A DNA stretch of 64,000 nucleotides from Asaia bogorensis NBRC 16594. GTDB taxonomy: Bacteria > Pseudomonadota > Alphaproteobacteria > Acetobacterales > Acetobacteraceae. Made by a program: the position numbers and the translations under genes. Shown piece by piece: positions 1-64,000 of the stretch. Each line of letters starts with the position of its first letter. The stretch's first letter is position 1. The stretch spans positions 1,174,001-1,238,000 of the forward strand of contig NZ_AP014690.1 of the NCBI RefSeq assembly GCF_001547995.1, in the 5' to 3' direction. Below the pieces are notes generated by a model that did no database searches, was not told the DNA's origin, and saw only the letters and a program-made list of their open reading frames with translations.

Positions 1-1287
1 GGCCGGTCGCTCCTGATCGTGCTCATGCCGCTACTGATCACCCAGATTGTGGCCTTGCAGCTCTTTTACGGCAACTATTTGAACGTCGTGTCGCGCCGTC
101 TGGCCGACAGTGTGGTGTCGGATCTCGCCTATATCAGGGATTCGGTCGAGCATGTGCCGGGGCAGCAGGACTGGATTCTGCATCAGGCCCGCTGGCGCAC
201 GCAGCTTGTCATTGCCTTTCATCCCGGTGCACGGCTGACCGATGCGCCCGCGCCCTTCGTGCTGGGCCCGATGGATGAGGACCTGACGAATGCCGTGCGT
301 CGGGTATTCGATGCCCCGTGTTACATCGACTGGAACGCCACGAGACAGAGTGTGCGGCTCGATATCCCTCTGCATGACGGCGTGCTTGAGGTGATTGTCC
401 CGCGCAAGCGGCTGGATGTTGGGCCCATATGGCTGTTCGTAGCGTGGGAGGTTGGAAGCGCCATCCTGCTGTTCATGGTCGCTGGTCTCTTTATCGGTCG
501 GCAGGTTCGTGCCGTCAGACGGCTGGCAAAGGCCGCAGAGAATTTCGGACTGGGGCGCGATGACGGACCGATCCATCCGCAGGGCGCGCTGGAGATACGC
601 AAGGCCGCGCTCGCCTTCAATCGTATGCAGGCACGGGTCAACCGTTTTGTGACGCATCGGACGGCGGTTCTCGCTGGCGTTTCGCATGATTTGCGCACAC
701 CTCTGACGCGGCTGCGCCTGACATTGGCCATGATGCCTATCGAGGGCACGGTCGAGGCACAGGAGCTGCGTCCTGACATCGAGGATATGGTTGCTGACAT
801 TGCCGAGATGGAACGCCTGATTGGCAGTTATCTCTCCTTTGCCCGGGGGGAGGGCGAGGAGGACCCCGTTCCGACCGATCTGCTCGCCCTGCTGCGCGAT
901 GTCGCGGCGGCAACGACGCGGGCTGGAGGCGATGTGCTTGCCATCCATGCCGAACAGAGCCTGACGGTGCCTGTGCGCCCGGATGCGATGCGGCGTGTAT
1001 TGATCAATCTGGCGGAGAACGCACGTCGCCATGGCGGGCGTATGATGTTCGCGCTGCGTCAGACCGGGCGCATGGTGGAAATTACCATCGACGATGACGG
1101 GCCGGGTATTGCGCAATCACGACGTAAGGATGTGTTTCGGGCCTTCAGCAGCACGGCGGGCCCGGAGGGCGGAAGCGGGCTGGGCCTCACGATCGCGCGT
1201 GACATTATGGCCGCACATGGGGGGAGCGTGGTGCTGCGGAACAGTCCACTCGGTGGCCTTCGAGTCATGCTCAAACTGCCGCAATAG
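1..1287 (+). CDS. EnvZ-like sensor histidine kinase (5' end outside window)
   Basis: Inner-membrane sensor kinase of the EnvZ/OsmZ kind, which would autophosphorylate and pass phosphate to an OmpR-type response regulator. The reading frame is already open at base 1, so the true start lies upstream; a GTG at 19 is only an internal codon. Visible order: the end of a first membrane helix, a periplasmic loop of about 110 residues, a second helix (about residues 140-165), a HAMP linker, a HisKA box GVSHDLRTPLTRLR with the phospho-accepting His encoded near 685-687, then N box (NLAENARRHGG), G1 box (DDDGPGI) and G2 box (GGSGLGLTIA). The partner regulator is expected just upstream, outside the window. 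The stimulus cannot be read from the sequence. Confidence 0.9.
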   Translation, partial: GRSLLIVLMPLLITQIVALQLFYGNYLNVVSRRLADSVVSDLAYIRDSVEHVPGQQDWILHQARWRTQLVIAFHPGARLTDAPAPFVLGPMDEDLTNAVRRVFDAPCYIDWNATRQSVRLDIPLHDGVLEVIVPRKRLDVGPIWLFVAWEVGSAILLFMVAGLFIGRQVRAVRRLAKAAENFGLGRDDGPIHPQGALEIRKAALAFNRMQARVNRFVTHRTAVLAGVSHDLRTPLTRLRLTLAMMPIEGTVEAQELRPDIEDMVADIAEMERLIGSYLSFARGEGEEDPVPTDLLALLRDVAAATTRAGGDVLAIHAEQSLTVPVRPDAMRRVLINLAENARRHGGRMMFALRQTGRMVEITIDDDGPGIAQSRRKDVFRAFSSTAGPEGGSGLGLTIARDIMAAHGGSVVLRNSPLGGLRVMLKLPQ

Positions 1288-1395
1288 GGATCTTCTTCCC
1301 GGCGAGGCGCAATGCCTGAAGAGCGGAGCTCAAATCGGATCCGGCGAAGAGCCCCTGCGCAACGAAAGGGCCCGGTCCCACAAGTGGAAGCCTCA

Positions 1396-1432
1396 TGAAA
1401 AAACCGGCATCGCGTGAGGGCGAAGCCGGTTT
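1396..1432 (-). terminator. Intrinsic terminator of the BamE-like gene
   Basis: On the minus strand AAACCGGC pairs with GCCGGTTT. Inside this is a further 4-bp TCGC/GCGA stem with a six-base loop, and a run of six T residues follows. It lies about 60 bases after the stop of the BamE-like gene and also separates it from the convergent sensor kinase. Confidence 0.85.
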
Positions 1433-1489
1433 ATCAAAAGGCGATACCGTCCCAGCGCTCTCGCAGGGCCAGTTAGGCGATTGGGGTGA

Positions 1490-2062
1490 TCAGGGAAGCG
1501 AGTTGCCTGTTCCACCATGACCCGTGCCCACACCGGCACCCAGCGGACCCTGTGTGCCGCCAAATGTGCTGCCCATGTTGCTCATGGGGTTGTAGCGGCC
1601 CACATTGCCCAGCAGCTGCTGCAGGACGTTGACCTTGGTGCCCGGCGTCGGGGTCGTCTCGCCGACCATGCCGACATTATAGCCGTTCTTGCGGTGCAGC
1701 GTGTCCATGCGGCGCAGGACGCCGGTGGTGTCAAACGCCAGAACCAGAACGTTCTGCTTGGTCACACGAGGAAAGCCCAAAGGCTGGGGCACGGTCACCA
1801 TCGAGACGTAGAACCAGGTATTGTCGTCAAAGGTCGCATGGGCGGTCGGTGAGCCGAGGATATCGGTCACGTCGTTGCGTGTGCTGGTTCCCGGTACGAG
1901 CTGCGAGTAGTCGTCCTTTTCGATCAGCGAGCCACGATTCTGGGGAATCGGGCTGAAAACCGAGCAGCCCGCCAGGGCGAGGGGCGCGATGCAGAGCAGG
2001 GCGCGCGCGAGGCCCGCATGCGATTTCTGCCGCTGGGAGGTCTTCTGGGAGGCGCTCTTCAT
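1490..2062 (-). CDS. BamE/SmpA-OmlA family outer-membrane lipoprotein
   Basis: Predicted lipoprotein of 190 residues, likely an accessory subunit of the beta-barrel assembly (BAM) machinery on the inner face of the outer membrane. A basic N-terminus and hydrophobic stretch lead to a lipobox LALAGC with the lipidated Cys at about residue 33. The SmpA/OmlA core follows at about 45-125, including LVPGTSTRNDVTDILGSPT and a WFYVS strand. The C-terminal 50 residues are Gly/Asn/Thr-rich low complexity and longer than in enterobacterial BamE. The gene is divergent from the DUF177 gene and ends at a clear terminator. Family assignment is firm; that it serves as the BamE subunit is inference from family. 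Confidence 0.82.
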   Translation of the reverse strand: MKSASQKTSQRQKSHAGLARALLCIAPLALAGCSVFSPIPQNRGSLIEKDDYSQLVPGTSTRNDVTDILGSPTAHATFDDNTWFYVSMVTVPQPLGFPRVTKQNVLVLAFDTTGVLRRMDTLHRKNGYNVGMVGETTPTPGTKVNVLQQLLGNVGRYNPMSNMGSTFGGTQGPLGAGVGTGHGGTGNSLP

Positions 2063-2250
2063 GGCGGGTTATGTCGTCCTGCAGTGATCGTGAAATAATC
2101 CGGGCGATCTTCTCGGATTGGTGGGAACATCATTTCACCAACGTCGATAGGACCATCAGGCTCTTCTATATTGCGGAGAGCGACGTTAAGGCAATTCGGA
2201 AAAGGAAGCCCGCTCCCGGGTTTTTGCCAGCAGCATGTCAGGAAGGCAGC

Positions 2251-2868
2251 ATGACAGACAGCAACGACCCGAAATTCTCCCGTGCTGAGTCCGTGGCTGC
2301 GGTTACGGCGTCTCCGGAGTTTTCCCGCCGCCTTGTGATCAACCGCATCGGTCATGACGGCATGGCAGAGACGATCAAGGCCAACGAGGCCGAGTGCCGC
2401 AAACTGGCCAAAAGGCTCGATATCCCGGCCATCCACGCCTTGAACTGCCGGTTTCGCATCATTCCGGAACCGGGCGATCATTTCGTGCTCGAAGGGGTGC
2501 TGACCGCCCATGTGGCGCTCGAATGTGTCATCACGGGCGAAACATTCGAGGATGCCCTCAACGAATCCTTCGCCGTGCGCATGGTGCCGGCGCGCCGCTT
2601 TTCCGAGGACAGCGCCTCGGATCTCGAGGCGATTGACGAAATTCCGTATGAGGGCAACGCGCTTGACCTAGGGGAGGTCGCCTCGGAGCAACTGGCGCTG
2701 ATGCTACCGTCCTATCCTCGCAAGCCCGGTGCCGCGCTCGAAAATGCGGTTGACGAAGCCCCACGGGAGACGGCAGAGGAAGCAGCTGAAGAGGAAGGCG
2801 GCCGACCTAACCCGTTCGGTGCCCTCGCTGGACTGTCTTTGAGTAAAAAAAAGACAGATCTGAGCTAG
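2251..2868 (+). CDS. DUF177 (YceD-like) protein upstream of rpmF
   Basis: Protein of 205 residues in the DUF177/YceD family, almost always encoded next to rpmF and linked in other bacteria to 23S rRNA accumulation; its biochemical role is not established. The core motif CVITGETFEDALNESF lies in the middle, and the acidic stretch AEEAAEEEGG near the end is typical of the family. I chose ATG 2251 because GGAAGG sits just upstream and the family homology begins there; the frame is open back to 2071, but that stretch would overlap the divergent lipoprotein start. It heads a likely DUF177-rpmF-plsX-fabH cluster. Confidence 0.85.
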   Translation: MTDSNDPKFSRAESVAAVTASPEFSRRLVINRIGHDGMAETIKANEAECRKLAKRLDIPAIHALNCRFRIIPEPGDHFVLEGVLTAHVALECVITGETFEDALNESFAVRMVPARRFSEDSASDLEAIDEIPYEGNALDLGEVASEQLALMLPSYPRKPGAALENAVDEAPRETAEEAAEEEGGRPNPFGALAGLSLSKKKTDLS

Positions 2869-3005
2869 AATTGAACAGGATGCTTGCGACCCGGCCTAGG
2901 GTCTGCTAGAGCCGCCCGCCTGATCATAGTGAACAGCATCGTTATCTGCTGAGGCCGAATGGCGGCCGAAGGCAGGGACGATCTAAGAAGAAAGAGGCTC
3001 CCGCC

Positions 3006-3209
3006 ATGGCCGTCCCCAAAAGAAAGACCACGCCGTCCCGCATGGGCATGCGTCGCAGCCATCACGCCCTGACCGTTCAGGCTCACGCCGAATGCAGCAA
3101 CTGTGGTGAACTGAAGCGCCCGCATCACGTGTGCGCCCATTGCGGTCATTATGACGGTCGTGAAGTCGTGGCTTCCGGCAAGACGCTGAAGACGACCGTT
3201 CGCGTTTGA
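3006..3209 (+). CDS. rpmF: 50S ribosomal protein L32
   Basis: Ribosomal protein L32 of 67 residues, a structural protein of the large subunit. The N-terminus [12 protein letters not shown] is diagnostic. A zinc-ribbon pattern is retained (CSNCG about residues 30-34 and CAHCG about 43-47), so this is the zinc-binding form. A purine-rich AAGAAAGAGG precedes the start. It sits between DUF177 and plsX, the standard bacterial arrangement coupling ribosome assembly with membrane lipid synthesis. Confidence 0.97.
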
Positions 3210-3274
3210 GGCTCGATCGGGTCGACCCCCTTCGGGTCGGCTCGTCTTGTTCAAAATAAGACGCGGGGCGGAGC

Positions 3275-4366
3275 ATGACTGACCTAGATGCGCCGGCCAG
3301 CCAGGCTGCGCCTTATAGTTTGGCCATTGATGCGATGGGTGGGGATCATGCCCCAGAAATCGTTCTGGCTGGTTTGGATCGCGCTGCCGATCGACATCCC
3401 ACAGCAAAAATTCTGCTTGTTGGTGACGAGGCTATCTTGCGCCCTCAGCTGGCGCGCTACGCCAAGGCGCAGCGCATCTGCGAGATCCGCCACGCGCCTT
3501 CTTCCATCTCGATGGAAATGAAGCCCACAGCGGCTTTGCGCCTGCGTGACTCGTCGTTGCGTATGGCGATCGACGCCGTAGCATCGGGCGAGGCAGGTGG
3601 TGTTGTGTCGGCTGGCAATAGCGGCGCTATGCTGGCTCTTGCCAAGATTGTTCTCAAAACCCTCCCCGGTATCACGCGGCCTGCCATGGCAGCAGTCAAC
3701 CCGTCTGCCCGCGGCGACGTGGTGATGCTGGACCTTGGCGCCAATATTGCCTGTGATACGCGCAATCTGGTCGAGTTTGCCGTGATGGGCGAGGCCTTCG
3801 CCAAGGCGGTTCTGGGTTTGCCCGCACCGAGTATCGGTCTGCTGAATGTCGGTGCCGAGGAACTCAAGGGTGACGAGCGTCTGCGTGCCGCGGCCGATAT
3901 TCTGCGCGAATCGCCGCTTGCGGCCCAGTTTCACGGGTTTGTCGAAGGTCACGACATCACCGCGGGGACGACCGACGTGGTCGTGACCGACGGGTTTTCC
4001 GGCAATATTGCGCTCAAGACAGGCGAGGGCGCGCTCAAACTTGTCTCGATGCTGCTGCAGCGCGTTTTCAAGACCAGCCTGCTGACCCGTATCGGTTACC
4101 TTCTTGTGCGTCCCGGGCTGGAGCGCATGAAGGAATGGATCGATCCGCGACGGTATAACGGCGCGGTATTTGTCGGCCTCAACGGTATCGTCGTGAAGTC
4201 GCATGGCGGCGCCGATGCCGAAGGATTCGCGGCAGCCATTGATGTTGCGATGGATGCCGTAACCCACTCCATTAACGAGAAGATCCGCGAGCGTCTGCGC
4301 CAGGTCGAAGCCCTTATGGCGGCGAATGTCGAGACCGAACTCGCCACCTCTCCCAGCGCTGCCTGA
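3275..4366 (+). CDS. plsX: Phosphate acyltransferase PlsX
   Basis: Acyl-ACP:phosphate acyltransferase of 363 residues. It converts acyl-ACP to acyl-phosphate for PlsY, the first step of phospholipid synthesis in most bacteria; it is a peripheral membrane enzyme. Characteristic stretches are IDAMGGDHAPEIVLAG at the N-terminus, VVSAGNSGAMLALAK near residue 110, and GFSGNIALKTGEGALK near residue 240. Length matches the family. ATG 3275 has GGAG upstream. It lies 65 bp after rpmF and 68 bp before fabH, the usual order. Confidence 0.97.
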   Translation: MTDLDAPASQAAPYSLAIDAMGGDHAPEIVLAGLDRAADRHPTAKILLVGDEAILRPQLARYAKAQRICEIRHAPSSISMEMKPTAALRLRDSSLRMAIDAVASGEAGGVVSAGNSGAMLALAKIVLKTLPGITRPAMAAVNPSARGDVVMLDLGANIACDTRNLVEFAVMGEAFAKAVLGLPAPSIGLLNVGAEELKGDERLRAAADILRESPLAAQFHGFVEGHDITAGTTDVVVTDGFSGNIALKTGEGALKLVSMLLQRVFKTSLLTRIGYLLVRPGLERMKEWIDPRRYNGAVFVGLNGIVVKSHGGADAEGFAAAIDVAMDAVTHSINEKIRERLRQVEALMAANVETELATSPSAA

Positions 4367-4434
4367 GGGGCGCGCTGAGGAAGCCGCCGGTGCTGGCCTG
4401 AGTGCTTGACCGGTATCATTCAAGAGGAAGACAC

Positions 4435-5388
4435 ATGTCCCTGCGCGCGCGACTGACCGGGTTTGGCAGCTATCTGCCGAAGCAGGTTGTCACCAATGCC
4501 GATCTTGCCGAGCGTATCGAGACCTCTGACGAATGGATCCGCACGCGCACCGGTATCGCCCAGCGCCATATCGCCAGCGGGGATGAAAATGCCGTCAGCA
4601 TGGCCGTGGCAGCAGCACGGGCCGCCATCGATTATGCTGGCGGCGATTCGACCGATATCGGCGCGGTGATTGTGGCTACAGCGACGCCGGATCAGACCTT
4701 TCCCGCGACAGCAGTGCGTGTGCAGGCCGAACTGGGGCTGAGTAGCGGTTTCGCATTCGACCTGACGGCTGCCTGCTCGGGTTTTGTCTATGCGCTGGCG
4801 ACGGCAGAGGCGTTTATTCGCAGCGGTCAGGTCCGCAAGGCGCTTGTCATTGGTTCGGAAGTCTATTCGCGGATTCTCGACTGGGAAGATCGCACGACCT
4901 GTGTGCTGTTTGGTGATGGTGCAGGCGCAGTCCTTCTGGAAGCGACCGAAGAAGACGGCGTTGGTATCCTCTCGACCCATCTGCACAGTGATGGCGCCCA
5001 TGGCGATATCCTTTTCGTCGATGGTCCCTCCACACCGTCGCCTGTTCTGCATATGCAGGGCCGTGAAGTTTTCCGTCATGCGGTCGCCAAGCTCTCTTCG
5101 GTGGTGGATGAAGCCCTTGCCCTTCATGGGCTGAGCGGGCAGGACATTGCGTGGCTGGTGCCTCATCAGGCCAATCTGCGCATCATCGAGGGCATGGCCA
5201 AGAAGCTTGCCCTCCCGCTTGAACGTGTGGTCGTGACGGTTGACCGCCATGCCAACACGTCAGCGGCTTCCATTCCGCTAGCGCTGGATGAAGCCATGCG
5301 TGACGGGCGTATCCGCAAGGGTGATCTCGTACTGCTTGAGGCACTTGGCGGCGGTCTGACCTGGGGATCAGCGCTTCTGCGCATGTAA
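4435..5388 (+). CDS. fabH: 3-oxoacyl-ACP synthase III (FabH)
   Basis: Beta-ketoacyl-ACP synthase III of 317 residues, condensing acetyl-CoA (or a related primer) with malonyl-ACP to start fatty acid synthesis. The catalytic triad is visible: Cys114 in [10 protein letters not shown], His244 in VPHQANLR and Asn274 in HANTSAAS. The C-terminus has [13 protein letters not shown], typical of FabH. I chose ATG 4435 because AGAGGA precedes it and the N-terminus then matches the family; an upstream in-frame GTG at 4402 lacks a binding site. It is co-directional with plsX. Confidence 0.97.
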
Positions 5389-5419
5389 AGCGCAAAGCGC
5401 ACTCTCACACTTCACTGAT

Positions 5420-5448
5420 TTGATTGACCTTCATTACTCTCATGATAC
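5420..5448 (+). promoter_or_regulatory. Candidate sigma-70 promoter of ihfA, giving a leaderless or very short leader
   Basis: TTGATT (5420-5425) and TGATAC (5443-5448) are separated by 17 bases, a good sigma-70 spacing. Transcription would start at about 5454-5457, at or next to the ATG at 5458. No Shine-Dalgarno sequence is visible before that ATG. The match is by eye only. Confidence 0.4.
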
Positions 5449-5457
5449 GGTGGTGTC

Positions 5458-5781
5458 ATGACAACGGTGACACGCGCGCAAATCGCAGAGCATATCTACA
5501 GTGAGGTTGGACTGTCCCGGCACGAGTCCGCCGATCTGCTCGAGAGCGTTCTCGAACTGATCGCTGCGCGCCTCGAGAAGGGGGAGACGGTCAAGCTGAG
5601 TGGATTCGGAACCTTCTCCGTTCGCCAGAAAGGCCGACGTGTCGGCCGTAATCCAAAGACCGGCATCGAAGTGCCTATTCTACCGCGCTCGGTGCTGGTG
5701 TTTCGGCCCAGCCAGATCCTGCGCGCCGTTGTGAATGGCGAATCGACCGAAGGGCTGGTCAGCGAAAGCGATGATTCATGA
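5458..5781 (+). CDS. ihfA: Integration host factor alpha subunit
   Basis: DNA-bending nucleoid protein of 107 residues that pairs with IHF-beta. The IHF/HU fold is clear: two N-terminal helices (ESADLLESVLELIAARL), KLSGFGTFSVRQKGRRVGRNPKTG leading into the DNA-clasping arm with the intercalating Pro region, and VLVFRPSQILRAVV at the end. The residue pattern RVGRNPKTGIEVPI favours the alpha subunit over HU. The stop overlaps the start of the MerR gene by ATGA, so the two are translationally coupled. No ribosome binding site is seen. Confidence 0.93.
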   Translation: MTTVTRAQIAEHIYSEVGLSRHESADLLESVLELIAARLEKGETVKLSGFGTFSVRQKGRRVGRNPKTGIEVPILPRSVLVFRPSQILRAVVNGESTEGLVSESDDS

Positions 5782-6692
5782 CGACGAGTTTTCCTGTGGC
5801 GTCCGTATTGGGCGGCCCGGAAGAGCGGACAGATTTTGACCGTCTGGTAAAAGGCCCGAATGCCTATCGCACAATCAGCGAAGTGGCAGACGAGCTTCAT
5901 GTGCCGCAGCACGTGCTGCGTTTCTGGGAGACGCGTTTCCCCGAGGTCAAGCCGCTCAAGCGTGGCGGCGGGCGACGCTATTACAGCCCGTCTGATATCG
6001 AGATCCTGCGCCATATCACCGATCTGCTCTATGTCCAGGGCTATACGATCAAAGGCGTACAGCGCGTGCTCAAGGAGCAGCTTGCGGGGGTTGATACAGT
6101 CCTTGCCCCGGCCCTGGTGGCGGGATCTGGCACGGAACCCGGTGCCGCTGCGACCTCTGATGAAGCGGCCCGTAGCTCATTTGAGATACCGGCATTCCAG
6201 GCTCCTGAGCCTGAGCCTGAGCCTGAGCCGGCGCATCTGGCGCATCATCCCGAGGGTGATGCCGTAATGGATGTGGGGCATGCGATGCCAGAGGAGTCGG
6301 AGGATCTTGATGGGCCGGAGGCTGCACAGGGTCCAGCCGATGCCCATAGTTCCGATTCTGAGTGCGACGCAGGCGCTGAGGACCTTCGCGATAGCCTCTC
6401 TGAGCCTGTCGAGAGCCACGAGCCGATAATCCTTGATCCGGGCGAGGAAACCAGCGGTCTTCCGGTTGTGGCCGCATCAGAGATAGCTTCTGCCGCGCCG
6501 GATCCTGTCGTGACGCAGCCCGCTGCTTCGTCGGATATGGATGGGGCGCTCGTTACAATTCTTCAGGATGAGCTTGAGGGGCTGCGCAAGGAGCAGGGGC
6601 GCTGGAAGCAGGAGCGGCGCGCCCTGCGTCTGGCGTTGGAAGACGTGCTGGGCGAGCTCGACAGCCTGCGCGAGATGCTGCCCACCGCATGA
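5778..6692 (+). CDS. MerR-family transcriptional regulator with long acidic C-terminal region
   Basis: Regulator of 304 residues. A MerR winged-helix domain occupies about residues 28-100, with RTISEVADELHVPQHVLRFWE, the GGGRRYYSPSDIEIL wing and a TIKGVQRVL helix. The middle (about 110-250) is acidic low complexity, including a run of alternating Pro-Glu encoded by gagcct repeats near 6206-6230. A coiled coil (about 258-300, ELEGLRKEQGRWKQERRAL) probably mediates dimerisation. The start overlaps ihfA by four bases, an ihfA-merR pairing that is conserved in alphaproteobacteria after fabH. No effector-binding Cys motif is visible, so this is not a metal sensor of the classic type. The target is unknown. 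Confidence 0.88.
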   Translation: MTTSFPVASVLGGPEERTDFDRLVKGPNAYRTISEVADELHVPQHVLRFWETRFPEVKPLKRGGGRRYYSPSDIEILRHITDLLYVQGYTIKGVQRVLKEQLAGVDTVLAPALVAGSGTEPGAAATSDEAARSSFEIPAFQAPEPEPEPEPAHLAHHPEGDAVMDVGHAMPEESEDLDGPEAAQGPADAHSSDSECDAGAEDLRDSLSEPVESHEPIILDPGEETSGLPVVAASEIASAAPDPVVTQPAASSDMDGALVTILQDELEGLRKEQGRWKQERRALRLALEDVLGELDSLREMLPTA

Positions 6693-6699
6693 AAAAGCG

Positions 6700-6739
6700 T
6701 TTCCCTGCAAAAACCTGCATTCAGGTGCTTGCAGGGAAA
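6700..6739. terminator. Strong hairpin between merR gene and tRNA-Pro
   Basis: An 11-bp perfect stem TTTCCCTGCAA/TTGCAGGGAAA encloses a second 5-bp stem ACCTG/CAGGT with loop CATT. No T run follows on the plus strand, while on the minus strand a TTTTT run follows two bases after the stem. It probably ends the ihfA-merR transcript or marks the tRNA precursor. Confidence 0.5.
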
Positions 6740-6776
6740 GTCCCTCGCTGCTAAACGGCCTTTACCGCAGGACTGA

Positions 6777-6850
6777 CGGGCAGTAGCGCAGCCTGGTAGC
6801 GCATCAGTCTGGGGGACTGGGGGTCGTGGGTTCGAATCCCGCCTGCCCGA
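6777..6850 (+). tRNA. tRNA-Pro (anticodon GGG)
   Basis: Full cloverleaf: acceptor CGGGCAG/CTGCCCG, D-arm GCGC/GCGC, anticodon stem TCAGT/ACTGG with loop CTGGGGG giving anticodon GGG, and T-arm with GGTTCGAATCC. It reads CCC and CCU proline codons. The 3' CCA is not encoded. Confidence 0.95.
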
Positions 6851-7066
6851 TATCGTCCTGTCCTGCGGTACTCTCTCCTAGAAAAACAAGATCAGTCACG
6901 CAGAGTATCGCCTGCAGTGTTCCCTCGATTTCATCGTGTCTTTTTCACTCGAAGTCTGGCCTAGGCAATCGCACGTTCGATGAATTGCCAGAGAGGCCTC
7001 GCGCCATACGGGGTGATGCTATTGTTCGTTAGTCTGGCCCTGACAACGCAGGGGAGAGGCCGGTGA

Positions 7067-7093
7067 GTTGCGCCGCGCGATTGGCGGCGCAAC
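7067..7093. terminator. 10-bp perfect hairpin after the AI-2E transporter gene
   Basis: GTTGCGCCGC pairs with GCGGCGCAAC around a 7-base loop. It starts 7 bases beyond the stop of the minus-strand gene at 7100. There is no T run, so it may act as a Rho-assisted terminator or a 3' end-stabilising hairpin. The rest of 6851-7099 shows no gene. Confidence 0.45.
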
Positions 7094-7099
7094 GACGCG

Positions 7100-8269
7100 T
7101 CAATACGCCTCGTCTTTAAGGACGACTTCAGAGTCGGAACTCCAGATTCGCCAGAGTAGGTGAACGGCCGCCATGATCGCAGGGCCAAGGAACAGGCCCA
7201 GCAGGCCCCAGGTTTCCACACCGCCGAGGATACCCAAAAGCACCCAGAGGAATGGCATTTGCGTGCTGCCGCCAATCAGGGCAGGGCGGATGAAGTGGTC
7301 GGCGACAAAGATGACAATGGCGCCCAGCGCGACAATCACGAGCCCTGCAATCATCTTGCCTTGAATGATGATCAGGAGTGCTGCCAGCACGACTGTAGGC
7401 AGGCCGAGGAAGGGGATCATGGCGGCAACCCCGGTCAGCAGTGCGAAGAGCAAGGGTTGTGGCGTATCGGTCAGCACATAGGCGACGCCCATCACCAGCC
7501 CCTCACCAAGCCCAACCAGAACCAGCCCTGCGACTGTGCCGTGCACAGACGAGATCATCTGACGGGCGAGTTTCTCGCCGCGCTGGCCGAATGTGCGGTT
7601 GGAAACCACCAGAACGCGATGGATGATATCGGCGCCGTCTCGTAGCAGGAAGAACAGGGTCAGGATGGAGAACAGGAACAGCGTGGCTCTCTTGGCCACC
7701 TGCGTCGTAACCTGACGCGTCACGGCCATACCGTGATTGGCATCGACCGAATGGAACAATCTGTTCAGATGCTCGGGATTGACCAGATTATTCTGCCACC
7801 ATCGCGCAACCTGTGCCCGCTCGAACGGCAGATCGTTCAGCCATTCCGGCATGGGAATGCCTGTATGGCGGACCTCATCGATCCAGTGGAGGGCGCTCTG
7901 CGCTTCTTCGGCTGCCTTGTAACCCACCAGACTGAGCGGGATCAGGAAGATGAGCGCGATTGCCGCCGTGAAAAGCATCGGAAGCCATTCGGTACGGCCG
8001 AACCGAGCCTCGGTACGCTTGTAGAGCGGCCAAGACGCAATGGCGAACACGCACCCCCAGAGCAGCGCCGGCAGGAAGTTCTTGAGCGTGAATAGCGCGA
8101 GCGCAATGAAGAAAAACCCGAGGAGGCCGCGTGAGCGTCTTTGTCCCCGGCCAACCGGTGACCCTGTTACAGCCTCTTCCGGAAGATCGTCCTCTGCCGC
8201 ACAGTCCTGACCCTTGTTTCTGTCGCCGGTCGGGCTGTTTGGTGGCATGGCGTTCTGGTCGGTCATCAT
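7100..8269 (-). CDS. AI-2E family (PerM/YdiK-type) membrane protein
   Basis: Integral membrane protein of 389 residues of the AI-2E transporter superfamily (TqsA, YdiK, PerM), some members of which export small molecules or exchange Na+/H+; the substrate here is unknown. After an acidic N-terminal tail of about 45 residues come helices at about 50-110, a soluble loop, then a C-terminal block of helices with the family signature around GLGEGLVMGVAYVLTD and VADHFIRPALIGG. ATG 8269 is preferred over the TTG at 8278 because AGGA precedes it. It lies downstream of, and on the same strand as, the DUF3574 lipoprotein, 174 bases away. Confidence 0.85.
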   Translation of the reverse strand: MMTDQNAMPPNSPTGDRNKGQDCAAEDDLPEEAVTGSPVGRGQRRSRGLLGFFFIALALFTLKNFLPALLWGCVFAIASWPLYKRTEARFGRTEWLPMLFTAAIALIFLIPLSLVGYKAAEEAQSALHWIDEVRHTGIPMPEWLNDLPFERAQVARWWQNNLVNPEHLNRLFHSVDANHGMAVTRQVTTQVAKRATLFLFSILTLFFLLRDGADIIHRVLVVSNRTFGQRGEKLARQMISSVHGTVAGLVLVGLGEGLVMGVAYVLTDTPQPLLFALLTGVAAMIPFLGLPTVVLAALLIIIQGKMIAGLVIVALGAIVIFVADHFIRPALIGGSTQMPFLWVLLGILGGVETWGLLGLFLGPAIMAAVHLLWRIWSSDSEVVLKDEAY

Positions 8270-8443
8270 TGTCCTCAACCTCGGCGTACCGCCTCGGATT
8301 TAATATTTTGGGCATGACAGCACAGCGTGACGCCTTGCGAAGGGTCATTCTGTGCCGTGGTCCTGCGTGTCATTACCGGCAAGTCCAGGCTGCGCGTCAA
8401 TAACGCAATTTGGACTCGGGTGTTCTAAGGGCCGAGCGAACCC

Positions 8444-8980
8444 TCAGAAAGAGGCACAGCCCGAGTGGATGAACGCGCCGACCGATTGCTGGTTGAACCG
8501 TTTCCTGTAGGCGTCACGAATAGCGGCAAGAGCAGGGGCAAGCGTTGCTGCTCTTGGTGTGAGGATCCATATCAGCCGGGCTGGCTCATGTGTCACGCTG
8601 CCTCCAGGCCCGTCTTGCCACTGCCCTTGTGCCTCGACAACGGAGAGCCCCGCAGGAAAACGGGGCGTGACTTCCCTTGCCAGGAAATCAGACCATTCAG
8701 ATGCGGTAATGGCCCGACCGCCCGGCTCGGTGAGGCCGAAAGCCAGCGTTATGGAGAGCATTTCGTGGCTGTTGCTCAGGATGTTCTGGGCCATGCAGGC
8801 GGAGATCGGCATGGCTGGCTTGCCGGGTGAGGGCGAGCTGCATCCGGTAAGCCCAATAAAAAAAACCAGCAGCGCCAAGCGGCTGACACGACCAGCCCAT
8901 CCCGACACGGTGAAATCATGACCTGACCCGTTTCTACGGGGCGACAGTCCGATATGTCGGAGCATGAAAGCGGGGCGCAT
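8444..8980 (-). CDS. DUF3574 family putative lipoprotein
   Basis: Protein of up to 178 residues. A hydrophobic segment and lipobox IGLTGC (Cys near residue 47) suggest a lipoprotein. The remainder matches the DUF3574 pattern: FGLTEPGGRAITASEWSDF, then TPRFPAGLSVVEAQGQW, with a C-terminal helix rich in Gln and Arg. Function is unknown. The start is uncertain: the ORF begins at ATG 8980, but a signal peptide would be more normal from an internal ATG or GTG (for example Val25). It lies 11 bases after the Nudix gene and is probably co-transcribed with it. Confidence 0.75.
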   Translation of the reverse strand: MRPAFMLRHIGLSPRRNGSGHDFTVSGWAGRVSRLALLVFFIGLTGCSSPSPGKPAMPISACMAQNILSNSHEMLSITLAFGLTEPGGRAITASEWSDFLAREVTPRFPAGLSVVEAQGQWQDGPGGSVTHEPARLIWILTPRAATLAPALAAIRDAYRKRFNQQSVGAFIHSGCASF

Positions 8981-8991
8981 CGCTTTCGGTG

Positions 8992-9828
8992 TCAGCGCTG
9001 ATCGAGGGCGCGGCGCAAAAATGCGCTGTCAGCCTCGGAAAACAGGCCGCGACGGATAAACAGGTCGATCAGCACCAGATTGACGTTGAACTTGATGTCG
9101 TGGGTGTCGCGCACCAGACGAAACACGGTGTCGATGGGCATGAGTTCGAAGAAGGCGACTTCGCCATCGACGGGCTGCGGGATGAAATCCTCAGGCAGGG
9201 TGAGGTCATAGCAGAAAAGCGTATCCTGACGCAGTCCTTCCGGGCGTGCCATAGCATAGCGCAGCGTTGCTACTGGGTGTGCCTTGGCTGCCAGTTCGGG
9301 TGGTATCGCGGCTTCCTCTCCCGCTTCCTTGATGAGCGCCTCAAGCGGGGTTAGGCCAGTGCAGATGCCGCCCGCAGCAAGGTGATCAAGCTTGCCGGGG
9401 TCGAGGCGCTTGTTCTGCGCTCTATGGCCCATCCAGAGATAAAGACCGTCTGCTTTCTTGACCAGACCGTTCAGATGCACGCCAGCCGCCGTGCAGCCGA
9501 GGAGGGGCAGGGCCCCGCGATCGATCTGGCCAATGACCTCGCCGCCCTCGTCGAACACGTCAAAGAGCTCGTGATGAGGTCTGTAAAGCCCCCTATCAGC
9601 CAATTCGACCCCTAGAGGCTGGAGGGCGGCGCCATCGGGCACACGAAAGACCTCATACCCCCTATCGTCGGAGGCATAGCCAAGGGCCGCGAGGGCCTCG
9701 AAAACCTTCGGATCGGCAAGACCGAAGCGCCTGTCGCCGGCCAGGACAGGCCGCCGCCCGCCGGGCAGAATGGCGGTCTGGCAGCTTTTGATGTGGTCGA
9801 GAAACGGGGCGAGGCTGTCTGAAGTCAT
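8992..9828 (-). CDS. DUF4743 plus Nudix hydrolase
   Basis: Protein of 278 residues with an N-terminal DUF4743 domain and a C-terminal Nudix domain (about 120-265), like yeast YJR142W-type proteins, related enzymes of which act on oxidised thiamine diphosphate derivatives. The Nudix helix reads GGICTGLTPLEALIKEAGEEA: the KEAGEE metal-binding part is intact, while the upstream Glu of the classic box is Thr, as is normal in this subfamily. ATG 9828 is used; the ORF stays open upstream to 10011 but that extension is low-complexity and overlaps the divergent ABC gene. The exact substrate is not determined. Confidence 0.82.
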   Translation of the reverse strand: MTSDSLAPFLDHIKSCQTAILPGGRRPVLAGDRRFGLADPKVFEALAALGYASDDRGYEVFRVPDGAALQPLGVELADRGLYRPHHELFDVFDEGGEVIGQIDRGALPLLGCTAAGVHLNGLVKKADGLYLWMGHRAQNKRLDPGKLDHLAAGGICTGLTPLEALIKEAGEEAAIPPELAAKAHPVATLRYAMARPEGLRQDTLFCYDLTLPEDFIPQPVDGEVAFFELMPIDTVFRLVRDTHDIKFNVNLVLIDLFIRRGLFSEADSAFLRRALDQR

Positions 9829-9917
9829 GAAAGGCGCAACTCTCTTGTCTGAATGACAACGATATCGCGTATCACCGTCTGATTGCAAAACGCCGGGCGC
9901 ATGCTCAGGTTGGGCGC

Positions 9918-11720
9918 ATGAACCTTCCTCCTTCCCGTCCTGTGGCCCGCCCTCTCGCCCTGCCTCTGGCCTTATCGAGCCTTTTGCGTGCCTGGCGTCT
10001 CGTTCTTTCACACGACATACGATTCTTCCGTATCGGGATGGGGCTCACTCTGGCGCTGCTGGTTGCCGAGCGTCTTTGTATTCTGGGCACGCCCTACATG
10101 TTCAGTCGTCTTGTCGCGCATTATGCGACGGCGGATCTGCGTGTGGTCGTGCCGGCCGGGCTCATACTGGGCTATGGCGGGCTAATTTTTTTCCGCAGTG
10201 TGTTTTCTGCCTTGCAGGAGCTTGTGTATCAGCCCGTTGGGCAGCGTTTGCAGGCGCTGACCGCGCAGGCGGCGTTTCGTCACCTGCTGGACTTGCCATA
10301 TCGCTTCCATCGTGACCGTCAGACCGGTGCCCTGACCCGCTCGATCGAGCGGGGATCGGAGGCGGCCGATACGCTTTTGCGGCTTGCGCTGTTTAACATC
10401 CTACCGGCCATTCTCGACACCGGGCTGACAGTGGCGGTCGTCTTTCATTTTCTTGGCGGGCGCTATGCCTGCGTCATTCTTGTCGCGTTGCTCAGCTATA
10501 TCATTCTGGCGCAATGGTTCGTTCGCCAGCGGGTTCGTGCCCGGCGTCAGCGTAACGAGGCCAATGGCAAGGCCCAGCATTTCCTTCTCGATTCCCTGCT
10601 GAATTTCGAGGCCGTGCGTCATTTCGCCAATGAGCCACATGAATATGCCCGATACGAGCAGGCACGGCGGGAGCAGGAGAAGGCAAGCCTGCGCATGACA
10701 TTTGTCGCAGGCTTATCTTCCGTCAGTCAGAACGCCATGATTGCCCTGGCCACATTGGCGATCTTTTTCATGGCCGGGCGGGATCTGGCGACGGGCAACC
10801 TCGATGTGGCGGCTTTCGTGCTGATCGGCACTTATCTGCGTACCCTCTATCAGGCCATTATCTCGCTCAATCTCGTTTATGCGGGCTGGCGCAATGCCTG
10901 TGTTGATCTGGAGCATCTGACCGACCTCATGGACGAAGCACCGCGCCCTGCATTGCCTTCGCCGGAACGCGAAGGTGAGGCGAGGGGGCCTGCCTCACTC
11001 GCGTTCGATAGTGTCAGTTTCGACTATGACGGACGCGAGATCCTGCATGCCCTGTCGTTTCGGGCGGGGCCGGGGGAGACCATTGCCCTGGTCGGTCCGA
11101 CCGGGGCTGGAAAATCGACAATTGCGCGCCTCATCCTTGGTGCCTATGCGCCAGCCAGCGGTCAGATCCTGCTTGATGGTCAGAACCTTGGCTCTATACC
11201 GCCAGTCGCCCTGCACAGGATGATCGGTGTGGTGCCTCAGGACACGCAACTCTTCAACGATACGATCGGCTACAACATTGCTTATGGCCAGCTCGATGCC
11301 ACGCAGGCGGAAATCGAGGAGGCCGCGCGTTTGGCGCAGATCCATGATTTCATCGAAGGGCTTGAGAACGGGTATGAGACGCTTGTCGGTGAGCGAGGAC
11401 TGAAACTCTCGGGGGGCGAGCGACAGCGTATTGCTCTGGCGCGTATCATTCTGCGCAAGCCCAGACTTCTGCTGTTGGACGAGGCAACGAGTGCGCTGGA
11501 TACGGGCACCGAACTGCGGCTTATGGACGCCCTGCGCCGCGTGACGTCGCGCCAGACGACCATTGCCATCGCCCATCGTCTCTCCACCATACGCCACGCG
11601 ACGCGCATACTGGTTATCGAGGCCGGCAGGATCGTCGAGGAAGGCACGCACGAGAGCTTGATGGCCCGTCAGGGGGCTTATTTCGATATGGTGTCCAACC
11701 AATCCGGGCCAGAGGCCTAG
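9918..11720 (+). CDS. ATM1/HMT1-type ABC exporter (fused permease-ATPase)
   Basis: Half-transporter of 600 residues that would dimerise in the inner membrane. Six transmembrane helices span about 35-320, with the ATM1-family cytoplasmic segment LLNFEAVRHFANEPHEYARY. The ATPase has Walker A GPTGAGKST, signature LSGGERQR, Walker B LLLLDEATSALD and H-loop AHRLST. Homologues such as mitochondrial Atm1 and Novosphingobium Atm1 export glutathione conjugates or persulfides; that substrate is inferred. It is divergent from the Nudix gene (89-bp gap). Confidence 0.9.
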   Translation: MNLPPSRPVARPLALPLALSSLLRAWRLVLSHDIRFFRIGMGLTLALLVAERLCILGTPYMFSRLVAHYATADLRVVVPAGLILGYGGLIFFRSVFSALQELVYQPVGQRLQALTAQAAFRHLLDLPYRFHRDRQTGALTRSIERGSEAADTLLRLALFNILPAILDTGLTVAVVFHFLGGRYACVILVALLSYIILAQWFVRQRVRARRQRNEANGKAQHFLLDSLLNFEAVRHFANEPHEYARYEQARREQEKASLRMTFVAGLSSVSQNAMIALATLAIFFMAGRDLATGNLDVAAFVLIGTYLRTLYQAIISLNLVYAGWRNACVDLEHLTDLMDEAPRPALPSPEREGEARGPASLAFDSVSFDYDGREILHALSFRAGPGETIALVGPTGAGKSTIARLILGAYAPASGQILLDGQNLGSIPPVALHRMIGVVPQDTQLFNDTIGYNIAYGQLDATQAEIEEAARLAQIHDFIEGLENGYETLVGERGLKLSGGERQRIALARIILRKPRLLLLDEATSALDTGTELRLMDALRRVTSRQTTIAIAHRLSTIRHATRILVIEAGRIVEEGTHESLMARQGAYFDMVSNQSGPEA

Positions 11721-11784
11721 TTTTCCCGGGCGGCCTTCCCTACGTGAGGGGCAAGGATACGAAGCAACCACAAGGAGAACGCCC

Positions 11785-12129
11785 ATGACCAAGCCGGCTG
11801 ATGACCTCGCCCAGGATTTCCGCCCCGATCAGGCCGTGGAAGAGGATATTCGCGAGCAGGCGGCTCATGAGGTGTCAGGCGACCCGGAAGGTGTCGAGAT
11901 TCCTGAGGAGCTTCGTCAGTGCGGCGTCGTGATCGACAAGGCGATCGGTTATCTGGTCGAGCAGAACCTGCCGACCGAACTCATCGCGTCGGCGCTGCTT
12001 GGCGGATCGATGGGCGTGCTGGCGCGGACAACCGATGCCGAAACGATGGTTCGCATGCTCCAGACGGCTATAGACAGCGTCCGATCGGGTGAACTGCTCT
12101 GTGCGGACGCCTTTTCCGACGGTGAATGA
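11785..12129 (+). CDS. Conserved hypothetical protein, small and acidic
   Basis: Soluble protein of 114 residues with a strong AAGGAG binding site before ATG 11785. There is no signal peptide or membrane helix. The acidic first 45 residues are followed by a predicted all-helical part (VIDKAIGYLVEQNLPTEL, ASALLGGSMGVLA, RMLQTAIDSVRSGE). I do not recognise a characterised family. It follows the ABC exporter by 64 bases on the same strand and may be co-transcribed. Confidence 0.75.
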   Translation: MTKPADDLAQDFRPDQAVEEDIREQAAHEVSGDPEGVEIPEELRQCGVVIDKAIGYLVEQNLPTELIASALLGGSMGVLARTTDAETMVRMLQTAIDSVRSGELLCADAFSDGE

Positions 12130-12249
12130 CCGGTTTGGGTCGCTTTCGGCTTGACGGGAGCGGGGGGCTCCGTCATAAGCCGCGCCTTAACGCATCGTCG
12201 TATGCCGGGAGTGGTCTCGGCGATCATATTACTACCGAGGATCAAGTCC

Positions 12250-12552
12250 ATGTCACGCCGCTGCCAAATCACGGGCAAGGGTGTGCTGACGGGCAACAAC
12301 GTCAGCCACGCCAACAACAAGACCCGTCGCCGTTTCCTGCCCAACCTGCAGGAAATCACCCTTCTGTCCGACATTCTGGGCACGGGCGTTCGTCTGCGTC
12401 TCTCCACGCAGGGCATCCGTACGGTTGAGCATAATGGCGGTCTGGACTCGTTCCTGATCAGCACGCCGAACCGCAAGCTCCCGGTCGAGGCTCAGGTCAT
12501 CAAGCGCCGCATCCTGCGCGCTCAGGAAAGCAAGGCCGCTCAGACCGCCTGA
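12250..12552 (+). CDS. rpmB: 50S ribosomal protein L28
   Basis: Ribosomal protein L28 of 100 residues. [25 protein letters not shown] is cut by the family rule at its start: [11 protein letters not shown] is diagnostic, followed by [13 protein letters not shown] and the basic C-terminal helix. The start is ATG 12250 with GAGGA about ten bases upstream; the frame is open to 12151 but that part is not homologous. It is a single-gene unit ending in a hairpin. The four-Cys zinc motif of some L28 forms is absent (only one Cys). Confidence 0.96.
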
Positions 12553-12562
12553 GTCTGACGGC

Positions 12563-12594
12563 GCCAGCCTGACGCTTCGGCGGAAAAGGCTGGC
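12563..12594 (+). terminator. Hairpin downstream of rpmB
   Basis: GCCAGCC pairs with GGCTGGC. Inside is CGC-TTCG-GCG, a stable UUCG tetraloop hairpin. It lies ten bases after the rpmB stop, but the following T content is low, so termination strength is uncertain. Confidence 0.5.
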
Positions 12595-12788
12595 TGCAAC
12601 AAAATTGGCCTTGAAAACGTGGTCGGGTTGTTTCATTCAGCCTCTCGATCACAAGGCCCACTTGGTCGGTCCGGCTTCGACGTATTTCTTACCGGGTTTC
12701 TTCGGAAAAAGCGTCGATCTGTGACGGCCACGGCAAAGGTGTTTCGGGGCGGCCTGAAGCACCTTTCATCGCATTCTGGAGGTATCCC

Positions 12789-14894
<2,106 letters not shown>

Positions 14895-14921
14895 TCCTTC
14901 GGGTTCAGTCTCGGAACACGG

Positions 14922-14949
14922 AAAAGCCGCCCTTCGGGGCGGCTTTTTT
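14922..14949 (+). terminator. Intrinsic terminator of fusA
   Basis: An 11-bp perfect stem AAAAGCCGCCC/GGGCGGCTTTT closed by a TTCG tetraloop and followed by a T run. It is a textbook intrinsic terminator 27 bases after the fusA stop. Confidence 0.96.
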
Positions 14950-15106
14950 CGTTTCGAGCAATCATGTGCGGGAGCGGTCGTATCTGGGGACGATCGTGAT
15001 GACGGAGCAGGAGGCTAGAATCGGCAGGGAGGCGCTTGTGACGAGAGAGGCACTTACCCTTCGTGAGCGCTTATGAACGCCAGCGATGTTTCAAGACGCA
15101 TTCCAG

Positions 15107-15703
15107 TCAGAAGGCAGGGTGGGCACGCTGGTAGAGGCGATAAAGTGCCGGACCACGAAAGCTGAGCAGGATCATGATGAGCAGGCTGAGTTTCAGCCCG
15201 ATCTGCTCTGCAAGCATGTCTTGAGGCTGCAAGGACATCAGAAGCAGTGTCAGGGCACGCAGGCTGAAATACCCAGCCCAGATGAGGGTGTAGCGACGGA
15301 AGAACCGCGAAAGAGTGGGATTGCCACGATCGAGCATCTGGCCCGTGCGCTGCTCTGCCAGCAGCTGGATCATGGGCACACGCCAGGAACTCCCCAACAG
15401 GAAAAGGGCTGCGAGCAGTGTGGCGCAGAGGGCCGCGAAGATATCCGGGGAAAGCTGCGCACGCAGTGTCATATCCATGATGCCGAATCCCAGAGCCGTA
15501 CCATTCAAGGCCAGCCACAGACGATCGAATGGAACAGAAGCGCGCCAACGGCGAAAGACGCTCGCGCCAATCAGAGCACAACAGGCGGGAAAGGCGTATG
15601 CTTCAACATGAAACCATTCGCCACCCTAGATCAGGGCGAGGGCACCCAGTTCGATAAGAAGCGCTCGGAAGGGTAAACGATGTGCATCTCTCAGATAAGC
15701 CAT
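15107..15703 (-). pseudogene. Integral membrane protein gene interrupted by an in-frame TAG
   Basis: Reading the minus strand from ATG 15703 gives 25 codons (ending in the hydrophobic IELGALALI), then TAG at 15626-15628, and the same frame continues open for 172 more codons to 15107. The continuation (GGEWFHVEAYAFPACC, ALNGTALGFG, then four predicted hydrophobic helices and RRYTLIWAGYFSLRALT) reads as one membrane protein with the part before TAG. Without the TAG the protein would have 198 residues. After TAG the first usable start is TTG 15508 or ATG 15478. The second half resembles predicted membrane proteins of the COG4648 kind, a weak assignment. It is divergent from the TetR regulator. 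It may be a recent nonsense mutation, a sequencing error, or a shortened gene. Confidence 0.6.
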
Positions 15704-15713
15704 TAATCTGTTT

Positions 15714-15780
15714 CCCTTGTAACCTTTTTCATAAAAAGATTGCATTTACAAGGGTCATGATGTCAAACTTTTCCTTGTAA
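15714..15780. promoter_or_regulatory. Three CCTTGTAA elements between the TetR gene and the membrane-protein gene
   Basis: CCTTGTAA occurs at 15715-15722 and 15773-15780, and its reverse complement TTACAAGG at 15746-15753. The region is AT-rich and lies between two divergent genes. Arrangement and position fit operator sites of the adjacent TetR protein, probably controlling both genes. Binding is inferred. Confidence 0.5.
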
Positions 15781-15802
15781 AGATGTGGCAGAAGGAGACC
15801 TC

Positions 15803-16399
15803 ATGACCCAATATGTGGATAATTATCATCACGGCGATCTTGCCAAGGCGCTGATGCGGGCGGCGCGGGTCGTCATCCAGCGCGATGGTATCGAGGCCCT
15901 GACCCTGCGCGCTGTCACACGAGAGGTCGGCGTCTCCGCCACCGCTGCCGTGCCACATTTCGGAAACCTGACCGGATTGCGCTCAGCCCTTGCGGCCGAA
16001 GGGTATGAGGCCCTTGCCCATGCCCTGACCCAGGCCATGTCGGGATCGCCCCGGGTGAACGCTCATGCTGTAGGTATGGCCTATATCGGTTTTGCCTTGG
16101 AAAATCCGGACCTGTTTCGGTTGATGTTTCGCCGTGCCTTGCTTGATCACACGCTGCCAGACCTTGCGCAGGCGTCATCGCGCGCTTTTGCCGCTCTGCG
16201 TGGACTCGCAGGCAGGGAAGACGCTCACCCGGATTCGACGGATGCCATGCCCCGCATGGCGGGGCTATGGGGGCGCGTTCACGGCCTCTCGCTCCTGGCG
16301 ATAGACGGGATGTTCGACCCGTTCCTCGATGGTGCTGAGGCCGGAGTACTTCCTGACTTTTTGAGCAAGGCGCTTGGTGAGGGTCAGCCTGGATCGTGA
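15803..16399 (+). CDS. TetR/AcrR-family transcriptional regulator
   Basis: Repressor-type protein of 198 residues. The N-terminal helix-turn-helix spans about residues 10-60 (LAKALMRAARVVIQRDGIEALTLR is the first part; AVTREVGVSATAAVPHFGN contains the recognition helix). The C-terminal ligand domain has WGRVHGLSLLAIDG, as in the WHG (TetR_C_33) type. ATG 15803 follows AAGGAG closely; the upstream GTG 15785 does not. It is divergent from the interrupted membrane gene, its likely target, and it is upstream of the sugar ABC operon but 230 bases away. The inducer is unknown. Confidence 0.88.
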   Translation: MTQYVDNYHHGDLAKALMRAARVVIQRDGIEALTLRAVTREVGVSATAAVPHFGNLTGLRSALAAEGYEALAHALTQAMSGSPRVNAHAVGMAYIGFALENPDLFRLMFRRALLDHTLPDLAQASSRAFAALRGLAGREDAHPDSTDAMPRMAGLWGRVHGLSLLAIDGMFDPFLDGAEAGVLPDFLSKALGEGQPGS

Positions 16400-16629
16400 G
16401 ATTCCATGATCGGATGCTGACCCATCAGGATGGAAAATGACTGGCCATGGCACAGCCCATATTGTGATTTATAACATGGACAGGATTTAACCATCACATA
16501 TCCGTTATAAAATCAAAGATTGCAAAAACATTATATAAATTTAACAAAATATCTGCTTCTCTCTCGTCAGGCAGAGGGACGCGCAAGGACCCGTCCGGCT
16601 GCCAGCGTTTAATCCGGGAGACTGGTCCC

Positions 16630-18186
16630 ATGACACTGGCCCAACACATTTCGTGTGACACGCATGGCGGTGCGCCGCTTCTGCAGGTCGAGGGTATTTC
16701 CAAAACATTCTCGGGAGTGAAGGTTCTCAAGGATGTTTCGCTGGTCGCTTATGGCGGCGAGATTCTGGCGCTCATGGGAGAGAACGGGGCCGGTAAATCG
16801 ACCCTGATGAAAATCCTGTCCGGTGCCTATACGGCAGACCCGGGCGGCGAGATCCGCATTGCAGGTGAGACAGCCAGAATTACGAATCCAGGCTCAGCGC
16901 GGGCACTCGGAATTGGCATCATCTATCAGGAACTGGCGCTCGCACCGAACCTGACCGTTGCCGAGAACATCCATCTGGGTTCAGAGCTTCGCAAAAACGG
17001 CATGATCGACCGCGCCGCCATGAACGAGGCCTGCCGGGGTCTGCTCAAGGAGCTTGGGGCGCCCTTCGGGCCGGAAGACAGGTTGTCGACAATGTCGGTG
17101 GCAGAGCAGCAGCTTGTCGAGATCGCCCGCGCGCTGCATCGCGATGCCCGTATTCTTGTGTTGGACGAGCCCACCACGGCCCTTTCAGCCCGCGAGACGG
17201 ATCGTCTGTTTGCGCTCATTCGTCAGCTTCGGGCGAAGGGGCTGGCACTGATCTACATCAGCCATCGTATGGACGAAATCGACGAACTGGCAGATCGGGT
17301 TTCGGTGCTCCGCGATGGTGCCCATGTCGGCACGCTCGAAAAGCACGAGCTTTCTTCCGGGCGCATCGTCAGCCTGATGGTTGGGCGTGATCTATCGAGC
17401 TTTTACGAAAAAGACGGCAATCACATTCGACACGATGCCGCGCCCATTCTGAAGGTCGAGGGACTAACGGATGGCAAGCGCGTTCATCCGACCAGTTTCG
17501 ATCTGCGGCCCGGTGAGGTGCTTGGCATCGCCGGGCTGGTCGGGGCAGGGCGTACCGAACTGGCACGCCTGATTTTCGGTGCGGATCAGAAAACCGGCGG
17601 CGCAGTGTGGCTCGACTCCCGCAAGATCGACATCCGCTCACCGCGCGACGCGCTGGCGGCGGGCATTGCGTATCTCACGGAAGATCGCAAGGCGCTCGGG
17701 CTTTTTCTGGATATGTCGTGCAGCGGCAACATCAATCTTGGCGTGGTCGAGCGTGACTCCCGCATGGGCGTGCTCGATCAGGGCAAGGGCCGTACACGCG
17801 CAACCGGGTCGTTCTCTGCCCTGCGGATCAAGGCACAGAACATGCTCACCAATGTCGGGGGGTTGTCAGGTGGCAACCAGCAGAAGGTCCTGCTTGGCCG
17901 GCTGCTCGAAACCGGCCCCAAGGTTCTGATTCTCGACGAGCCGACACGCGGCGTCGATATCGGGGCCAAGACTGAAATATACCGCATCATCAACGATCTG
18001 GCTGCACAGGGTCTCGGGATCATCGTCATCTCCAGTGAGATGGCCGAGATTATCGGTGTCAGTGATCGGGTTCTTGTCATGCGCGAGGGTCACATGACCG
18101 GTGAGCTTGAAGGCAAGGCCATCACGCAGGAGGCCATCATGTCTCTCGCTGTCGGGCTCGTCTCCCCCTCGCCAATCGCCGCCTAG
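16630..18186 (+). CDS. Sugar ABC importer, duplicated ATPase (RbsA/MglA type)
   Basis: Cytoplasmic ATPase of 518 residues with two ABC domains, as in ribose, galactose and xylose importers. Domain 1 has Walker [10 protein letters not shown], signature-like LSVAEQQL and Walker [11 protein letters not shown]; domain 2 has the usual degenerate Walker A (GLVGAGRTE), signature LSGGNQQK and [18 protein letters not shown] precedes ATG 16630. It is first in an ATPase-permease-binding protein operon. The AT-rich 230 bases upstream contain no gene and probably hold the promoter. No sugar kinase or dehydrogenase is linked, so the sugar is not identified. Confidence 0.92.
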
Positions 18187-18198
18187 GATATCATCTCC

Positions 18199-19218
18199 AT
18201 GAGCAACACTCTCAACCCGGCGGTGGCGGCCTCACCAGCTGCCCAGCTGAACGCACGCGCCACCACGCGCAGCATCCTTCAGGCAGCGGGCATGCTGCCT
18301 GTGCTGATCCTTCTCGCGCTGGGCTTCCATTTCCTGGGTGGTCATCGCTTCCTGTCCGGCCAGAACCTTTCCATCATTGCCCAGCAGGCCTCAATCAACA
18401 CCGTGCTGGCCTCAGGCATGACCTTTGTCATCCTGACAGGTGGTATCGATCTGTCTGTCGGGTCGATCCTCGCCTTCGCCGCCATGTGCGGACTGATCGT
18501 CTCGCTCATGCCGCATCTGGCCTGGCTTGCCGTGCCCGCCTGCCTTGGTGCCGGGCTTCTGATCGGCGTGTTCAACGGTGCGCTGATTGCAGGTGTGAAG
18601 ATACCGCCTTTCATCGTCACCCTTGGTACGCTGACCGCCGTGCGCGGCCTTGCCCGCCTGATGGGCAATGACCGCACGATCTTCAACCCCGATCTATCCT
18701 TTGCGTGGATCGGTAATGACGGCATCGCCCTCACCTCGACCTTCACCATTCCCTGGCTGGCTGTCATTGCCTTTGCCGTCGTGGTGGCAAGCTGGTTCAT
18801 CCTGCGTCGCACGGTGCTGGGTGTGCATATCTACGCGATTGGCGGCAACCCGTCCGCTGCGCGTCTGGCCGGTATTCGTGTCGGTCTGGTCCTCATGTTC
18901 GTCTATGCGGCTTCGGGCCTTCTGGCCGGGCTGGGTGCAGTCATGTCGTCGGCGCGTCTCTACGCAGCGAACGGCCTGCAACTCGGTCAATCCTATGAGC
19001 TCGACGCAATTGCCGCAGTCATTCTGGGTGGAACCTCTTTCGTGGGCGGTATCGGTTCAATCTGGGGCACGCTTGTTGGTGCTCTCCTGATTGCCGTGCT
19101 CACCAACGGGCTCATCCTGATTGGCGTCTCCGATATCTGGCAGTTCATCGTCAAGGGTCTGGTCATCATTGTGGCCGTGGCACTCGACAGGTTCCGTGCA
19201 CCGACAGCCCGCACCTGA
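18199..19218 (+). CDS. Sugar ABC importer permease (RbsC type)
   Basis: Inner-membrane permease of 339 residues with about nine to ten hydrophobic helices, BPD_transp_2 family. The signature is visible: LTGGIDLSVGSILAF near residue 75, then VTLGTLTAVRGLARL, and AIAAVILGGTSFVGGIGSIWGT toward the end is split by the family glycine motif GGTSFVGG. It begins 12 bases after the ATPase stop. It works with the neighbouring ATPase and binding protein. Confidence 0.93.
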   Translation: MSNTLNPAVAASPAAQLNARATTRSILQAAGMLPVLILLALGFHFLGGHRFLSGQNLSIIAQQASINTVLASGMTFVILTGGIDLSVGSILAFAAMCGLIVSLMPHLAWLAVPACLGAGLLIGVFNGALIAGVKIPPFIVTLGTLTAVRGLARLMGNDRTIFNPDLSFAWIGNDGIALTSTFTIPWLAVIAFAVVVASWFILRRTVLGVHIYAIGGNPSAARLAGIRVGLVLMFVYAASGLLAGLGAVMSSARLYAANGLQLGQSYELDAIAAVILGGTSFVGGIGSIWGTLVGALLIAVLTNGLILIGVSDIWQFIVKGLVIIVAVALDRFRAPTART

Positions 19219-19277
19219 GCCGCCATTTATTCCACCGGTTCCAGAGTTTGTTTCTCTTCCGTTTCGGATTTTTCAAG

Positions 19278-20219
19278 ATGATCACTCATACGAAATTCTT
19301 CCTCGGTGCTCTCGCTCTCTCCACCGTTCTGGCGGCGCCCGCGGCACGGGCTGATGGCATAAGCAATGTCGGTGTCTCGGTCGGCTCGCTCGGCAATCCC
19401 TACTTCGTGGCGCTGGTAAAGGGCGCCACCACACAGCTCAAGAGCATCGCCCCGAGCGCCAGCATCAATGCGTTGTCGGCTGATTACGATCTCAACAAGC
19501 AGTTTTCGCAGATGGACAGCTTCGTCACTTCGGGCGTGAATCTGATCCTGCTCAATGGTGTGGACCCGCAGGCCGTCATGCCTGCCGTCAAACGTGTGCA
19601 GAAGGCCGGTGCGACCGTCATTGCGGTCGACGTGGCCTCGGCGGGTGTCGATGGCACGGTCCAGACAGATAACGTCGCCGCTGGGCGCATCTCCTGCGAG
19701 TATCTGGCCAAGAAAATTGACGGCAAGGGCGAGGTCGCTATTGAAAACGGCCCGCAGGTTTCGTCGATTATCGACCGTGTGAAGGGGTGCAAGGAGGTTC
19801 TTGCGAAGTACCCTGATATCAAGATCGTCAGCGACGACCAGAATGGTGGTGCCGAGCGCGATCTCGGGTTCAAGGTGATGCAGGGCTTCCTGGTGCGTTT
19901 CCCGAACCTGAAGGGTGTGTTTGCGATCAATGACCCCGAGGCAATCGGTGGCGATCTGGCCATTCGCCAGGCCCATCGTCAGGGTATTATCGTCACCTCC
20001 GTCGACGGTGCACCTGATATCGTTTCGTCGCTCAAGGACCCGCGCTCGTCGGTGGTGGCCTCGGCCAGCCAGGACCCTTACCAGATGGGCAAGGACGGCG
20101 TGGCGATGGGGCAGGCCATCAAGGATGGCAAGGTTGCCAAGGGTACGGTGCGCCTGATGCCGCCAACCCTGATCACACGTGACAATGTTGGCAGCTACAA
20201 GGGCTGGACTGGCGAGTAA
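19278..20219 (+). CDS. Periplasmic sugar-binding protein (RbsB type)
   Basis: Binding protein of 313 residues, Peripla_BP_4 family. A Sec signal peptide (FFLGALALSTVLAAPAARA) with cleavage after about residue 24 sends it to the periplasm. The mature part has the two-lobed fold pattern: VGSLGNPYFVAL, FVTSGVNLILLNGVDP, VIAVDVASAG, GVFAINDPEAIGG and VTSVDGAPDIV. ATG 19278 is chosen because the signal peptide then has normal length; the ORF is open from TTG 19248. It is last in the operon, before a terminator. Confidence 0.9.
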   Translation: MITHTKFFLGALALSTVLAAPAARADGISNVGVSVGSLGNPYFVALVKGATTQLKSIAPSASINALSADYDLNKQFSQMDSFVTSGVNLILLNGVDPQAVMPAVKRVQKAGATVIAVDVASAGVDGTVQTDNVAAGRISCEYLAKKIDGKGEVAIENGPQVSSIIDRVKGCKEVLAKYPDIKIVSDDQNGGAERDLGFKVMQGFLVRFPNLKGVFAINDPEAIGGDLAIRQAHRQGIIVTSVDGAPDIVSSLKDPRSSVVASASQDPYQMGKDGVAMGQAIKDGKVAKGTVRLMPPTLITRDNVGSYKGWTGE

Positions 20220-20233
20220 ATCGCCTTGCAGCT

Positions 20234-20267
20234 ATCCCCCGGTGCTGAGGCGTCGGGGGGATTTTTT
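20234..20267 (+). terminator. Intrinsic terminator of the sugar ABC operon
   Basis: ATCCCCC pairs with GGGGGAT around a 15-base loop, followed by a run of six T. The T run touches the stop codon of the convergent GlsB-like gene at 20267. Confidence 0.85.
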
Positions 20268-20524
20268 CACTTCTGCTGGTTGTTGGCCACGAACAGGCGA
20301 TAGATCAGCAGAAGGATCATGGCGCCGAATACGGACGCAACAAAACCGGCAGGCTGGCCGGGATGATAGAAATGCAGCTTCTGACCGATCCAGCTCGCCA
20401 GCAGCGCACCAGCCACACCAAGAAAGATCGTAATGATAAAACCACCCGGATCACGGCCGGGCATCAGGAATTTCGCGATCAGTCCCACAAAGAAACCGAC
20501 AATCAGTGTCCAGATCAGATGCAT
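20267..20524 (-). CDS. GlsB/YeaQ/YmgE family stress-response membrane protein
   Basis: Protein of 85 residues with three hydrophobic helices (about 3-19, 27-45, 60-78), transglycosylase-associated family. GFFVGLIAKFLMPGRDPGG and a Gly-rich second helix are typical. Members are linked to acid or envelope stress tolerance, but the mechanism is unknown. AAGGAG lies five bases before ATG 20524. Confidence 0.9.
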   Translation of the reverse strand: MHLIWTLIVGFFVGLIAKFLMPGRDPGGFIITIFLGVAGALLASWIGQKLHFYHPGQPAGFVASVFGAMILLLIYRLFVANNQQK

Positions 20525-20622
20525 GTCATCTCCTTGATTGGATAGGATAGTCTATCACGTTACCGTGAGTATCACGAAGCGTTCGTCATGACACCTGCCA
20601 CTTGCGTTGCAAGGGCGACAGG

Positions 20623-20952
20623 TCAAGGCGCTGCGTTGAGCGCCCAGCATCGCGATGTCGGAATATTCTGGTCATTGCGCAGGTCCGGGGGTGTGAGCGC
20701 ACATAACACCACGTGGCCGCGCTGGCTCAGCGTTAGGACGAGTTCCGGCCCTGTTTGTGTCGTTGTGGTGATAGCATACCCCTGATCGAGCAGGGAGGCG
20801 AGAGAGCCGGCGAGCGGCTTCATCGTTGTCGGCACGGCAGGGGCGGAATAGGGCGATTTCCCCCCGGACTCAGGGAGAATGCCCGTTGTCTCTGCGGCCT
20901 GTGCGAGGCCGGGTACGGCGAGTGCCAAAATCAAAGCAGTGTATCGTATCAT
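20623..20952 (-). CDS. Small exported protein of unknown function
   Basis: Protein of 109 residues with a signal peptide (MIRYTALILALAVPGLAQA, cut before AET). The mature part has a helical segment LAGSLASLLDQGYAITTTTQ followed by strands ELVLTLSQRGHVVLCAL, and two Cys (about residues 82 and 100) that could form a disulfide in the periplasm. ATG 20952 has GGAAAG upstream; the frame is open further to 21009 without a signal peptide start. No family is recognised. Confidence 0.75.
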   Translation of the reverse strand: MIRYTALILALAVPGLAQAAETTGILPESGGKSPYSAPAVPTTMKPLAGSLASLLDQGYAITTTTQTGPELVLTLSQRGHVVLCALTPPDLRNDQNIPTSRCWALNAAP

Positions 20953-21121
20953 GATCTTTGCTTTCCAAGATGCGGGCCGAGTGGGCGCCGCTTCAGACAA
21001 GGGGCGCAAGATGCGCCGTACAGATCATGAACGATGGCAGGACAAGTTTGTTCAGCTGTCGCGCCCGGCCATGCCGTCCAGCCCCCTATAGAGGCGGGAC
21101 GGACTGCATGGGGAGACTGAC

Positions 21122-24070
21122 TTAGCCGAACGACCCATTGGCATGCATGACCGCCACGCTGATTTCACGCAGCAGGGCGAACAGGCGTGCCATCGGGGCA
21201 AAGATTTCCTCATGCTCGCGCGTGAAGCCGTGATCGTCACGCGGGCCGCTCGGCTCGTGGAAGTCCAGATCGGTCACGATACCCGCAGATTGCGGGAAGA
21301 TTTCCGAAAGACGCTTGAGCACGGCAGGAATTTCGAGCTGAAGCACGAGGCGCAGCAGGGTCTCACGATTGATATCGTTGCGCGGGCTGAAATACGGGAT
21401 GCGTGTGGCCAGCAGCCAGATCTGCCCAATCACGGCATGGCGAATGGCGTGCAGCGTACGCTCCTGCGCGCTCATCTTGAGCGTGTGGCTCCAGACGGAT
21501 TCGAGCGCGATATGGTCAGCCTGGATGCGGCGGAACATGGCTGGCAGGCTGCGCCAGAATTCGAGCCCTTCCAGACCATCGGCGAGAACGAGGTGCTGGC
21601 TTCGCTGTTCCTCATTACGGGCCGAGGCTGCCCGATCGAGCCAGGTGCCGGGGTCGAGCAGGCGCACAATGCCACGCAGGGCGCCGATATCCGAATGGGC
21701 CGCAGCCTGGCGGGCAAAGTCGAGCGCAAGGCCGAAGCGACGGCTGCTGCGGGCCAGTTTCTCGAATGTTTCCGGGTGGCGTGATGCAGCCGTACCGAAG
21801 CCCTGGAGCACATTGGTCCACCAGCCGAGCTGCTCGAGAATGGCGTTGTTCGGGATGGCGCGAAGCTGGCTGGGATGAGTGATGCGCGTGACACTGATGC
21901 CATCGCCCTGACGGGCCGAGGGGCGTGACCCCGATTTGTCGATCAGTGCGGGACCGAACGCACCAAGAAGCCCTGCATAACCCGGATCCTCCACAAGGCT
22001 GCTCATGTCGAGCGCGATGGTTGAGAAGAAATCAGCAGAGAAATCCGGCTCGTCATAAATCGGATCGCGCGACGTGGAGAGCGGGCGCACGAGATGTTCT
22101 GCAAGCGTGGCGATCGTCGAGGCTGCCAGCGGGGCGGTGCCGAACAGGGTGTAGCCATCCCCACCCTGAAAAGCGGCTTCCTCGCGCAGGCGGATACCGG
22201 CTTTTGCGAACAGGCCGCGTGTATGATCGGGCGAGAAATAGCTGAGGCGGTCTGACAGGCTGAAGGGATGTGCCCCACGGCCGATGCTCTCGCCATGCGT
22301 GTCGAACAGGACGAGCTCGATATCCTGCATGCCATGCTTCTGCATGAGCGACAGGGTACGCAGGCGAAGGCGCTCGACGAGGTTCGTCGCGGCAAGCTGG
22401 CCGATATAGCGGCCCGAATCCGAATAGCCGAATTGCAGGCAGAGACGACCGTTATTGCGGATATACTGGCGCCAGTGCGGCGAGCGGAAAGCCTCTTCCA
22501 GAATGATCTCACCATGTTCGAGGGCGCTTTGCGTCTCGAAGAGCGGTGAAATCTGGATCTGCTCGTCGCGAATACCCAGCAGGCGGGCCAGCCAGAGAGT
22601 GGCGAGAAGCGTATAGCCGCTTTCTGTTTCGGCAATCAGGAAGCGTATGGGTGTGGCGCTGTCGATGTGTTTGAGGATCTGCGCCATCGTCATCATGAGA
22701 CGGCCAGCAGAGGACTGCTCCATCATCACCGCGCCGAAATCGACAGGAATCGGTTCCTTGATCCCTTCCAGCGCCTCGTTGATCTGTGACAGCACCAGAC
22801 GGCGGCGTGAGGGAATGGTCGGGTCGTCCTCAATGCCGAGGCGATGGCGCACGACGTTGTAGATCTGTGTCGCATTGAGGCGCGTGTGGATATGCGCAGC
22901 ACCAAGGCCATGCGCCATGAAGCCCGAACGTGCGGTCAGCAGGGCACTGCGCTTTTCCCCATCGATAAGCGCCAGAGCCTCATCGAAAAGGGGGCGAAGC
23001 GTCTCAGCGGAAACCAGGGCAGATTCGCGTCGGCTTACCAGCGCCTGCGCAAAGGCGGCGATGGCATTGGCGTCGTGATGCTGCTGGTCAGGGCAGGCAG
23101 CCTCCTGCTCCTTGACTGCGCCAAGGGCGACGTCGATGCGGGCGACCAGTTGCGAGCACTGCGGCAGGAGGGATTCGAGCTGTGTGCGCAGGCGTTCCAG
23201 CTGCGTGCGCTTGAGCGCCAGCCGGATACGCAGCGTGTCCCACCAATGGATATCGCTGCGGCCATCTGTATCGAACCCGACCCAGGTTGCCAGAATCAGG
23301 GTGCGGATATCTAGTGTGCCGAGCGTTTCGCCCTGATCCGGCCAACGCTTGCTGGCATGATCGAGAATGGCGGCGTTGAAGATGTCGAGCGCATCGCGAC
23401 CGCGCAATATGGCCGTCAGCGCCAGATTCTGCTCATGCGCGAGGGTCGGAGCCGCTTCGCGCCGATGGGATTTCAGTTCCGGCAGACGATGGCTCGGCTC
23501 GGTCGCCATTTCGACAATGTGACGATAGACGTTATCGGCCAGTGCGAAGGTGGGGTGGGCGGTGAACACAGCGGCGAAACCGGGGCGCGACAGACGCGCA
23601 ACCAGCGTCTCAACGCTGTCGCAACTTTCCACGGTCAAACGCGCAGCCTCGGCGAGGCGTGCCGCCGGTGTGGTCTCGTCCTTGAGCCCGACATAGCTAC
23701 GCAGACGAGCCGCACGCTGCTTCAGATTCGCATCACGCAGGACGCGCACCGCGTTTTCAAGCGTGGGAACTGACAGGGCACCGTCGATCAGTTCATCACC
23801 GATCTGGCTCGACAGGGTCTCGATCGGGTCGGGCGCGTGACGCTCATGGGCAGCACGGTCCTGAAGCGCCTGCATCTCGCCGGTGAGACGTTCGGCAAAA
23901 GCCGCGCCATCTCGCAGGTCCGGCACGGTTTTCGGATCGGCCTTGCTCTCGGGTTTCGGGGCAGGCGTTCCGGAAGAGGCGTGATGCGGCGCGGTATTGG
24001 ACAAGGCACTCTCGCTTATGTTCAGTTCACGGACTGCGCCCGGTTTTCCATGCCCCAAGAGTGATGGCAA
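21122..24070 (-). CDS. Divergent phosphoenolpyruvate carboxylase family protein
   Basis: Large protein of up to 982 residues with the PEPC fold order, but with altered active-site motifs. FTAHPT keeps the catalytic His motif, though the next residue is Phe rather than Glu. GYSDSGRYIG replaces GYSDSxKDxG, so the essential Lys (K546 in E. coli) is Arg. FDTHGESIGRGAHP replaces the canonical FHGRGGSxGRGGxP, so the His and first Arg are changed while the second Arg remains. The C-terminus still ends in Gly. Canonical PEPC makes oxaloacetate from PEP and bicarbonate; whether this one does is unclear. The start is uncertain: TTG 24070 opens the frame without a binding site, and a TTG near 24006 (before SNTAPHH) is an alternative. 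It is divergent from the DUF445 gene. Confidence 0.8.
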   Translation of the reverse strand: MPSLLGHGKPGAVRELNISESALSNTAPHHASSGTPAPKPESKADPKTVPDLRDGAAFAERLTGEMQALQDRAAHERHAPDPIETLSSQIGDELIDGALSVPTLENAVRVLRDANLKQRAARLRSYVGLKDETTPAARLAEAARLTVESCDSVETLVARLSRPGFAAVFTAHPTFALADNVYRHIVEMATEPSHRLPELKSHRREAAPTLAHEQNLALTAILRGRDALDIFNAAILDHASKRWPDQGETLGTLDIRTLILATWVGFDTDGRSDIHWWDTLRIRLALKRTQLERLRTQLESLLPQCSQLVARIDVALGAVKEQEAACPDQQHHDANAIAAFAQALVSRRESALVSAETLRPLFDEALALIDGEKRSALLTARSGFMAHGLGAAHIHTRLNATQIYNVVRHRLGIEDDPTIPSRRRLVLSQINEALEGIKEPIPVDFGAVMMEQSSAGRLMMTMAQILKHIDSATPIRFLIAETESGYTLLATLWLARLLGIRDEQIQISPLFETQSALEHGEIILEEAFRSPHWRQYIRNNGRLCLQFGYSDSGRYIGQLAATNLVERLRLRTLSLMQKHGMQDIELVLFDTHGESIGRGAHPFSLSDRLSYFSPDHTRGLFAKAGIRLREEAAFQGGDGYTLFGTAPLAASTIATLAEHLVRPLSTSRDPIYDEPDFSADFFSTIALDMSSLVEDPGYAGLLGAFGPALIDKSGSRPSARQGDGISVTRITHPSQLRAIPNNAILEQLGWWTNVLQGFGTAASRHPETFEKLARSSRRFGLALDFARQAAAHSDIGALRGIVRLLDPGTWLDRAASARNEEQRSQHLVLADGLEGLEFWRSLPAMFRRIQADHIALESVWSHTLKMSAQERTLHAIRHAVIGQIWLLATRIPYFSPRNDINRETLLRLVLQLEIPAVLKRLSEIFPQSAGIVTDLDFHEPSGPRDDHGFTREHEEIFAPMARLFALLREISVAVMHANGSFG

Positions 24071-24126
24071 TGGTGGATTGCGGGAGGCGCAGGACTTTTT
24101 ATCCCGCCGGTGGTAATCGATCCATC

Positions 24127-25458
24127 ATGCAACAAGCGTTTTCCGAGAATCCGCCGCCAACGCAACGACCTGCCGAAACCTCGACGACCGAAGCCGAGGC
24201 GCTCGCCGCGCTCAGGGCGTCCCGCCGTCTGGCGGGCGGGCTGCTGGTCGGTATGGGCGGGCTCATGGTCGTATCGGCCGGGCTGCCGGCTATGGGTCTT
24301 GTGAAGGACGGCCTTGTTCTGGAAGTGCTGCGTTCCGGGGCGCGGGCCGGGGTGGTGGGCGGCATTGCCGACTGGTTTGCGGTCACGGCACTGTTTCGCC
24401 ATCCGCTGGGGCTACCCATTCCGCATACGGCTGTTCTGCCACGTCAGCAGCCCCGTCTGGCACGGGCGCTAGGCCGCTTCGTCTCAACGCAGTTTTTCAC
24501 TGAGGAGGATGCCGGGCGGGCGCTGGCCTCGGCAGATGTCGCCCGTATTCTGGCCAATCTGTTGCGGCAGCCGCGCACAGCCAATGCCACGGCGTCTGCC
24601 CTCCGTCGTAGCGTGCCGGACATGCTGGATCGCCTGGAAGATGGGCGAGCCAGTGCTGCCATTGCCAAAGCACTGCCGGTGCTGGCGCGTGGTGAGGCCT
24701 CCATCAACGTCATCACCCGTGCGCTGCGCGCATTGGTTGAGGATGAGCTGCATCAGGAAGTGCTCTCGGCGCTGCTGGAGCGTTTCAAGATTGCCGTGCA
24801 GAAACGCGAGACAACGTTGCGCAGCTTCATTGAGGAGCGTGTGCGTGAGCAGGGCGGTCGCATGATTGGCTGGGCCATTGGCCCCTCTGTCGCCAATCGT
24901 GTGATCACGGCCCTCTATCTGGAACTCGAGCGGATCGACCCTCAGGACTCCGAGCTGCGCGAGGGTTTCACCAGCTGGATACGTGCCGAGATCGACCGGC
25001 TGGAACAGGACCCCGAGCGGCGGGCGCGTTTTGGCGATGCCGTAAGCGGTTATCTTGGGCATGACAGCCTCAAGCTGTGGTGGTCCGAGATATGGCAGCG
25101 CTTTCGGACCCTCGCCGAGGATGATCTGACCTGTGAGAATGGCTGGAGCCGCAGCGTGATCGAGACGGCATTGCAGAGTCTGGCCGACCAGCTTGATCAC
25201 GACCCCACCATGCGCGCGCGCCTTGAGCAGACGCTGCGGACGACACTTGTGCGTATCCTGCCGTCGCTGCGTGACAAGCTGGCTGCCTATATCGCCTCCG
25301 TCATGGAGCGGTGGGACCCGGCGGAACTGTCGGCGCGGCTGGAGCAGCGTGTAGGGCGTGATCTGCAGTATATCCGTATCAACGGGACTCTGGTCGGTTT
25401 CGTGGTGGGTGCGGTGCTGGATATGCTCATGCGGCTCTGTTTCGGCCATCTGGGCTGA
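24127..25458 (+). CDS. DUF445 family membrane-anchored protein
   Basis: Protein of 443 residues, DUF445 family, function unknown. A hydrophobic segment at about 40-65 (LLVGMGGLMVVSAGLPA) is followed by GIADWFAVTALFRHPLGLPIPHTA, the family hallmark, then a long helical cytoplasmic or periplasmic region and a final hydrophobic helix (GFVVGAVLDMLMRL), so both ends probably sit at the membrane. ATG 24127 is used; an upstream ATG at 24061 in the same frame would overlap the divergent PEPC-like start. Confidence 0.85.
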   Translation: MQQAFSENPPPTQRPAETSTTEAEALAALRASRRLAGGLLVGMGGLMVVSAGLPAMGLVKDGLVLEVLRSGARAGVVGGIADWFAVTALFRHPLGLPIPHTAVLPRQQPRLARALGRFVSTQFFTEEDAGRALASADVARILANLLRQPRTANATASALRRSVPDMLDRLEDGRASAAIAKALPVLARGEASINVITRALRALVEDELHQEVLSALLERFKIAVQKRETTLRSFIEERVREQGGRMIGWAIGPSVANRVITALYLELERIDPQDSELREGFTSWIRAEIDRLEQDPERRARFGDAVSGYLGHDSLKLWWSEIWQRFRTLAEDDLTCENGWSRSVIETALQSLADQLDHDPTMRARLEQTLRTTLVRILPSLRDKLAAYIASVMERWDPAELSARLEQRVGRDLQYIRINGTLVGFVVGAVLDMLMRLCFGHLG

Positions 25459-25645
25459 CCCATCGTCCTGCGGTGCAAGGCCTGTGCGGTCACATGTCGC
25501 GCGCAGGATGCTCAACCAGCTGTTTTATCCTCATGACAAAAGGCGAAAAGGGTTGACGCGGGAGCCTCGGACGCGCATCTGCTAGAAAAATAGCACCATT
25601 TAGGTCTTTAATTTCTGTTCATGCGGAACTGATCGAGGGAGCAGG

Positions 25646-26131
25646 ATGCTCAGGTTATCGAAACTCGCTGATTACGCTACGGTTCTGCTCGTGCAGCTTG
25701 GCCAACAGGACACGCTCATGACAGCCACTGCGCTCGCGGGTGCGACCGGTGTGCCCGAGCCGACGGTTGCCAAGCTTCTCAAGGGACTGGCAGCAGACGG
25801 GCTTGTGGCCTCGCATCGCGGGGCACGTGGCGGCTATCGTCTCGCCCGTTCGCTCTCCGATATCTCGATCGCTGCCGTCATTACATCGGTCGATGGTCCG
25901 ATTGCACTCACAGCCTGTGTCGAGGGGCGTGTGTGCGAGGCCAAGTCGCTCTGTTCTCTCTCCTCGGGGCAGTGGGACATGGTGAACACGGCCATTCGCT
26001 CGACCCTTGAAGCCATCAATCTGGCGGATATGAGCCGCGCCCATCTCTCGGGGGGCTTCATGCCGGCGTCACGTTGCGTGACGCATGATCACGCCGAAAA
26101 TCACGACCAGCATCCTGCCAGGGAGGGATGA
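25646..26131 (+). CDS. Rrf2-family regulator of the SUF operon
   Basis: Regulator of 161 residues, SUF-associated Rrf2/SufR-like subgroup related to IscR. The winged helix spans about residues 1-75 ([15 protein letters not shown], then [18 protein letters not shown] as recognition helix, and [11 protein letters not shown] as wing). Cys91, Cys97 and Cys103 (C-x5-C-x5-C) can hold an Fe-S cluster, so it probably senses cluster status and autoregulates. The stop is one base before the sufB start. GAGGGAG precedes ATG 25646. AAAT-N6-ATTT at 25588-25601 in the leader is a weak operator candidate. Confidence 0.9.
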
Positions 26132-26132
26132 C

Positions 26133-27623
26133 ATGCCAGCCGTAACCGAAACACGCGAAGCCGTCGAAACCCTTGGCCAGTCGACCTATAAATGGGGTTT
26201 CGAAACCGAGATCGAGATGGAGTTCGCGCCCAAGGGCCTGAGCGAGGACACGATCCGGTTCATTTCTGCGCGCAAGCAGGAACCTGAATGGATGCTCGAA
26301 TGGCGCCTTCAGGCTTTTCGCGCCTGGAAGTCCATGGAAGAGCCGAGCTGGCAGAAGCCCCATTATCCTGCCATCGACTATCAGGATGCTTTCTACTTCG
26401 CCGAGCCGAAGACGAAACCCGGCCCGAAATCGCTGGAAGAAGTCGATCCCGAGCTGCTGCGGACCTATGAAAAGTTGGGTATCCCGCTACACGAGCAGGC
26501 CATTCTGGCCGGGGTCGAGGGTGCGGGCGAGCCTGAGGCACGCCTGCCCGTGGCGGTCGATGCCGTGTTTGACTCCGTTTCGGTGGTGACGACATTCCGC
26601 AAGACTCTGGAAGAGGCTGGCGTGATTTTCTGCCCGATATCGGACGCTATCCGCGAGCATCCCGAGCTGGTGAAACGCTATCTCGGCTCGGTTGTGCCGG
26701 TCAGTGATAACTTTTTCGCTGCGCTCAACTCCGCCGTGTTTACCGATGGCTCGTTTGTCTATGTGCCGGAGGGTGTGCGTTGCCCTATGGAGCTGTCGAC
26801 CTATTTCCGCATCAATGCCCGCAATACCGGGCAGTTCGAGCGCACGCTGATCATCTGTGAGGACCGTGCGACCGTCTCGTATCTCGAGGGCTGCACCGCG
26901 CCGATGCGCGACGAGAACCAGCTTCATGCAGCCGTGGTCGAACTGGTGGCCATGAACGATGCCACCATCAAGTATTCGACGGTGCAGAACTGGTATCCCG
27001 GCGACGAGAACGGCAGGGGCGGCATCTATAATTTCGTGACCAAACGCGGCGCCTGCCGCGGTCGCAATGCCAAGATCTCCTGGACACAGGTCGAGACCGG
27101 CTCCGCCATTACATGGAAATATCCTTCCTGCATTCTGGCGGGTGAGGGCTCGGTCGGCGAGTTCTACTCTGTGGCCGTGACCAATAACCGCCAGCAGGCT
27201 GATACGGGCACGAAGATGATCCATCTGGCGCCGAACACGCGCTCGACCATCATCGCCAAGACCATTTCGGCCGGACATTCGGACAGCACGTATCGTGGAC
27301 TGGTGCGCATGATGCCCAAGGCACGCGGTGCCCGTAATTTCACGCAGTGCGACAGCCTGCTGATTGGTGATCAGTGTGGCGCGCATACCGTGCCCTATAT
27401 CGAGAACCGCAACATGACGGCCCGTGTCGAGCATGAGGCGACCACCTCGAAAATTTCCGAGGACCAGCTGTTCTATTGCCGGTCCCGTGGCCTGTCGGAA
27501 GAAGATGCGGTGGGCCTGATCGTCAACGGGTTCTGCAAGGATGTCCTGAAGGAACTCCCCATGGAGTTTGCAGTGGAAGCACAGAAGCTCCTGCAACTCA
27601 GTCTTGAAGGTAGCGTCGGGTAA
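26133..27623 (+). CDS. sufB: Fe-S cluster assembly scaffold SufB
   Basis: Scaffold subunit of 496 residues of the SufBCD complex on which clusters are built. Typical stretches: [10 protein letters not shown] near the N-terminus, [30 protein letters not shown] near 150, [22 protein letters not shown] near 250, and [13 protein letters not shown] near the end, where the conserved Cys lies. ATG 26133 follows GGGAGGG. The operon order is regulator-sufB-sufC-sufD-sufS-sufT-sufA. Confidence 0.97.
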
Positions 27624-27634
27624 AGAGCCGCAAC

Positions 27635-28405
27635 ATGAATGATTTTCTGAAAATTTCCGGTCTCTGTGCGCAGATCGACGACAACGGAACCCCCAAGGAG
27701 ATTCTGCGCGGTCTGGATCTCGAAGTACCCAAGGGCGAGATTCACGCCATCATGGGGCCCAACGGGTCGGGCAAGTCGACCCTGTCCTATGTGCTGGCCG
27801 GGCGTGACGATTACGAAGTCACGGGTGGCAGCGCCTCCTTTCAGGGCGAGGATCTGCTGGCCCTCGAGCCGGAAGAGCGTGCAGCCCTTGGTCTGTTCCT
27901 TGCCTTCCAGGCACCGGTGGAGTTGCCGGGCGTCAACAATGCGAACTTCCTTCGCACGGCCGTCAATGCCGTTCGTCGTGCCCGCAAGGAAGACGAGCTG
28001 GATGCTGTGGGCTTCCTGAAGGCAGTTCGCGCAGAAACCAAGCACCTGCACATGTCGGACGACATGCTCAAGCGTAACGTGAATGTCGGCTTCTCGGGCG
28101 GCGAAAAGAAGCGCAACGAAGTGCTTCAGATGCGTATGCTGCGCCCGAAATTCGCGATCCTCGACGAAACCGATAGTGGCCTTGATATCGATGCCCTGCG
28201 TATCGTGGCCGAGGGCGTCAACAGCCTGCGCGGGCCTGATTTCTCGGCGCTGATCATCACCCATCATCAGCGTTTGCTGGATTATATCCAGCCGGATCGT
28301 GTGCATGTCATGGCCAAGGGACGTATCATCCATAGTGGTGGTGCAGAAGTGGCGCTTGCACTGGAAGCCCAGGGTTATCAGCAATATCTCGAGGCGGTGG
28401 CATGA
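27635..28405 (+). CDS. sufC: SUF system ATPase SufC
   Basis: ABC-type ATPase of 256 residues that powers conformational change of SufBCD. Walker A GPNGSGKST, signature FSGGEKKR, Walker B FAILDETDSGLD and H-loop THHQRLL are all present. The length is normal. It begins 11 bases after sufB and its stop overlaps the sufD start by ATGA. Confidence 0.97.
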   Translation: MNDFLKISGLCAQIDDNGTPKEILRGLDLEVPKGEIHAIMGPNGSGKSTLSYVLAGRDDYEVTGGSASFQGEDLLALEPEERAALGLFLAFQAPVELPGVNNANFLRTAVNAVRRARKEDELDAVGFLKAVRAETKHLHMSDDMLKRNVNVGFSGGEKKRNEVLQMRMLRPKFAILDETDSGLDIDALRIVAEGVNSLRGPDFSALIITHHQRLLDYIQPDRVHVMAKGRIIHSGGAEVALALEAQGYQQYLEAVA

Positions 28406-29619
28406 GCGACGTCGCAGCCTTATCGCCTGCGGTCGGGTCGTTTCTGACACGTGCCCATGAGGGTGAAGCCCGCGCGCTGCTGGCGCAGCAGGGCCTGCCC
28501 CAGCGTCGTGCAGAAGCGTGGCGCTATACGCCGCTTCGTGAGATTGAAAAAACGAGATTCGACGCGCCAAAGCCCGTGTCGCTTGGTGATGCGGAAGCGC
28601 TCCTTGCCCGTCTGGCACCTGAAGCGCGCACCGGGAATCGCGTTGTCTTCATCAATGGGTCGCTGGTTTCCGGGCTGACGCGCCTGCCTGAGAGTGTAGT
28701 CATCACGAGCGACGTGGCGTTGCTGGTGGCCGATCGGCCTTTGAGCGTGCTCAACAACGCCCTGCGTCAGCCGGGTCTGTCTCTGGTTGTGCCGGAGAAC
28801 GTTGAGGCCGGTCAGGTCTGCCTCGTCTCGCTGGTGACGACCGATACGCCAGTCTCGACCCATCTTGCGCATCAGGTCACGCTTGAGGCCGGAGCTTCGC
28901 TGACCCTGCTCGATATCCAGTCGGGCGAGGGGGGTTATCTTGCCAATCCGAGCCTTACGGTGTCGGTCGCGGAAAAAGCGCATCTGACCCATCTGCGTGT
29001 TCAGCAGGACAGCCTTGAGGCCACTAACCTGGCTTTCGTCAATGCCTGCGTGGCTGAGCATGGAACGTATGACAGCTTCACCCTGACGCTGGGGGCCAGG
29101 CTCTCGCGTCATGAGGTGCTGGCGCATCTGGCTGGAAAGCATGCGGTGGTGCATGTGAATGCGGCCCAGCTTCTGGCTGGCGCGCAGCACGCTGATCTTA
29201 CATCGGTCATTACCCATGCCGCACCCGATTGCAATTCGCGCCAGACCGTCAAGAATGTGCTCATGGATGCGGCTCATGGCGTGTTCCAGGGCAAGATCCA
29301 CGTTCATCGCGTTGCTCAGAAAACCGATGGCTATCAGATGAACCAGGCGCTTCTCCTTTCGGAGAAGGCCCAGATTGACAGCAAGCCCGAACTGGAAATC
29401 TATGCGGATGACGTGAAGTGCAGCCATGGCGCGACCGTTGGTGCACTTGATGACGAACAGCTTTTCTATCTGCGCGCGCGTGGCATCCCCTATGCGGAAG
29501 CACGGGCCATTCTCGTGCGCGCCTTCCTGCTGGATGCGCTGTCTCTCGTGACTGACGAGGCCGCTCATGCGCTGCTTGACCAGCGCGTGGATGCCTGGTG
29601 GCAAAAAAGAGAGGGATGA
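28402..29619 (+). CDS. sufD: Fe-S cluster assembly protein SufD
   Basis: SufBCD subunit of 405 residues, a SufB paralogue that partners SufC. The C-terminal half is the conserved beta-helix: KNVLMDAAHGVFQGKIHV, CSHGATVGALDDEQLFYLRARG and the closing helical domain with EARAILVRAFL. The N-terminal third is variable, as usual. It overlaps sufC and sufS by four bases each, showing tight translational coupling. Confidence 0.95.
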   Translation: MSDVAALSPAVGSFLTRAHEGEARALLAQQGLPQRRAEAWRYTPLREIEKTRFDAPKPVSLGDAEALLARLAPEARTGNRVVFINGSLVSGLTRLPESVVITSDVALLVADRPLSVLNNALRQPGLSLVVPENVEAGQVCLVSLVTTDTPVSTHLAHQVTLEAGASLTLLDIQSGEGGYLANPSLTVSVAEKAHLTHLRVQQDSLEATNLAFVNACVAEHGTYDSFTLTLGARLSRHEVLAHLAGKHAVVHVNAAQLLAGAQHADLTSVITHAAPDCNSRQTVKNVLMDAAHGVFQGKIHVHRVAQKTDGYQMNQALLLSEKAQIDSKPELEIYADDVKCSHGATVGALDDEQLFYLRARGIPYAEARAILVRAFLLDALSLVTDEAAHALLDQRVDAWWQKREG

Positions 29620-30854
29620 TGTCCTCAATCGACATGCTCGACCGTTTTGCTGCCCTGCGCAGCCGGTTTCCGATCCTGTCCGAGACGGTTCATGGCCGCC
29701 CGCTGGTCTTTCTGGACAGCGCGGCGTCGTCGCAGAAACCGGATTGCGTGATCGAAGCCATGATGCACGCGATGCAGCATCAATACGCGAACATTCATCG
29801 CGGGCTGCACTGGATGAGCGAGCGTACGACCGAAGCCTATGAATCGGTGCGTACGCAGGTCGCGCGTTTTCTGAACGCGCCCGACCGTCATGAGGTCATC
29901 TTCACACGCAACAGCACCGAGGCCATCAATCTCGTTGCTCATTCCTATGGCGCCTTGCTCAAGCCCGGTCAGGCGGTGCTGATTTCGGAACTTGAGCATC
30001 ACTCCAATCTCGTGCCGTGGCAGATGCTGCGTGACCGCGCCGGGATCGAATTGCGCGTCGCCCCTATTACCGAGACCGGCGATCTCGATCTCGAGGCCTA
30101 TGAATCCCTGCTGGCCGATGGCCGCGTCGGGCTTGTGGCCATTACACATATGTCCAACGTTCTGGGCACGCTGACCCCCGCAAAGACACTTGCGCGTCTG
30201 GCCCATCAATACGGGGCGAAGATCCTGCTCGACGGGTCACAATCGGCCGTGCATCGCGCGATCGACGTGCAGGATCTGGACGCTGACTTCTTCGTCTGCA
30301 CAGGGCACAAGCTCTACGGCCCGACCGGGATTGGTGTGCTCTGGGCTCGCAGCGCGCTGCTCAATGCCATGCCTCCATTCCTCGGTGGCGGCGAAATGAT
30401 CGAGACCGTGAGTTTCGCGAAATCGAGCTGGGCCACTATTCCGCACAAGTTCGAGGCGGGAACGCCCCCTATCATTGAGGTGATCGGGCTTGGCGCTGCG
30501 CTTTCCTTTATGGAAGAGCTGGGCGCTGCATCCATTGCCGCCCATGAAAATGCGCTCGTGGCCTACACGCGTGACGTGCTGGGTGGCAGCGAAGGCGTGA
30601 GGCTGATCGGTTCTCCGGCAGAACAGGGCGGTGTGGTCTCTTTCATTGTCGAGGGCGCGCACCCACATGATTTGGCGGTGCTGCTGGATCGGCAGGGTAT
30701 TGCGATACGTGCTGGCCAGCATTGTGCCGAGCCACTGATCAGACGCCTTGGTCTGACCGCTACGGCCAGAGCCAGCTTCGGCGTTTACACCACACGAGAT
30801 GATATCGACGCATTGGTGAAGGGCGTAGCACGCGCCCGTCAGATGCTGGTCTGA
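29616..30854 (+). CDS. sufS: Cysteine desulfurase SufS
   Basis: PLP-dependent group II cysteine desulfurase of 412 residues that supplies sulfur for clusters. PLP is bound by Lys232 in CTGHKLYGPTG; the persulfide-forming Cys370 lies in RAGQHCAEPL. Other landmarks are TRNSTEAINLVAHSYG and ELEHHSNLVPWQ. I prefer ATG 29616, which overlaps the sufD stop as ATGA; ATG 29619 directly follows. No sufE or sufU sulfur-acceptor gene is in the operon. Confidence 0.96.
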   Translation: MMSSIDMLDRFAALRSRFPILSETVHGRPLVFLDSAASSQKPDCVIEAMMHAMQHQYANIHRGLHWMSERTTEAYESVRTQVARFLNAPDRHEVIFTRNSTEAINLVAHSYGALLKPGQAVLISELEHHSNLVPWQMLRDRAGIELRVAPITETGDLDLEAYESLLADGRVGLVAITHMSNVLGTLTPAKTLARLAHQYGAKILLDGSQSAVHRAIDVQDLDADFFVCTGHKLYGPTGIGVLWARSALLNAMPPFLGGGEMIETVSFAKSSWATIPHKFEAGTPPIIEVIGLGAALSFMEELGAASIAAHENALVAYTRDVLGGSEGVRLIGSPAEQGGVVSFIVEGAHPHDLAVLLDRQGIAIRAGQHCAEPLIRRLGLTATARASFGVYTTRDDIDALVKGVARARQMLV

Positions 30855-30870
30855 CCAAGGGAGGTCGTTC

Positions 30871-31251
30871 ATGTCTGAAGAAGGTCACATCCTGACCAGA
30901 CCGCTTGGCGCTCCGGCGGAAACGCCAGCGCCGGAAGCTCACGCCGGTGTTCCGGACGAGGATAGCGTCATATCGGCTATCGCGACCGTTTATGACCCGG
31001 AAATACCGGTCAATATCTACGAACTGGGGCTGATTTACGCGATCGACCTGCATGATGATGGCCGCGTGGATATCGAAATGACGCTGACCGCCCCGAATTG
31101 CCCGAGCGCACAGGAATTGCCCGAGCAGGTGCGCGAGGCTGTGGCGGCGCTTCCCGGTGTCAGCAATGCCAGCGTTTCGATTGTCTGGGATCCGCCCTGG
31201 GATATGAGCCGCATGAGCGACGATGCCCGCCTTGCGCTGAACATGTTCTGA
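30871..31251 (+). CDS. sufT: SufT / MIP18 (DUF59) family Fe-S maturation protein
   Basis: Protein of 126 residues with a MIP18-family domain (about 30-115): VYDPEIPVNIYELGLIY and TLTAPNCPSAQELPEQV carry the conserved DPE and the Cys near residue 76. In other bacteria SufT aids maturation of Fe-S proteins under high demand. It follows sufS by 16 bases with GGGAGG upstream. Confidence 0.92.
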   Translation: MSEEGHILTRPLGAPAETPAPEAHAGVPDEDSVISAIATVYDPEIPVNIYELGLIYAIDLHDDGRVDIEMTLTAPNCPSAQELPEQVREAVAALPGVSNASVSIVWDPPWDMSRMSDDARLALNMF

Positions 31252-31265
31252 ACCGGGAGAGAACC

Positions 31266-31637
31266 ATGAGCGATACGACAACCGCCCCGGCACCGGTGAA
31301 GCGTGCCCTGCCGCCCCTGATGCAGATGACCGAACGCGCTGCCATGCGGCTGAAGAAGCTCTATGAGGGCGCAAACAAGGGCCAGCTCTTGCGTATTGGC
31401 GTGAACACGCGTGGCTGTTCAGGCATGTCCTATGACATGAGCTTTGTGGAGAGCGTGTCACCCGGTGATGAGCGTGTTACCGATCACGGGGTGGATGTGC
31501 TGATCGATCGCAAGGCGACACTGTTCCTGATTGGTACGGTGATGGATTACGAGGTCAAGGATCTCGAATCCGGCTTCACCTTCACCAATCCGAATGAGAA
31601 AGGCCGTTGCGGCTGTGGCGAGAGCTTTCACGTCTGA
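31266..31637 (+). CDS. sufA: A-type Fe-S carrier protein (SufA/IscA/ErpA family)
   Basis: Cluster carrier of 123 residues. The three family Cys are present: one in GVNTRGCSGMSY and two in RCGCGESF near the C-terminus. A Pro/Ala-rich N-terminal extension of about 18 residues precedes the domain. It is last in the SUF operon, so SufA is the best name, although family members cannot be separated reliably by sequence alone. Its last ten bases overlap the convergent methyltransferase gene. Confidence 0.9.
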   Translation: MSDTTTAPAPVKRALPPLMQMTERAAMRLKKLYEGANKGQLLRIGVNTRGCSGMSYDMSFVESVSPGDERVTDHGVDVLIDRKATLFLIGTVMDYEVKDLESGFTFTNPNEKGRCGCGESFHV

Positions 31638-32914
31638 CGACGTGAAAGCCGCTTCTTGCTTCTGGTAAAGGCGACAACGGCTTCAACCTCGGTCGACCAG
31701 AGGAACTGGTCGATAACCGCGATCGACAGCACCTCGTAACCCGCCTTTTTCAGGAGCGCCGAATCCTTGCTCAGCGCCTGCGGGTTGCAGCTGACATAGA
31801 TGATGTCCTCGACCTTGGACCGTGCGATATGATCCATCTGGATCAACGCACCCGCGTGAGGCGGATCCAGAACGACGACTCGCGCTTTTTCGAATTCTTT
31901 TGCAATAAGCGGTTGACGCGTCAGATCGCGATGCGTTGTCTCGATGCGCTGGCCAATCGCGCCCGATTTCAACGCAGCAATAGCCTCGAAGTGGCCCTCA
32001 TAGGCCAGGACGCGGCCCTTCTGCGCGAGAGGGACGGTCAATGTGCCGAAACCAGCAAATAATTCGACGATAGGATCGCGGCGGTTCAGCGTAGGTAGCG
32101 CAGCGAGAACCGCCTCGGCAATGGCGCTCTCGCTCTGGGCGCTGGCCTGCAGGAACCCGCCGGGGGGCGGTGTAAGCTTCACGCTGCCAAAGGCATGAAA
32201 CACCGGGCCCTGCTGGGCGACGATTTCATAGCCGTCATTGGGGCGGCGTTTCGAGCGCCATGAGATACGCGGGATCTTATGTGTCTTGCCGAAATTGGCG
32301 AGCTTTACCCGATCCGTCGGCACAAGAGCCGCGTCCGTCGAAAGCAGGATATCGGGGCCGGAGCTGTAGAGATTGATCTGCAGATCACCCCCGCCTGTGA
32401 CGGCGCCGAGTGAGCCAAGAACCTCGCGCAGGGGAGCGAGCAGCGCAAAAAGGGCAGGATCGATGACATGACATTCGGTCATATCCACGACATCGCCATG
32501 GCGTCGATGTAGCCCGAGGATAATCCGGCCGGGCAGGCGCTGGAACGCCAGATCGATGCGGCGACGGCTTTCAACCGGCACCTGCATGGCCTCGATACGG
32601 GGCAGATTGTCGAAGCCCGCACGCTGAAGCGCATGCGCCACAAGACCTGTCTTCCATTCAAGAAGTGCCGGAAGGGCGGTTGTCTGCATGGAGCAGCCGC
32701 CGCAGCTGTCAAACAGCGCACAGACAGGGGCAACGCGATTGGCGGAAGCGCTCTCGATATCGAGCACCTCGATATGCCGATCGCTGCCAACACGCAGCTT
32801 CAGGCGGTCTCCGGGGACGGCTTGCGGAATATAGGCGGGCTTGTCAGCGATAAGGACAAGCCCGTCGCCGTTCGCTCCGTAGGAGAGAACGGTTGTATCA
32901 ATCAGGGACGCCAT
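31628..32914 (-). CDS. 23S rRNA (uracil-C5) methyltransferase, RlmD/RumA type
   Basis: SAM-dependent m5U methyltransferase of 428 residues. An N-terminal TRAM-like domain is followed by an Fe-S cluster motif C65-x5-C71-x2-C74 with a fourth Cys in TECHV, then a Rossmann domain with ELFAGFGTLTVPLA (SAM) and the catalytic Cys in YVSCNPQAL. The cluster motif points to an rRNA enzyme rather than TrmA. Which uridine it modifies is not determined. It starts six bases after the helicase stop, so the two are one operon linked to ribosome biogenesis. Confidence 0.9.
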   Translation of the reverse strand: MASLIDTTVLSYGANGDGLVLIADKPAYIPQAVPGDRLKLRVGSDRHIEVLDIESASANRVAPVCALFDSCGGCSMQTTALPALLEWKTGLVAHALQRAGFDNLPRIEAMQVPVESRRRIDLAFQRLPGRIILGLHRRHGDVVDMTECHVIDPALFALLAPLREVLGSLGAVTGGGDLQINLYSSGPDILLSTDAALVPTDRVKLANFGKTHKIPRISWRSKRRPNDGYEIVAQQGPVFHAFGSVKLTPPPGGFLQASAQSESAIAEAVLAALPTLNRRDPIVELFAGFGTLTVPLAQKGRVLAYEGHFEAIAALKSGAIGQRIETTHRDLTRQPLIAKEFEKARVVVLDPPHAGALIQMDHIARSKVEDIIYVSCNPQALSKDSALLKKAGYEVLSIAVIDQFLWSTEVEAVVAFTRSKKRLSRRQT

Positions 32915-32920
32915 GATCGC

Positions 32921-35458
32921 TCAGACAGTACCGCGATGCTGGATCGGGCCGACCTGATCTTCGCTCTCGACCCGGCGGTTGCGACGCGGCAGGAGCATGA
33001 AGGCCGGGGTCTCATGGCCGAAGCCAGTGCGCGGTGCGTCGTGATCGAAGGCGTTCGTCGGCGCAACGGAACCACGGTCGGCGCTCGCATGCTCACCAGA
33101 GTGACGCTCGATCGTCGCATCCTGCTTCGGGCGCGATGCTTGACGCGTCGGTTCGGACGCAACAGCCCGGTCACGGTCACGGTCACGGTCACGGTCACGG
33201 TCACGGTCACGGTCACGGTTTTCGCCGTGGCGGTTCTGGCGACCGCCGCGATCCCTCCCGCGCCGCTCGCGTCGTTCATGCTGCCCGCCTTCCTGCTCCG
33301 GATCGGCCCAGGGGAGGGTTTCGATACCCTCGATTTCGACCATCGGAATCGGCGCGTGCTTCAGCTTCTCGATACCCTCAGCCAGAAGCTTCTGGCGAGG
33401 TGAGGCCAGGCTGAAGGCATGACCTGTCTTGCCCGCACGTCCCGTGCGACCAATGCGATGGATATAGTCCTCGGCATTGAAGGGCAGGTCGAAATTGAAG
33501 ACATGCGACAATCCGCCGATATCGATGCCGCGAGCCGCGACGTCGGAACAGACGAGAATCTGCAATTCGCCAGCCTTAAAGCGTTCCAGCGTCTTGAAGC
33601 GCAGCGACTGCGCCAGATCGCCATGCAGGTGCCCAACCGCGAAGCCATGCTTGTGCAGCGATTTGTAAAGCACATCCACATCGCGCTTGCGGTTGCAGAA
33701 CACGATGGCGTTTTGCACGTTTTCGCGACGCAGCAGCTTGCGCAGGACGCGACGCTTGTCGTGTTCATCAACGACGAGCAGCGCTTCCTCAATGGTCGTG
33801 GCAACCGACGAAGGACGGGAAACCGTGATTTCCTCTGGCAGATGCAGGAACTGATCGGCCAGGGTGCGGATCTCCGGGGCCATCGTCGCCGAGAACAGCA
33901 GGGTCTGACGGTGCACGGGCAGCATGGAGACAATGCGCGTGATATCGGGAATGAACCCCATATCCAGCATACGATCCGCCTCGTCGATGACGAGGGTACC
34001 GGTCTGGGTCAGAAGCAGCCCGCCACGATCGAAAAGATCCATCAGGCGGCCCGGCGTGGCGATCAGGATATCAACACCCTGATTAAGTACCGCACGCTGG
34101 TCAGCCATGCTCTCGCCACCAATCAGCAGGGCATGGTTGAGCCGCAGATGCTTGCCATAGAGTGTGAGGTTTTCGGCAACCTGCAGCGCAAGCTCGCGTG
34201 TCGGTTCGAGAATGAGAGAACGCGGCATGCGGGCGCGGGCGCGCGAGCCTGCGAGCTTCTCCAGCATGGGCAGTGTGAAGGACGCTGTCTTGCCGGTGCC
34301 TGTCTGGGCGACACCCAGCACATCCTGTCCGCTCAAAACGACCGGAATGGCGCGTGCCTGAATCGGGGTTGGGTGCTCATACCCCATTTCCTCGATGGCA
34401 CGCATGATCGGTGCAGAAAGGCCAAGCTTGGAAAAAAGTGGCTTGGGCGCATCGATGATGGCTTGCAGCGCCGGGTCGGCCTTGGCTGCTTCGGTTGTGC
34501 TTGCAGGCGGGGTGTCTTGCGTTTCCGTCGCGGCATCGGCGGGCGATGCGTCAGCTGATGCCGTCCGGGCTGAGTTCCTGCCACCGCGCCGACGACGCGA
34601 GCGCGTCGCGCGGCTGTCGGTTTGTACTTCAGGCTCAAAAACCGCGGGGGTAGGGGCCTCGGGTTCAGCAACCGTGGTGCTGCTCACGATCGGCGCGTTA
34701 TCCTGCGCAGCAACCTTCTCGGCGGCTTTCTTCACAGCGCGGCTGCGTGTTTCCGCCGGGGTCGTGCTCGGGGCGCTGTTGCGACGCGAAGGACGGCCGG
34801 CGCGAGACTTGGGCTCGTCCGTGTCAGATGTTGCGGACTCTGCGACCGCTTCTTCCTGCTTGGGCGCAGCGGGCTTTCTGCCGCGGCGTGGCTTTTCAGC
34901 TGGTGCTGCCGTGTTGTCGCTTTTGACGTCGCCTTCTGCAATTTCTGCAGCGACAGCTGTCTTGCGCGGGCGGCCCGGCTTGCGCTTGGCGGGCTGCTCG
35001 GGCGAGACGGGCGCTTCTGGGCTCGCGTCGTCAGGAGCGGTAACGACGGCCTCGATCTCTGTCGCGCTGGCGTCCTTGCCGCGTGAAGAACGACGGCCAG
35101 CTGATTTCGGCTCGTCTGCCTTGCCACCCGCCGTTGCGGGTTTGCTCGCCTTGCGCGTGGTGGATTTTGCTTTGGCCGGGGTCTTGGCGGTAGTGGAGTC
35201 TGCCGCGTTGATCTCGGGCTCGGGAGCGGTTTTCGCTGTAGCCGCCTTCGTGGCGCGTGCCTTGGTCGGGCGCGCCGCCGTAGTCTTTGTCTTGCGTGCA
35301 GCCTTCGCGACGGGCGACGCAATCGAGGCCTCGGGTTCGCTGTTGCGCGGCTGTGTGTCAGCCACGGCCTCCATCACGGATTGTTCCGTCTTTGAGGTGG
35401 AACGTTTCTTGCGTGTGGTGGAGGTCTTTGCAGAACCTGCGGTCGATTTTGCGGTCAA
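32921..35458 (-). CDS. DEAD-box RNA helicase with long low-complexity tails
   Basis: RNA helicase of 845 residues. The core (about 345-715) has the Q motif FSKLGLSAPIMRAIEEMGY, motif I AQTGTGKT, motif II DEADRMLD, motif III SAT and motif VI HRIGRTGRAGKTG. The first about 340 residues are Lys/Ala/Thr/Pro-rich and disordered, resembling H1-like tails; the C-terminal tail is Arg-rich with a tract of eight Arg-Asp pairs. Such tails bind RNA non-specifically. The start is a TTG at 35458; no ATG is closer upstream in frame. Expected roles are ribosome assembly or mRNA decay. Confidence 0.9.
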   Translation of the reverse strand: MTAKSTAGSAKTSTTRKKRSTSKTEQSVMEAVADTQPRNSEPEASIASPVAKAARKTKTTAARPTKARATKAATAKTAPEPEINAADSTTAKTPAKAKSTTRKASKPATAGGKADEPKSAGRRSSRGKDASATEIEAVVTAPDDASPEAPVSPEQPAKRKPGRPRKTAVAAEIAEGDVKSDNTAAPAEKPRRGRKPAAPKQEEAVAESATSDTDEPKSRAGRPSRRNSAPSTTPAETRSRAVKKAAEKVAAQDNAPIVSSTTVAEPEAPTPAVFEPEVQTDSRATRSRRRRGGRNSARTASADASPADAATETQDTPPASTTEAAKADPALQAIIDAPKPLFSKLGLSAPIMRAIEEMGYEHPTPIQARAIPVVLSGQDVLGVAQTGTGKTASFTLPMLEKLAGSRARARMPRSLILEPTRELALQVAENLTLYGKHLRLNHALLIGGESMADQRAVLNQGVDILIATPGRLMDLFDRGGLLLTQTGTLVIDEADRMLDMGFIPDITRIVSMLPVHRQTLLFSATMAPEIRTLADQFLHLPEEITVSRPSSVATTIEEALLVVDEHDKRRVLRKLLRRENVQNAIVFCNRKRDVDVLYKSLHKHGFAVGHLHGDLAQSLRFKTLERFKAGELQILVCSDVAARGIDIGGLSHVFNFDLPFNAEDYIHRIGRTGRAGKTGHAFSLASPRQKLLAEGIEKLKHAPIPMVEIEGIETLPWADPEQEGGQHERRERRGRDRGGRQNRHGENRDRDRDRDRDRDRDRDRAVASEPTRQASRPKQDATIERHSGEHASADRGSVAPTNAFDHDAPRTGFGHETPAFMLLPRRNRRVESEDQVGPIQHRGTV
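33169..33216 (+). repeat. Hexanucleotide tandem repeat GGTCAC x 8
   Basis: Eight perfect copies of GGTCAC in tandem, followed by a partial copy. On the minus strand they encode the (Arg-Asp)8 tract of the helicase C-terminal tail. Because the unit is six bases, gain or loss of copies changes tail length without shifting the frame. Confidence 0.95.
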
Positions 35459-35671
35459 ACTGCTCTCTGATAACTTTGGAGGTCTAGAAATGATGCGGTG
35501 CCGTAGCGCTGCATATTCTCAAACAGGTCAGCCCGTAATGCTGGCCAATTGCCTGTGCGTTATCGCGAAATCAGGCAAAAGGCAAGATTTTACGGGGTAT
35601 TTTGCGTGTCTCTCATTCCGCCTTCCGCGGCCAGCCCGTAGCGGCAGGGGCGCGGCTGGGTCGGTCCCCGT

Positions 35672-36124
35672 TTACATGTTTCCGCCCATGGCCGCGCAAA
35701 GCACGGTCAGGACACCAACACCGACCATGATGATCACGCGCTGACGGACCTTGTTGAACAGGGCAGGCTGCGGGCGGATGGCGCGGCGAAGGCTCTGGAA
35801 CGGGCCTAGATAGGCGCTCACGAAAATCAGCGCCATGACAAGCGCGAGACCCTGCATGAGGTTGATCGGCAGGCTCATATTCGCAAAGCCGCCCGTATGA
35901 ATGACGAGCAGCCATCCCGTCACCAGCGCAGTAGGGATGATGTGCAGCAGGGTACGAAAATAGCGCGCGATGAGTTGCATCTGGACGTTCTGGCGCTGTG
36001 CGGGCTCCAAAAGGGCCACGGTGCTGCGGCTCACAATGGCTGCATAGAGACCGCCGCCAATCCAGTACGCCATGCATAACAGATGGATGGCGAGAACGAG
36101 GCTCCAGAGAAACGGGTTCGACAT
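35672..36124 (-). CDS. Small CopD-like integral membrane protein
   Basis: Protein of 150 residues with four hydrophobic helices. The first carries IHLLCMAYWIGGGLYAA and the third HIIPTALVTGW; the His-containing helix followed by WxGG resembles the CopD/HemJ-like superfamily, some members of which bind haem. Function is not known. ATG 36124 has GGAG five bases upstream. Between it and the helicase (35459-35671) I see no gene, and its promoter region is shared with nnrD. Confidence 0.72.
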   Translation of the reverse strand: MSNPFLWSLVLAIHLLCMAYWIGGGLYAAIVSRSTVALLEPAQRQNVQMQLIARYFRTLLHIIPTALVTGWLLVIHTGGFANMSLPINLMQGLALVMALIFVSAYLGPFQSLRRAIRPQPALFNKVRQRVIIMVGVGVLTVLCAAMGGNM

Positions 36125-36249
36125 GGGGGCTCCATAACGGGTCGGTTCGCGCATGAACCAGCCCTCAAAAGGGCGGCATCATGAATACACGGGGTTGCTG
36201 CGACGTTCCCTAGCAGTATGCGCGAAATCATCAACAGTGGAGTGAATTC

Positions 36250-37713
36250 ATGACAGCCTTGCCGCTACGTTTCTGCCTGCCGGACCCTGCCCAGTGTGCC
36301 GCAATGGATAAAATGGCGAGCCATAGTATCGGCATCGAGGCGTTAATGGAGCGCGCTGGATGGGCAGTAGCGCAGGCCGTCAAAACGCGGTTCGCCCCGT
36401 GCCGTGTGCTGGTCCTGTGTGGGCCGGGCAATAATGGAGGCGACGGCTATGTGGCGGCGCGCTATCTCGAACGCGCCGGGTGGCCGGTTCAGGTGGCGGC
36501 GCTGGCCGCACCTCGGGCAGGCACCATAGCTGCTAAGGCAGCGGCGCGCTTTCATGGCAGGCATGTCGTTTTTGATCAGGAAAGCGCGGCACGTGCCGAT
36601 CTGGTGATCGATGCCGTTTTTGGGGCCGGGCTCGATCGGGCGCCATCGGACGAGGTGATGACCGTGCTGGCCAGCGCGAAAAAGCGGGTGGCGGTCGATC
36701 TGCCAAGCTTTGTGAACGGTCGCACTGGCGCGTTGCTGGTCGAAGATAGTGCCTCCCGTGACGTGCCGGATTACCTCATGAGTGTCACGTTCGTGCGGCC
36801 CAAACCGGGACACGTGCTCTATCCTGCGCGATCAATCTGCGGGGAGGTGATCTGTGCGGATATCGGAATGCCGGAAGATTGCGTGGCGCACGCTGCACCA
36901 GACATGTGGCTCAACCATCCCGCGCTCTGGGCCATTCCGGCCATGTCGCCGGATGATCACAAATATAGTCGCGGCGTGGTGAGTCTTTGTGGTGGGGCGG
37001 TCATGCCCGGCGCCACACGTCTGGCGGCAGCGGGCGCGAGGGCCAGCGGGGCCGGGCTCGTGCGAATCAGTGCTGGCAAAGCCGCGCAGGCTTATCGCCT
37101 GGGCGCGCCCGGACTGGTGGTCGACGATGCGCCGCTACCGGCGTTGCTTGAGGATGAACGGCGCGAGGTGTGGCTCTGCGGACCGGGGCTGACGCCTGAG
37201 GAAGTGGAAGCGGCATTGCCGAGCCTGCTCCGCGCAGGTCGTATCGTTCTTGCGGATGCCGGAGCGCTTGGTTGGGCCGATGGCGTTACGGAAAAGCTGC
37301 GCGGCGTGTCGGTCATCACGCCCCATATCGGAGAATTTACCAAGTTATTCGGTGCGCCCGGCAGTGATCTGGCCGGGGCCGCGCGTGCTGCGGCGGAAAA
37401 GCTCGATTGCGTGGTGCTTCTCAAAGGGGCTGTGAGCATTATCGCGGCGCCGGATGGGCGGGTGATGCTCAACGACCACGCGAGTCCTGCACTGGCCACG
37501 GCAGGCTCTGGAGACACGCTGGCCGGTGTGATTGCCACGATGCTGGCGGCAGGTATGCCGGCCTGGGAAGCCAGCTGTGCCGGGGCCTGGCTGCATGGCG
37601 AGGCAGGGATGAAGGCTGGCAACTGGCCTGTTGTCGAGGCGCTGGATACTCATCTCGGTGATGCGCGGGCGCTGGCAATCGCCCTTCATGCCGCTGCGCA
37701 CGGGCAGGTGTGA
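36250..37713 (+). CDS. nnrD: Bifunctional NAD(P)HX epimerase / dehydratase
   Basis: Metabolite-repair enzyme of 487 residues. The N-terminal YjeF_N domain (about 1-205) epimerises hydrated NAD(P)H (GPGNNGGDGYVAARYL motif); the C-terminal kinase-fold domain (about 225-480) dehydrates it back to NAD(P)H, with TPHIGEF and the phosphate loop ATAGSGDTLAG. The length fits the fused bacterial form. GGAG precedes ATG 36250. It is followed by tRNA-Leu. Confidence 0.94.
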   Translation: MTALPLRFCLPDPAQCAAMDKMASHSIGIEALMERAGWAVAQAVKTRFAPCRVLVLCGPGNNGGDGYVAARYLERAGWPVQVAALAAPRAGTIAAKAAARFHGRHVVFDQESAARADLVIDAVFGAGLDRAPSDEVMTVLASAKKRVAVDLPSFVNGRTGALLVEDSASRDVPDYLMSVTFVRPKPGHVLYPARSICGEVICADIGMPEDCVAHAAPDMWLNHPALWAIPAMSPDDHKYSRGVVSLCGGAVMPGATRLAAAGARASGAGLVRISAGKAAQAYRLGAPGLVVDDAPLPALLEDERREVWLCGPGLTPEEVEAALPSLLRAGRIVLADAGALGWADGVTEKLRGVSVITPHIGEFTKLFGAPGSDLAGAARAAAEKLDCVVLLKGAVSIIAAPDGRVMLNDHASPALATAGSGDTLAGVIATMLAAGMPAWEASCAGAWLHGEAGMKAGNWPVVEALDTHLGDARALAIALHAAAHGQV

Positions 37714-37812
37714 AAGCTTATGGGCATGCCGTGAAGCACCCCGTCTTGTGAAAAGATTGATCTTGCTGTAAAGCGGCGCGCTTGACGGCTCAGTTTACTC
37801 TGATCCGAGTGT

Positions 37813-37897
<85 letters not shown>

Positions 37898-38000
37898 AAA
37901 AATTTTCTCCTTAGTCGGGGCTTCCTGCCTTGCCTGTGCTGCGATGAAGCCGGGCGCGGGGCCCCGATGGCAACCCGGTCAATAGAGGATCGCCTGACAG

Positions 38001-39332
38001 ATGCAGGTTACCCAAACGCAATCCGAAGGTCTGAAGCGCGGCTTTACCGTCACTGTGCCGGCTGGCGATCTGGAGGCGCGACGTGCCGCTCGTCTCGCCG
38101 AGCTCGGCCGCACGATCAATCTGCCCGGCTTCCGCCCCGGCAAGGTGCCCGCATCGCTCGTCAAGCAGCGCTATGGCGCCGCCCTGAACGGCGAGATCAT
38201 GGAGCAGGCTGTCAACGACTCCACCAACAAGGTTCTGGAAGACAACAAGCTGCGCCCTGCCGTGCAGCCCAAGGTCGAACTGGTTTCCGGTGGTGAAGGC
38301 GAAGGCGATCTCGTTTTCAAGATCGAGCTGGAAGTCCTGCCCGAAATCGCCGTGCCGGATCTGTCGGGTCTCGAACTGACCCGCCTGACGGCCAAGCCGA
38401 GCGACGAGACCATCGACAAGGCTCTGGCCGAGCTGGCAAAGCGTCAGCGCAGCTTCGAGACGATCGAGGAAGAGCGCGCCGCCCGCACCGGTGATGTTGT
38501 GAACTGCGATTTCGTGGGCAAGCTCGACGGCACGCCCTTCGATGGTGGCACGGCACAGGATGTCAATGTCGAGATCGGTGGCGACGGCTTCATCCCTGGC
38601 TTTGCCGAGCAGCTCGAAGGCATGAAGGCTGGCGAAGAGAAGGTGATCACGGTCACGTTCCCCGCAGAGTATCAGGCCAAGGAACTGGCTGGCAAGGAAG
38701 CAACCTTCGACATCAAGGCGAATGCGCTCAAGACTCCGGTTGATCCGGCGCTTGATGACGAGCTGGCCAAGAAGATCGGATTCGAGAACATCGCCCAGGT
38801 GCGTGACATCATCGTCAAGCAGGCTGAAGGCGAATACGGCCAGCTGTCGCGTCTGCGCATCAAGCGCGAGCTGCTGGATGCCCTGTCGGGCAAGACCGAT
38901 TTCGAAGCGCCCGAGAGCATGGTCGAGAGCGAGTTCGGCCAGATCTGGCAGCGCGTCGAGCAGGATCGCGCTTCGGGTGAGATGGATGAGGAAGACGCGG
39001 GCAAGGACGAAGAGACCCTGCGCGCCGACTACCGCAAGATTGCCGAGCGTCGCGTAAAGCTGGGTCTGCTGCTGGCAGAAATCGGCCGCACCAAGGAAAT
39101 CACGGTAACCCGTGAGGAACTGATGCAGGCTGTCCGTCAGGAAGCCATGCGCTACCCCGGTCAGGAGCAGGCCGTTTTCGAGTTCTTCAGCAAGAACCCG
39201 CAGGCAGCTGATGGTCTCCGTGGCCCGATTCTCGAGAACAAGGTCGTCGATTATCTGATCGAGCTGGCCAAGGTCACCGAAAAGGAAGTCACGCCGGAAG
39301 AGCTGGCAGAGATCCCGCCTGCCGATCTCTGA
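38001..39332 (+). CDS. tig: Trigger factor chaperone
   Basis: Ribosome-associated chaperone and prolyl isomerase of 443 residues. The N-terminal ribosome-binding domain includes the signature loop region LPGFRPGKVPASLVKQRYG; an FKBP-like domain follows (GDVVNCDFVGKLDGTPFDGG onward to about 245), then the helical C-terminal chaperone domain. GAGGA lies about 12 bases before ATG 38001. It precedes clpP and clpX, a conserved order joining folding and degradation. Confidence 0.96.
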   Translation: MQVTQTQSEGLKRGFTVTVPAGDLEARRAARLAELGRTINLPGFRPGKVPASLVKQRYGAALNGEIMEQAVNDSTNKVLEDNKLRPAVQPKVELVSGGEGEGDLVFKIELEVLPEIAVPDLSGLELTRLTAKPSDETIDKALAELAKRQRSFETIEEERAARTGDVVNCDFVGKLDGTPFDGGTAQDVNVEIGGDGFIPGFAEQLEGMKAGEEKVITVTFPAEYQAKELAGKEATFDIKANALKTPVDPALDDELAKKIGFENIAQVRDIIVKQAEGEYGQLSRLRIKRELLDALSGKTDFEAPESMVESEFGQIWQRVEQDRASGEMDEEDAGKDEETLRADYRKIAERRVKLGLLLAEIGRTKEITVTREELMQAVRQEAMRYPGQEQAVFEFFSKNPQAADGLRGPILENKVVDYLIELAKVTEKEVTPEELAEIPPADL

Positions 39333-39468
39333 TCGTCTGATTCGCGCCGAAATGTCTGGAGTCCGTTCGTTTTTTGACGGACGGGCTCTAGGCGTTCATG
39401 GTGGCCATACCAAGATGAGAGAAGTCACACACCGGCCCTGATGGGGCCGGTGCCAGTTAGGAGCGGAA

Positions 39469-40113
39469 ATGGCCATGAGGGATCGCGATCCTGTCGAGAT
39501 CTTCAACAACGCGCTCGTACCGATGGTCGTCGAGCAGACGTCACGCGGCGAACGCGCTTTCGATATCTATTCCCGCCTGCTTCAGGAGCGGATCATCTTC
39601 CTGACAGGTCCGGTTTACGACCAGGTGGCCGCTGTCATCTCGGCTCAGCTTCTCTATCTGGAGAGCGTCAATCCGAGCAAGGAAATCTCGTTCTACATCA
39701 ACAGCCCCGGTGGTGTGGTTTCAGCTGGCCTCGCGATGTACGACACGATGCAGTACATCCGCTGCCCCGTAAGCACGGTGTGCATCGGTCAGGCGGCATC
39801 GATGGGTTCGCTGCTGCTTGCAGCCGGTGAGAAGGGACGTCGGTTCTGCCTCCCCAATGCCCGCGTCATGGTGCATCAGCCTTCAGGCGGCGCTCAGGGC
39901 CAGGCATCGGATATCGAGATCCAGGCCCGTGAGATTCTTGAAATCCGCAAGCGCCTCAACGAGATCTACCGTCATCACACCGGTCGTACGCTTGAGGAAA
40001 TCGAGCAGAAGCTTGAGCGTGATTCCTACCTCTCGGCAGATGAAGCGAAGGCTTTCGGTCTGGTCGATGAGGTTGTTCAGGCACGCCCTAAGAGTGTTGC
40101 TGAGCCGGGCTAA
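39469..40113 (+). CDS. clpP: ATP-dependent Clp protease proteolytic subunit
   Basis: Serine protease of 214 residues forming the Clp barrel. The triad is Ser111 (GQAASMGS), His136 (MVHQPSGG) and Asp185 (ERDSYLSA). The Gly-rich [11 protein letters not shown] segment forms the oxyanion strand. AGGAG precedes ATG 39469. It is upstream of clpX, its unfoldase partner. Confidence 0.97.
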
Positions 40114-40322
40114 AGCCCTTGTGCTCTCCGGTTGCGAGGTCCGGCCCTCCTGCCGGGCCCTACGCGGCGAACGGGCAATCCTGTCCTGTGATTGCCTTCA
40201 GGTATCCAATTATTGCCTCTCGCCGGAGGGGCTTGCCGGGCTTCTGTCGCCTGGCCTAAGTTTGAAGTTCCCCCTGTCGGGGCGTCATCACTGATGCGCC
40301 GGATCGGGGAGGAGGAGCAGCG

Positions 40323-41591
40323 ATGAATAACAAGACCGGCGATTCGAAAAACACCCTGTATTGCTCGTTCTGCGGCAAGTCGCAGCACGAGGTGCGCAAG
40401 CTGATTGCCGGTCCAACCGTTTTCATCTGTGATGAATGCGTTGAGCTGTGCATGGATATCATCCGTGAAGAGCACAAGACGCATCTCGTAAAGTCACGTG
40501 ACGGGGTGCCAACCCCGAAAGAGATCTGCAAGGTTCTCGATGACTACGTGATCGGTCAGTTCATTGCCAAGCGTGCGCTGTCTGTGGCTGTGCACAACCA
40601 TTACAAGCGTCTGGCTCACGCCCAGAAGAGCAATGATATCGAGATTGCAAAGTCCAATATCATGCTCATCGGCCCGACCGGTTCGGGCAAGACGCTTCTG
40701 GCACAGACGCTTGCACGAATTCTCGACGTGCCGTTCACCATGGCCGACGCCACAACCTTGACTGAAGCCGGTTATGTGGGCGAGGATGTCGAGAACATCA
40801 TCCTCAAGCTCCTGCAGGCCGCCGACTACAATGTCGAGCGGGCTCAGCGCGGCATTGTCTATATCGACGAGATCGACAAGATCTCCCGTAAGTCGGACAA
40901 TCCCTCGATCACCCGCGATGTGAGCGGTGAAGGTGTGCAACAGGCGCTGCTGAAGCTGATGGAAGGGACCGTGGCTTCTGTTCCCCCGCAGGGTGGACGC
41001 AAGCATCCGCAGCAGGAGTTCCTGCAGGTGGATACCACGAACATGCTCTTCATCTGCGGTGGCGCATTCGCGGGGCTGGACAAGATCATTTCTGCTCGTG
41101 GCAAGGGTTCGGGCATCGGCTTCGGGGCTGATGTGCAGAATCCTGATGATCGTCGTCTGGGCGCCGTGCTTCATGACGTCGAGCCTGAGGACCTGCTGAA
41201 ATTCGGTCTGATCCCGGAATTCATCGGTCGTCTGCCGGTTGTCGCGACGCTTGAGGATCTCGACGAGGAAACGCTGGTCGCCATTCTCTCGAAGCCCAAG
41301 AATGCGCTGGTCAAGCAGTATCAGCGCCTGTTCCAGATGGAAGGCGTGGCACTGACCTTCACCGATGATGCCCTGGTGCAGATCGCCCAGCGCGCCATTG
41401 CCCGCAAAACCGGTGCGCGTGGATTGCGCTCGATCATGGAAGCCATCCTGCTCGGCACCATGTTCGATCTTCCGGGCCTTGATGGCGTGGAAGAGGTCGT
41501 CATCAACAAGGATGTTGCCGAGAACCGTGCTGCGCCCGTGTATGTCTATGGCAAGGGCAAGGCTGCAGAACCCGCTGAACAATCTGCCTGA
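40323..41591 (+). CDS. clpX: ATP-dependent Clp protease ATP-binding subunit ClpX
   Basis: AAA+ unfoldase of 422 residues. The N-terminal zinc-binding domain has Cys14, Cys17, Cys36 and Cys39; Walker A is GPTGSGKT and Walker [11 protein letters not shown]. The pore loop GYVGED and the IGF-type loop region ([12 protein letters not shown]) for docking onto ClpP are present. AGGAGGAG lies before ATG 40323. The 209 bases after clpP hold no gene. Confidence 0.97.
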
Positions 41592-41612
41592 GCCAATCGG
41601 GTAAAAACTCCG

Positions 41613-41635
41613 GGGCTGGCTTGCCGCACCAGCCC
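41613..41635 (+). terminator. Hairpin downstream of clpX
   Basis: GGGCTGG pairs with CCAGCCC around a nine-base loop, 21 bases after the clpX stop. The following TTCATCCTC is only weakly T-rich, so efficiency is uncertain. Confidence 0.45.
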
Positions 41636-41658
41636 TTCATCCTCACATAAAGGGGATA

Positions 41659-41674
41659 CTGCCTGTTCAGGCAG
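41659..41674. promoter_or_regulatory. 16-bp palindrome upstream of lon
   Basis: CTGCCTGTTCAGGCAG is a perfect inverted repeat (7-bp arms, TT centre) about 75 bases before lon. It could be an operator for a dimeric regulator; I do not recognise the motif. Confidence 0.35.
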
Positions 41675-41748
41675 CAAAGATGCGATGCCGGTTACGCCAG
41701 ACTCACGGGTGGCCGCATTGAGATCGTCCTCAAGGAGATCAGGATTTC

Positions 41749-44214
41749 ATGACTGAAAAAAAGAGGAAAACTGCGGTGAGCAAGCTGAACACCGCAGCAA
41801 AGGCAGAAGAGGCCAAAGCCAAGACAAAGCCGGTCGAGACGATCGCTGTCCTGCCTCTGCGCGATATCGTTGTTTTCCCCCACATAATCGTGCCGCTTTT
41901 CGTCGGGCGCGAGAAATCCGTCCGTGCGCTTGAGGCTGTCACGCGTGACAGCAAGCAGATCCTGCTTGTTGCCCAGAAGAACGCCTCCCAGGATGATCCG
42001 CCAGCCGAGGATATCTATCGTTTCGGCACCGTTTCCACGATCCTGCAGCTGCTTAAACTGCCCGACGGCACCGTAAAGGTTCTTGTCGAAGGCATCCGCC
42101 GTGCTCGCATCAAGGAATTCCATGATGTTGACGGCCATTTCGAGGCCGAGATCGAGGACGTACAGGACGAGGTTGAGACGGGCAGCGAGGCGGAGGCGCT
42201 TGGTCGCACCGCGATCTCGCAGTTCGAGCAGTATATCAAGCTCAACAAGAAGATCGCGCCTGAAGTCATGGTGTCGCTCAATCAGATCGAGGACCTCTCG
42301 AAGCTGGCCGATACGATTGCGAGCCATCTGAACCTGAAAATTGCCGAGAAGCAGGAAATTCTGCAGGGTAATTCGGTCAGCAAGCGGCTGGAGCAGGTTT
42401 TCGCTCACATGGAGCAGGAAATCGGCGTCCTGCAGGTCGAGAAGAAAATCCGTAACCGCGTCAAGCGGCAGATGGAAAAGACCCAGCGCGAATATTATCT
42501 GAACGAACAGCTCAAGGCGATTCAGAAGGAACTGGGTGAGGGCGAGGATGGCCGTGACGAAACGGCTGAAATCGAAGAGCGCATCGCCAAGACCCGCCTG
42601 AGCAAGGAAGCCCGCGAGAAGGCTATTGGCGAGCTGCGCAAGCTGCGCGGCATGAGCCCGATGTCGGCTGAATCCACAGTGGTGCGCAACTACCTCGACT
42701 GGATCCTGTCCATTCCCTGGAAGAAGCGCTCGAAGGTCTCGCGCGATTTCGCCGCGGCAGAGGAAGTGCTCGAATCCGAGCATTATGGTCTTGAGAAAGT
42801 CAAGGAACGCATCCTTGAATATCTTGCGGTCCAGACGCGCTCGCAGAAGCTCAAAGGGCCGATCCTGTGCCTCGTAGGGCCGCCGGGTGTGGGCAAGACC
42901 TCGCTGGCGCGGTCAATTGCGAAAGCAACGGGCCGTCAGTATGTGCGCATGTCGCTGGGTGGCGTGCACGACGAGTCCGAAATTCGCGGGCATCGTCGTA
43001 CCTATATCGGCTCGATGCCGGGCAAGATCGTCCAGGGCATGAAGAAAGCCAAGACGTCAAACCCGTTATTCCTGCTGGACGAGATCGACAAGATGGGCTC
43101 CGACTGGCGCGGCGACCCGTCCTCCGCGCTTCTCGAGGTGCTGGACCCGGAGCAGAACAGCACGTTCAACGATCATTATCTCGAGGTCGATTACGATCTG
43201 TCGGACGTGATGTTCGTGACGACGGCCAACAGCCTCAACATGCCCCAGCCTTTGCTGGACCGCATGGAGATCATTCGTCTGTCGGGCTATACCGAAGATG
43301 AGAAGGTCGAGATCGCCCGTCGTCATCTGGTGGGCAAGCAGGCTGAAGCGCATAATCTGAAGCCGCATGAGTGGTCGATCAGCGATGACGCCCTGCGCAG
43401 CCTGATCCAGCATTACACGCGTGAAGCCGGTGTACGTAATCTGGAGCGTGAAATCGCGAAGATTGCGCGTCGTGTGGTCAAGCGCCTCGTGACGAGTTCG
43501 GTCGAGACCATTGCGGTCACGGCAGAAAATCTCGGTGAGTTCTCTGGCATCCGTCGTTTCAAGCATGGCGAGACAGAGAGTGAGGATCTGGTCGGCATGG
43601 TGTCCGGCCTTGCCTGGACGGAAGTTGGCGGCGAGATCCTGACGATCGAGAGCGTCATGCTGCCCGGCAAGGGACATGTAAAAGCAACGGGCAAGCTGGG
43701 TGAGGTGATGCAGGAGAGTGTCTCCGCGGCCGTTTCCTATGTGCGCTCACGAGCTCAGTCCTTTGGCATCAAGCCGACGATCTTCGAGAAGCGTGACATC
43801 CATGTGCATGTTCCGGAAGGGGCAACGCCCAAGGATGGTCCGTCTGCCGGTGTTGCCATGGCAACGTCGATTGTCAGCGTCATGACGGGTATTCCGATCC
43901 GTCGCGATGTGGCGATGACAGGAGAAATCACCCTGCGTGGACGCGTGCTCGAGATCGGTGGTCTTAAGGAAAAGCTGCTCGCGGCGACACGCGCCGGCAT
44001 CACGACGGTCTTTATCCCCAAGGATAATGAAAAGGATCTCGCCGAGATTCCGGCCAATGTGAAGGACGCGCTCAAGATCATTCCAGTGTCACATGTCGAT
44101 CAGGTTCTGGCTTCCGCACTGGTGCGGCCGCCGGAGGCAATCGAGTGGGATGAAGAGGATGATGTGCCGGCCGCGCTGGGGAAGGACAATCTCTCCAGCC
44201 AGCTGCCACACTGA
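41749..44214 (+). CDS. lon: ATP-dependent protease Lon
   Basis: AAA+ protease of 821 residues that degrades misfolded and regulatory proteins. The N-terminal substrate domain begins [20 protein letters not shown]; Walker A is GPPGVGKTS and Walker [11 protein letters not shown]. The protease domain has the Ser-Lys dyad: Ser in [10 protein letters not shown] and Lys in [17 protein letters not shown] 41749 is preceded by AAGGAG at about 13 bases. It follows clpX and precedes the HU gene. Confidence 0.97.
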
Positions 44215-44268
44215 GGGTAGGGGAGGCGTGATCCTTCCCATTTCATCAGATTGACCGGACTAACGCAG

Positions 44269-44291
44269 TGGCCGCCCTTAAGGGGCGGCCA
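44269..44291 (+). terminator. Hairpin terminator after lon
   Basis: TGGCCGCCC pairs with GGGCGGCCA around a five-base loop, 54 bases past the lon stop. The T run after it is interrupted (TTGTCGTATT). Confidence 0.6.
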
Positions 44292-44366
44292 TTGTCGTAT
44301 TCATGGCAGGAAAGTCGCAGCGCGAGCCAAAGCGTGAAACCGCCCGGTTTGCAGGCCTCAGCGCTG

Positions 44367-44394
44367 TTGACGTTAGGGAAAACGCCTTCATAGT
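44367..44394 (+). promoter_or_regulatory. Candidate promoter of the HU gene
   Basis: TTGACG at 44367-44372 and CATAGT at 44389-44394 are separated by 16 bases, giving a leader of about 60 bases before ATG 44460. The match is by eye. Confidence 0.4.
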
Positions 44395-44459
44395 GCCTTG
44401 CTTGTAGCACCGCCTGTGGGCGGATGATCGGTTATTCAGGAACTCTGCGAGGATACGAG

Positions 44460-44744
44460 ATGGAAAAGCCGCTGAACAAGCAGGAGCTCATTGCTGCGGT
44501 TGCAGAAAAGACCGATCTGCCCAAGGCGAAGGCCGGGGATGTCGTCGAGGCGCTGTTCGCGAGTATCGAAGAGGCGCTCGCACGCAAGCAGGAAGTGCGT
44601 CTGGTCGGATTTGGATCGTTCGCAACGGCAACACGCAAGGCTGCCAAAGGGCGCAACCCGCGCACTGGCGAAGAAATCGACATTCCCGCGTCGGTTTCTG
44701 TACGTTTCCGCCCCGGCAAGGGCTTGAAGGATGCCGTAAGTTAA
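44460..44744 (+). CDS. DNA-binding protein HU
   Basis: Histone-like protein of 94 residues that compacts DNA. LNKQELIAAVAEKTDLPKAKA starts the helical dimer part, and GFGSFATATRKAAKGRNPRTGEEIDIPAS carries the DNA-binding arms; FRPGKGLKDAV ends it. Compared with the IHF-alpha at 5458, the arm lacks IHF-type extensions. ATG 44460 has GAGGA upstream; an upstream in-frame ATG at 44424 is less likely. The lon-hup order is widespread in proteobacteria. Confidence 0.93.
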   Translation: MEKPLNKQELIAAVAEKTDLPKAKAGDVVEALFASIEEALARKQEVRLVGFGSFATATRKAAKGRNPRTGEEIDIPASVSVRFRPGKGLKDAVS

Positions 44745-44791
44745 CGTATCCCCTCTCCCACGGCAGGCGGCGATTCGACCGTTTGCCCTGA

Positions 44792-44866
44792 GGGCGATTA
44801 GCTCAGCGGTAGAGCGTCTCGTTTACACCGAGAGGGTCGGCGGTTCAATCCCGTCATCGCCCACCA
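44792..44866 (+). tRNA. tRNA-Val (anticodon UAC)
   Basis: Full cloverleaf: acceptor GGGCGAT/ATCGCCC, D-arm GCTC/GAGC, anticodon stem TCTCG/CGAGA with loop TTTACAC giving UAC, T-arm GGTTCAATCC, and encoded CCA. It reads GUA/GUN valine codons. Confidence 0.96.
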
Positions 44867-44888
44867 TTCCTCAGCTTTTGGAAGATCG

Positions 44889-45629
44889 ATGAGCTTCCAG
44901 TCAGGCTTTAGCTGGACCCTTGAGTGCCATGAGACACTCGGTTCCACCTCCGATTTCTGCAAAAACGAAGCGGAAAATGGTGCCGCCCACGGTAGAGCTG
45001 TCCTTGCCTACCGTCAGACGGCCGGTCGCGGTACGCGCGGGCGTCAATGGGACGCCCCCAGCGGAAACCTCTCCTTCTCCTTCATATGTCGTGATGCTCG
45101 GGTAAACGACCTCGTGCAGGCCATGCCGTTCATGGTTGCCGTGGCGCTTTATGACGCTCTCTCTGCCTGCGCGCCGTCCGCGGCTCTGCGGATCAAGTGG
45201 CCTAACGATATTCTATGCGATGGAGCCAAACTGGCTGGCGTGCTGATAGAGCGCGGCGGTGCGACCGGTTCCGAATGGATTGTCATTGGCATTGGTGCCA
45301 ACCTGAAGGCCGCGCCGGACATTGCAGGGCGCCAGACGGTCGCACTCTCAGCGCTGGGAGGGCAGGTTGGCCCCGCCGATCTAGCCCGCCAGATACTGAC
45401 GTGTTTCTCATTCTGGTTTGATCTCTGGCAGCGTCGGGGCTTTGCGCCCATTCGGCAGGCCTGGCTTGATCGGGCGCATGAGCCGGGTTCGCGGCTTGCG
45501 GTCGAGAGGTGTGGAGACTATATAGAGGGTTTCTTCGCGGGTCTCGATGAGTGCGGTCGGCTGGTCTTGCAGACCGACCAGAACGAGGTTCAGACGGTCG
45601 CGGCGGGGGATATTCTACTGCTTGGGTGA
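44889..45629 (+). CDS. birA: Biotin--[acetyl-CoA-carboxylase] ligase
   Basis: Biotin protein ligase of 246 residues that loads biotin onto the carboxyl carrier protein of acetyl-CoA carboxylase and similar enzymes. Landmarks: [12 protein letters not shown], the biotinyl-AMP loop GRGTRGRQW (canonical GRGRRGRxW), KWPNDIL with the catalytic Lys, and GIGANL. There is no N-terminal helix-turn-helix, so it is enzyme only and not the repressor form. GGAAGA precedes ATG 44889. coaX follows after ten bases. Confidence 0.93.
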
Positions 45630-45639
45630 AGGACGGTCT

Positions 45640-46431
45640 GTGCTCCTCGTTGTCGACGCTGGTAACACGAACATTGTTTTTGCTGTCCATGACGGCAAGG
45701 AGTGGCGTGGCACCTGGCGCATATCGACGAACGACCAGCGGACCTCTGATGAATACGCCGTCTGGCTTCTCGGCCTGATCGAATTATCCAATCTCAATCA
45801 TCGTGCGATCTCGCGTGCGATTATCGGTACCGTTGTGCCAGCTGCGCTTTACCATCTGCGCCGTCTGTGCCGGGAATGGCTCGATATCGAGCCCCTGATC
45901 GCCAATAACGCGCTCGACTGGGGATGTCCCGTTAAGGTTGATACCCCGGCCGAAGTGGGTGTGGACAGGCGGCTCAACGGGCTGGCCGCGCAGCATTTTT
46001 TCGGCGGTCCGCTGGTGGTGGTCGATTTCGGCACGGCGACGACTTTCGATGTGGTGGATAGCGAGGGCGCCTTTTGTGGGGGTGCGATTGCACCCGGGGT
46101 CAATCTTTCGCTCGAGGCCCTGCATCAGGCAGCAGCGCGTCTGCCCCGTATAAGTGTCGGGCGTCCATCTTCTGCCATTGGGCGCAGCACGACGGTTGCC
46201 ATGCGCTCAGGTCTTTTCTGGGGTTATGTCGGTCTGGTGGAAGGGATCGTCTCGCGCATCGCGCTTGAGATGGCCTCACCGATCAAGGTGATTGCGACAG
46301 GGGGACTGGCCCCGCTTTTTTCCGAGGGAACAGATCTGTTCCAGCATGTGGCTCCAACTCTCACGCTGGATGGCCTGCGCTTGCTCGCTGCGCGCAATGC
46401 CACTGGCGAATTTATTCCGGCACCAGGATGA
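45640..46431 (+). CDS. coaX: Type III pantothenate kinase
   Basis: Enzyme of 263 residues, first step of coenzyme A synthesis from pantothenate, ASKHA fold. The phosphate loop [11 protein letters not shown] is at the N-terminus, [11 protein letters not shown] near 125 and a Gly-rich ATGGLAPLF near the end. GTG 45640 is chosen because AAGGA precedes it and the motif must lie at the extreme N-terminus; the ORF extends upstream within birA. The birA-coaX-rnj order is common in alphaproteobacteria. Confidence 0.95.
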
Positions 46432-46465
46432 AGGTGTATTTTTTGTCTCTATCTAGGATTAATTT

Positions 46466-48112
46466 ATGAGCATTACTGAAAAAGGTCTGGCCTTCCTGCC
46501 ATTGGGCGGGACGGGTGAGATCGGGATGAATTTCAATCTCTATTGCCTCGACGGCAAGTGGCTCGCCATTGACTGCGGTATCGGCTTTTCGGGCAATGAT
46601 ACGCCTGAAGCCGAAATTCTCATGCCTGACCCGCTCTTTATCGCCGAGCGGCACAAGAGCCTGTGCGGCCTTGTGATCACTCATGCGCATGAAGACCATT
46701 TGGGTGCCGTCGCGCATCTCTGGCCGCAATTGCGCTGCCCGATCTATGCCACGCCTTTCGCGAGCGCTGTGCTTCGACGCAAGCTGGGAGAAGCGCATCT
46801 GCTGTCGCAGGTGACGATGCATACCATCCCGATGGGCGGGCATTTCGCGGTCGGGCCGTTCGATCTGCAATTCATCAATGTCACCCATTCGGTGCCCGAG
46901 GCGCAGTCGCTCGTTCTGCGCACACCTTATGGCACGATCGTACACACCGGCGACCTCAAGCTCGATCGTGAGCCGGTGGTTGGCCCGCTGACGGATCTCG
47001 ACGCCTTCAAGGCCGTGGGTGACGAGGGCGTTCTGGCCATGGTGTGCGACAGCACCAATGTCTTCCGTGACGGGATTTCCGGTACGGAAGGCCAGGTGCG
47101 TGATTCCATGGCCGATCTGATCAAGACGCTGCATGGCCGTGTCGCGATCACCTGTTTTGCCAGTAACGTCGCGCGTGTCGAGAGCATCGCACGTGCAGCC
47201 AAGGCGGCCGGACGTCAGGTAATGGTTGTCGGGCGCTCTCTGCGCAATCTCGAGGTTGCGGCCCGCGAGTGTGGTTATCTGCAGGATATTCCGCCCTTCC
47301 TCGACGAGCGCGAGGCGAATTCGGTTCCGGATAACCGCCTGCTGATGATCATTACGGGCAGCCAAGGCGAACCCCGCTCGGCGCTGTCGCGCATTGCCTC
47401 GGATGTTCACCCGAACATTTCGCTGGGTGAAGGGGATACGGTCATCTATTCCTCGCGCATGATCCCCGGCAATGAGCAGGCTGTCATGGCGGTGCAGGAC
47501 AACCTGACCCGTCGCGGCGCCACTGTGCTGACCGACAAGGATCATCTGGTCCATGTGTCGGGCCATGCCACGGCAGACGATCTGCGTCATCTCTACAGCC
47601 TTGTTCGCCCCAAGCTGAGCGTTCCAACGCACGGTGAATGGCGTCATCTGACGGCTCATGCAGCCCTCGCTCGCGAGACCGGCGCGGAGGCGATCCTGCT
47701 TGAGGACGGTGACCTGCTGCGCCTCGGCCCGGATCACGCCGAGGTGGTGGATACCGCCCCCACGGGTCGCCTGGCGCTCGATGGAGGGCGTCTGCTGCCC
47801 ATGACCGGCGGCGTGCTGGCAGCGCGTCGCAAGATGCTGTTCAACGGCATGGTCATTGCGAGCTTTGCGGTCGATGACGAGGGCTATGTGATTGGCATGC
47901 CCAAGATCAGCGCGCCCGGTCTGCTGGAATCGGAAGATCCCGAGAGCACGCGCATCTCGGAAGAATTCGCCGATGCCATCGATGAGATCCCCGATGATCT
48001 GCGTCAGGATGACGATGCCTTCCGCGATGCGGCCAAGACGGCGTTGCGCCGCGCGCTGGGACGCAAGTTGCAGAAGCGTCCTCTGGTCGATGTCCATCTG
48101 CTGCGGGTCTGA
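46466..48112 (+). CDS. rnj: Ribonuclease J
   Basis: Beta-lactamase-fold RNase of 548 residues with expected 5'-3' exonuclease and endonuclease activity, for rRNA maturation and mRNA decay. The metal site is HAHEDH near residue 73, with later ligands in HTGDLKLD and the beta-CASP part (SGHATADDL, PTHGEWRHL). Two zinc ions are expected. It follows coaX by 34 bases and is followed by a terminator-like hairpin. Confidence 0.95.
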   Translation: MSITEKGLAFLPLGGTGEIGMNFNLYCLDGKWLAIDCGIGFSGNDTPEAEILMPDPLFIAERHKSLCGLVITHAHEDHLGAVAHLWPQLRCPIYATPFASAVLRRKLGEAHLLSQVTMHTIPMGGHFAVGPFDLQFINVTHSVPEAQSLVLRTPYGTIVHTGDLKLDREPVVGPLTDLDAFKAVGDEGVLAMVCDSTNVFRDGISGTEGQVRDSMADLIKTLHGRVAITCFASNVARVESIARAAKAAGRQVMVVGRSLRNLEVAARECGYLQDIPPFLDEREANSVPDNRLLMIITGSQGEPRSALSRIASDVHPNISLGEGDTVIYSSRMIPGNEQAVMAVQDNLTRRGATVLTDKDHLVHVSGHATADDLRHLYSLVRPKLSVPTHGEWRHLTAHAALARETGAEAILLEDGDLLRLGPDHAEVVDTAPTGRLALDGGRLLPMTGGVLAARRKMLFNGMVIASFAVDDEGYVIGMPKISAPGLLESEDPESTRISEEFADAIDEIPDDLRQDDDAFRDAAKTALRRALGRKLQKRPLVDVHLLRV

Positions 48113-48133
48113 TCCCGCAGCGTCTGCCACGAA

Positions 48134-48159
48134 CGCGCCATAACAGGCGCGCCATTTTT
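48134..48159 (+). terminator. Terminator-like hairpin between rnj and proS
   Basis: CGCGCC pairs with GGCGCG around ATAACA, followed by CCATTTTTC and more T residues. It ends only about 24 bases before the proS start. Confidence 0.65.
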
Positions 48160-48182
48160 CTTTTCTAGAACGGTCACATACG

Positions 48183-49523
48183 ATGCGTCTGTCCCGCGGT
48201 TTCCTGCCCACCCTCAAAGAAGTGCCTGCCGAGGCCCAGATTGCCTCGCATCGACTGATGCTGCGCGCTGGTCTTGTGCGTCAGACGTCGGCGGGTATCT
48301 ATGCCTGGCTGCCGGCTGGTCTGCGCGTGCTGCGCAATATCGAGCAGATCGTGCGGGAAGAGCAGAATGCCATCGGCGCGCAGGAATTGCTGATGCCGAC
48401 CGTTCAGTCTTCCGAGCTCTGGAAGCGCTCTGGCCGTTATGACGCTTACGGCCCCGAAATGCTGCGCATCCGCGACCGTCAGGACCGCGAGCTGCTTTAC
48501 GGACCGACCAATGAAGAAATGATTACCGATCTCTTCGGGCAGGTCATCAAATCCTATCGCGAGCTGCCGCAAGCGCTGTATCATGTACAATGGAAGTTCC
48601 GTGATGAGCTGCGTCCGCGCTTTGGCGTGATGCGCGGTCGCGAGTTCTTCATGAAGGACGCCTATTCCTTCGATGCGTCTTATGAGGACGCTGTTGCTGC
48701 CTATCGTCGCATGATGCTGGCCTATCTGCGCACCTTCCAGCGTCTAGGCGTGCGGGCTGTCCCCATGAAGGCCGATACCGGGCCGATCGGTGGCGATCTG
48801 AGCCATGAATTCCTCGTGCTGGCGCCGACAGGCGAGAGCGGCGTCTTCTTTGACGCGGCGCTCGAGGAGCAGGACTGGCTGCATGAGGCCGTCGATATTG
48901 CCGACCATGCCAGCCTTGAGACCTTTTTCAGCGGCGTTACGAAGTTCTATGCCGCGACTGACGAGATGCATGACGAGAAGGCGTGGGAAGACGTGCCTGC
49001 CGATCGTCGCCGTGAAGGGCGTGGTATCGAAGTTGGGCATATCTTCTATTTCGGCACCAAATATACCGAATCCATGGGGATCTCGGTCAGCGGTGCTGAT
49101 GGCAACCAGTTCTTCCCGGAAATGGGGTCGTACGGCATCGGTGTTTCGCGCCTCGTCGGTGCCATTATCGAAGCCAGTCATGACGAGGCCGGGATCATCT
49201 GGCCGGACTCGGTCGCGCCTTATCGCGCTGCCATTCTGAGCCTCAAGCCTGGCGATGAAGCCGTGGACGCGCTGTGCGAACAGCTCTATGCCGCAGCCCC
49301 CGACGCATTCCTGTATGACGATCGAGGCGAGCGTGCCGGCGTGAAGTTCAACGATGCCGACCTGATGGGCCATCCCTGGCAGATGATTGTCGGCCCGCGC
49401 GGTGCCAAGGAAGGCAAGGTCGAACTTAAGCGTCGCGCGACAGGCGAACGCTTCGAGCTGACAGTGAAAGAAGCACTTGCGAAGGTGCTGGGCACTGATG
49501 CAGCAGGCAAGGACGCCGCCTGA
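48183..49523 (+). CDS. proS: Prolyl-tRNA synthetase (short alphaproteobacterial type)
   Basis: Class II synthetase of 446 residues that charges tRNA-Pro. Motif 1 lies around [18 protein letters not shown], motif 2 [23 protein letters not shown] and motif 3 [10 protein letters not shown]. The protein lacks the INS editing domain found in longer bacterial ProRS, as usual in alphaproteobacteria. No clear binding site precedes ATG 48183. lolC begins two bases after its stop. Confidence 0.95.
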
Positions 49524-49525
49524 TC

Positions 49526-50773
49526 ATGTTCAACCGCTTCGAGCGCGTGGTGGCGGGGCGCTATCTGCGCGCCCGTCGCGGAGAACGCTTCGTTTCCATC
49601 ATCGCGATTTTTTCGCTCATCGGCATTGCGCTGGGGGTTGCCACCCTCATCATCGTCATGGCGGTCATGAACGGGTTTCGCGCCGATCTGATGGGTCGCG
49701 TGCTCGGGCTGAACGGCGATCTGAACATTTTCAGCGCAGGGCACAGCATCACCAATTATCAGGATGATGTGGTCGCCATACGCGAGGTCAAAAACGTCAC
49801 CCGTGTTACGCCAATGGCGGAAGGGACGGTGCTGATCGATGCCGGGAATTATTCCACAGGCGGCGTCGTGCGTGGCATCATCCCGTCGGACCTGCGCGAT
49901 CTCCATGCCCTGAGCGATAATATCACCGATGGCAAACTCGCTGATTTCCAGGGCGATGATGCGATTGCCGTTGGCACGACACTGGCGGCCCGGGCCGGCC
50001 TGACGGTTGGCAGCAAGGTAACGCTGCTCTCGCCCAATGGCCGCGCCACGCCTTTCGGGACCATGCCGCGCATAAGGGCCTATCATGTGGCCATGGTGTT
50101 CGACGCCGGGGTGAATGATTACGACACCAGTGTCATCCTGATGCCGTTGGACTCTGCCCAGCGCTTCCTGATGATGCCCGATGCGGTATCGCTCATTCAG
50201 GTGGCGACCCGTGACCCGCTTGAGGTTACGCCTGTCACCCGCGCCATCGCCCAGCGTCTGGATGACCCAAGGCTGCGCGTGATGGACTGGACCCAGAGCA
50301 ATAACGCGTTTCTGGGTGCGCTCACCGTGCAGCAGAATGTGATGTTCCTTATTCTCACCCTGATCATCCTGGTGGCGGCGTTTAACGTGATTTCTTCCAT
50401 GATCATGATGGTCAAGGACAAGACACGCGATATCGCAGTGCTGCGCACATTGGGCGCCAGCCGGGGGGCTGTCATGCGCATCTTCCTGATGTGCGGCGCC
50501 TCGGTCGGTGTGTCCGGCACACTGATTGGTTTCGGGATCGGGGTCGTGTTCTGCCTGAACATCGAGCGCATCCAGCATGGTGTGGAGCATCTGACCCATA
50601 CCAGCCTGTTCAACCCGGAATTCTATTATCTCGAACATCTGCCAGCCAAGCTGATCTGGTCGCAGGTCATCGAGGTTATGGTCATGGCGCTTGCCCTGTC
50701 TTTCGTCGCAACGCTTTACCCGTCCTGGCGCGCAGCCAAGACCGATCCGATCGAGGCGCTGCGCCATGAGTGA
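49526..50773 (+). CDS. Lipoprotein-releasing ABC permease LolC/LolE type
   Basis: Inner-membrane permease of 415 residues that extracts lipoproteins for LolA. Four helices: one near the N-terminus ([21 protein letters not shown]) and three in the C-terminal part (about 270-400), with a periplasmic domain between. Only one permease gene is present, so it probably works as a LolC/E homodimer (LolF-like). It overlaps lolD by eight bases. Confidence 0.92.
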
Positions 50774-51533
50774 GACCAATCCTGCGGCTGCGCCGGTTCT
50801 TTCCCTGAAGGACGTCACGCGTCGTTTTCGCTCCGGCGAAGAGACGCTCGAAATCCTGAAGGGCGCGTCTTTCGATCTGTTCCCCGGAGAGATCGTGGCT
50901 CTTGTCGCGCCCAGCGGTACGGGCAAATCGACACTGCTTCATATCGCCGGTCTGCTGGAAGCCCCGCAGGAGGGCAGTGTGCGCATTGCAGGACACGACA
51001 CGGCCTCCCTGTCGGACACGGCACGTACGCAGATACGACGCGACGAGGTGGGTTTCGTCTATCAGTTTCATCACCTTCTGGCCGAGTTCACGGCGCTGGA
51101 GAATGTGGTGCTCCCCCAGCATATTGCAGGCGTTTCCCCTCGCGATGCGACATCACGCGCGACCGATCTCCTGACGCGTTTTGGGCTCGCGCATCGGCTG
51201 CATAATCTGCCGGGCAAGCTTTCGGGTGGAGAGAAACAGCGTGTGGCCATTGCCCGCGCTCTGGCCAACCGACCGAAGCTTCTTCTGGCTGACGAACCGA
51301 CTGGCAATCTGGATGTGCATACTTCCGACGCTGTGTTTGACGAGTTGCTGCACGCGGTTCGTAGCGAGAATGTGGGCGCGTTGATTGCGACCCATAACGA
51401 GGAGCTAGCGTCGCGTATGGATCGTGTCGTGACCCTGCGTGATGGGCGGATCGTCGAGCGGGCCATCGGTACAGAACGAAAAGACGCCTTATCGAACAGC
51501 ATATCCGACCATGCTGATTTCGGCTCATGGTGA
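50766..51533 (+). CDS. lolD: Lipoprotein-releasing ABC ATPase LolD
   Basis: ATPase of 255 residues for the Lol release complex. Walker [10 protein letters not shown], signature LSGGEKQR, Walker [13 protein letters not shown] and H-loop ATHNEEL are present. ATG 50766 lies inside the end of the permease gene in another frame, giving coupled translation. The C-terminal 25 residues extend beyond the usual end of the family. Confidence 0.94.
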
Positions 51534-51548
51534 ACGCAAGAAAGAGAT

Positions 51549-51600
51549 GAAGGGGGCGTTCGGGTCTGGTAGACCATGACCCATGTCCCATGCCCCCTTC
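51549..51600 (+). promoter_or_regulatory. Inverted repeat bracketing the dnaE start codon
   Basis: GAAGGGGGC (51549-51557) and GCCCCCTTC (51592-51600) are perfect 9-bp complements. Between them GGTCT and AGACC (51563-51575) form another stem. In mRNA the pairing would enclose the ATG at 51583 and hide the only SD-like sequence. Confidence 0.4.
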
Positions 51601-54600
51601 GTTCATCTTCGTAATCACTCTGCCTATTCGCTGAGCCAGGGGGCGATACGCATACCCGATCTGGTGGCTCTGGCCGCTGAATCCGCCATGCCTGCCGTGG
51701 CGTTGACCGATACAGGCAATCTTTTCGGGGCGCTTGAATTCTCGCAGTACTGCACGGGCAAGGGCGTGCAGCCCATCATCGGCTGTCAGCTCGCGCTGCC
51801 ATCGCGCAGCGACAAGCCCGGTGCCCCGTCAGAGCCCATGGTGGCGCTGGCCCGTAATGAGGCGGGGCTTGCCAATCTGCAGTTCCTCTCTTCCGAGGGA
51901 TTTCTCAAGGGCGATCCTTCCGACCCGGCCATTCTGCTTGAGACTCTCTGCGCTCATGCGGACGGGCTCTTTCTGCTAACTGGCGGGACGCGTGGGCCAT
52001 TATTCCGGCTGCTGGCGGAGGGGCAGGAAGATCAGGCCATGACGCTGCTACGCCGCTTGCAGGAGAGCTTCGGTGCCCATATGGCTGTCGAGCTGCACCG
52101 TCATGGTCTGCCTGAAGAGAAAGCCGTTGAGCCCGGCATGATCGCCGCTGCTGACCGTCTTGGCCTGCCTTTGGTCGCCACCAACGAGTGCTTCTTCTCC
52201 AAACCGGCCATGCATGAAGCCCATGATGCGCTACTCTGCATTGCGCAGGGACGCACCATGGCGGAGCAGGAGCGCTGGCGCGTCACGCCTGAGCACTGGT
52301 TCAAATCTCCCGATGCCATGCGTGCGCTTTTCGCCGATCTGCCGGAGGCCTGCGACAACACGCTCATGATCGCGCAGCGCTGCGCGGTGAAGGTCTCGAC
52401 CCGTCCGCCGCTCCTGCCTGTCTGTCCCAAGGTGAATGAGGGCGCGACCGAGGAAGAGACATTGCGGGCCATGTCGGAAGAGGGGCTGCGCCAGCGCCTG
52501 TCCCGTATGGAGGCCGATGACGACACACGCAGACGCTATGAGGAGCGTCTGGAAATGGAACTCGGCATCATCGGGCGTATGGGCTTTCCCGGTTACTTCC
52601 TGATCGTGGCCGACTTCATCCAATGGGCGAAGGAACACGATATCCCGGTAGGGCCGGGGCGTGGGTCGGGGGCAGGCTCTCTCGTGGCCTGGGCGCTGAC
52701 TATCACCGATATCGATCCGTTGCCGTTCAACCTTCTGTTCGAACGATTCCTGAATCCCGAACGCGTCTCGATGCCTGACTTCGATATCGATTTCTGTCAG
52801 GACCGGCGCGACGAGGTGATCCGATACGTGCGCACCGAATATGGTGGCGAGCGCGTGGCGCAGATCATCACCTTTGGTAAGCTTCAGGCGCGCGCCGCCG
52901 TGCGCGATGTCGGGCGCGTGCTCGGCCTGCCTTTTGGCATGGTCAACCGCGTGGCGGAGCTGATCCCGAACAACCCGGCCAAGCCTGTCACGCTCAAACA
53001 GGCGATCGATGGCGAGCCGCGCCTGCAGGAAATGCGCGAGAACGACGAGGCGCTGCGCCGCCTGATGGAAATCGCGTTGCAGCTCGAAGGGCTCTATCGC
53101 CACGCGTCGACTCACGCGGCAGGTGTAGTGATCGGCGATCGGGAACTGGTCGAGCTTGTGCCGCTCTATCGCGATCCCAAGAGCGATATGCTGGTTACGC
53201 AGTATAACATGAAATTCGTGGAGCAGGCCGGGCTGGTGAAGTTCGACTTTCTCGGCCTGACCACGCTTACCATTCTCAAGCGTGGGATCAATTTCATCGC
53301 GCAACAGGGCATCGAGGTCGATCTGGCCACCCTGCCTCTGGACGACGCGCCCACCTATGACATGCTGGCCCGTGGCGATGCGGGCGGCGTGTTTCAGTTC
53401 GAAGGCGCGGGCATGCGCGACGTGCTCAAGCAGATGCGCCCGACGCGGCTTGAGGATCTGATTGCGGCTGTGGCGCTCTATCGTCCGGGGCCGATGGCGA
53501 ATATTCCCGATTACTGCGCGCGCAAACACGGTGCCTCATGGGAGCCGCCCCATGAGGAAATTCGCGATATCCTGTCCGAGACCTATGGCATCATGGTCTA
53601 TCAGGAACAGGTCATGCAGATCGCGCAGAAAATGGCCGGGTACAGCCTTGGCGGCGCCGATCTGCTGCGTCGTGCCATGGGCAAGAAGATCCGCGCCGAG
53701 ATGGACACGCAGCGCGAGATCTTCGTAAAAGGCGCAACCGGACGCGGGATCACCCCTGAAAAGGCTGCCGAGGTGTTCGACCTCATGGCGCGTTTTGCCG
53801 ATTACGGCTTCAACAAATCCCACGCCGCCGCCTATGCGCTTGTCTCGTATCAGACGGCCTGGATGAAGGCGAACCATCCGGTGGCGTTTCTTGCCGGATG
53901 CATGTCGCTCGCCCGCGAAAAGACGGACAAGCTGGCCTCGCTATGTCAGGAAGCGCGTCGGATGAAAATCAAAGTGCTTCCCGTCGACATCAATCGCTCG
54001 AAGGCTGATTTCTCGCTCGAAAAGCAGGAGGACGGAAGCTGGGCCATCCGCTACGCTTTGGCTGCCGTCAAGCGCGTCGGATTTTCGGCTATGCAGGCCA
54101 TTGTGGAGGCACGTGGCGACAAGCCTTTTGCCAGTCTTGCCGATCTGGCTGCACGTTGTGATGCCAAGCAGCTCAATAAGATCCAGATCGAAAATCTGGC
54201 CAAGGCGGGAGCTTTCGATTCCCTCGACAAGCCGCGTCATATCGTTTTTGCCAGCTCGGAAATCATCATGCGCCGTGCGCAATCTGATGCGCAGGAGGCG
54301 GCTTCGGGTCAGATTGGGCTGTTCGGTGCCTCGGCCGAGCCTGAGGAACTGCGCCTGGCCGAAGCCCCATACTGGCCCGAGTTCGAACGTCTTGCGGCCG
54401 AGGCCGAGGCGATCGGATTCCACATGTCCGCGCACCCGCTGGATGCCTATCGCTCGGTCCTCAAGCGGGCCAATGTGCTCACATCCCAGAATCTCATGAC
54501 CGCCGCTGAAAACGGGTCTTATCGCGTGCGTATTGCGGGCTGTGTGGTCGACAAGAAGGAGCGCCCCACCAAGAGTGGTAGCAAGATGGCGTGGGTACGC

Positions 54601-55002
54601 CTGTCCGACGCGACGGGGGGGTGCGAAGTGACCCTGTTCTCGGAAGTGCTGTCGCGTTGCCGCGACCTGCTGGTGGCTGGTCAAGCGGTGATGGTGACGG
54701 CCGATCTGAAGCTTGAGGGCGATGCGTTGCGCATCACGGCCAATGACGTGACGGATCTGGAGAAGGCTGCCGCTCAGGAAAGTTCGGAGATGCGCGTATG
54801 GATCAGCGAAGCTTCAGCGGTGACGAAGGTGCGCGATCTTCTCAGCAGCCAGGGCAGGGGGCGCGGCAAGATCGTGCTGGTGCCAGCCGTGGACGAGACC
54901 AAGGCGGTCGAGGTGACCCTGCCCGGACACTTCCCGGTCACGCCACGATTGGGCGAACAATTGCGCACCATTCACGGTGTATCGCGCATCGATCATCTTT
55001 GA
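51583..55002 (+). CDS. dnaE: DNA polymerase III alpha subunit
   Basis: Replicative polymerase of 1139 residues. The N-terminal PHP domain starts with FVHLRNHSAYSLSQG; the catalytic palm has PDFDIDFCQDRRDEV with the metal-binding Asp pair and GPGRGSGAGSLVAW. Later come the helix-hairpin-helix and an OB domain (RVRIAGCVVDKK). A third catalytic Asp is expected in the palm. The start lies within an inverted repeat and has no standard binding site. It follows lolD by 49 bases. Confidence 0.96.
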   Translation: MSHAPFVHLRNHSAYSLSQGAIRIPDLVALAAESAMPAVALTDTGNLFGALEFSQYCTGKGVQPIIGCQLALPSRSDKPGAPSEPMVALARNEAGLANLQFLSSEGFLKGDPSDPAILLETLCAHADGLFLLTGGTRGPLFRLLAEGQEDQAMTLLRRLQESFGAHMAVELHRHGLPEEKAVEPGMIAAADRLGLPLVATNECFFSKPAMHEAHDALLCIAQGRTMAEQERWRVTPEHWFKSPDAMRALFADLPEACDNTLMIAQRCAVKVSTRPPLLPVCPKVNEGATEEETLRAMSEEGLRQRLSRMEADDDTRRRYEERLEMELGIIGRMGFPGYFLIVADFIQWAKEHDIPVGPGRGSGAGSLVAWALTITDIDPLPFNLLFERFLNPERVSMPDFDIDFCQDRRDEVIRYVRTEYGGERVAQIITFGKLQARAAVRDVGRVLGLPFGMVNRVAELIPNNPAKPVTLKQAIDGEPRLQEMRENDEALRRLMEIALQLEGLYRHASTHAAGVVIGDRELVELVPLYRDPKSDMLVTQYNMKFVEQAGLVKFDFLGLTTLTILKRGINFIAQQGIEVDLATLPLDDAPTYDMLARGDAGGVFQFEGAGMRDVLKQMRPTRLEDLIAAVALYRPGPMANIPDYCARKHGASWEPPHEEIRDILSETYGIMVYQEQVMQIAQKMAGYSLGGADLLRRAMGKKIRAEMDTQREIFVKGATGRGITPEKAAEVFDLMARFADYGFNKSHAAAYALVSYQTAWMKANHPVAFLAGCMSLAREKTDKLASLCQEARRMKIKVLPVDINRSKADFSLEKQEDGSWAIRYALAAVKRVGFSAMQAIVEARGDKPFASLADLAARCDAKQLNKIQIENLAKAGAFDSLDKPRHIVFASSEIIMRRAQSDAQEAASGQIGLFGASAEPEELRLAEAPYWPEFERLAAEAEAIGFHMSAHPLDAYRSVLKRANVLTSQNLMTAAENGSYRVRIAGCVVDKKERPTKSGSKMAWVRLSDATGGCEVTLFSEVLSRCRDLLVAGQAVMVTADLKLEGDALRITANDVTDLEKAAAQESSEMRVWISEASAVTKVRDLLSSQGRGRGKIVLVPAVDETKAVEVTLPGHFPVTPRLGEQLRTIHGVSRIDHL

Positions 55003-55167
55003 GCGGGTGAGGTGTCCAAGGCGCGACACGATGGGACGATAGCGATCCAGATCATCGCAATCCGCAATAGCCAACCTGCATCGGATCCCGTGTTGTAGCG
55101 CAGCTGCACATGGAGCGATGTTTACGGGGGAGCTGTGTTCAACGGCGGGTTTCAAGAGGCGGAGAAA

Positions 55168-55488
55168 TTATGCCTGTGAGCAACCGTACCTCTTCAACCT
55201 TGCGCGCGCGATCGCAAGCTGCTGTTCGGTGAAAAGTGTCGACCACGGTGATTGCAGAACAAGGTACTCGACGCTTTTCGTGAGGCCCTCCGTCTGTCCG
55301 TGAAGATAGAGCTGGGTAAATCCCTCTGACGGATTGGGTGTGGCCAGCAATCTGTCAGCAGCTTTCTTGCTGCCCAACTCCCTGACAAGCTGCAAATATC
55401 TGGTTGCCCTGTACGGTTTCGGGAGCTTGAGCCCTTCGTGATAGATGTTTTCCATTGCCGCGTGAAATTTCTTTTCGAGCATGATCAT
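55168..55488 (-). CDS. Conserved hypothetical protein, helical
   Basis: Protein of 106 residues with Lys/Glu-rich helices: KKFHAAMENIYHEGLKLPKPYRA, RYLQLVRELGSKKAADRLL and LFTEQQLAIARARLKRYG. This pattern (ADRLL...PSEGFT...LTKSVEYLVL...LFTEQQLAIA) occurs in widespread uncharacterised bacterial proteins; the function is unknown. I chose ATG 55488 because GAAGGG lies six bases upstream; the frame is open to 55593. It is a single gene opposite to its neighbours, and its codon use is less GC-biased than theirs, so it may be acquired. Confidence 0.7.
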   Translation of the reverse strand: MIMLEKKFHAAMENIYHEGLKLPKPYRATRYLQLVRELGSKKAADRLLATPNPSEGFTQLYLHGQTEGLTKSVEYLVLQSPWSTLFTEQQLAIARARLKRYGCSQA

Positions 55489-55943
55489 ATTCCCTTCGTC
55501 ATTAGTCTGGTTCGGCATATTTTCGGTTCGAACAATGTCGTTAGATACAGACCGCTTGCCTCCGGACATCAAAGAGCGTCTCGCAATCACCACTAGCCTG
55601 AGGCGGCGGCGTCTTATAAGGCCCGCCTAAGTTCGCCTGATTTGCGCCGGGGATCGCATTTGCACGCCCTTGCGAGCCTCTCTGATCTTTGCTCGATCGG
55701 CATCAGGTAATGGAAGTGAGTCGGGCCTGTCGTCTGAGCGTGCGCTGGAGATCTACGGCAATCCCTGCTCTTCTTCCTTGCCTTTTCGAACGAAAAAGGC
55801 GATACCGCGCCCGTCTGGCTTCTCTGGCGGCTCTGCTGCCGGGGGAGTGAGGCAATTCGCACGTATGACGACAGACTCTCTGGTGCCCGCGAGAGCGCGC
55901 AATGTCATACGGAGGCACAACCAGAAGAACAGGAATTTGCATC
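55489..55943. other. 455-bp gap upstream of rpsB without a supported gene
   Basis: Short open frames occur but none has a convincing start or composition. The segment must contain the promoter and leader of rpsB on the plus strand and the promoter of the small gene on the minus strand. A CTTATAAG palindrome lies at 55613-55620. No S2-leader structure is clear to me. Confidence 0.6.
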
Positions 55944-56726
55944 ATGGCGATGCCTGAATTCACCATGCGTCAGCTGCTCGAAGCCGGCGTTCACTTTGGT
56001 CACCACACGCGTCGCTGGAACCCGGCGATGGCACCGTATCTGTTCGGTGTCCGCAACCAGGTTCACATCATCGACCTGCAGCAGACCGTTCCGATGCTCG
56101 ATCGTGCCCTGCAGGCCGTTCGCAACACGGTGGCCGGTGGCGGTCGCGTGCTGTTCGTCGGCACCAAGCGCGCTGCTGCCGAGCATGTGGCTGAGGCTGC
56201 AACCCGCTGCGGCCAGTACTACGTCAACCATCGCTGGCTCGGCGGCATGCTGACCAACTGGAAGACCATCACGGGTTCGATCAAGCGCCTGCGCCAGATC
56301 GACGAGATGCTCTCCGGCGACACGCATGGTCTGACGAAGAAGGAAATCCTCGACATCACCCGTGACCGCGAGAAGCTCGAGCGTTCGCTCGGCGGCATTA
56401 AGGAAATGGGCGGCCTGCCGGACATCTTGTTCGTGATCGACACGAACAAGGAGAAGCTGGCGGTTGAGGAAGCCAACAAGCTTGGCATTCCGGTTGTTGC
56501 CGTTCTCGACAGCAACTCCAACCCGGCTGGCGTGACCTACCCGATTCCGGGCAACGACGACGCCATCCGCGCCATCACCACCTATTGCGACCTCGTGTCG
56601 CAGGCCGTGCTCGATGGTATCTCGGCTGAAATGGCTGCTTCGGGTGCCGATTTCGGCGCATCTGAAGAACTGCCGGTCGAGACAGTTGTTGAAGAGACCA
56701 CGGCAGAAGCTCCGGCTGAAGCCTGA
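55944..56726 (+). CDS. rpsB: 30S ribosomal protein S2
   Basis: Ribosomal protein S2 of 260 residues. [25 protein letters not shown] is the family start (shown in part), with [27 protein letters not shown] and [12 protein letters not shown] following. The C-terminal 20 residues are Glu/Ala-rich. ATG 55944 follows AGGAA. It is followed by tsf, the near-universal pair. Codon use is highly biased. Confidence 0.97.
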
Positions 56727-56934
56727 GATGCGTGCGGGAGATCGTGAGGTCTCCCCAGGCATTCGGAATTTCTGGCGTGCCCGGCTGAAAAGCTGCGGCG
56801 CGCCGTTTCGTTCCTAGAGCCTGCCCCGCGCTTTCGGGATGCGGGAAGGGGCTCAGGTTCTTTATTGTGGCGAGCATTGTCATCCGGTCAGCCGATCGGG
56901 TCTGACGGGACATTGCTCAAGAGGAGTTTTGAAC

Positions 56935-57840
56935 ATGGCGGAAATCACTGCTGCCCTCGTTCGTGACCTGCGCGAGAAGACTGGCGCCGGCATGATGGAC
57001 TGCAAGAAGGCTCTTACGGAAGCTGCTGGCGACATGGATGCCGCCATCGACTGGCTGCGCGCCAAGGGTCTGTCGCAGGCTGCCAAGAAGTCGGGCCGCA
57101 CCACGGCCGAAGGCCTTGTGGCCGTTGCTTCGGGCAAGAACAAGGCCGCCATGGTCGAAGTCAATGCCGAGACCGATTTCGTGGGCCGTAACGAAGCCTT
57201 CCAGGCATTCGTTGAGTCCGTGGCTCATGCTGCGCTCGATGCCGGTGACGATCTCGACACCCTGTCGCAGGCCAAGCTGCCCACGGGCCGCACGGTTGCC
57301 GAAGAACTGACCCACCTGATCGCCACGATCGGCGAGAACATGTCGCTGCGTCGCGCCAAGGTTCTGACCGTTCCTTCGGGCATCGTGGCTTCCTACGTGC
57401 ACGGCGCGCTGCGTCCGGGCGTTGGCAAGATCGGCGTTCTGGCTGCTGTTGAAGCCCCGTCGGAATCCGAAGCCCTGCTGACACTGGGCCGCCAGATCGG
57501 CATGCATGTTGCCGCAACGCGTCCGGCTGCTCTGGAAGTTGCCAGCGTCGATCCGGAAGCTCTGGAGCGTGAGCGCCAGGTTCTGATCGAGCAGGCTCGT
57601 GAGTCCGGCAAGCCGGAAGCCATCATCGAGAAGATGATCGAAGGCCGTATCCGCAAGTTCTATGAAGAAGTCGTTCTTCTGGAGCAGGTCTGGGTGCATG
57701 ACGGCGAGACCCGCGTGTCCAAGGTTGTCGAGAAGGCCGGCGCCAAGCTGATCGCTTTCGAGCGCTTCCAGCTCGGCGAAGGCATCGAGAAGGAAACCAG
57801 CGACTTTGCTGCCGAAGTGGCCGCTGCCGCTGGCGCCTGA
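56935..57840 (+). CDS. tsf: Elongation factor Ts
   Basis: Nucleotide exchange factor for EF-Tu, 301 residues. The N-terminal UBA-like domain has [20 protein letters not shown]; the core has [16 protein letters not shown], and later a coiled-coil part. GAGGAG lies seven bases before ATG 56935. The 208-base rpsB-tsf gap has a GGGAGA/TCTCCC hairpin at about 56737-56756. pyrH and frr, usually next, are not here; recO follows instead. Confidence 0.97.
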
Positions 57841-57873
57841 TCGGTCCTACGATCACGGGATTGGTTGCAGCAC

Positions 57874-58650
57874 ATGAATTTCGAATGTGCTGCAATCGTC
57901 CTCTCCGCCCGGCGCTACGGCGAGGGCGGGGCTGTGGTCCATCTCTTCACGGAAGAGTATGGACGCATTGCGGGTCTGGTGCGTGGCGGCTCGTCACGAC
58001 GTCAGGCCGCGCTCTGGCAGCCGGGTAATCTGATTCTTGCCCGTTATGCCTCCCGCCTGTCCGATCAGCTCGGGCATCTGAGCGGTGAAATGGTTCAGGA
58101 AACAGCCGTCAGGCTACTGGATCGCCCTCTGCAACTCGCTCTGGTTCAGTCAGCCGCCGAACTGGCCGATGCTGCCTTGCCGGATCGCGAGCCTCATCCT
58201 GATTTCTTTCTCCAGACTGTGCGCGATCTCGCGGCCTTCTGTGTGCTGTCCGACCCCGCTCCGGTGGTGGATTATGTGCGCTGGGAAACCGCGTTGCTTG
58301 CGACGCTGGGTTACGGGCTGACGCTCGATTGCTGTGCCATTTCAGGCGCGACGACTGATCTCGCCTTCGTATCACCACGAACAGGACGCGCTGTAAGCCG
58401 CGATTCTGCCGGGGAATGGGTCGATCGTCTCCTGCCACTGCCTCATTATCTGACCCCGCACGGGGGTGAGGATGCCGGCGATGATCCGGCTCTATGGGCT
58501 GAGGGGCTGGCATTGACGGGACATTTCCTCTCACGCCATCTTTTCGGCTCCCAGCACAAACCTGTCCCCGGTGCGCGCGAGCGTCTGGAGATGCGTGTCA
58601 GGGCACTGGCGGATGCACGTGAGGCCGTGCAGGAAAATCCCCCGGCATAG
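57874..58650 (+). CDS. recO: DNA repair protein RecO
   Basis: Recombination mediator of 258 residues that helps load RecA on single strands (RecFOR). The N-terminal OB fold has AIVLSARRYGEGGAVVHLFTEEYGR and the pattern GLVRGGSSRR; a helical C-terminal domain follows, with CAISG in place of a four-Cys zinc site. ATG 57874 is used; a TTG at 57865 also opens the frame. Its 3' end overlaps blh on the other strand by 53 bases. Confidence 0.92.
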   Translation: MNFECAAIVLSARRYGEGGAVVHLFTEEYGRIAGLVRGGSSRRQAALWQPGNLILARYASRLSDQLGHLSGEMVQETAVRLLDRPLQLALVQSAAELADAALPDREPHPDFFLQTVRDLAAFCVLSDPAPVVDYVRWETALLATLGYGLTLDCCAISGATTDLAFVSPRTGRAVSRDSAGEWVDRLLPLPHYLTPHGGEDAGDDPALWAEGLALTGHFLSRHLFGSQHKPVPGARERLEMRVRALADAREAVQENPPA

Positions 58651-59548
58651 GTGTCCGGGCTTCACGAAGCGCCGGGGCCCTTCCAATCACATAATCGAAT
58701 ATCATGTGGGGCAGCGTCAGAGCGGCCAGAAGCTGGAACGTGACAGCGATCATTCGCGGTGCCAGCGGCCCTGCGTAGAACGGCACCATGACGGCCCCGA
58801 TGCCTAGCGAGGCAAATGTGAGCGGCAGGCTGCGATAGAATGCGTGACCCGCTGAACTGAGACGGCACCAGCGACAGTCAGCTATGAGTGATGCGATATG
58901 CGCCGGCGCGTGCTGGAACACAAAATAGATCATGAACGCCTGCAGCGGTGGCAACACTGCGAACGGCACAATCAGCCCGACCAGCGACCATAAGCGCCTC
59001 ATGCGCGTCGCGGGAGGACTGACGCCTAGCCACGCGCTGGCGCAGAGGGCCCAGACGGGAAACAGAACGATCAGCCATGATGGCGGTACGGCGAGATGAA
59101 CAGGCGGCGCCATGGCACTCAGCAGCGCTGCCGTGGCTTCTGGCTGGAATACGGAGGGGAGGATCAATGGTGCCCCTCCAAGGACAAACCCGGCCAGCAG
59201 CGAAGAACCGTTGTCGCGCATCTCACCGCCAAAATGCCAGACGGACAGAGCCAGAAACAGATTGAGCGTGATGAAGGGCACGACATGCCAAGCGACGAGT
59301 ACGAGCCCGACGAGCACGAGATAAGGTAACGCAAAAACGGGAAACCAGAGATACCCGAGACGGGGGCGCAGCGCTTGTCGTGCCATCTCTCCGTCAAGCG
59401 CACCATGTGGCAGACCAAAGATGATGATGGTGGCGAGACTGATCAGCACATCATTGGTGAGGATCGCGGCAGCGGCGCAAATTCCCGCACCGCCCCAATA
59501 GAGCGGGGCGAAGAAATCGCGTGGCCCGGTCAATGTCATGAATGTCAT
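58598..59548 (-). CDS. blh: Brp/Blh-type beta-carotene 15,15'-dioxygenase
   Basis: Integral membrane enzyme of 316 residues that cleaves beta-carotene into two retinal molecules. The predicted iron-binding His are H48 (GLPHGALD), H105 (SVWHFGGE), and H213 and H217 (FQHAPAH); their spacings (57 and 4) match the described Blh family. TLPHMIFDYV near residue 280 is another family hallmark. At least seven hydrophobic helices are present. It starts 16 bases after the rhodopsin stop, so the two form an operon. The C-terminal tail extends into the end of recO on the opposite strand. Confidence 0.92.
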   Translation of the reverse strand: MTFMTLTGPRDFFAPLYWGGAGICAAAAILTNDVLISLATIIIFGLPHGALDGEMARQALRPRLGYLWFPVFALPYLVLVGLVLVAWHVVPFITLNLFLALSVWHFGGEMRDNGSSLLAGFVLGGAPLILPSVFQPEATAALLSAMAPPVHLAVPPSWLIVLFPVWALCASAWLGVSPPATRMRRLWSLVGLIVPFAVLPPLQAFMIYFVFQHAPAHIASLIADCRWCRLSSAGHAFYRSLPLTFASLGIGAVMVPFYAGPLAPRMIAVTFQLLAALTLPHMIFDYVIGRAPALREARTPMPGDFPARPHVHPPVP

Positions 59549-59564
59549 GCCGGGCCAGACATCA

Positions 59565-60275
59565 TCAGACCGTGGTCAGTTTACGGTCATCGGACAGGCT
59601 GAGGAAGCCAAACCCGACCTTCGCCAGAACATCCGTGATGGCGATAATGAGCACGCTTGCCGAGTCCGGAACGATGCCAAACCCGTCAGGCGAGAGAGCG
59701 AGAATGATCGGATATACCATCCAGAGCACCGAAAGGATGGTGGCGCTGCGGATATAGGCCGCCTGGACTTCGGGCCGCTCGAGGCGGTTGGCCTGAAGCT
59801 GCGAGACCCAGATGACGTAATACACACCGAGAAACGCCACACAGGAAAGCACGAACCAGATCCAGCGGCTGACCACATTTTCCGAGGCACTGAAGGCGAA
59901 GGCGGTGATGATCATGATCACATCCGCAGCGACTGCGCCGAGCAGCAGATCGGCACGCTTGCGGCCGCGGAACATCCCGAGAAACCCGAGACCGACAAGC
60001 AGAAGCGGGGTTGTAAACACCCAGTCGATATAGCGGCCGAACCAGAAGATGCGGGTCGTGCTGGCGGCGCCTGCGAGTGTGGCGTCCGTCGGCAGGAGCA
60101 CTGCGCCCTGGCCTGTCGCCATGGCGACATACAAACAGCCTGCGATGATGGGGACGATACCGTGAGCAAGGCTCATCACCCCTTCGGTTTCGTTACGACG
60201 TTTGCCAAGCAGCAGCAGCGCCGTCCCACCGGCAAACATGATCAGGGCTGTCAGCCAGAGAACTGTCAGGGTCAT
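59565..60275 (-). CDS. Microbial rhodopsin, probable light-driven proton pump (DTG type)
   Basis: Seven-helix retinal protein of 236 residues in the inner membrane. Helices B, C, F and G align without gaps to bacteriorhodopsin (BR): R81, D84 and T88 in RYIDWVFTTPLLL match R82, D85 and T89; W185/Y188/P189 match W182/Y185/P186; D215 and the Schiff-base K219 in TDVLAKVGFGF match D212 and K216. The cytoplasmic donor position D96 is G95. H38 (SLAHGIVP) aligns with T46 of helix B. L92 at the tuning position predicts green absorption. E194 is D197 and E204 is S207, so the BR proton-release pair is not conserved. No N-terminal signal is seen. blh follows and would supply retinal. Pumping is inferred from the residues. 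Confidence 0.95.
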   Translation of the reverse strand: MTLTVLWLTALIMFAGGTALLLLGKRRNETEGVMSLAHGIVPIIAGCLYVAMATGQGAVLLPTDATLAGAASTTRIFWFGRYIDWVFTTPLLLVGLGFLGMFRGRKRADLLLGAVAADVIMIITAFAFSASENVVSRWIWFVLSCVAFLGVYYVIWVSQLQANRLERPEVQAAYIRSATILSVLWMVYPIILALSPDGFGIVPDSASVLIIAITDVLAKVGFGFLSLSDDRKLTTV

Positions 60276-60519
60276 TATCGCTGTCTTTCACGAGATGAGG
60301 AGAACGATGAACGGTGCCTGACACATAAAGTTGTAATTCGTCTGCCTTGACAGCCATATTTATCGGACCTGATCGCGCCACGGCGTTTCGCTCCGCAGAT
60401 GACGCAGGGGCGGCCACCCGCCGAAGCGTGCCATGCGGGACCGGGAACAAAAACGGGGTATTTGCACTGGACAGGCCGCGCCGCGCCGCCTTATCTGCCC
60501 TCAAACGAAAGGGCGTGGC

Positions 60520-62742
60520 ATGAGTCAGGATCTGGCAGGACATATCGAGGATACCAAACTCGCAGATGCGCTGAGCGAGCGCTATATTGCCTATGCCATG
60601 TCGACAATCATGGCGCGTTCGTTGCCCGATGTGCGCGATGGCATGAAGCCTGTGCATCGGCGCATCCTCTACGCCATGCAGCAGCTCAAGCTGGACCCTA
60701 CGGCGGGTTTCAAGAAATGCGCCCGCGTTGTGGGTGACGTGATCGGTAAGTTCCATCCCCATGGCGACGCCGCCGTGTACGAGGCACTGGTCCGCCTCGC
60801 CCAGGACTTCGCGGTGCGTTATCCGCTTGTCGAGGGGCAGGGCAATTTCGGTTCGATCGACGGCGATAATGCGGCCGCCATGCGTTACACCGAGTCCCGA
60901 CTGACCGCTGTGGCCAAGGCCCTGCTGGAAGGAATCGAGGATGACGCGGTCGATTTCCGTCCGACCTATGACAATGAAGATGCCGAGCCCGTGGTTCTTC
61001 CCGGCGCTTTTCCGAACCTGTTGGCCAATGGCGCGGCCGGGATCGCGGTTGGCATGGCCACCAGTATTCCCCCGCATAACGCCGCCGAGATCTGTCGCGC
61101 TGCACGTCATCTGATCGAGAACCCGCAGGCGCCGGTCGAGGCGCTGATGCAGTTCATGCCGGGACCTGACTTCCCCACCGGCGGCGTGCTGATTGAAGAC
61201 CCGGCCAGCATGGTCACGGCTTACGAGACCGGACGCGGCAGTTTCCGTACCCGCGCACGATGGGAAGTCGAACAGGGACGTTTTGGTACCTGGACCGTGA
61301 TCGTGACCGAGATTCCCTATCAGGTGCAGAAATCGCGCCTGATCGAACAGATCGCGGAGTTGATGGAGCAGAAGAAGCTACCGCTCCTCGCCGATATACG
61401 CGATGAAAGCACGACCGATATCCGCCTGGTCCTCGAACCCAAGACCAAGGGGATCGAGCCGGAAGTGCTGATGGAGACGCTCTTTCGTGTCACGCCGCTG
61501 GAGAGCCGATTCAGCCTGAACATGAACGTGCTGGACGCCAATCGTGTGCCGCGGGTGATGGGGCTGCGTGAAGTCATCCAGTCATGGCTGGACCATCGCG
61601 AGGTCGTTCTCGTTCGCCGTTCGCAGCATCGTCTGAACGCGGTTGAGCGCCGTCTGGAAATCCTCGAAGGGTTTCTGGCCGTTTATCTCAACCTTGATGA
61701 AGTTATCCGCATCATCCGTGAAAGCGACGAGCCGAAGCCCGAATTGATGCGTGTGTTCAGCCTGACGGATCTGCAGGCCGAATATGTGCTGAATATGCGC
61801 CTGCGCTCGCTGCGTCGTCTTGAGGAGATCGAGATACGCAAGGAGCGCGATGCGCTTCTCAAGGAGAAATCCGGGCTCGAAGGATTGCTGGGCAGTGAGC
61901 GCAAACGCTGGACCCGTATCGGCAAGGAGCTCGACGCGACAGCCGCCAGCTTTGGCGAGGGCGCCCTTGGCACCCGACGCACCCAGATTGCGGCACCGCC
62001 CGCGCCGATCGATTTGAGTGCCGCCATACAGGTCGATCGTGAGCCCCTGACCGTGCTCCTCTCACGTGAAGGCTGGGTGAGGGCCGTGAAGGGGCATGGG
62101 ATCGACCCCGAGAGCCACAAGTTCAAGGAAGGTGACGCGTTCGGGCTGGCGCTTGAGTGTCAGAGCACCGATCGTCTCTGCATCCTGGTGAGTGGCGGTC
62201 GGGCCTTCACGCTCAAGGCGGCTGATCTTCCGCGTGGGCGTGGCTTCGGGCAGCCCATTCGCGTTCTGGTCGATCTGCCTCAGGATGAGGATATCGTCTC
62301 TTTCTTCGTGATCGATGAGTCCGGCCGTCACGTTCTGGCCAGCGAAAGCGGACGCGGCATGATTGTGCGTGACGCCGATATGGCCGCTGAAAAACGGACG
62401 GGCAAACAGGTCCTGACGCTGCGTGACGGTGACCGCGCCGGGTTCTGCGTGGCTGTCACTGGTGATCAGATCATCACCATGGGCAGCAACCGCAAGGCGC
62501 TATCCTTTGCCCTTGATGCTTTGCCCGAAATGACAAAGGGCATGGGTGTCACGATCCAGAAGCTCCCGCCGGGTCAGCGCCTTGTCGATCTGCGGGTCTT
62601 TGCCTCGGAAACAGGTCTGGTCTGGCATGAGGGGCAAAAGCCGCGCAGTGACGCCGATCTCGCGTCGATCGTCGGCAAACGAGCGGATCAGGGCAAGGCT
62701 GCCCCGCAATGGATGACCCGCAAGCTCGTGACTAGAAGCTGA
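60520..62742 (+). CDS. parC: DNA topoisomerase IV subunit A
   Basis: Type II topoisomerase subunit of 740 residues that decatenates chromosomes with ParE. The catalytic Tyr is in [10 protein letters not shown], near residue 120; the quinolone-region segment [17 protein letters not shown] precedes it. The C-terminal beta-pinwheel is short and lacks the GyrA box QRRGGKG, which favours ParC over GyrA. ATG 60520 matches the family start; the frame is open upstream to 60433. TTGACA-17-TGATCG beginning near 60347 may be its promoter. It is divergent from the rhodopsin gene (244 bases), and its stop is four bases from that of bpt. Confidence 0.94.
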
Positions 62743-62746
62743 GTTC

Positions 62747-63544
62747 TCAGGCTGCCCCGGTGGAAGGGGTGTCGTCTTTCGGGCTCGATACCGCGACTGT
62801 CGGTGTCGAGGACCCTGCAGAGGGCGCGCCTGCCAGTCGGTGCCAGTGCCCGTTGCGAAGAATTTCCGCCGGATTGAAGCGTGATTTATAGCCCATCTTC
62901 GTGCTGCCTGGCACCCAGTAGCCGAGATAGAGATAAGGCTTGTTGCGTCGGGCCGTCTCGGCGATCAGCCATAGAATGGATGCCGTACCGTAGGAGCGAT
63001 GGGTCTCTGCCGGGTCATAGAATGTGTAGACCGCCGAGAGACCGTCAGAGAGCATATCGACAAGAGACACGCAGACCAGACGACCATCGCGTGAGCGGAA
63101 CTCGAACAGGCTGGTTTCGACCGGGCTGGTCTCGACCATCGACTGATAATCATCGAGCCCCATGAGGGCCATATCACCATCGCCATGACGATGCGCCTGA
63201 TAGGCCCGGAACAGGGCGTATTGTTCCTCGGTGGCAACGATGGGACGTTCGGTCACAACCAGATCGGCGTGGTCCCGGCGCACCCGGCGCATGGTGCGAT
63301 CCGGGACGAATTCCGCGACAGGGAGCCGGATCGGGATGCAGGACTGGCAACCATGGCATACAGGGGCATAGACAATGCCGTGGCTGCGCCTGAAACCGGC
63401 ACGGGACAGGCGATCGTGAAGCTGGTCGACATCACTGCCGGTCAGCTCGGTCATGACCTTGCGCTCCGTCCTGCCGGGGAGATACGGGCAGGGCGACGGC
63501 TCTGTCGTGTAGAAGAGCTGGGGACGATGAGCTGACATAACCAT
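62747..63544 (-). CDS. bpt: Aspartate/glutamate leucyltransferase (Bpt)
   Basis: Aminoacyl-tRNA protein transferase of 265 residues of the N-degron pathway: it adds Leu to N-terminal Asp or Glu, marking proteins for ClpS/ClpAP. The N-terminal domain has CPYLPGRTERKVMT, YAPVCHGCQSCIPIR with the Cys cluster, and the C-terminal domain has FYDP, SYGTASILW and YLYLGYWVPGSTKMGYK. A strong GAGGAGAGAAAGG precedes ATG 63544. The C-terminal 25 residues are Ser/Pro/Thr-rich. It converges on parC. Confidence 0.93.
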   Translation of the reverse strand: MVMSAHRPQLFYTTEPSPCPYLPGRTERKVMTELTGSDVDQLHDRLSRAGFRRSHGIVYAPVCHGCQSCIPIRLPVAEFVPDRTMRRVRRDHADLVVTERPIVATEEQYALFRAYQAHRHGDGDMALMGLDDYQSMVETSPVETSLFEFRSRDGRLVCVSLVDMLSDGLSAVYTFYDPAETHRSYGTASILWLIAETARRNKPYLYLGYWVPGSTKMGYKSRFNPAEILRNGHWHRLAGAPSAGSSTPTVAVSSPKDDTPSTGAA

Positions 63545-63947
63545 CCTTTCTCTCCTCTGCCTGAAAACGCTTGATAGTGACGCCCCCGCACGGGAGGGCC
63601 ATCGATTGCGTAAGCCTGACTGTCCTGACCGTCGGTTGCTTCCTTTGGACGCAGCAGTGTCGGTCCGATGCCACAGGGCGTTCCAGTCCCATGCGCAGAG
63701 GGCGGCATTGGACTTGTCTCAGCCCCCTATCCAACCGGTATCCTGATCCGGCAGGAGGAGGGTCCGTGAAAGCGCTGCACGATTGTCCGAGCATGTCAGC
63801 AATGCTCCTTGCGGCAGACATCAAGCCCTGCACATCGAGTCCGGCCGGACACGACTTGCGATCACCCTCTCATATTTTACGATGATTTTTCCGGTTGCAA
63901 GATGTCTCTCTTTGAATTCCGGACGAATACGCTAACGTTATGAGAAA
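63545..63947. other. 403-bp gap upstream of bpt without a supported gene
   Basis: Contains the bpt promoter (minus strand) and a perfect 12-bp palindrome GTCCGGCCGGAC at 63839-63850. A plus-strand open frame of 104 codons (63571-63885) has poor composition and no homology I recognise. Confidence 0.6.
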
Positions 63948-64000
63948 TGAGCTGGCCCATTACCCTCTTTGACGTCTTCATGATCCTGCTTCGGCTCGGT
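63948..64000 (+). CDS. Start of an unidentified, probably membrane, protein (cut by window end)
   Basis: ATG 63948 opens a frame reading MSWPITLFDVFMILLRLG to the end of the window. A Trp-containing start followed by a hydrophobic stretch is like the first helix of CvpA-type proteins, but 17 codons are too few to decide. No strong ribosome binding site is visible. Confidence 0.35.

Follow-up and report, generated by a model that had tools for sequence, protein, structure and literature searches.

The rhodopsin–blh cassette of Asaia bogorensis: clade, insertion site and apparent lack of known β-carotene genes

The Rhodopsin–blh Locus

The 64,000-nucleotide stretch of DNA analyzed here (the window) comprises bases 1174001–1238000 of the complete, single-contig genome (3,198,265 bp) of Asaia bogorensis NBRC 16594, an acetic acid bacterium of flowers and insects, and carries a microbial rhodopsin gene and a gene for a Brp/Blh-family dioxygenase between recO and parC (Table 1). 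The original prediction of a rhodopsin and a dioxygenase on one strand, 16 bp apart and with their key motifs, in an acetic acid bacterium is borne out: both ORFs were recovered, all key residues are present, the profile scores are over cut-off, and the rhodopsin is 98% identical to that of A. bogorensis GD-01.

The rhodopsin matches the PF01036 profile with an E-value of 6.9e-42 (143.9 bits; cut-off, 24.6) and contains the counterion D84 and the Schiff-base lysine K219 together with T88, G95, R81, W185, Y188 and D215; by its profile match, Schiff-base lysine and counterion Asp/Arg/Trp residues it is a type 1 microbial rhodopsin. H38 stands at the T46 site of bacteriorhodopsin (bacteriorhodopsin numbering). 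Blh scores 129.7 bits against PF15461 (cut-off, 28) and 167.8 bits against TIGR03753 (cut-off, 95.25), and has the conserved histidines H48, H105, H213, H217 and H281. Both family matches are far above chance. The 3′ end of blh overlaps the convergent 3′ end of recO by 53 bp (58598–58650), and no sigma-70-type consensus match was found in the divergent stretch upstream of the rhodopsin gene.

Table 1. Features of the cassette and its borders (window coordinates)
Feature	Position	Strand	Remarks
recO	57865..58650	+	Left border of the insertion site; named by reading the translation
blh, Brp/Blh-family β-carotene 15,15′-dioxygenase	58598..59548	-	316 aa; ATG start
Gap from rhodopsin stop to blh start	59549..59564	-	16 bp; shared transcript direction
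DTG-type microbial rhodopsin gene	59565..60275	-	236 aa; ATG start; ORF confirmed
Divergent intergenic stretch	60276..60432	.	Expected site of the cassette promoter
parC	60433..62742	+	Borders the insertion site on the right; runs divergently from the rhodopsin gene; named by reading the translation

Distribution, Insertion and Selection

The cassette occurs in all nine Asaia genomes examined and in Swaminathania, and the order recO/blh/rhodopsin/parC is found in the window, eight other Asaia and Swaminathania; recO and parC are adjacent in 13 of 20 relatives. A single gain of the cassette, at a site between recO and parC, preceded the split of Asaia from Swaminathania. A recent foreign origin is rejected by composition, the GC content of both cassette genes being that of the window. 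The 16-bp spacing recurs in four of nine Asaia/Swaminathania loci when genes are delimited by the ORF rule. In the wider rhodopsin clade described below, blh lies directly downstream of the rhodopsin gene at 55 of 59 loci; at three (L134, L141 and L158) there is room after the rhodopsin gene and no blh. In the 29 of 59 clade loci chosen for this comparison, the pair has no additional companion gene, and the other clusters obtained lie, by their offsets, over the rhodopsin–blh pair itself.

The cassette is under purifying selection (median dN/dS, 0.061 for the rhodopsin in 45/45 pairs and 0.271 for blh in 29/36 pairs), and the Blh histidines are intact, being kept in every aligned row that has a residue at the site concerned. 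This Blh comparison covers the 42 of 59 loci at which the ORF rule gave Blh; the other 17 were left out of the counts, and tblastn showed blh at 13 of them. In most Asaia/Swaminathania pairs Blh is 43–60% identical versus at least 80% for the rhodopsin, a gap larger than in Methylobacteriaceae, and the divergence of Blh within Asaia is unusually fast.

Rhodopsin Clade and Transported Ion

A rhodopsin tree, which the original prediction had suggested, places the protein in the DTG clade and apart from SpaR. The window rhodopsin groups with those of Methylobacterium and other Acetobacteraceae in a clade of 59 rows (SH-aLRT 87, in a quick tree without bootstrap in which long branches were flagged elsewhere), and SpaR (PDB 8anq) belongs to another, 5-row group with a support of 100. 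Residues K219, D84, R81, W185, D215 and H38 are invariant in all 58 clade rows compared. The site of bacteriorhodopsin W189, in the retinal pocket, is occupied by Leu in 58/58 clade rows and by Phe in the four SpaR-type rows. The protein is 41–48% identical to the main Methylobacterium/Methylorubrum group, and only 19–22% identical to the DTE-type rhodopsins of Acetobacteraceae (L024, L030 and L032). An ordinary proteorhodopsin or xanthorhodopsin is ruled out by motif and tree, and a SpaR-type mirror proteorhodopsin by the tree and the missing histidine pair.

The DTG motif and H38 fit the signature of the DTG/MpR-like clade (D-T-G/S/A/T with His at the T46 site); these two features and a conserved E31 are common to the window protein and MpR, the DTG rhodopsin of Methylobacterium populi, which is placed here through PMC10154332 (partial text) and the Methylorubrum rows of the 59-row clade rather than through its own sequence. 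The acidic trio of MpR-like proteins (E32, E33 and D35 in MpR numbering) is incomplete: in the register of our own alignment the window protein has E31, and G32 and M34 replace the usual Glu and Asp. Because the trio is ascribed only to "most" MpR-like members (PMC10154332, partial text), its absence weakens membership of the DTG/MpR-like group and does not bar it. SpaR and the other mirror proteorhodopsins likewise have a DTS/DTG motif and a His at the T46 site (PMC10154332, partial text), and the counterparts of SpaR S121 and S199 are present as S129 and S207, which are insufficient for SpaR membership; the paired SpaR histidines H32/H33 are absent, G32 and M34 standing there. On these residues, the window rhodopsin appears to mix features of the DTG/MpR clade and the SpaR (mirror proteorhodopsin) clade.

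H+ pumping is likely, but the light-driven proton pumping originally predicted is not settled, because the protein lies in the DTG clade of MpR and mixes in features of the SpaR clade. MpR, a pump that has been tested, is assigned to this clade and reported to transport Na+/Li+, and SpaR, from the neighboring DTS/DTG clade, pumps H+ outward at acid pH only (PMC10154332, partial text). That the window rhodopsin is itself a Na+/Li+ pump, or an H+ pump active at acid pH only, with the cassette helping to balance pH or salt in acid niches, is a real though lesser possibility. Acetic acid bacteria inhabit low-pH environments, and the E31 of the clade and the two SpaR-like serines are consistent with such a role, but two of the three MpR-typical acidic residues and the SpaR histidine pair are missing, and no published transport measurement was found for this rhodopsin.

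Genes for β-Carotene Supply

The module had been described as self-contained, given β-carotene, with crtE, crtB, crtI and crtY as the genes to look for in the genome. Only the crtI part stood: two CrtI-family genes are over cut-off, both in a C30-type cluster that also encodes an aldehyde dehydrogenase, an acyltransferase and a glycosyltransferase. For crtB, the PF00494 search of the genome gave HpnC and HpnD only (the same count as in other Asaia), and the two matches were rejected as phytoene synthases since they exceed the cut-offs of the HpnD and HpnC models, HpnC only just. No CrtE match or other GGPP synthase exceeded its model cut-off, and matches to PF00348 were limited to a long-chain prenyl synthase and a farnesyl synthase, the latter over cut-off. 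Lycopene cyclases were sought as CrtY, for which there was no strong match among the matches listed (up to 44 candidates scored per genome), and as the CarR type, of which there is none in the genome. Four of five weak PF05834 hits were examined as hidden cyclases and rejected as a halogenase-like protein, a sulfide-quinone-reductase-like protein, a lipoamide dehydrogenase and ETF-QO; the fifth scored below these four.

Genes of the C30 squalene route (HpnCDE, CrtN/CrtP-like and tailoring genes) lie at 1,634.4–1,641.5 kb and 2,924–2,942 kb of the genome, and the carotenoid cluster looks, in its predicted product, like one of the C30 squalene type. From the gene set for self-sufficient phototrophy (GGPP synthase, phytoene synthase, desaturase and lycopene cyclase), the genome contains CrtI-family genes only. 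The self-contained nature of the module is thus doubtful, because the genome is without CrtB, CrtY of the searched families and a GGPP synthase over cut-off, and the proviso of a β-carotene supply is its weak point. No earlier report of a missing C40 branch in Asaia was found in the open-access literature searched.

The gap in β-carotene genes is wider than one genome. Canonical CrtY was found in none of 47 named clade hosts (up to 31 candidates scored per genome); the control hosts with other rhodopsins (2/2) and the two SpaR-type hosts tested (G360 and G445) have CrtY. In the CrtY survey with up to 44 candidates per genome, several of the genomes were incomplete drafts, two clade hosts standing at 67 and 73%. 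Neither the 47/47 count nor the contrast of 1/22 versus 6/6 represents independent events, since relatives share descent. Known cyclases are likewise missing from the Methylobacterium hosts tested. Ten weak PF05834 hits in clade hosts comprise eight BchP, one halogenase-like protein (L201) and one UbiH-like protein (L208); three of the BchP calls are over the TIGR02023 cut-off, and the five others are 75–97% identical to one of those three.

Origin of the Retinal

The explanation preferred here, with a probability of about 0.45, is that the two-gene cassette forms a functional light-driven cation pump, with retinal derived from an externally supplied carotenoid. The rhodopsin would act as a light-driven outward pump, probably for H+ and possibly for Na+/Li+, and Blh would cleave β-carotene to retinal, which would be bound at K219. 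The host would make C30 carotenoids from squalene; because it has no known C40 branch, β-carotene would be taken up from outside (flowers, fruit or the insect gut), and the cassette would be a salvage-fed pump. This supply of retinal is compatible with a Na+/Li+ or acid-only pump as well. The fast divergence of Blh within Asaia and the three clade loci with room but no blh count against this explanation, and absence in family searches is compatible with a cyclase of an unfamiliar type. A clade-wide version, in which Asaia, Swaminathania, Methylobacterium and other Acetobacteraceae (several from lichens) harvest β-carotene from a plant, lichen or insect host, Blh cleaves it and the retinal drives pumping, is rather doubtful.

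Alternatively, the host may make β-carotene itself through enzymes outside the searched families, such as a CruA-like or new lycopene cyclase combined with an unusual phytoene route. An LC-MS study of three other A. bogorensis strains, cultured in near-minimal medium, reports small amounts of β-carotene from two of them, matched by the authors' account to authentic standards, and other C40 carotenoids were also reported from Asaia (PMC6151773). This report tells against salvage, though the β-carotene ion is printed as 537.3791, a deviation of 124 ppm from the calculated value (537.4455), and the masses printed for C40 carotenes are more than 100 ppm off. Aurantimicrobium minutum makes retinal without a known gene for doing so (PMC7734400, partial text), and an undiscovered enzyme shared with Methylobacterium would explain why the tested hosts of that genus equally lack known cyclases. 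However, Asaia would need several new steps at once: its CrtB homologs are HpnC and HpnD only, no GGPP synthase is over cut-off, no strong CrtY among the matches listed and no CarR-type cyclase was found, and the weak PF05834 hits examined belong to other enzymes. Own synthesis is considered unlikely.

It is very improbable that the cassette has lost its function in Asaia and persists as a relic. The lack of a known substrate supply and the low identity of Blh relative to the rhodopsin would be consistent with decay, as would the frame change that interrupts blh in A. platycodi, but the last is probably an assembly fault, the same draft having breaks in parC and both prenyl synthase genes, and an argument for blh decay from this draft was dropped. 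The low dN/dS values (0.06 and 0.27), the retention of both genes throughout Asaia and Swaminathania and the intact catalytic histidines all oppose it. Least probable of all is that the Blh of the clade cuts another carotenoid (for example, a linear C30 carotenoid of the host) to yield a chromophore other than retinal: the C30-type gene set with no ring-forming enzyme of the searched types, the absence of canonical CrtY from the named clade hosts, Leu rather than Phe at the W189 site and the fast Blh divergence would agree with it, but the Blh histidines and family score are all ordinary, the accessible portions of the sources gave no precedent for Blh acting on a C30 carotenoid, and the Methylobacterium, Pantoea and Sphingomonas plasmid rhodopsin–blh pairs are annotated under the same Blh family name.

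Relation to Known Systems and Significance

The rhodopsin–blh gene pair is not new. Kawai et al. (2015; PMC4596401, partial text) had already published the same rhodopsin/β-carotene monooxygenase operon of A. bogorensis with the same proposed function, a light-driven ion pump with its retinal supply, and the available part of that paper does not discuss the rhodopsin clade, the source of β-carotene or the insertion site. In the Pantoea and Sphingomonas rhodopsins used for the SpaR comparison (outside the tree), blh adjoins the rhodopsin gene as in the window. The C30 pathway of Methylobacterium extorquens AM1 resembles that of Asaia in its HpnCDE squalene route, two CrtI-family enzymes, glycosyltransferase and acyltransferase; in contrast, the Asaia cluster includes an aldehyde dehydrogenase, and AM1 has a crtB of no known pigment role, a gene that the Asaia genome lacks (PMC10448405, partial text). 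The genome of A. minutum, likewise a rhodopsin host, does not explain where its retinal comes from, but the gap is a mirror image: A. minutum has C50 carotenoid genes and no blh, whereas Asaia has blh and no known C40 branch (PMC7734400, partial text).

Because the window rhodopsin mixes features of both DTG groups, the ion that it transports would help to show which residues set selectivity, a matter disputed for the two groups. The mismatch in carotenoid genes matters since, across several genera, selection has kept an enzyme although the genome encodes no known route to its substrate. If β-carotene or retinal comes from hosts, the use of light by bacteria that live on flowers, leaves and insects would be linked to host pigments, and, were harvest clade-wide, photoheterotrophy would depend on a host-derived pigment precursor. 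Otherwise, an undiscovered ring-forming enzyme would exist in genera that can be cultured, Asaia and Methylobacterium among them.

Rhodopsin–blh Operon

The gene pair is located exactly where the original prediction had placed it, with both frames on the minus strand and separated by 16 bp. This core observation is already published, in the paper that puts the Asaia bogorensis NBRC 16594 chromosome at 3,198,265 bp (PMC4596401).

Features of the rhodopsin–blh locus (positions in the window; parC and recO named by reading their translations)
Feature	Positions	Strand	Remarks
rhodopsin gene	59565–60275	minus	PF01036 match, E 6.9e-42
blh	58598–59548	minus	PF15461 and TIGR03753, both above cut-off
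parC	60433–62742	plus	upstream of the rhodopsin gene, divergent from it
recO	57865–58650	plus	downstream, convergent; 3′ end shares 53 bp with blh

Search for a β-Carotene Route in Asaia

The main finding is the outcome of the β-carotene pathway search. The original prediction regarded rhodopsin and Blh (β-carotene 15,15′-dioxygenase) as a self-contained proton-pumping module given β-carotene, and called for a search for crtE, crtB, crtI and crtY; in the complete genome, this search recovered two CrtI-family genes, but no CrtB beyond HpnC and HpnD, no GGPP synthase above cut-off and no strong CrtY match.

Two genes belong to the phytoene synthase family (PF00494), and both were rejected as phytoene synthases: one is HpnD (319.9 bits, cut-off 278.6) and the other HpnC (251.2 bits, cut-off 250.45), with the genes for HpnE and squalene-hopene cyclase adjoining them. 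The other eight Asaia genomes have two PF00494 genes apiece (a family-level count, with one gene in two adjacent pieces counted once). The GGPP synthase family (PF00348) also has two genes, of which one is a farnesyl diphosphate synthase (332.7, cut-off 275; CrtE model, 286 against 460) and the other a long-chain synthase, its best model being octaprenyl diphosphate synthase (323.6, below the cut-off of 412). Seven of the nine Asaia genomes have two PF00348 matches, the W19 draft (9% contamination) has three, and A. platycodi has four fragments, apparently of two broken genes.

Among the matches listed for lycopene cyclase (PF05834), the best in the nine Asaia genomes covers only positions 1–158 of the 380-position model, at 33.6 bits, and that in Swaminathania covers the same N-terminal part at 42.9 bits; these belong to a halogenase-like protein. 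True CrtY in the same search spans the whole model at 156–317 bits and occurs in 7 of 30 genomes, likewise among the matches listed. No match to TIGR03462 occurs in any of the 30 rhodopsin-bearing Acetobacteraceae genomes. The halogenase-like flavoprotein (~550 aa) is encoded at 1449–3098 of the Asaia locus L232 (genome 2,358,501–2,362,800) and at 1351–3039 of the Swaminathania locus L201, and matches Trp_halogenase as well as, in its N-terminal part, the lycopene cyclase family (28.1 and 43.6 bits).

The two CrtI-family genes, both above cut-off, lie side by side at 1,636–1,639 kb, flanked by an aldehyde dehydrogenase on one side and by an acyltransferase, a glycosyltransferase and a DUF2141 protein on the other. 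The carotenoid gene set resembles the C30 squalene route characterized in Methylobacterium extorquens AM1 (PMC10448405). The known enzymes are thus predicted to give C30 carotenoids without β-ionone rings, and not β-carotene.

Generality of the CrtY Gap

Of 49 genomes reached via named loci, 47 have a rhodopsin of the window clade, the 59-row DTG/MpR-like group that holds the window protein. With at most 31 candidates scored per genome, canonical CrtY was found in none of these 47 and in both other-rhodopsin controls (Aureimonas leprariae, 309.7 bits; Sphingomonas rubra, 282.8 bits). Ten of the 47 give a weak CrtY-family match, and all ten were rejected: eight proved to be BchP of bacteriochlorophyll synthesis or to match it, another resembles a halogenase and the last UbiH. 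The 40 genomes searched with TIGR03462 (38 clade hosts and two controls) had no match.

Within the Acetobacteraceae, among the matches listed, only one of 22 clade hosts has CrtY, as against all six hosts whose rhodopsin is of the DTE or SpaR type (G260 among these typed only by likeness of a C-terminal piece). In the one clade host with CrtY (G017), it is not on the clade-cassette contig, and a second rhodopsin gene adjoins one CrtY. Some genomes are common to this Acetobacteraceae set and the set reached via named loci, and kinship makes all of these counts non-independent. The two remaining Acetobacteraceae hosts (G084, G148) have no strong CrtY match.

Rhodopsin Type and Pairing with blh

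The window rhodopsin has the motif D84-T88-G95, and in the alignment, with sites matched by eye, His occupies the bacteriorhodopsin T46 site. In a quick maximum-likelihood tree built from 87 rows (no bootstrap; the program warned of long branches outside the window clade), it falls within the 59-row clade (SH-aLRT 87), and SpaR (8anq) is in a group apart. Members of the clade are Asaia, Swaminathania, Methylobacterium/Methylorubrum, Beijerinckiaceae and other Acetobacteraceae, several from lichens. DTG/DTS rhodopsins are split into SpaR-like mirror proteorhodopsins, which are outward H+ pumps (acid-only pumping being demonstrated for SpaR), and an MpR-like group, in which Methylobacterium populi rhodopsin (MpR) is reported as a Na+/Li+ pump (PMC10154332); the position of MpR is inferred from that paper and the Methylorubrum rows. 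Of the MpR-like signature, the window protein keeps E31; it carries G32 and M34 in place of the usual E and D, and resembles SpaR at S129 and S207. Across 58 clade rows, the third motif letter is most often G (37 rows), followed by S (10), T (8) and A (3). Motifs alone are insufficient to decide which ion the protein would transport, and this question is separate from the odds of retinal supply.

Three Methylobacterium genomes carry two rhodopsin–blh cassettes each (L126/L163, L132/L172, L154/L174). Both belong to the large clade; one comes close to the Asaia type (58–61% identity to the window protein), and the other is of the main Methylobacterium type. Rhodopsin contigs L194 and L196, like L179, are labeled Bifidobacterium breve (MAGs) or Arthrobacter sp.; in the tree, L194 lies with Solirubrobacterales, L179 with Sphingomonas and L196 on a long branch, and these labels or bins are probably wrong.

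The blh gene directly follows the rhodopsin gene in 55 of 59 clade loci. One exception (L129) has a contig that stops 105 bases past the rhodopsin gene, and the other three (L134, L141 and L158, the last with a partial rhodopsin) have no blh match in the following 1,975, 1,384 and 4,943 bases. TIGR03753 matches 25 of the 30 rhodopsin-bearing Acetobacteraceae genomes; those without a match are clade hosts G128, G163 and G206, which are drafts 85, 73 and 67% complete, and G084 and G148. The PF01036 proteins of the latter two (L035, L036) have neither the Schiff-base lysine nor the counterion, E and A being aligned there instead, and share only 16–17% identity with the window protein.

Distribution and Origin of the Cassette

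Any rhodopsin is found in 30 of 397 Acetobacteraceae genomes (15 of 102 genera); all nine Asaia genomes have one, as does Swaminathania. The window order recO, blh, rhodopsin, parC recurs in Swaminathania and at eight named loci of Asaia. Of 20 relatives lacking the cassette at that site, 13 have recO and parC no more than about 420 bp apart, and the other seven have no parC inside the 1.5-kb flank. The simplest reading is a single insertion predating the Asaia/Swaminathania split. The GC content of both genes equals that of the host, so acquisition was not recent or the donor genome was similar. A 40,208-bp plasmid of a leaf Methylobacterium (NZ_CP099615.1) carries a rhodopsin–blh cassette adjoining an IS91 transposase and an integrase gene, its rhodopsin (outside the tree set) having 44.6% identity to that of the window; such a plasmid is a plausible vehicle for transfer. 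Relatives of the window rhodopsin occur on 7 of 72,556 plasmid records.

Source of Retinal

The main rival to an external supply of β-carotene is a hidden endogenous synthesis, which we regard as unlikely. The sole chemical evidence found speaks for it and counts against external supply: A. bogorensis ISD1 and ISD2, cultured in sucrose medium with 0.05% yeast extract, are reported to contain 0.1 and 0.7 micrograms of β-carotene per 100 mL, a third strain none, and α-carotene and myxoxanthophyll are also reported (PMC6151773). However, the ions given there for two carotenes are 124 and 137 ppm off the calculated value, and as offsets of >100 ppm exceed, in our judgement, expected Orbitrap accuracy, this report is given limited weight. 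Aurantimicrobium minutum makes retinal by an unexplained route (PMC7734400), so missing known genes are no proof of missing retinal.

That the cassette is a relic is very improbable in view of the median dN/dS of 0.061 for rhodopsin (45 of 45 pairs, 10 sequences) and 0.271 for blh (29 of 36 pairs, 9 sequences; A. platycodi excluded for its broken frame, and seven pairs for dS undefined or at least 3). Moreover, Blh H48, H105, H213, H217 and H281 are conserved without exception among the rows that cover these positions (43, 43, 41, 41 and 40 of 43 rows). At 85–90% rhodopsin identity, median Blh identity is 48% in Asaia/Swaminathania (21 pairs) and 71% in the main Methylobacteriaceae (85 pairs), and most Asaia/Swaminathania pairs (window and L117–L125) combine 43–60% Blh identity with 80% or more in rhodopsin. 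This fast divergence may reflect looser or changed demands on the enzyme. That the Blh product is a chromophore other than retinal is very improbable. In the A. platycodi draft (L123, G307), the reading frame is broken in blh, in parC and in the two prenyl synthase genes, which points to an error-rich assembly.

Flowers, fruits and mosquito hosts are carotenoid-rich. Asaia has been isolated from flowers and fruits (PMC4596401), and mosquitoes are named in the literature as its hosts. The cassette is genuine, has long been part of Asaia and is under selection. External β-carotene supply to a working pump is the most economical reading, with a probability of roughly 45%: the cell would take β-carotene from its surroundings, Blh would turn it into retinal, and the retinal would supply the rhodopsin, which would act as a light-driven cation pump.
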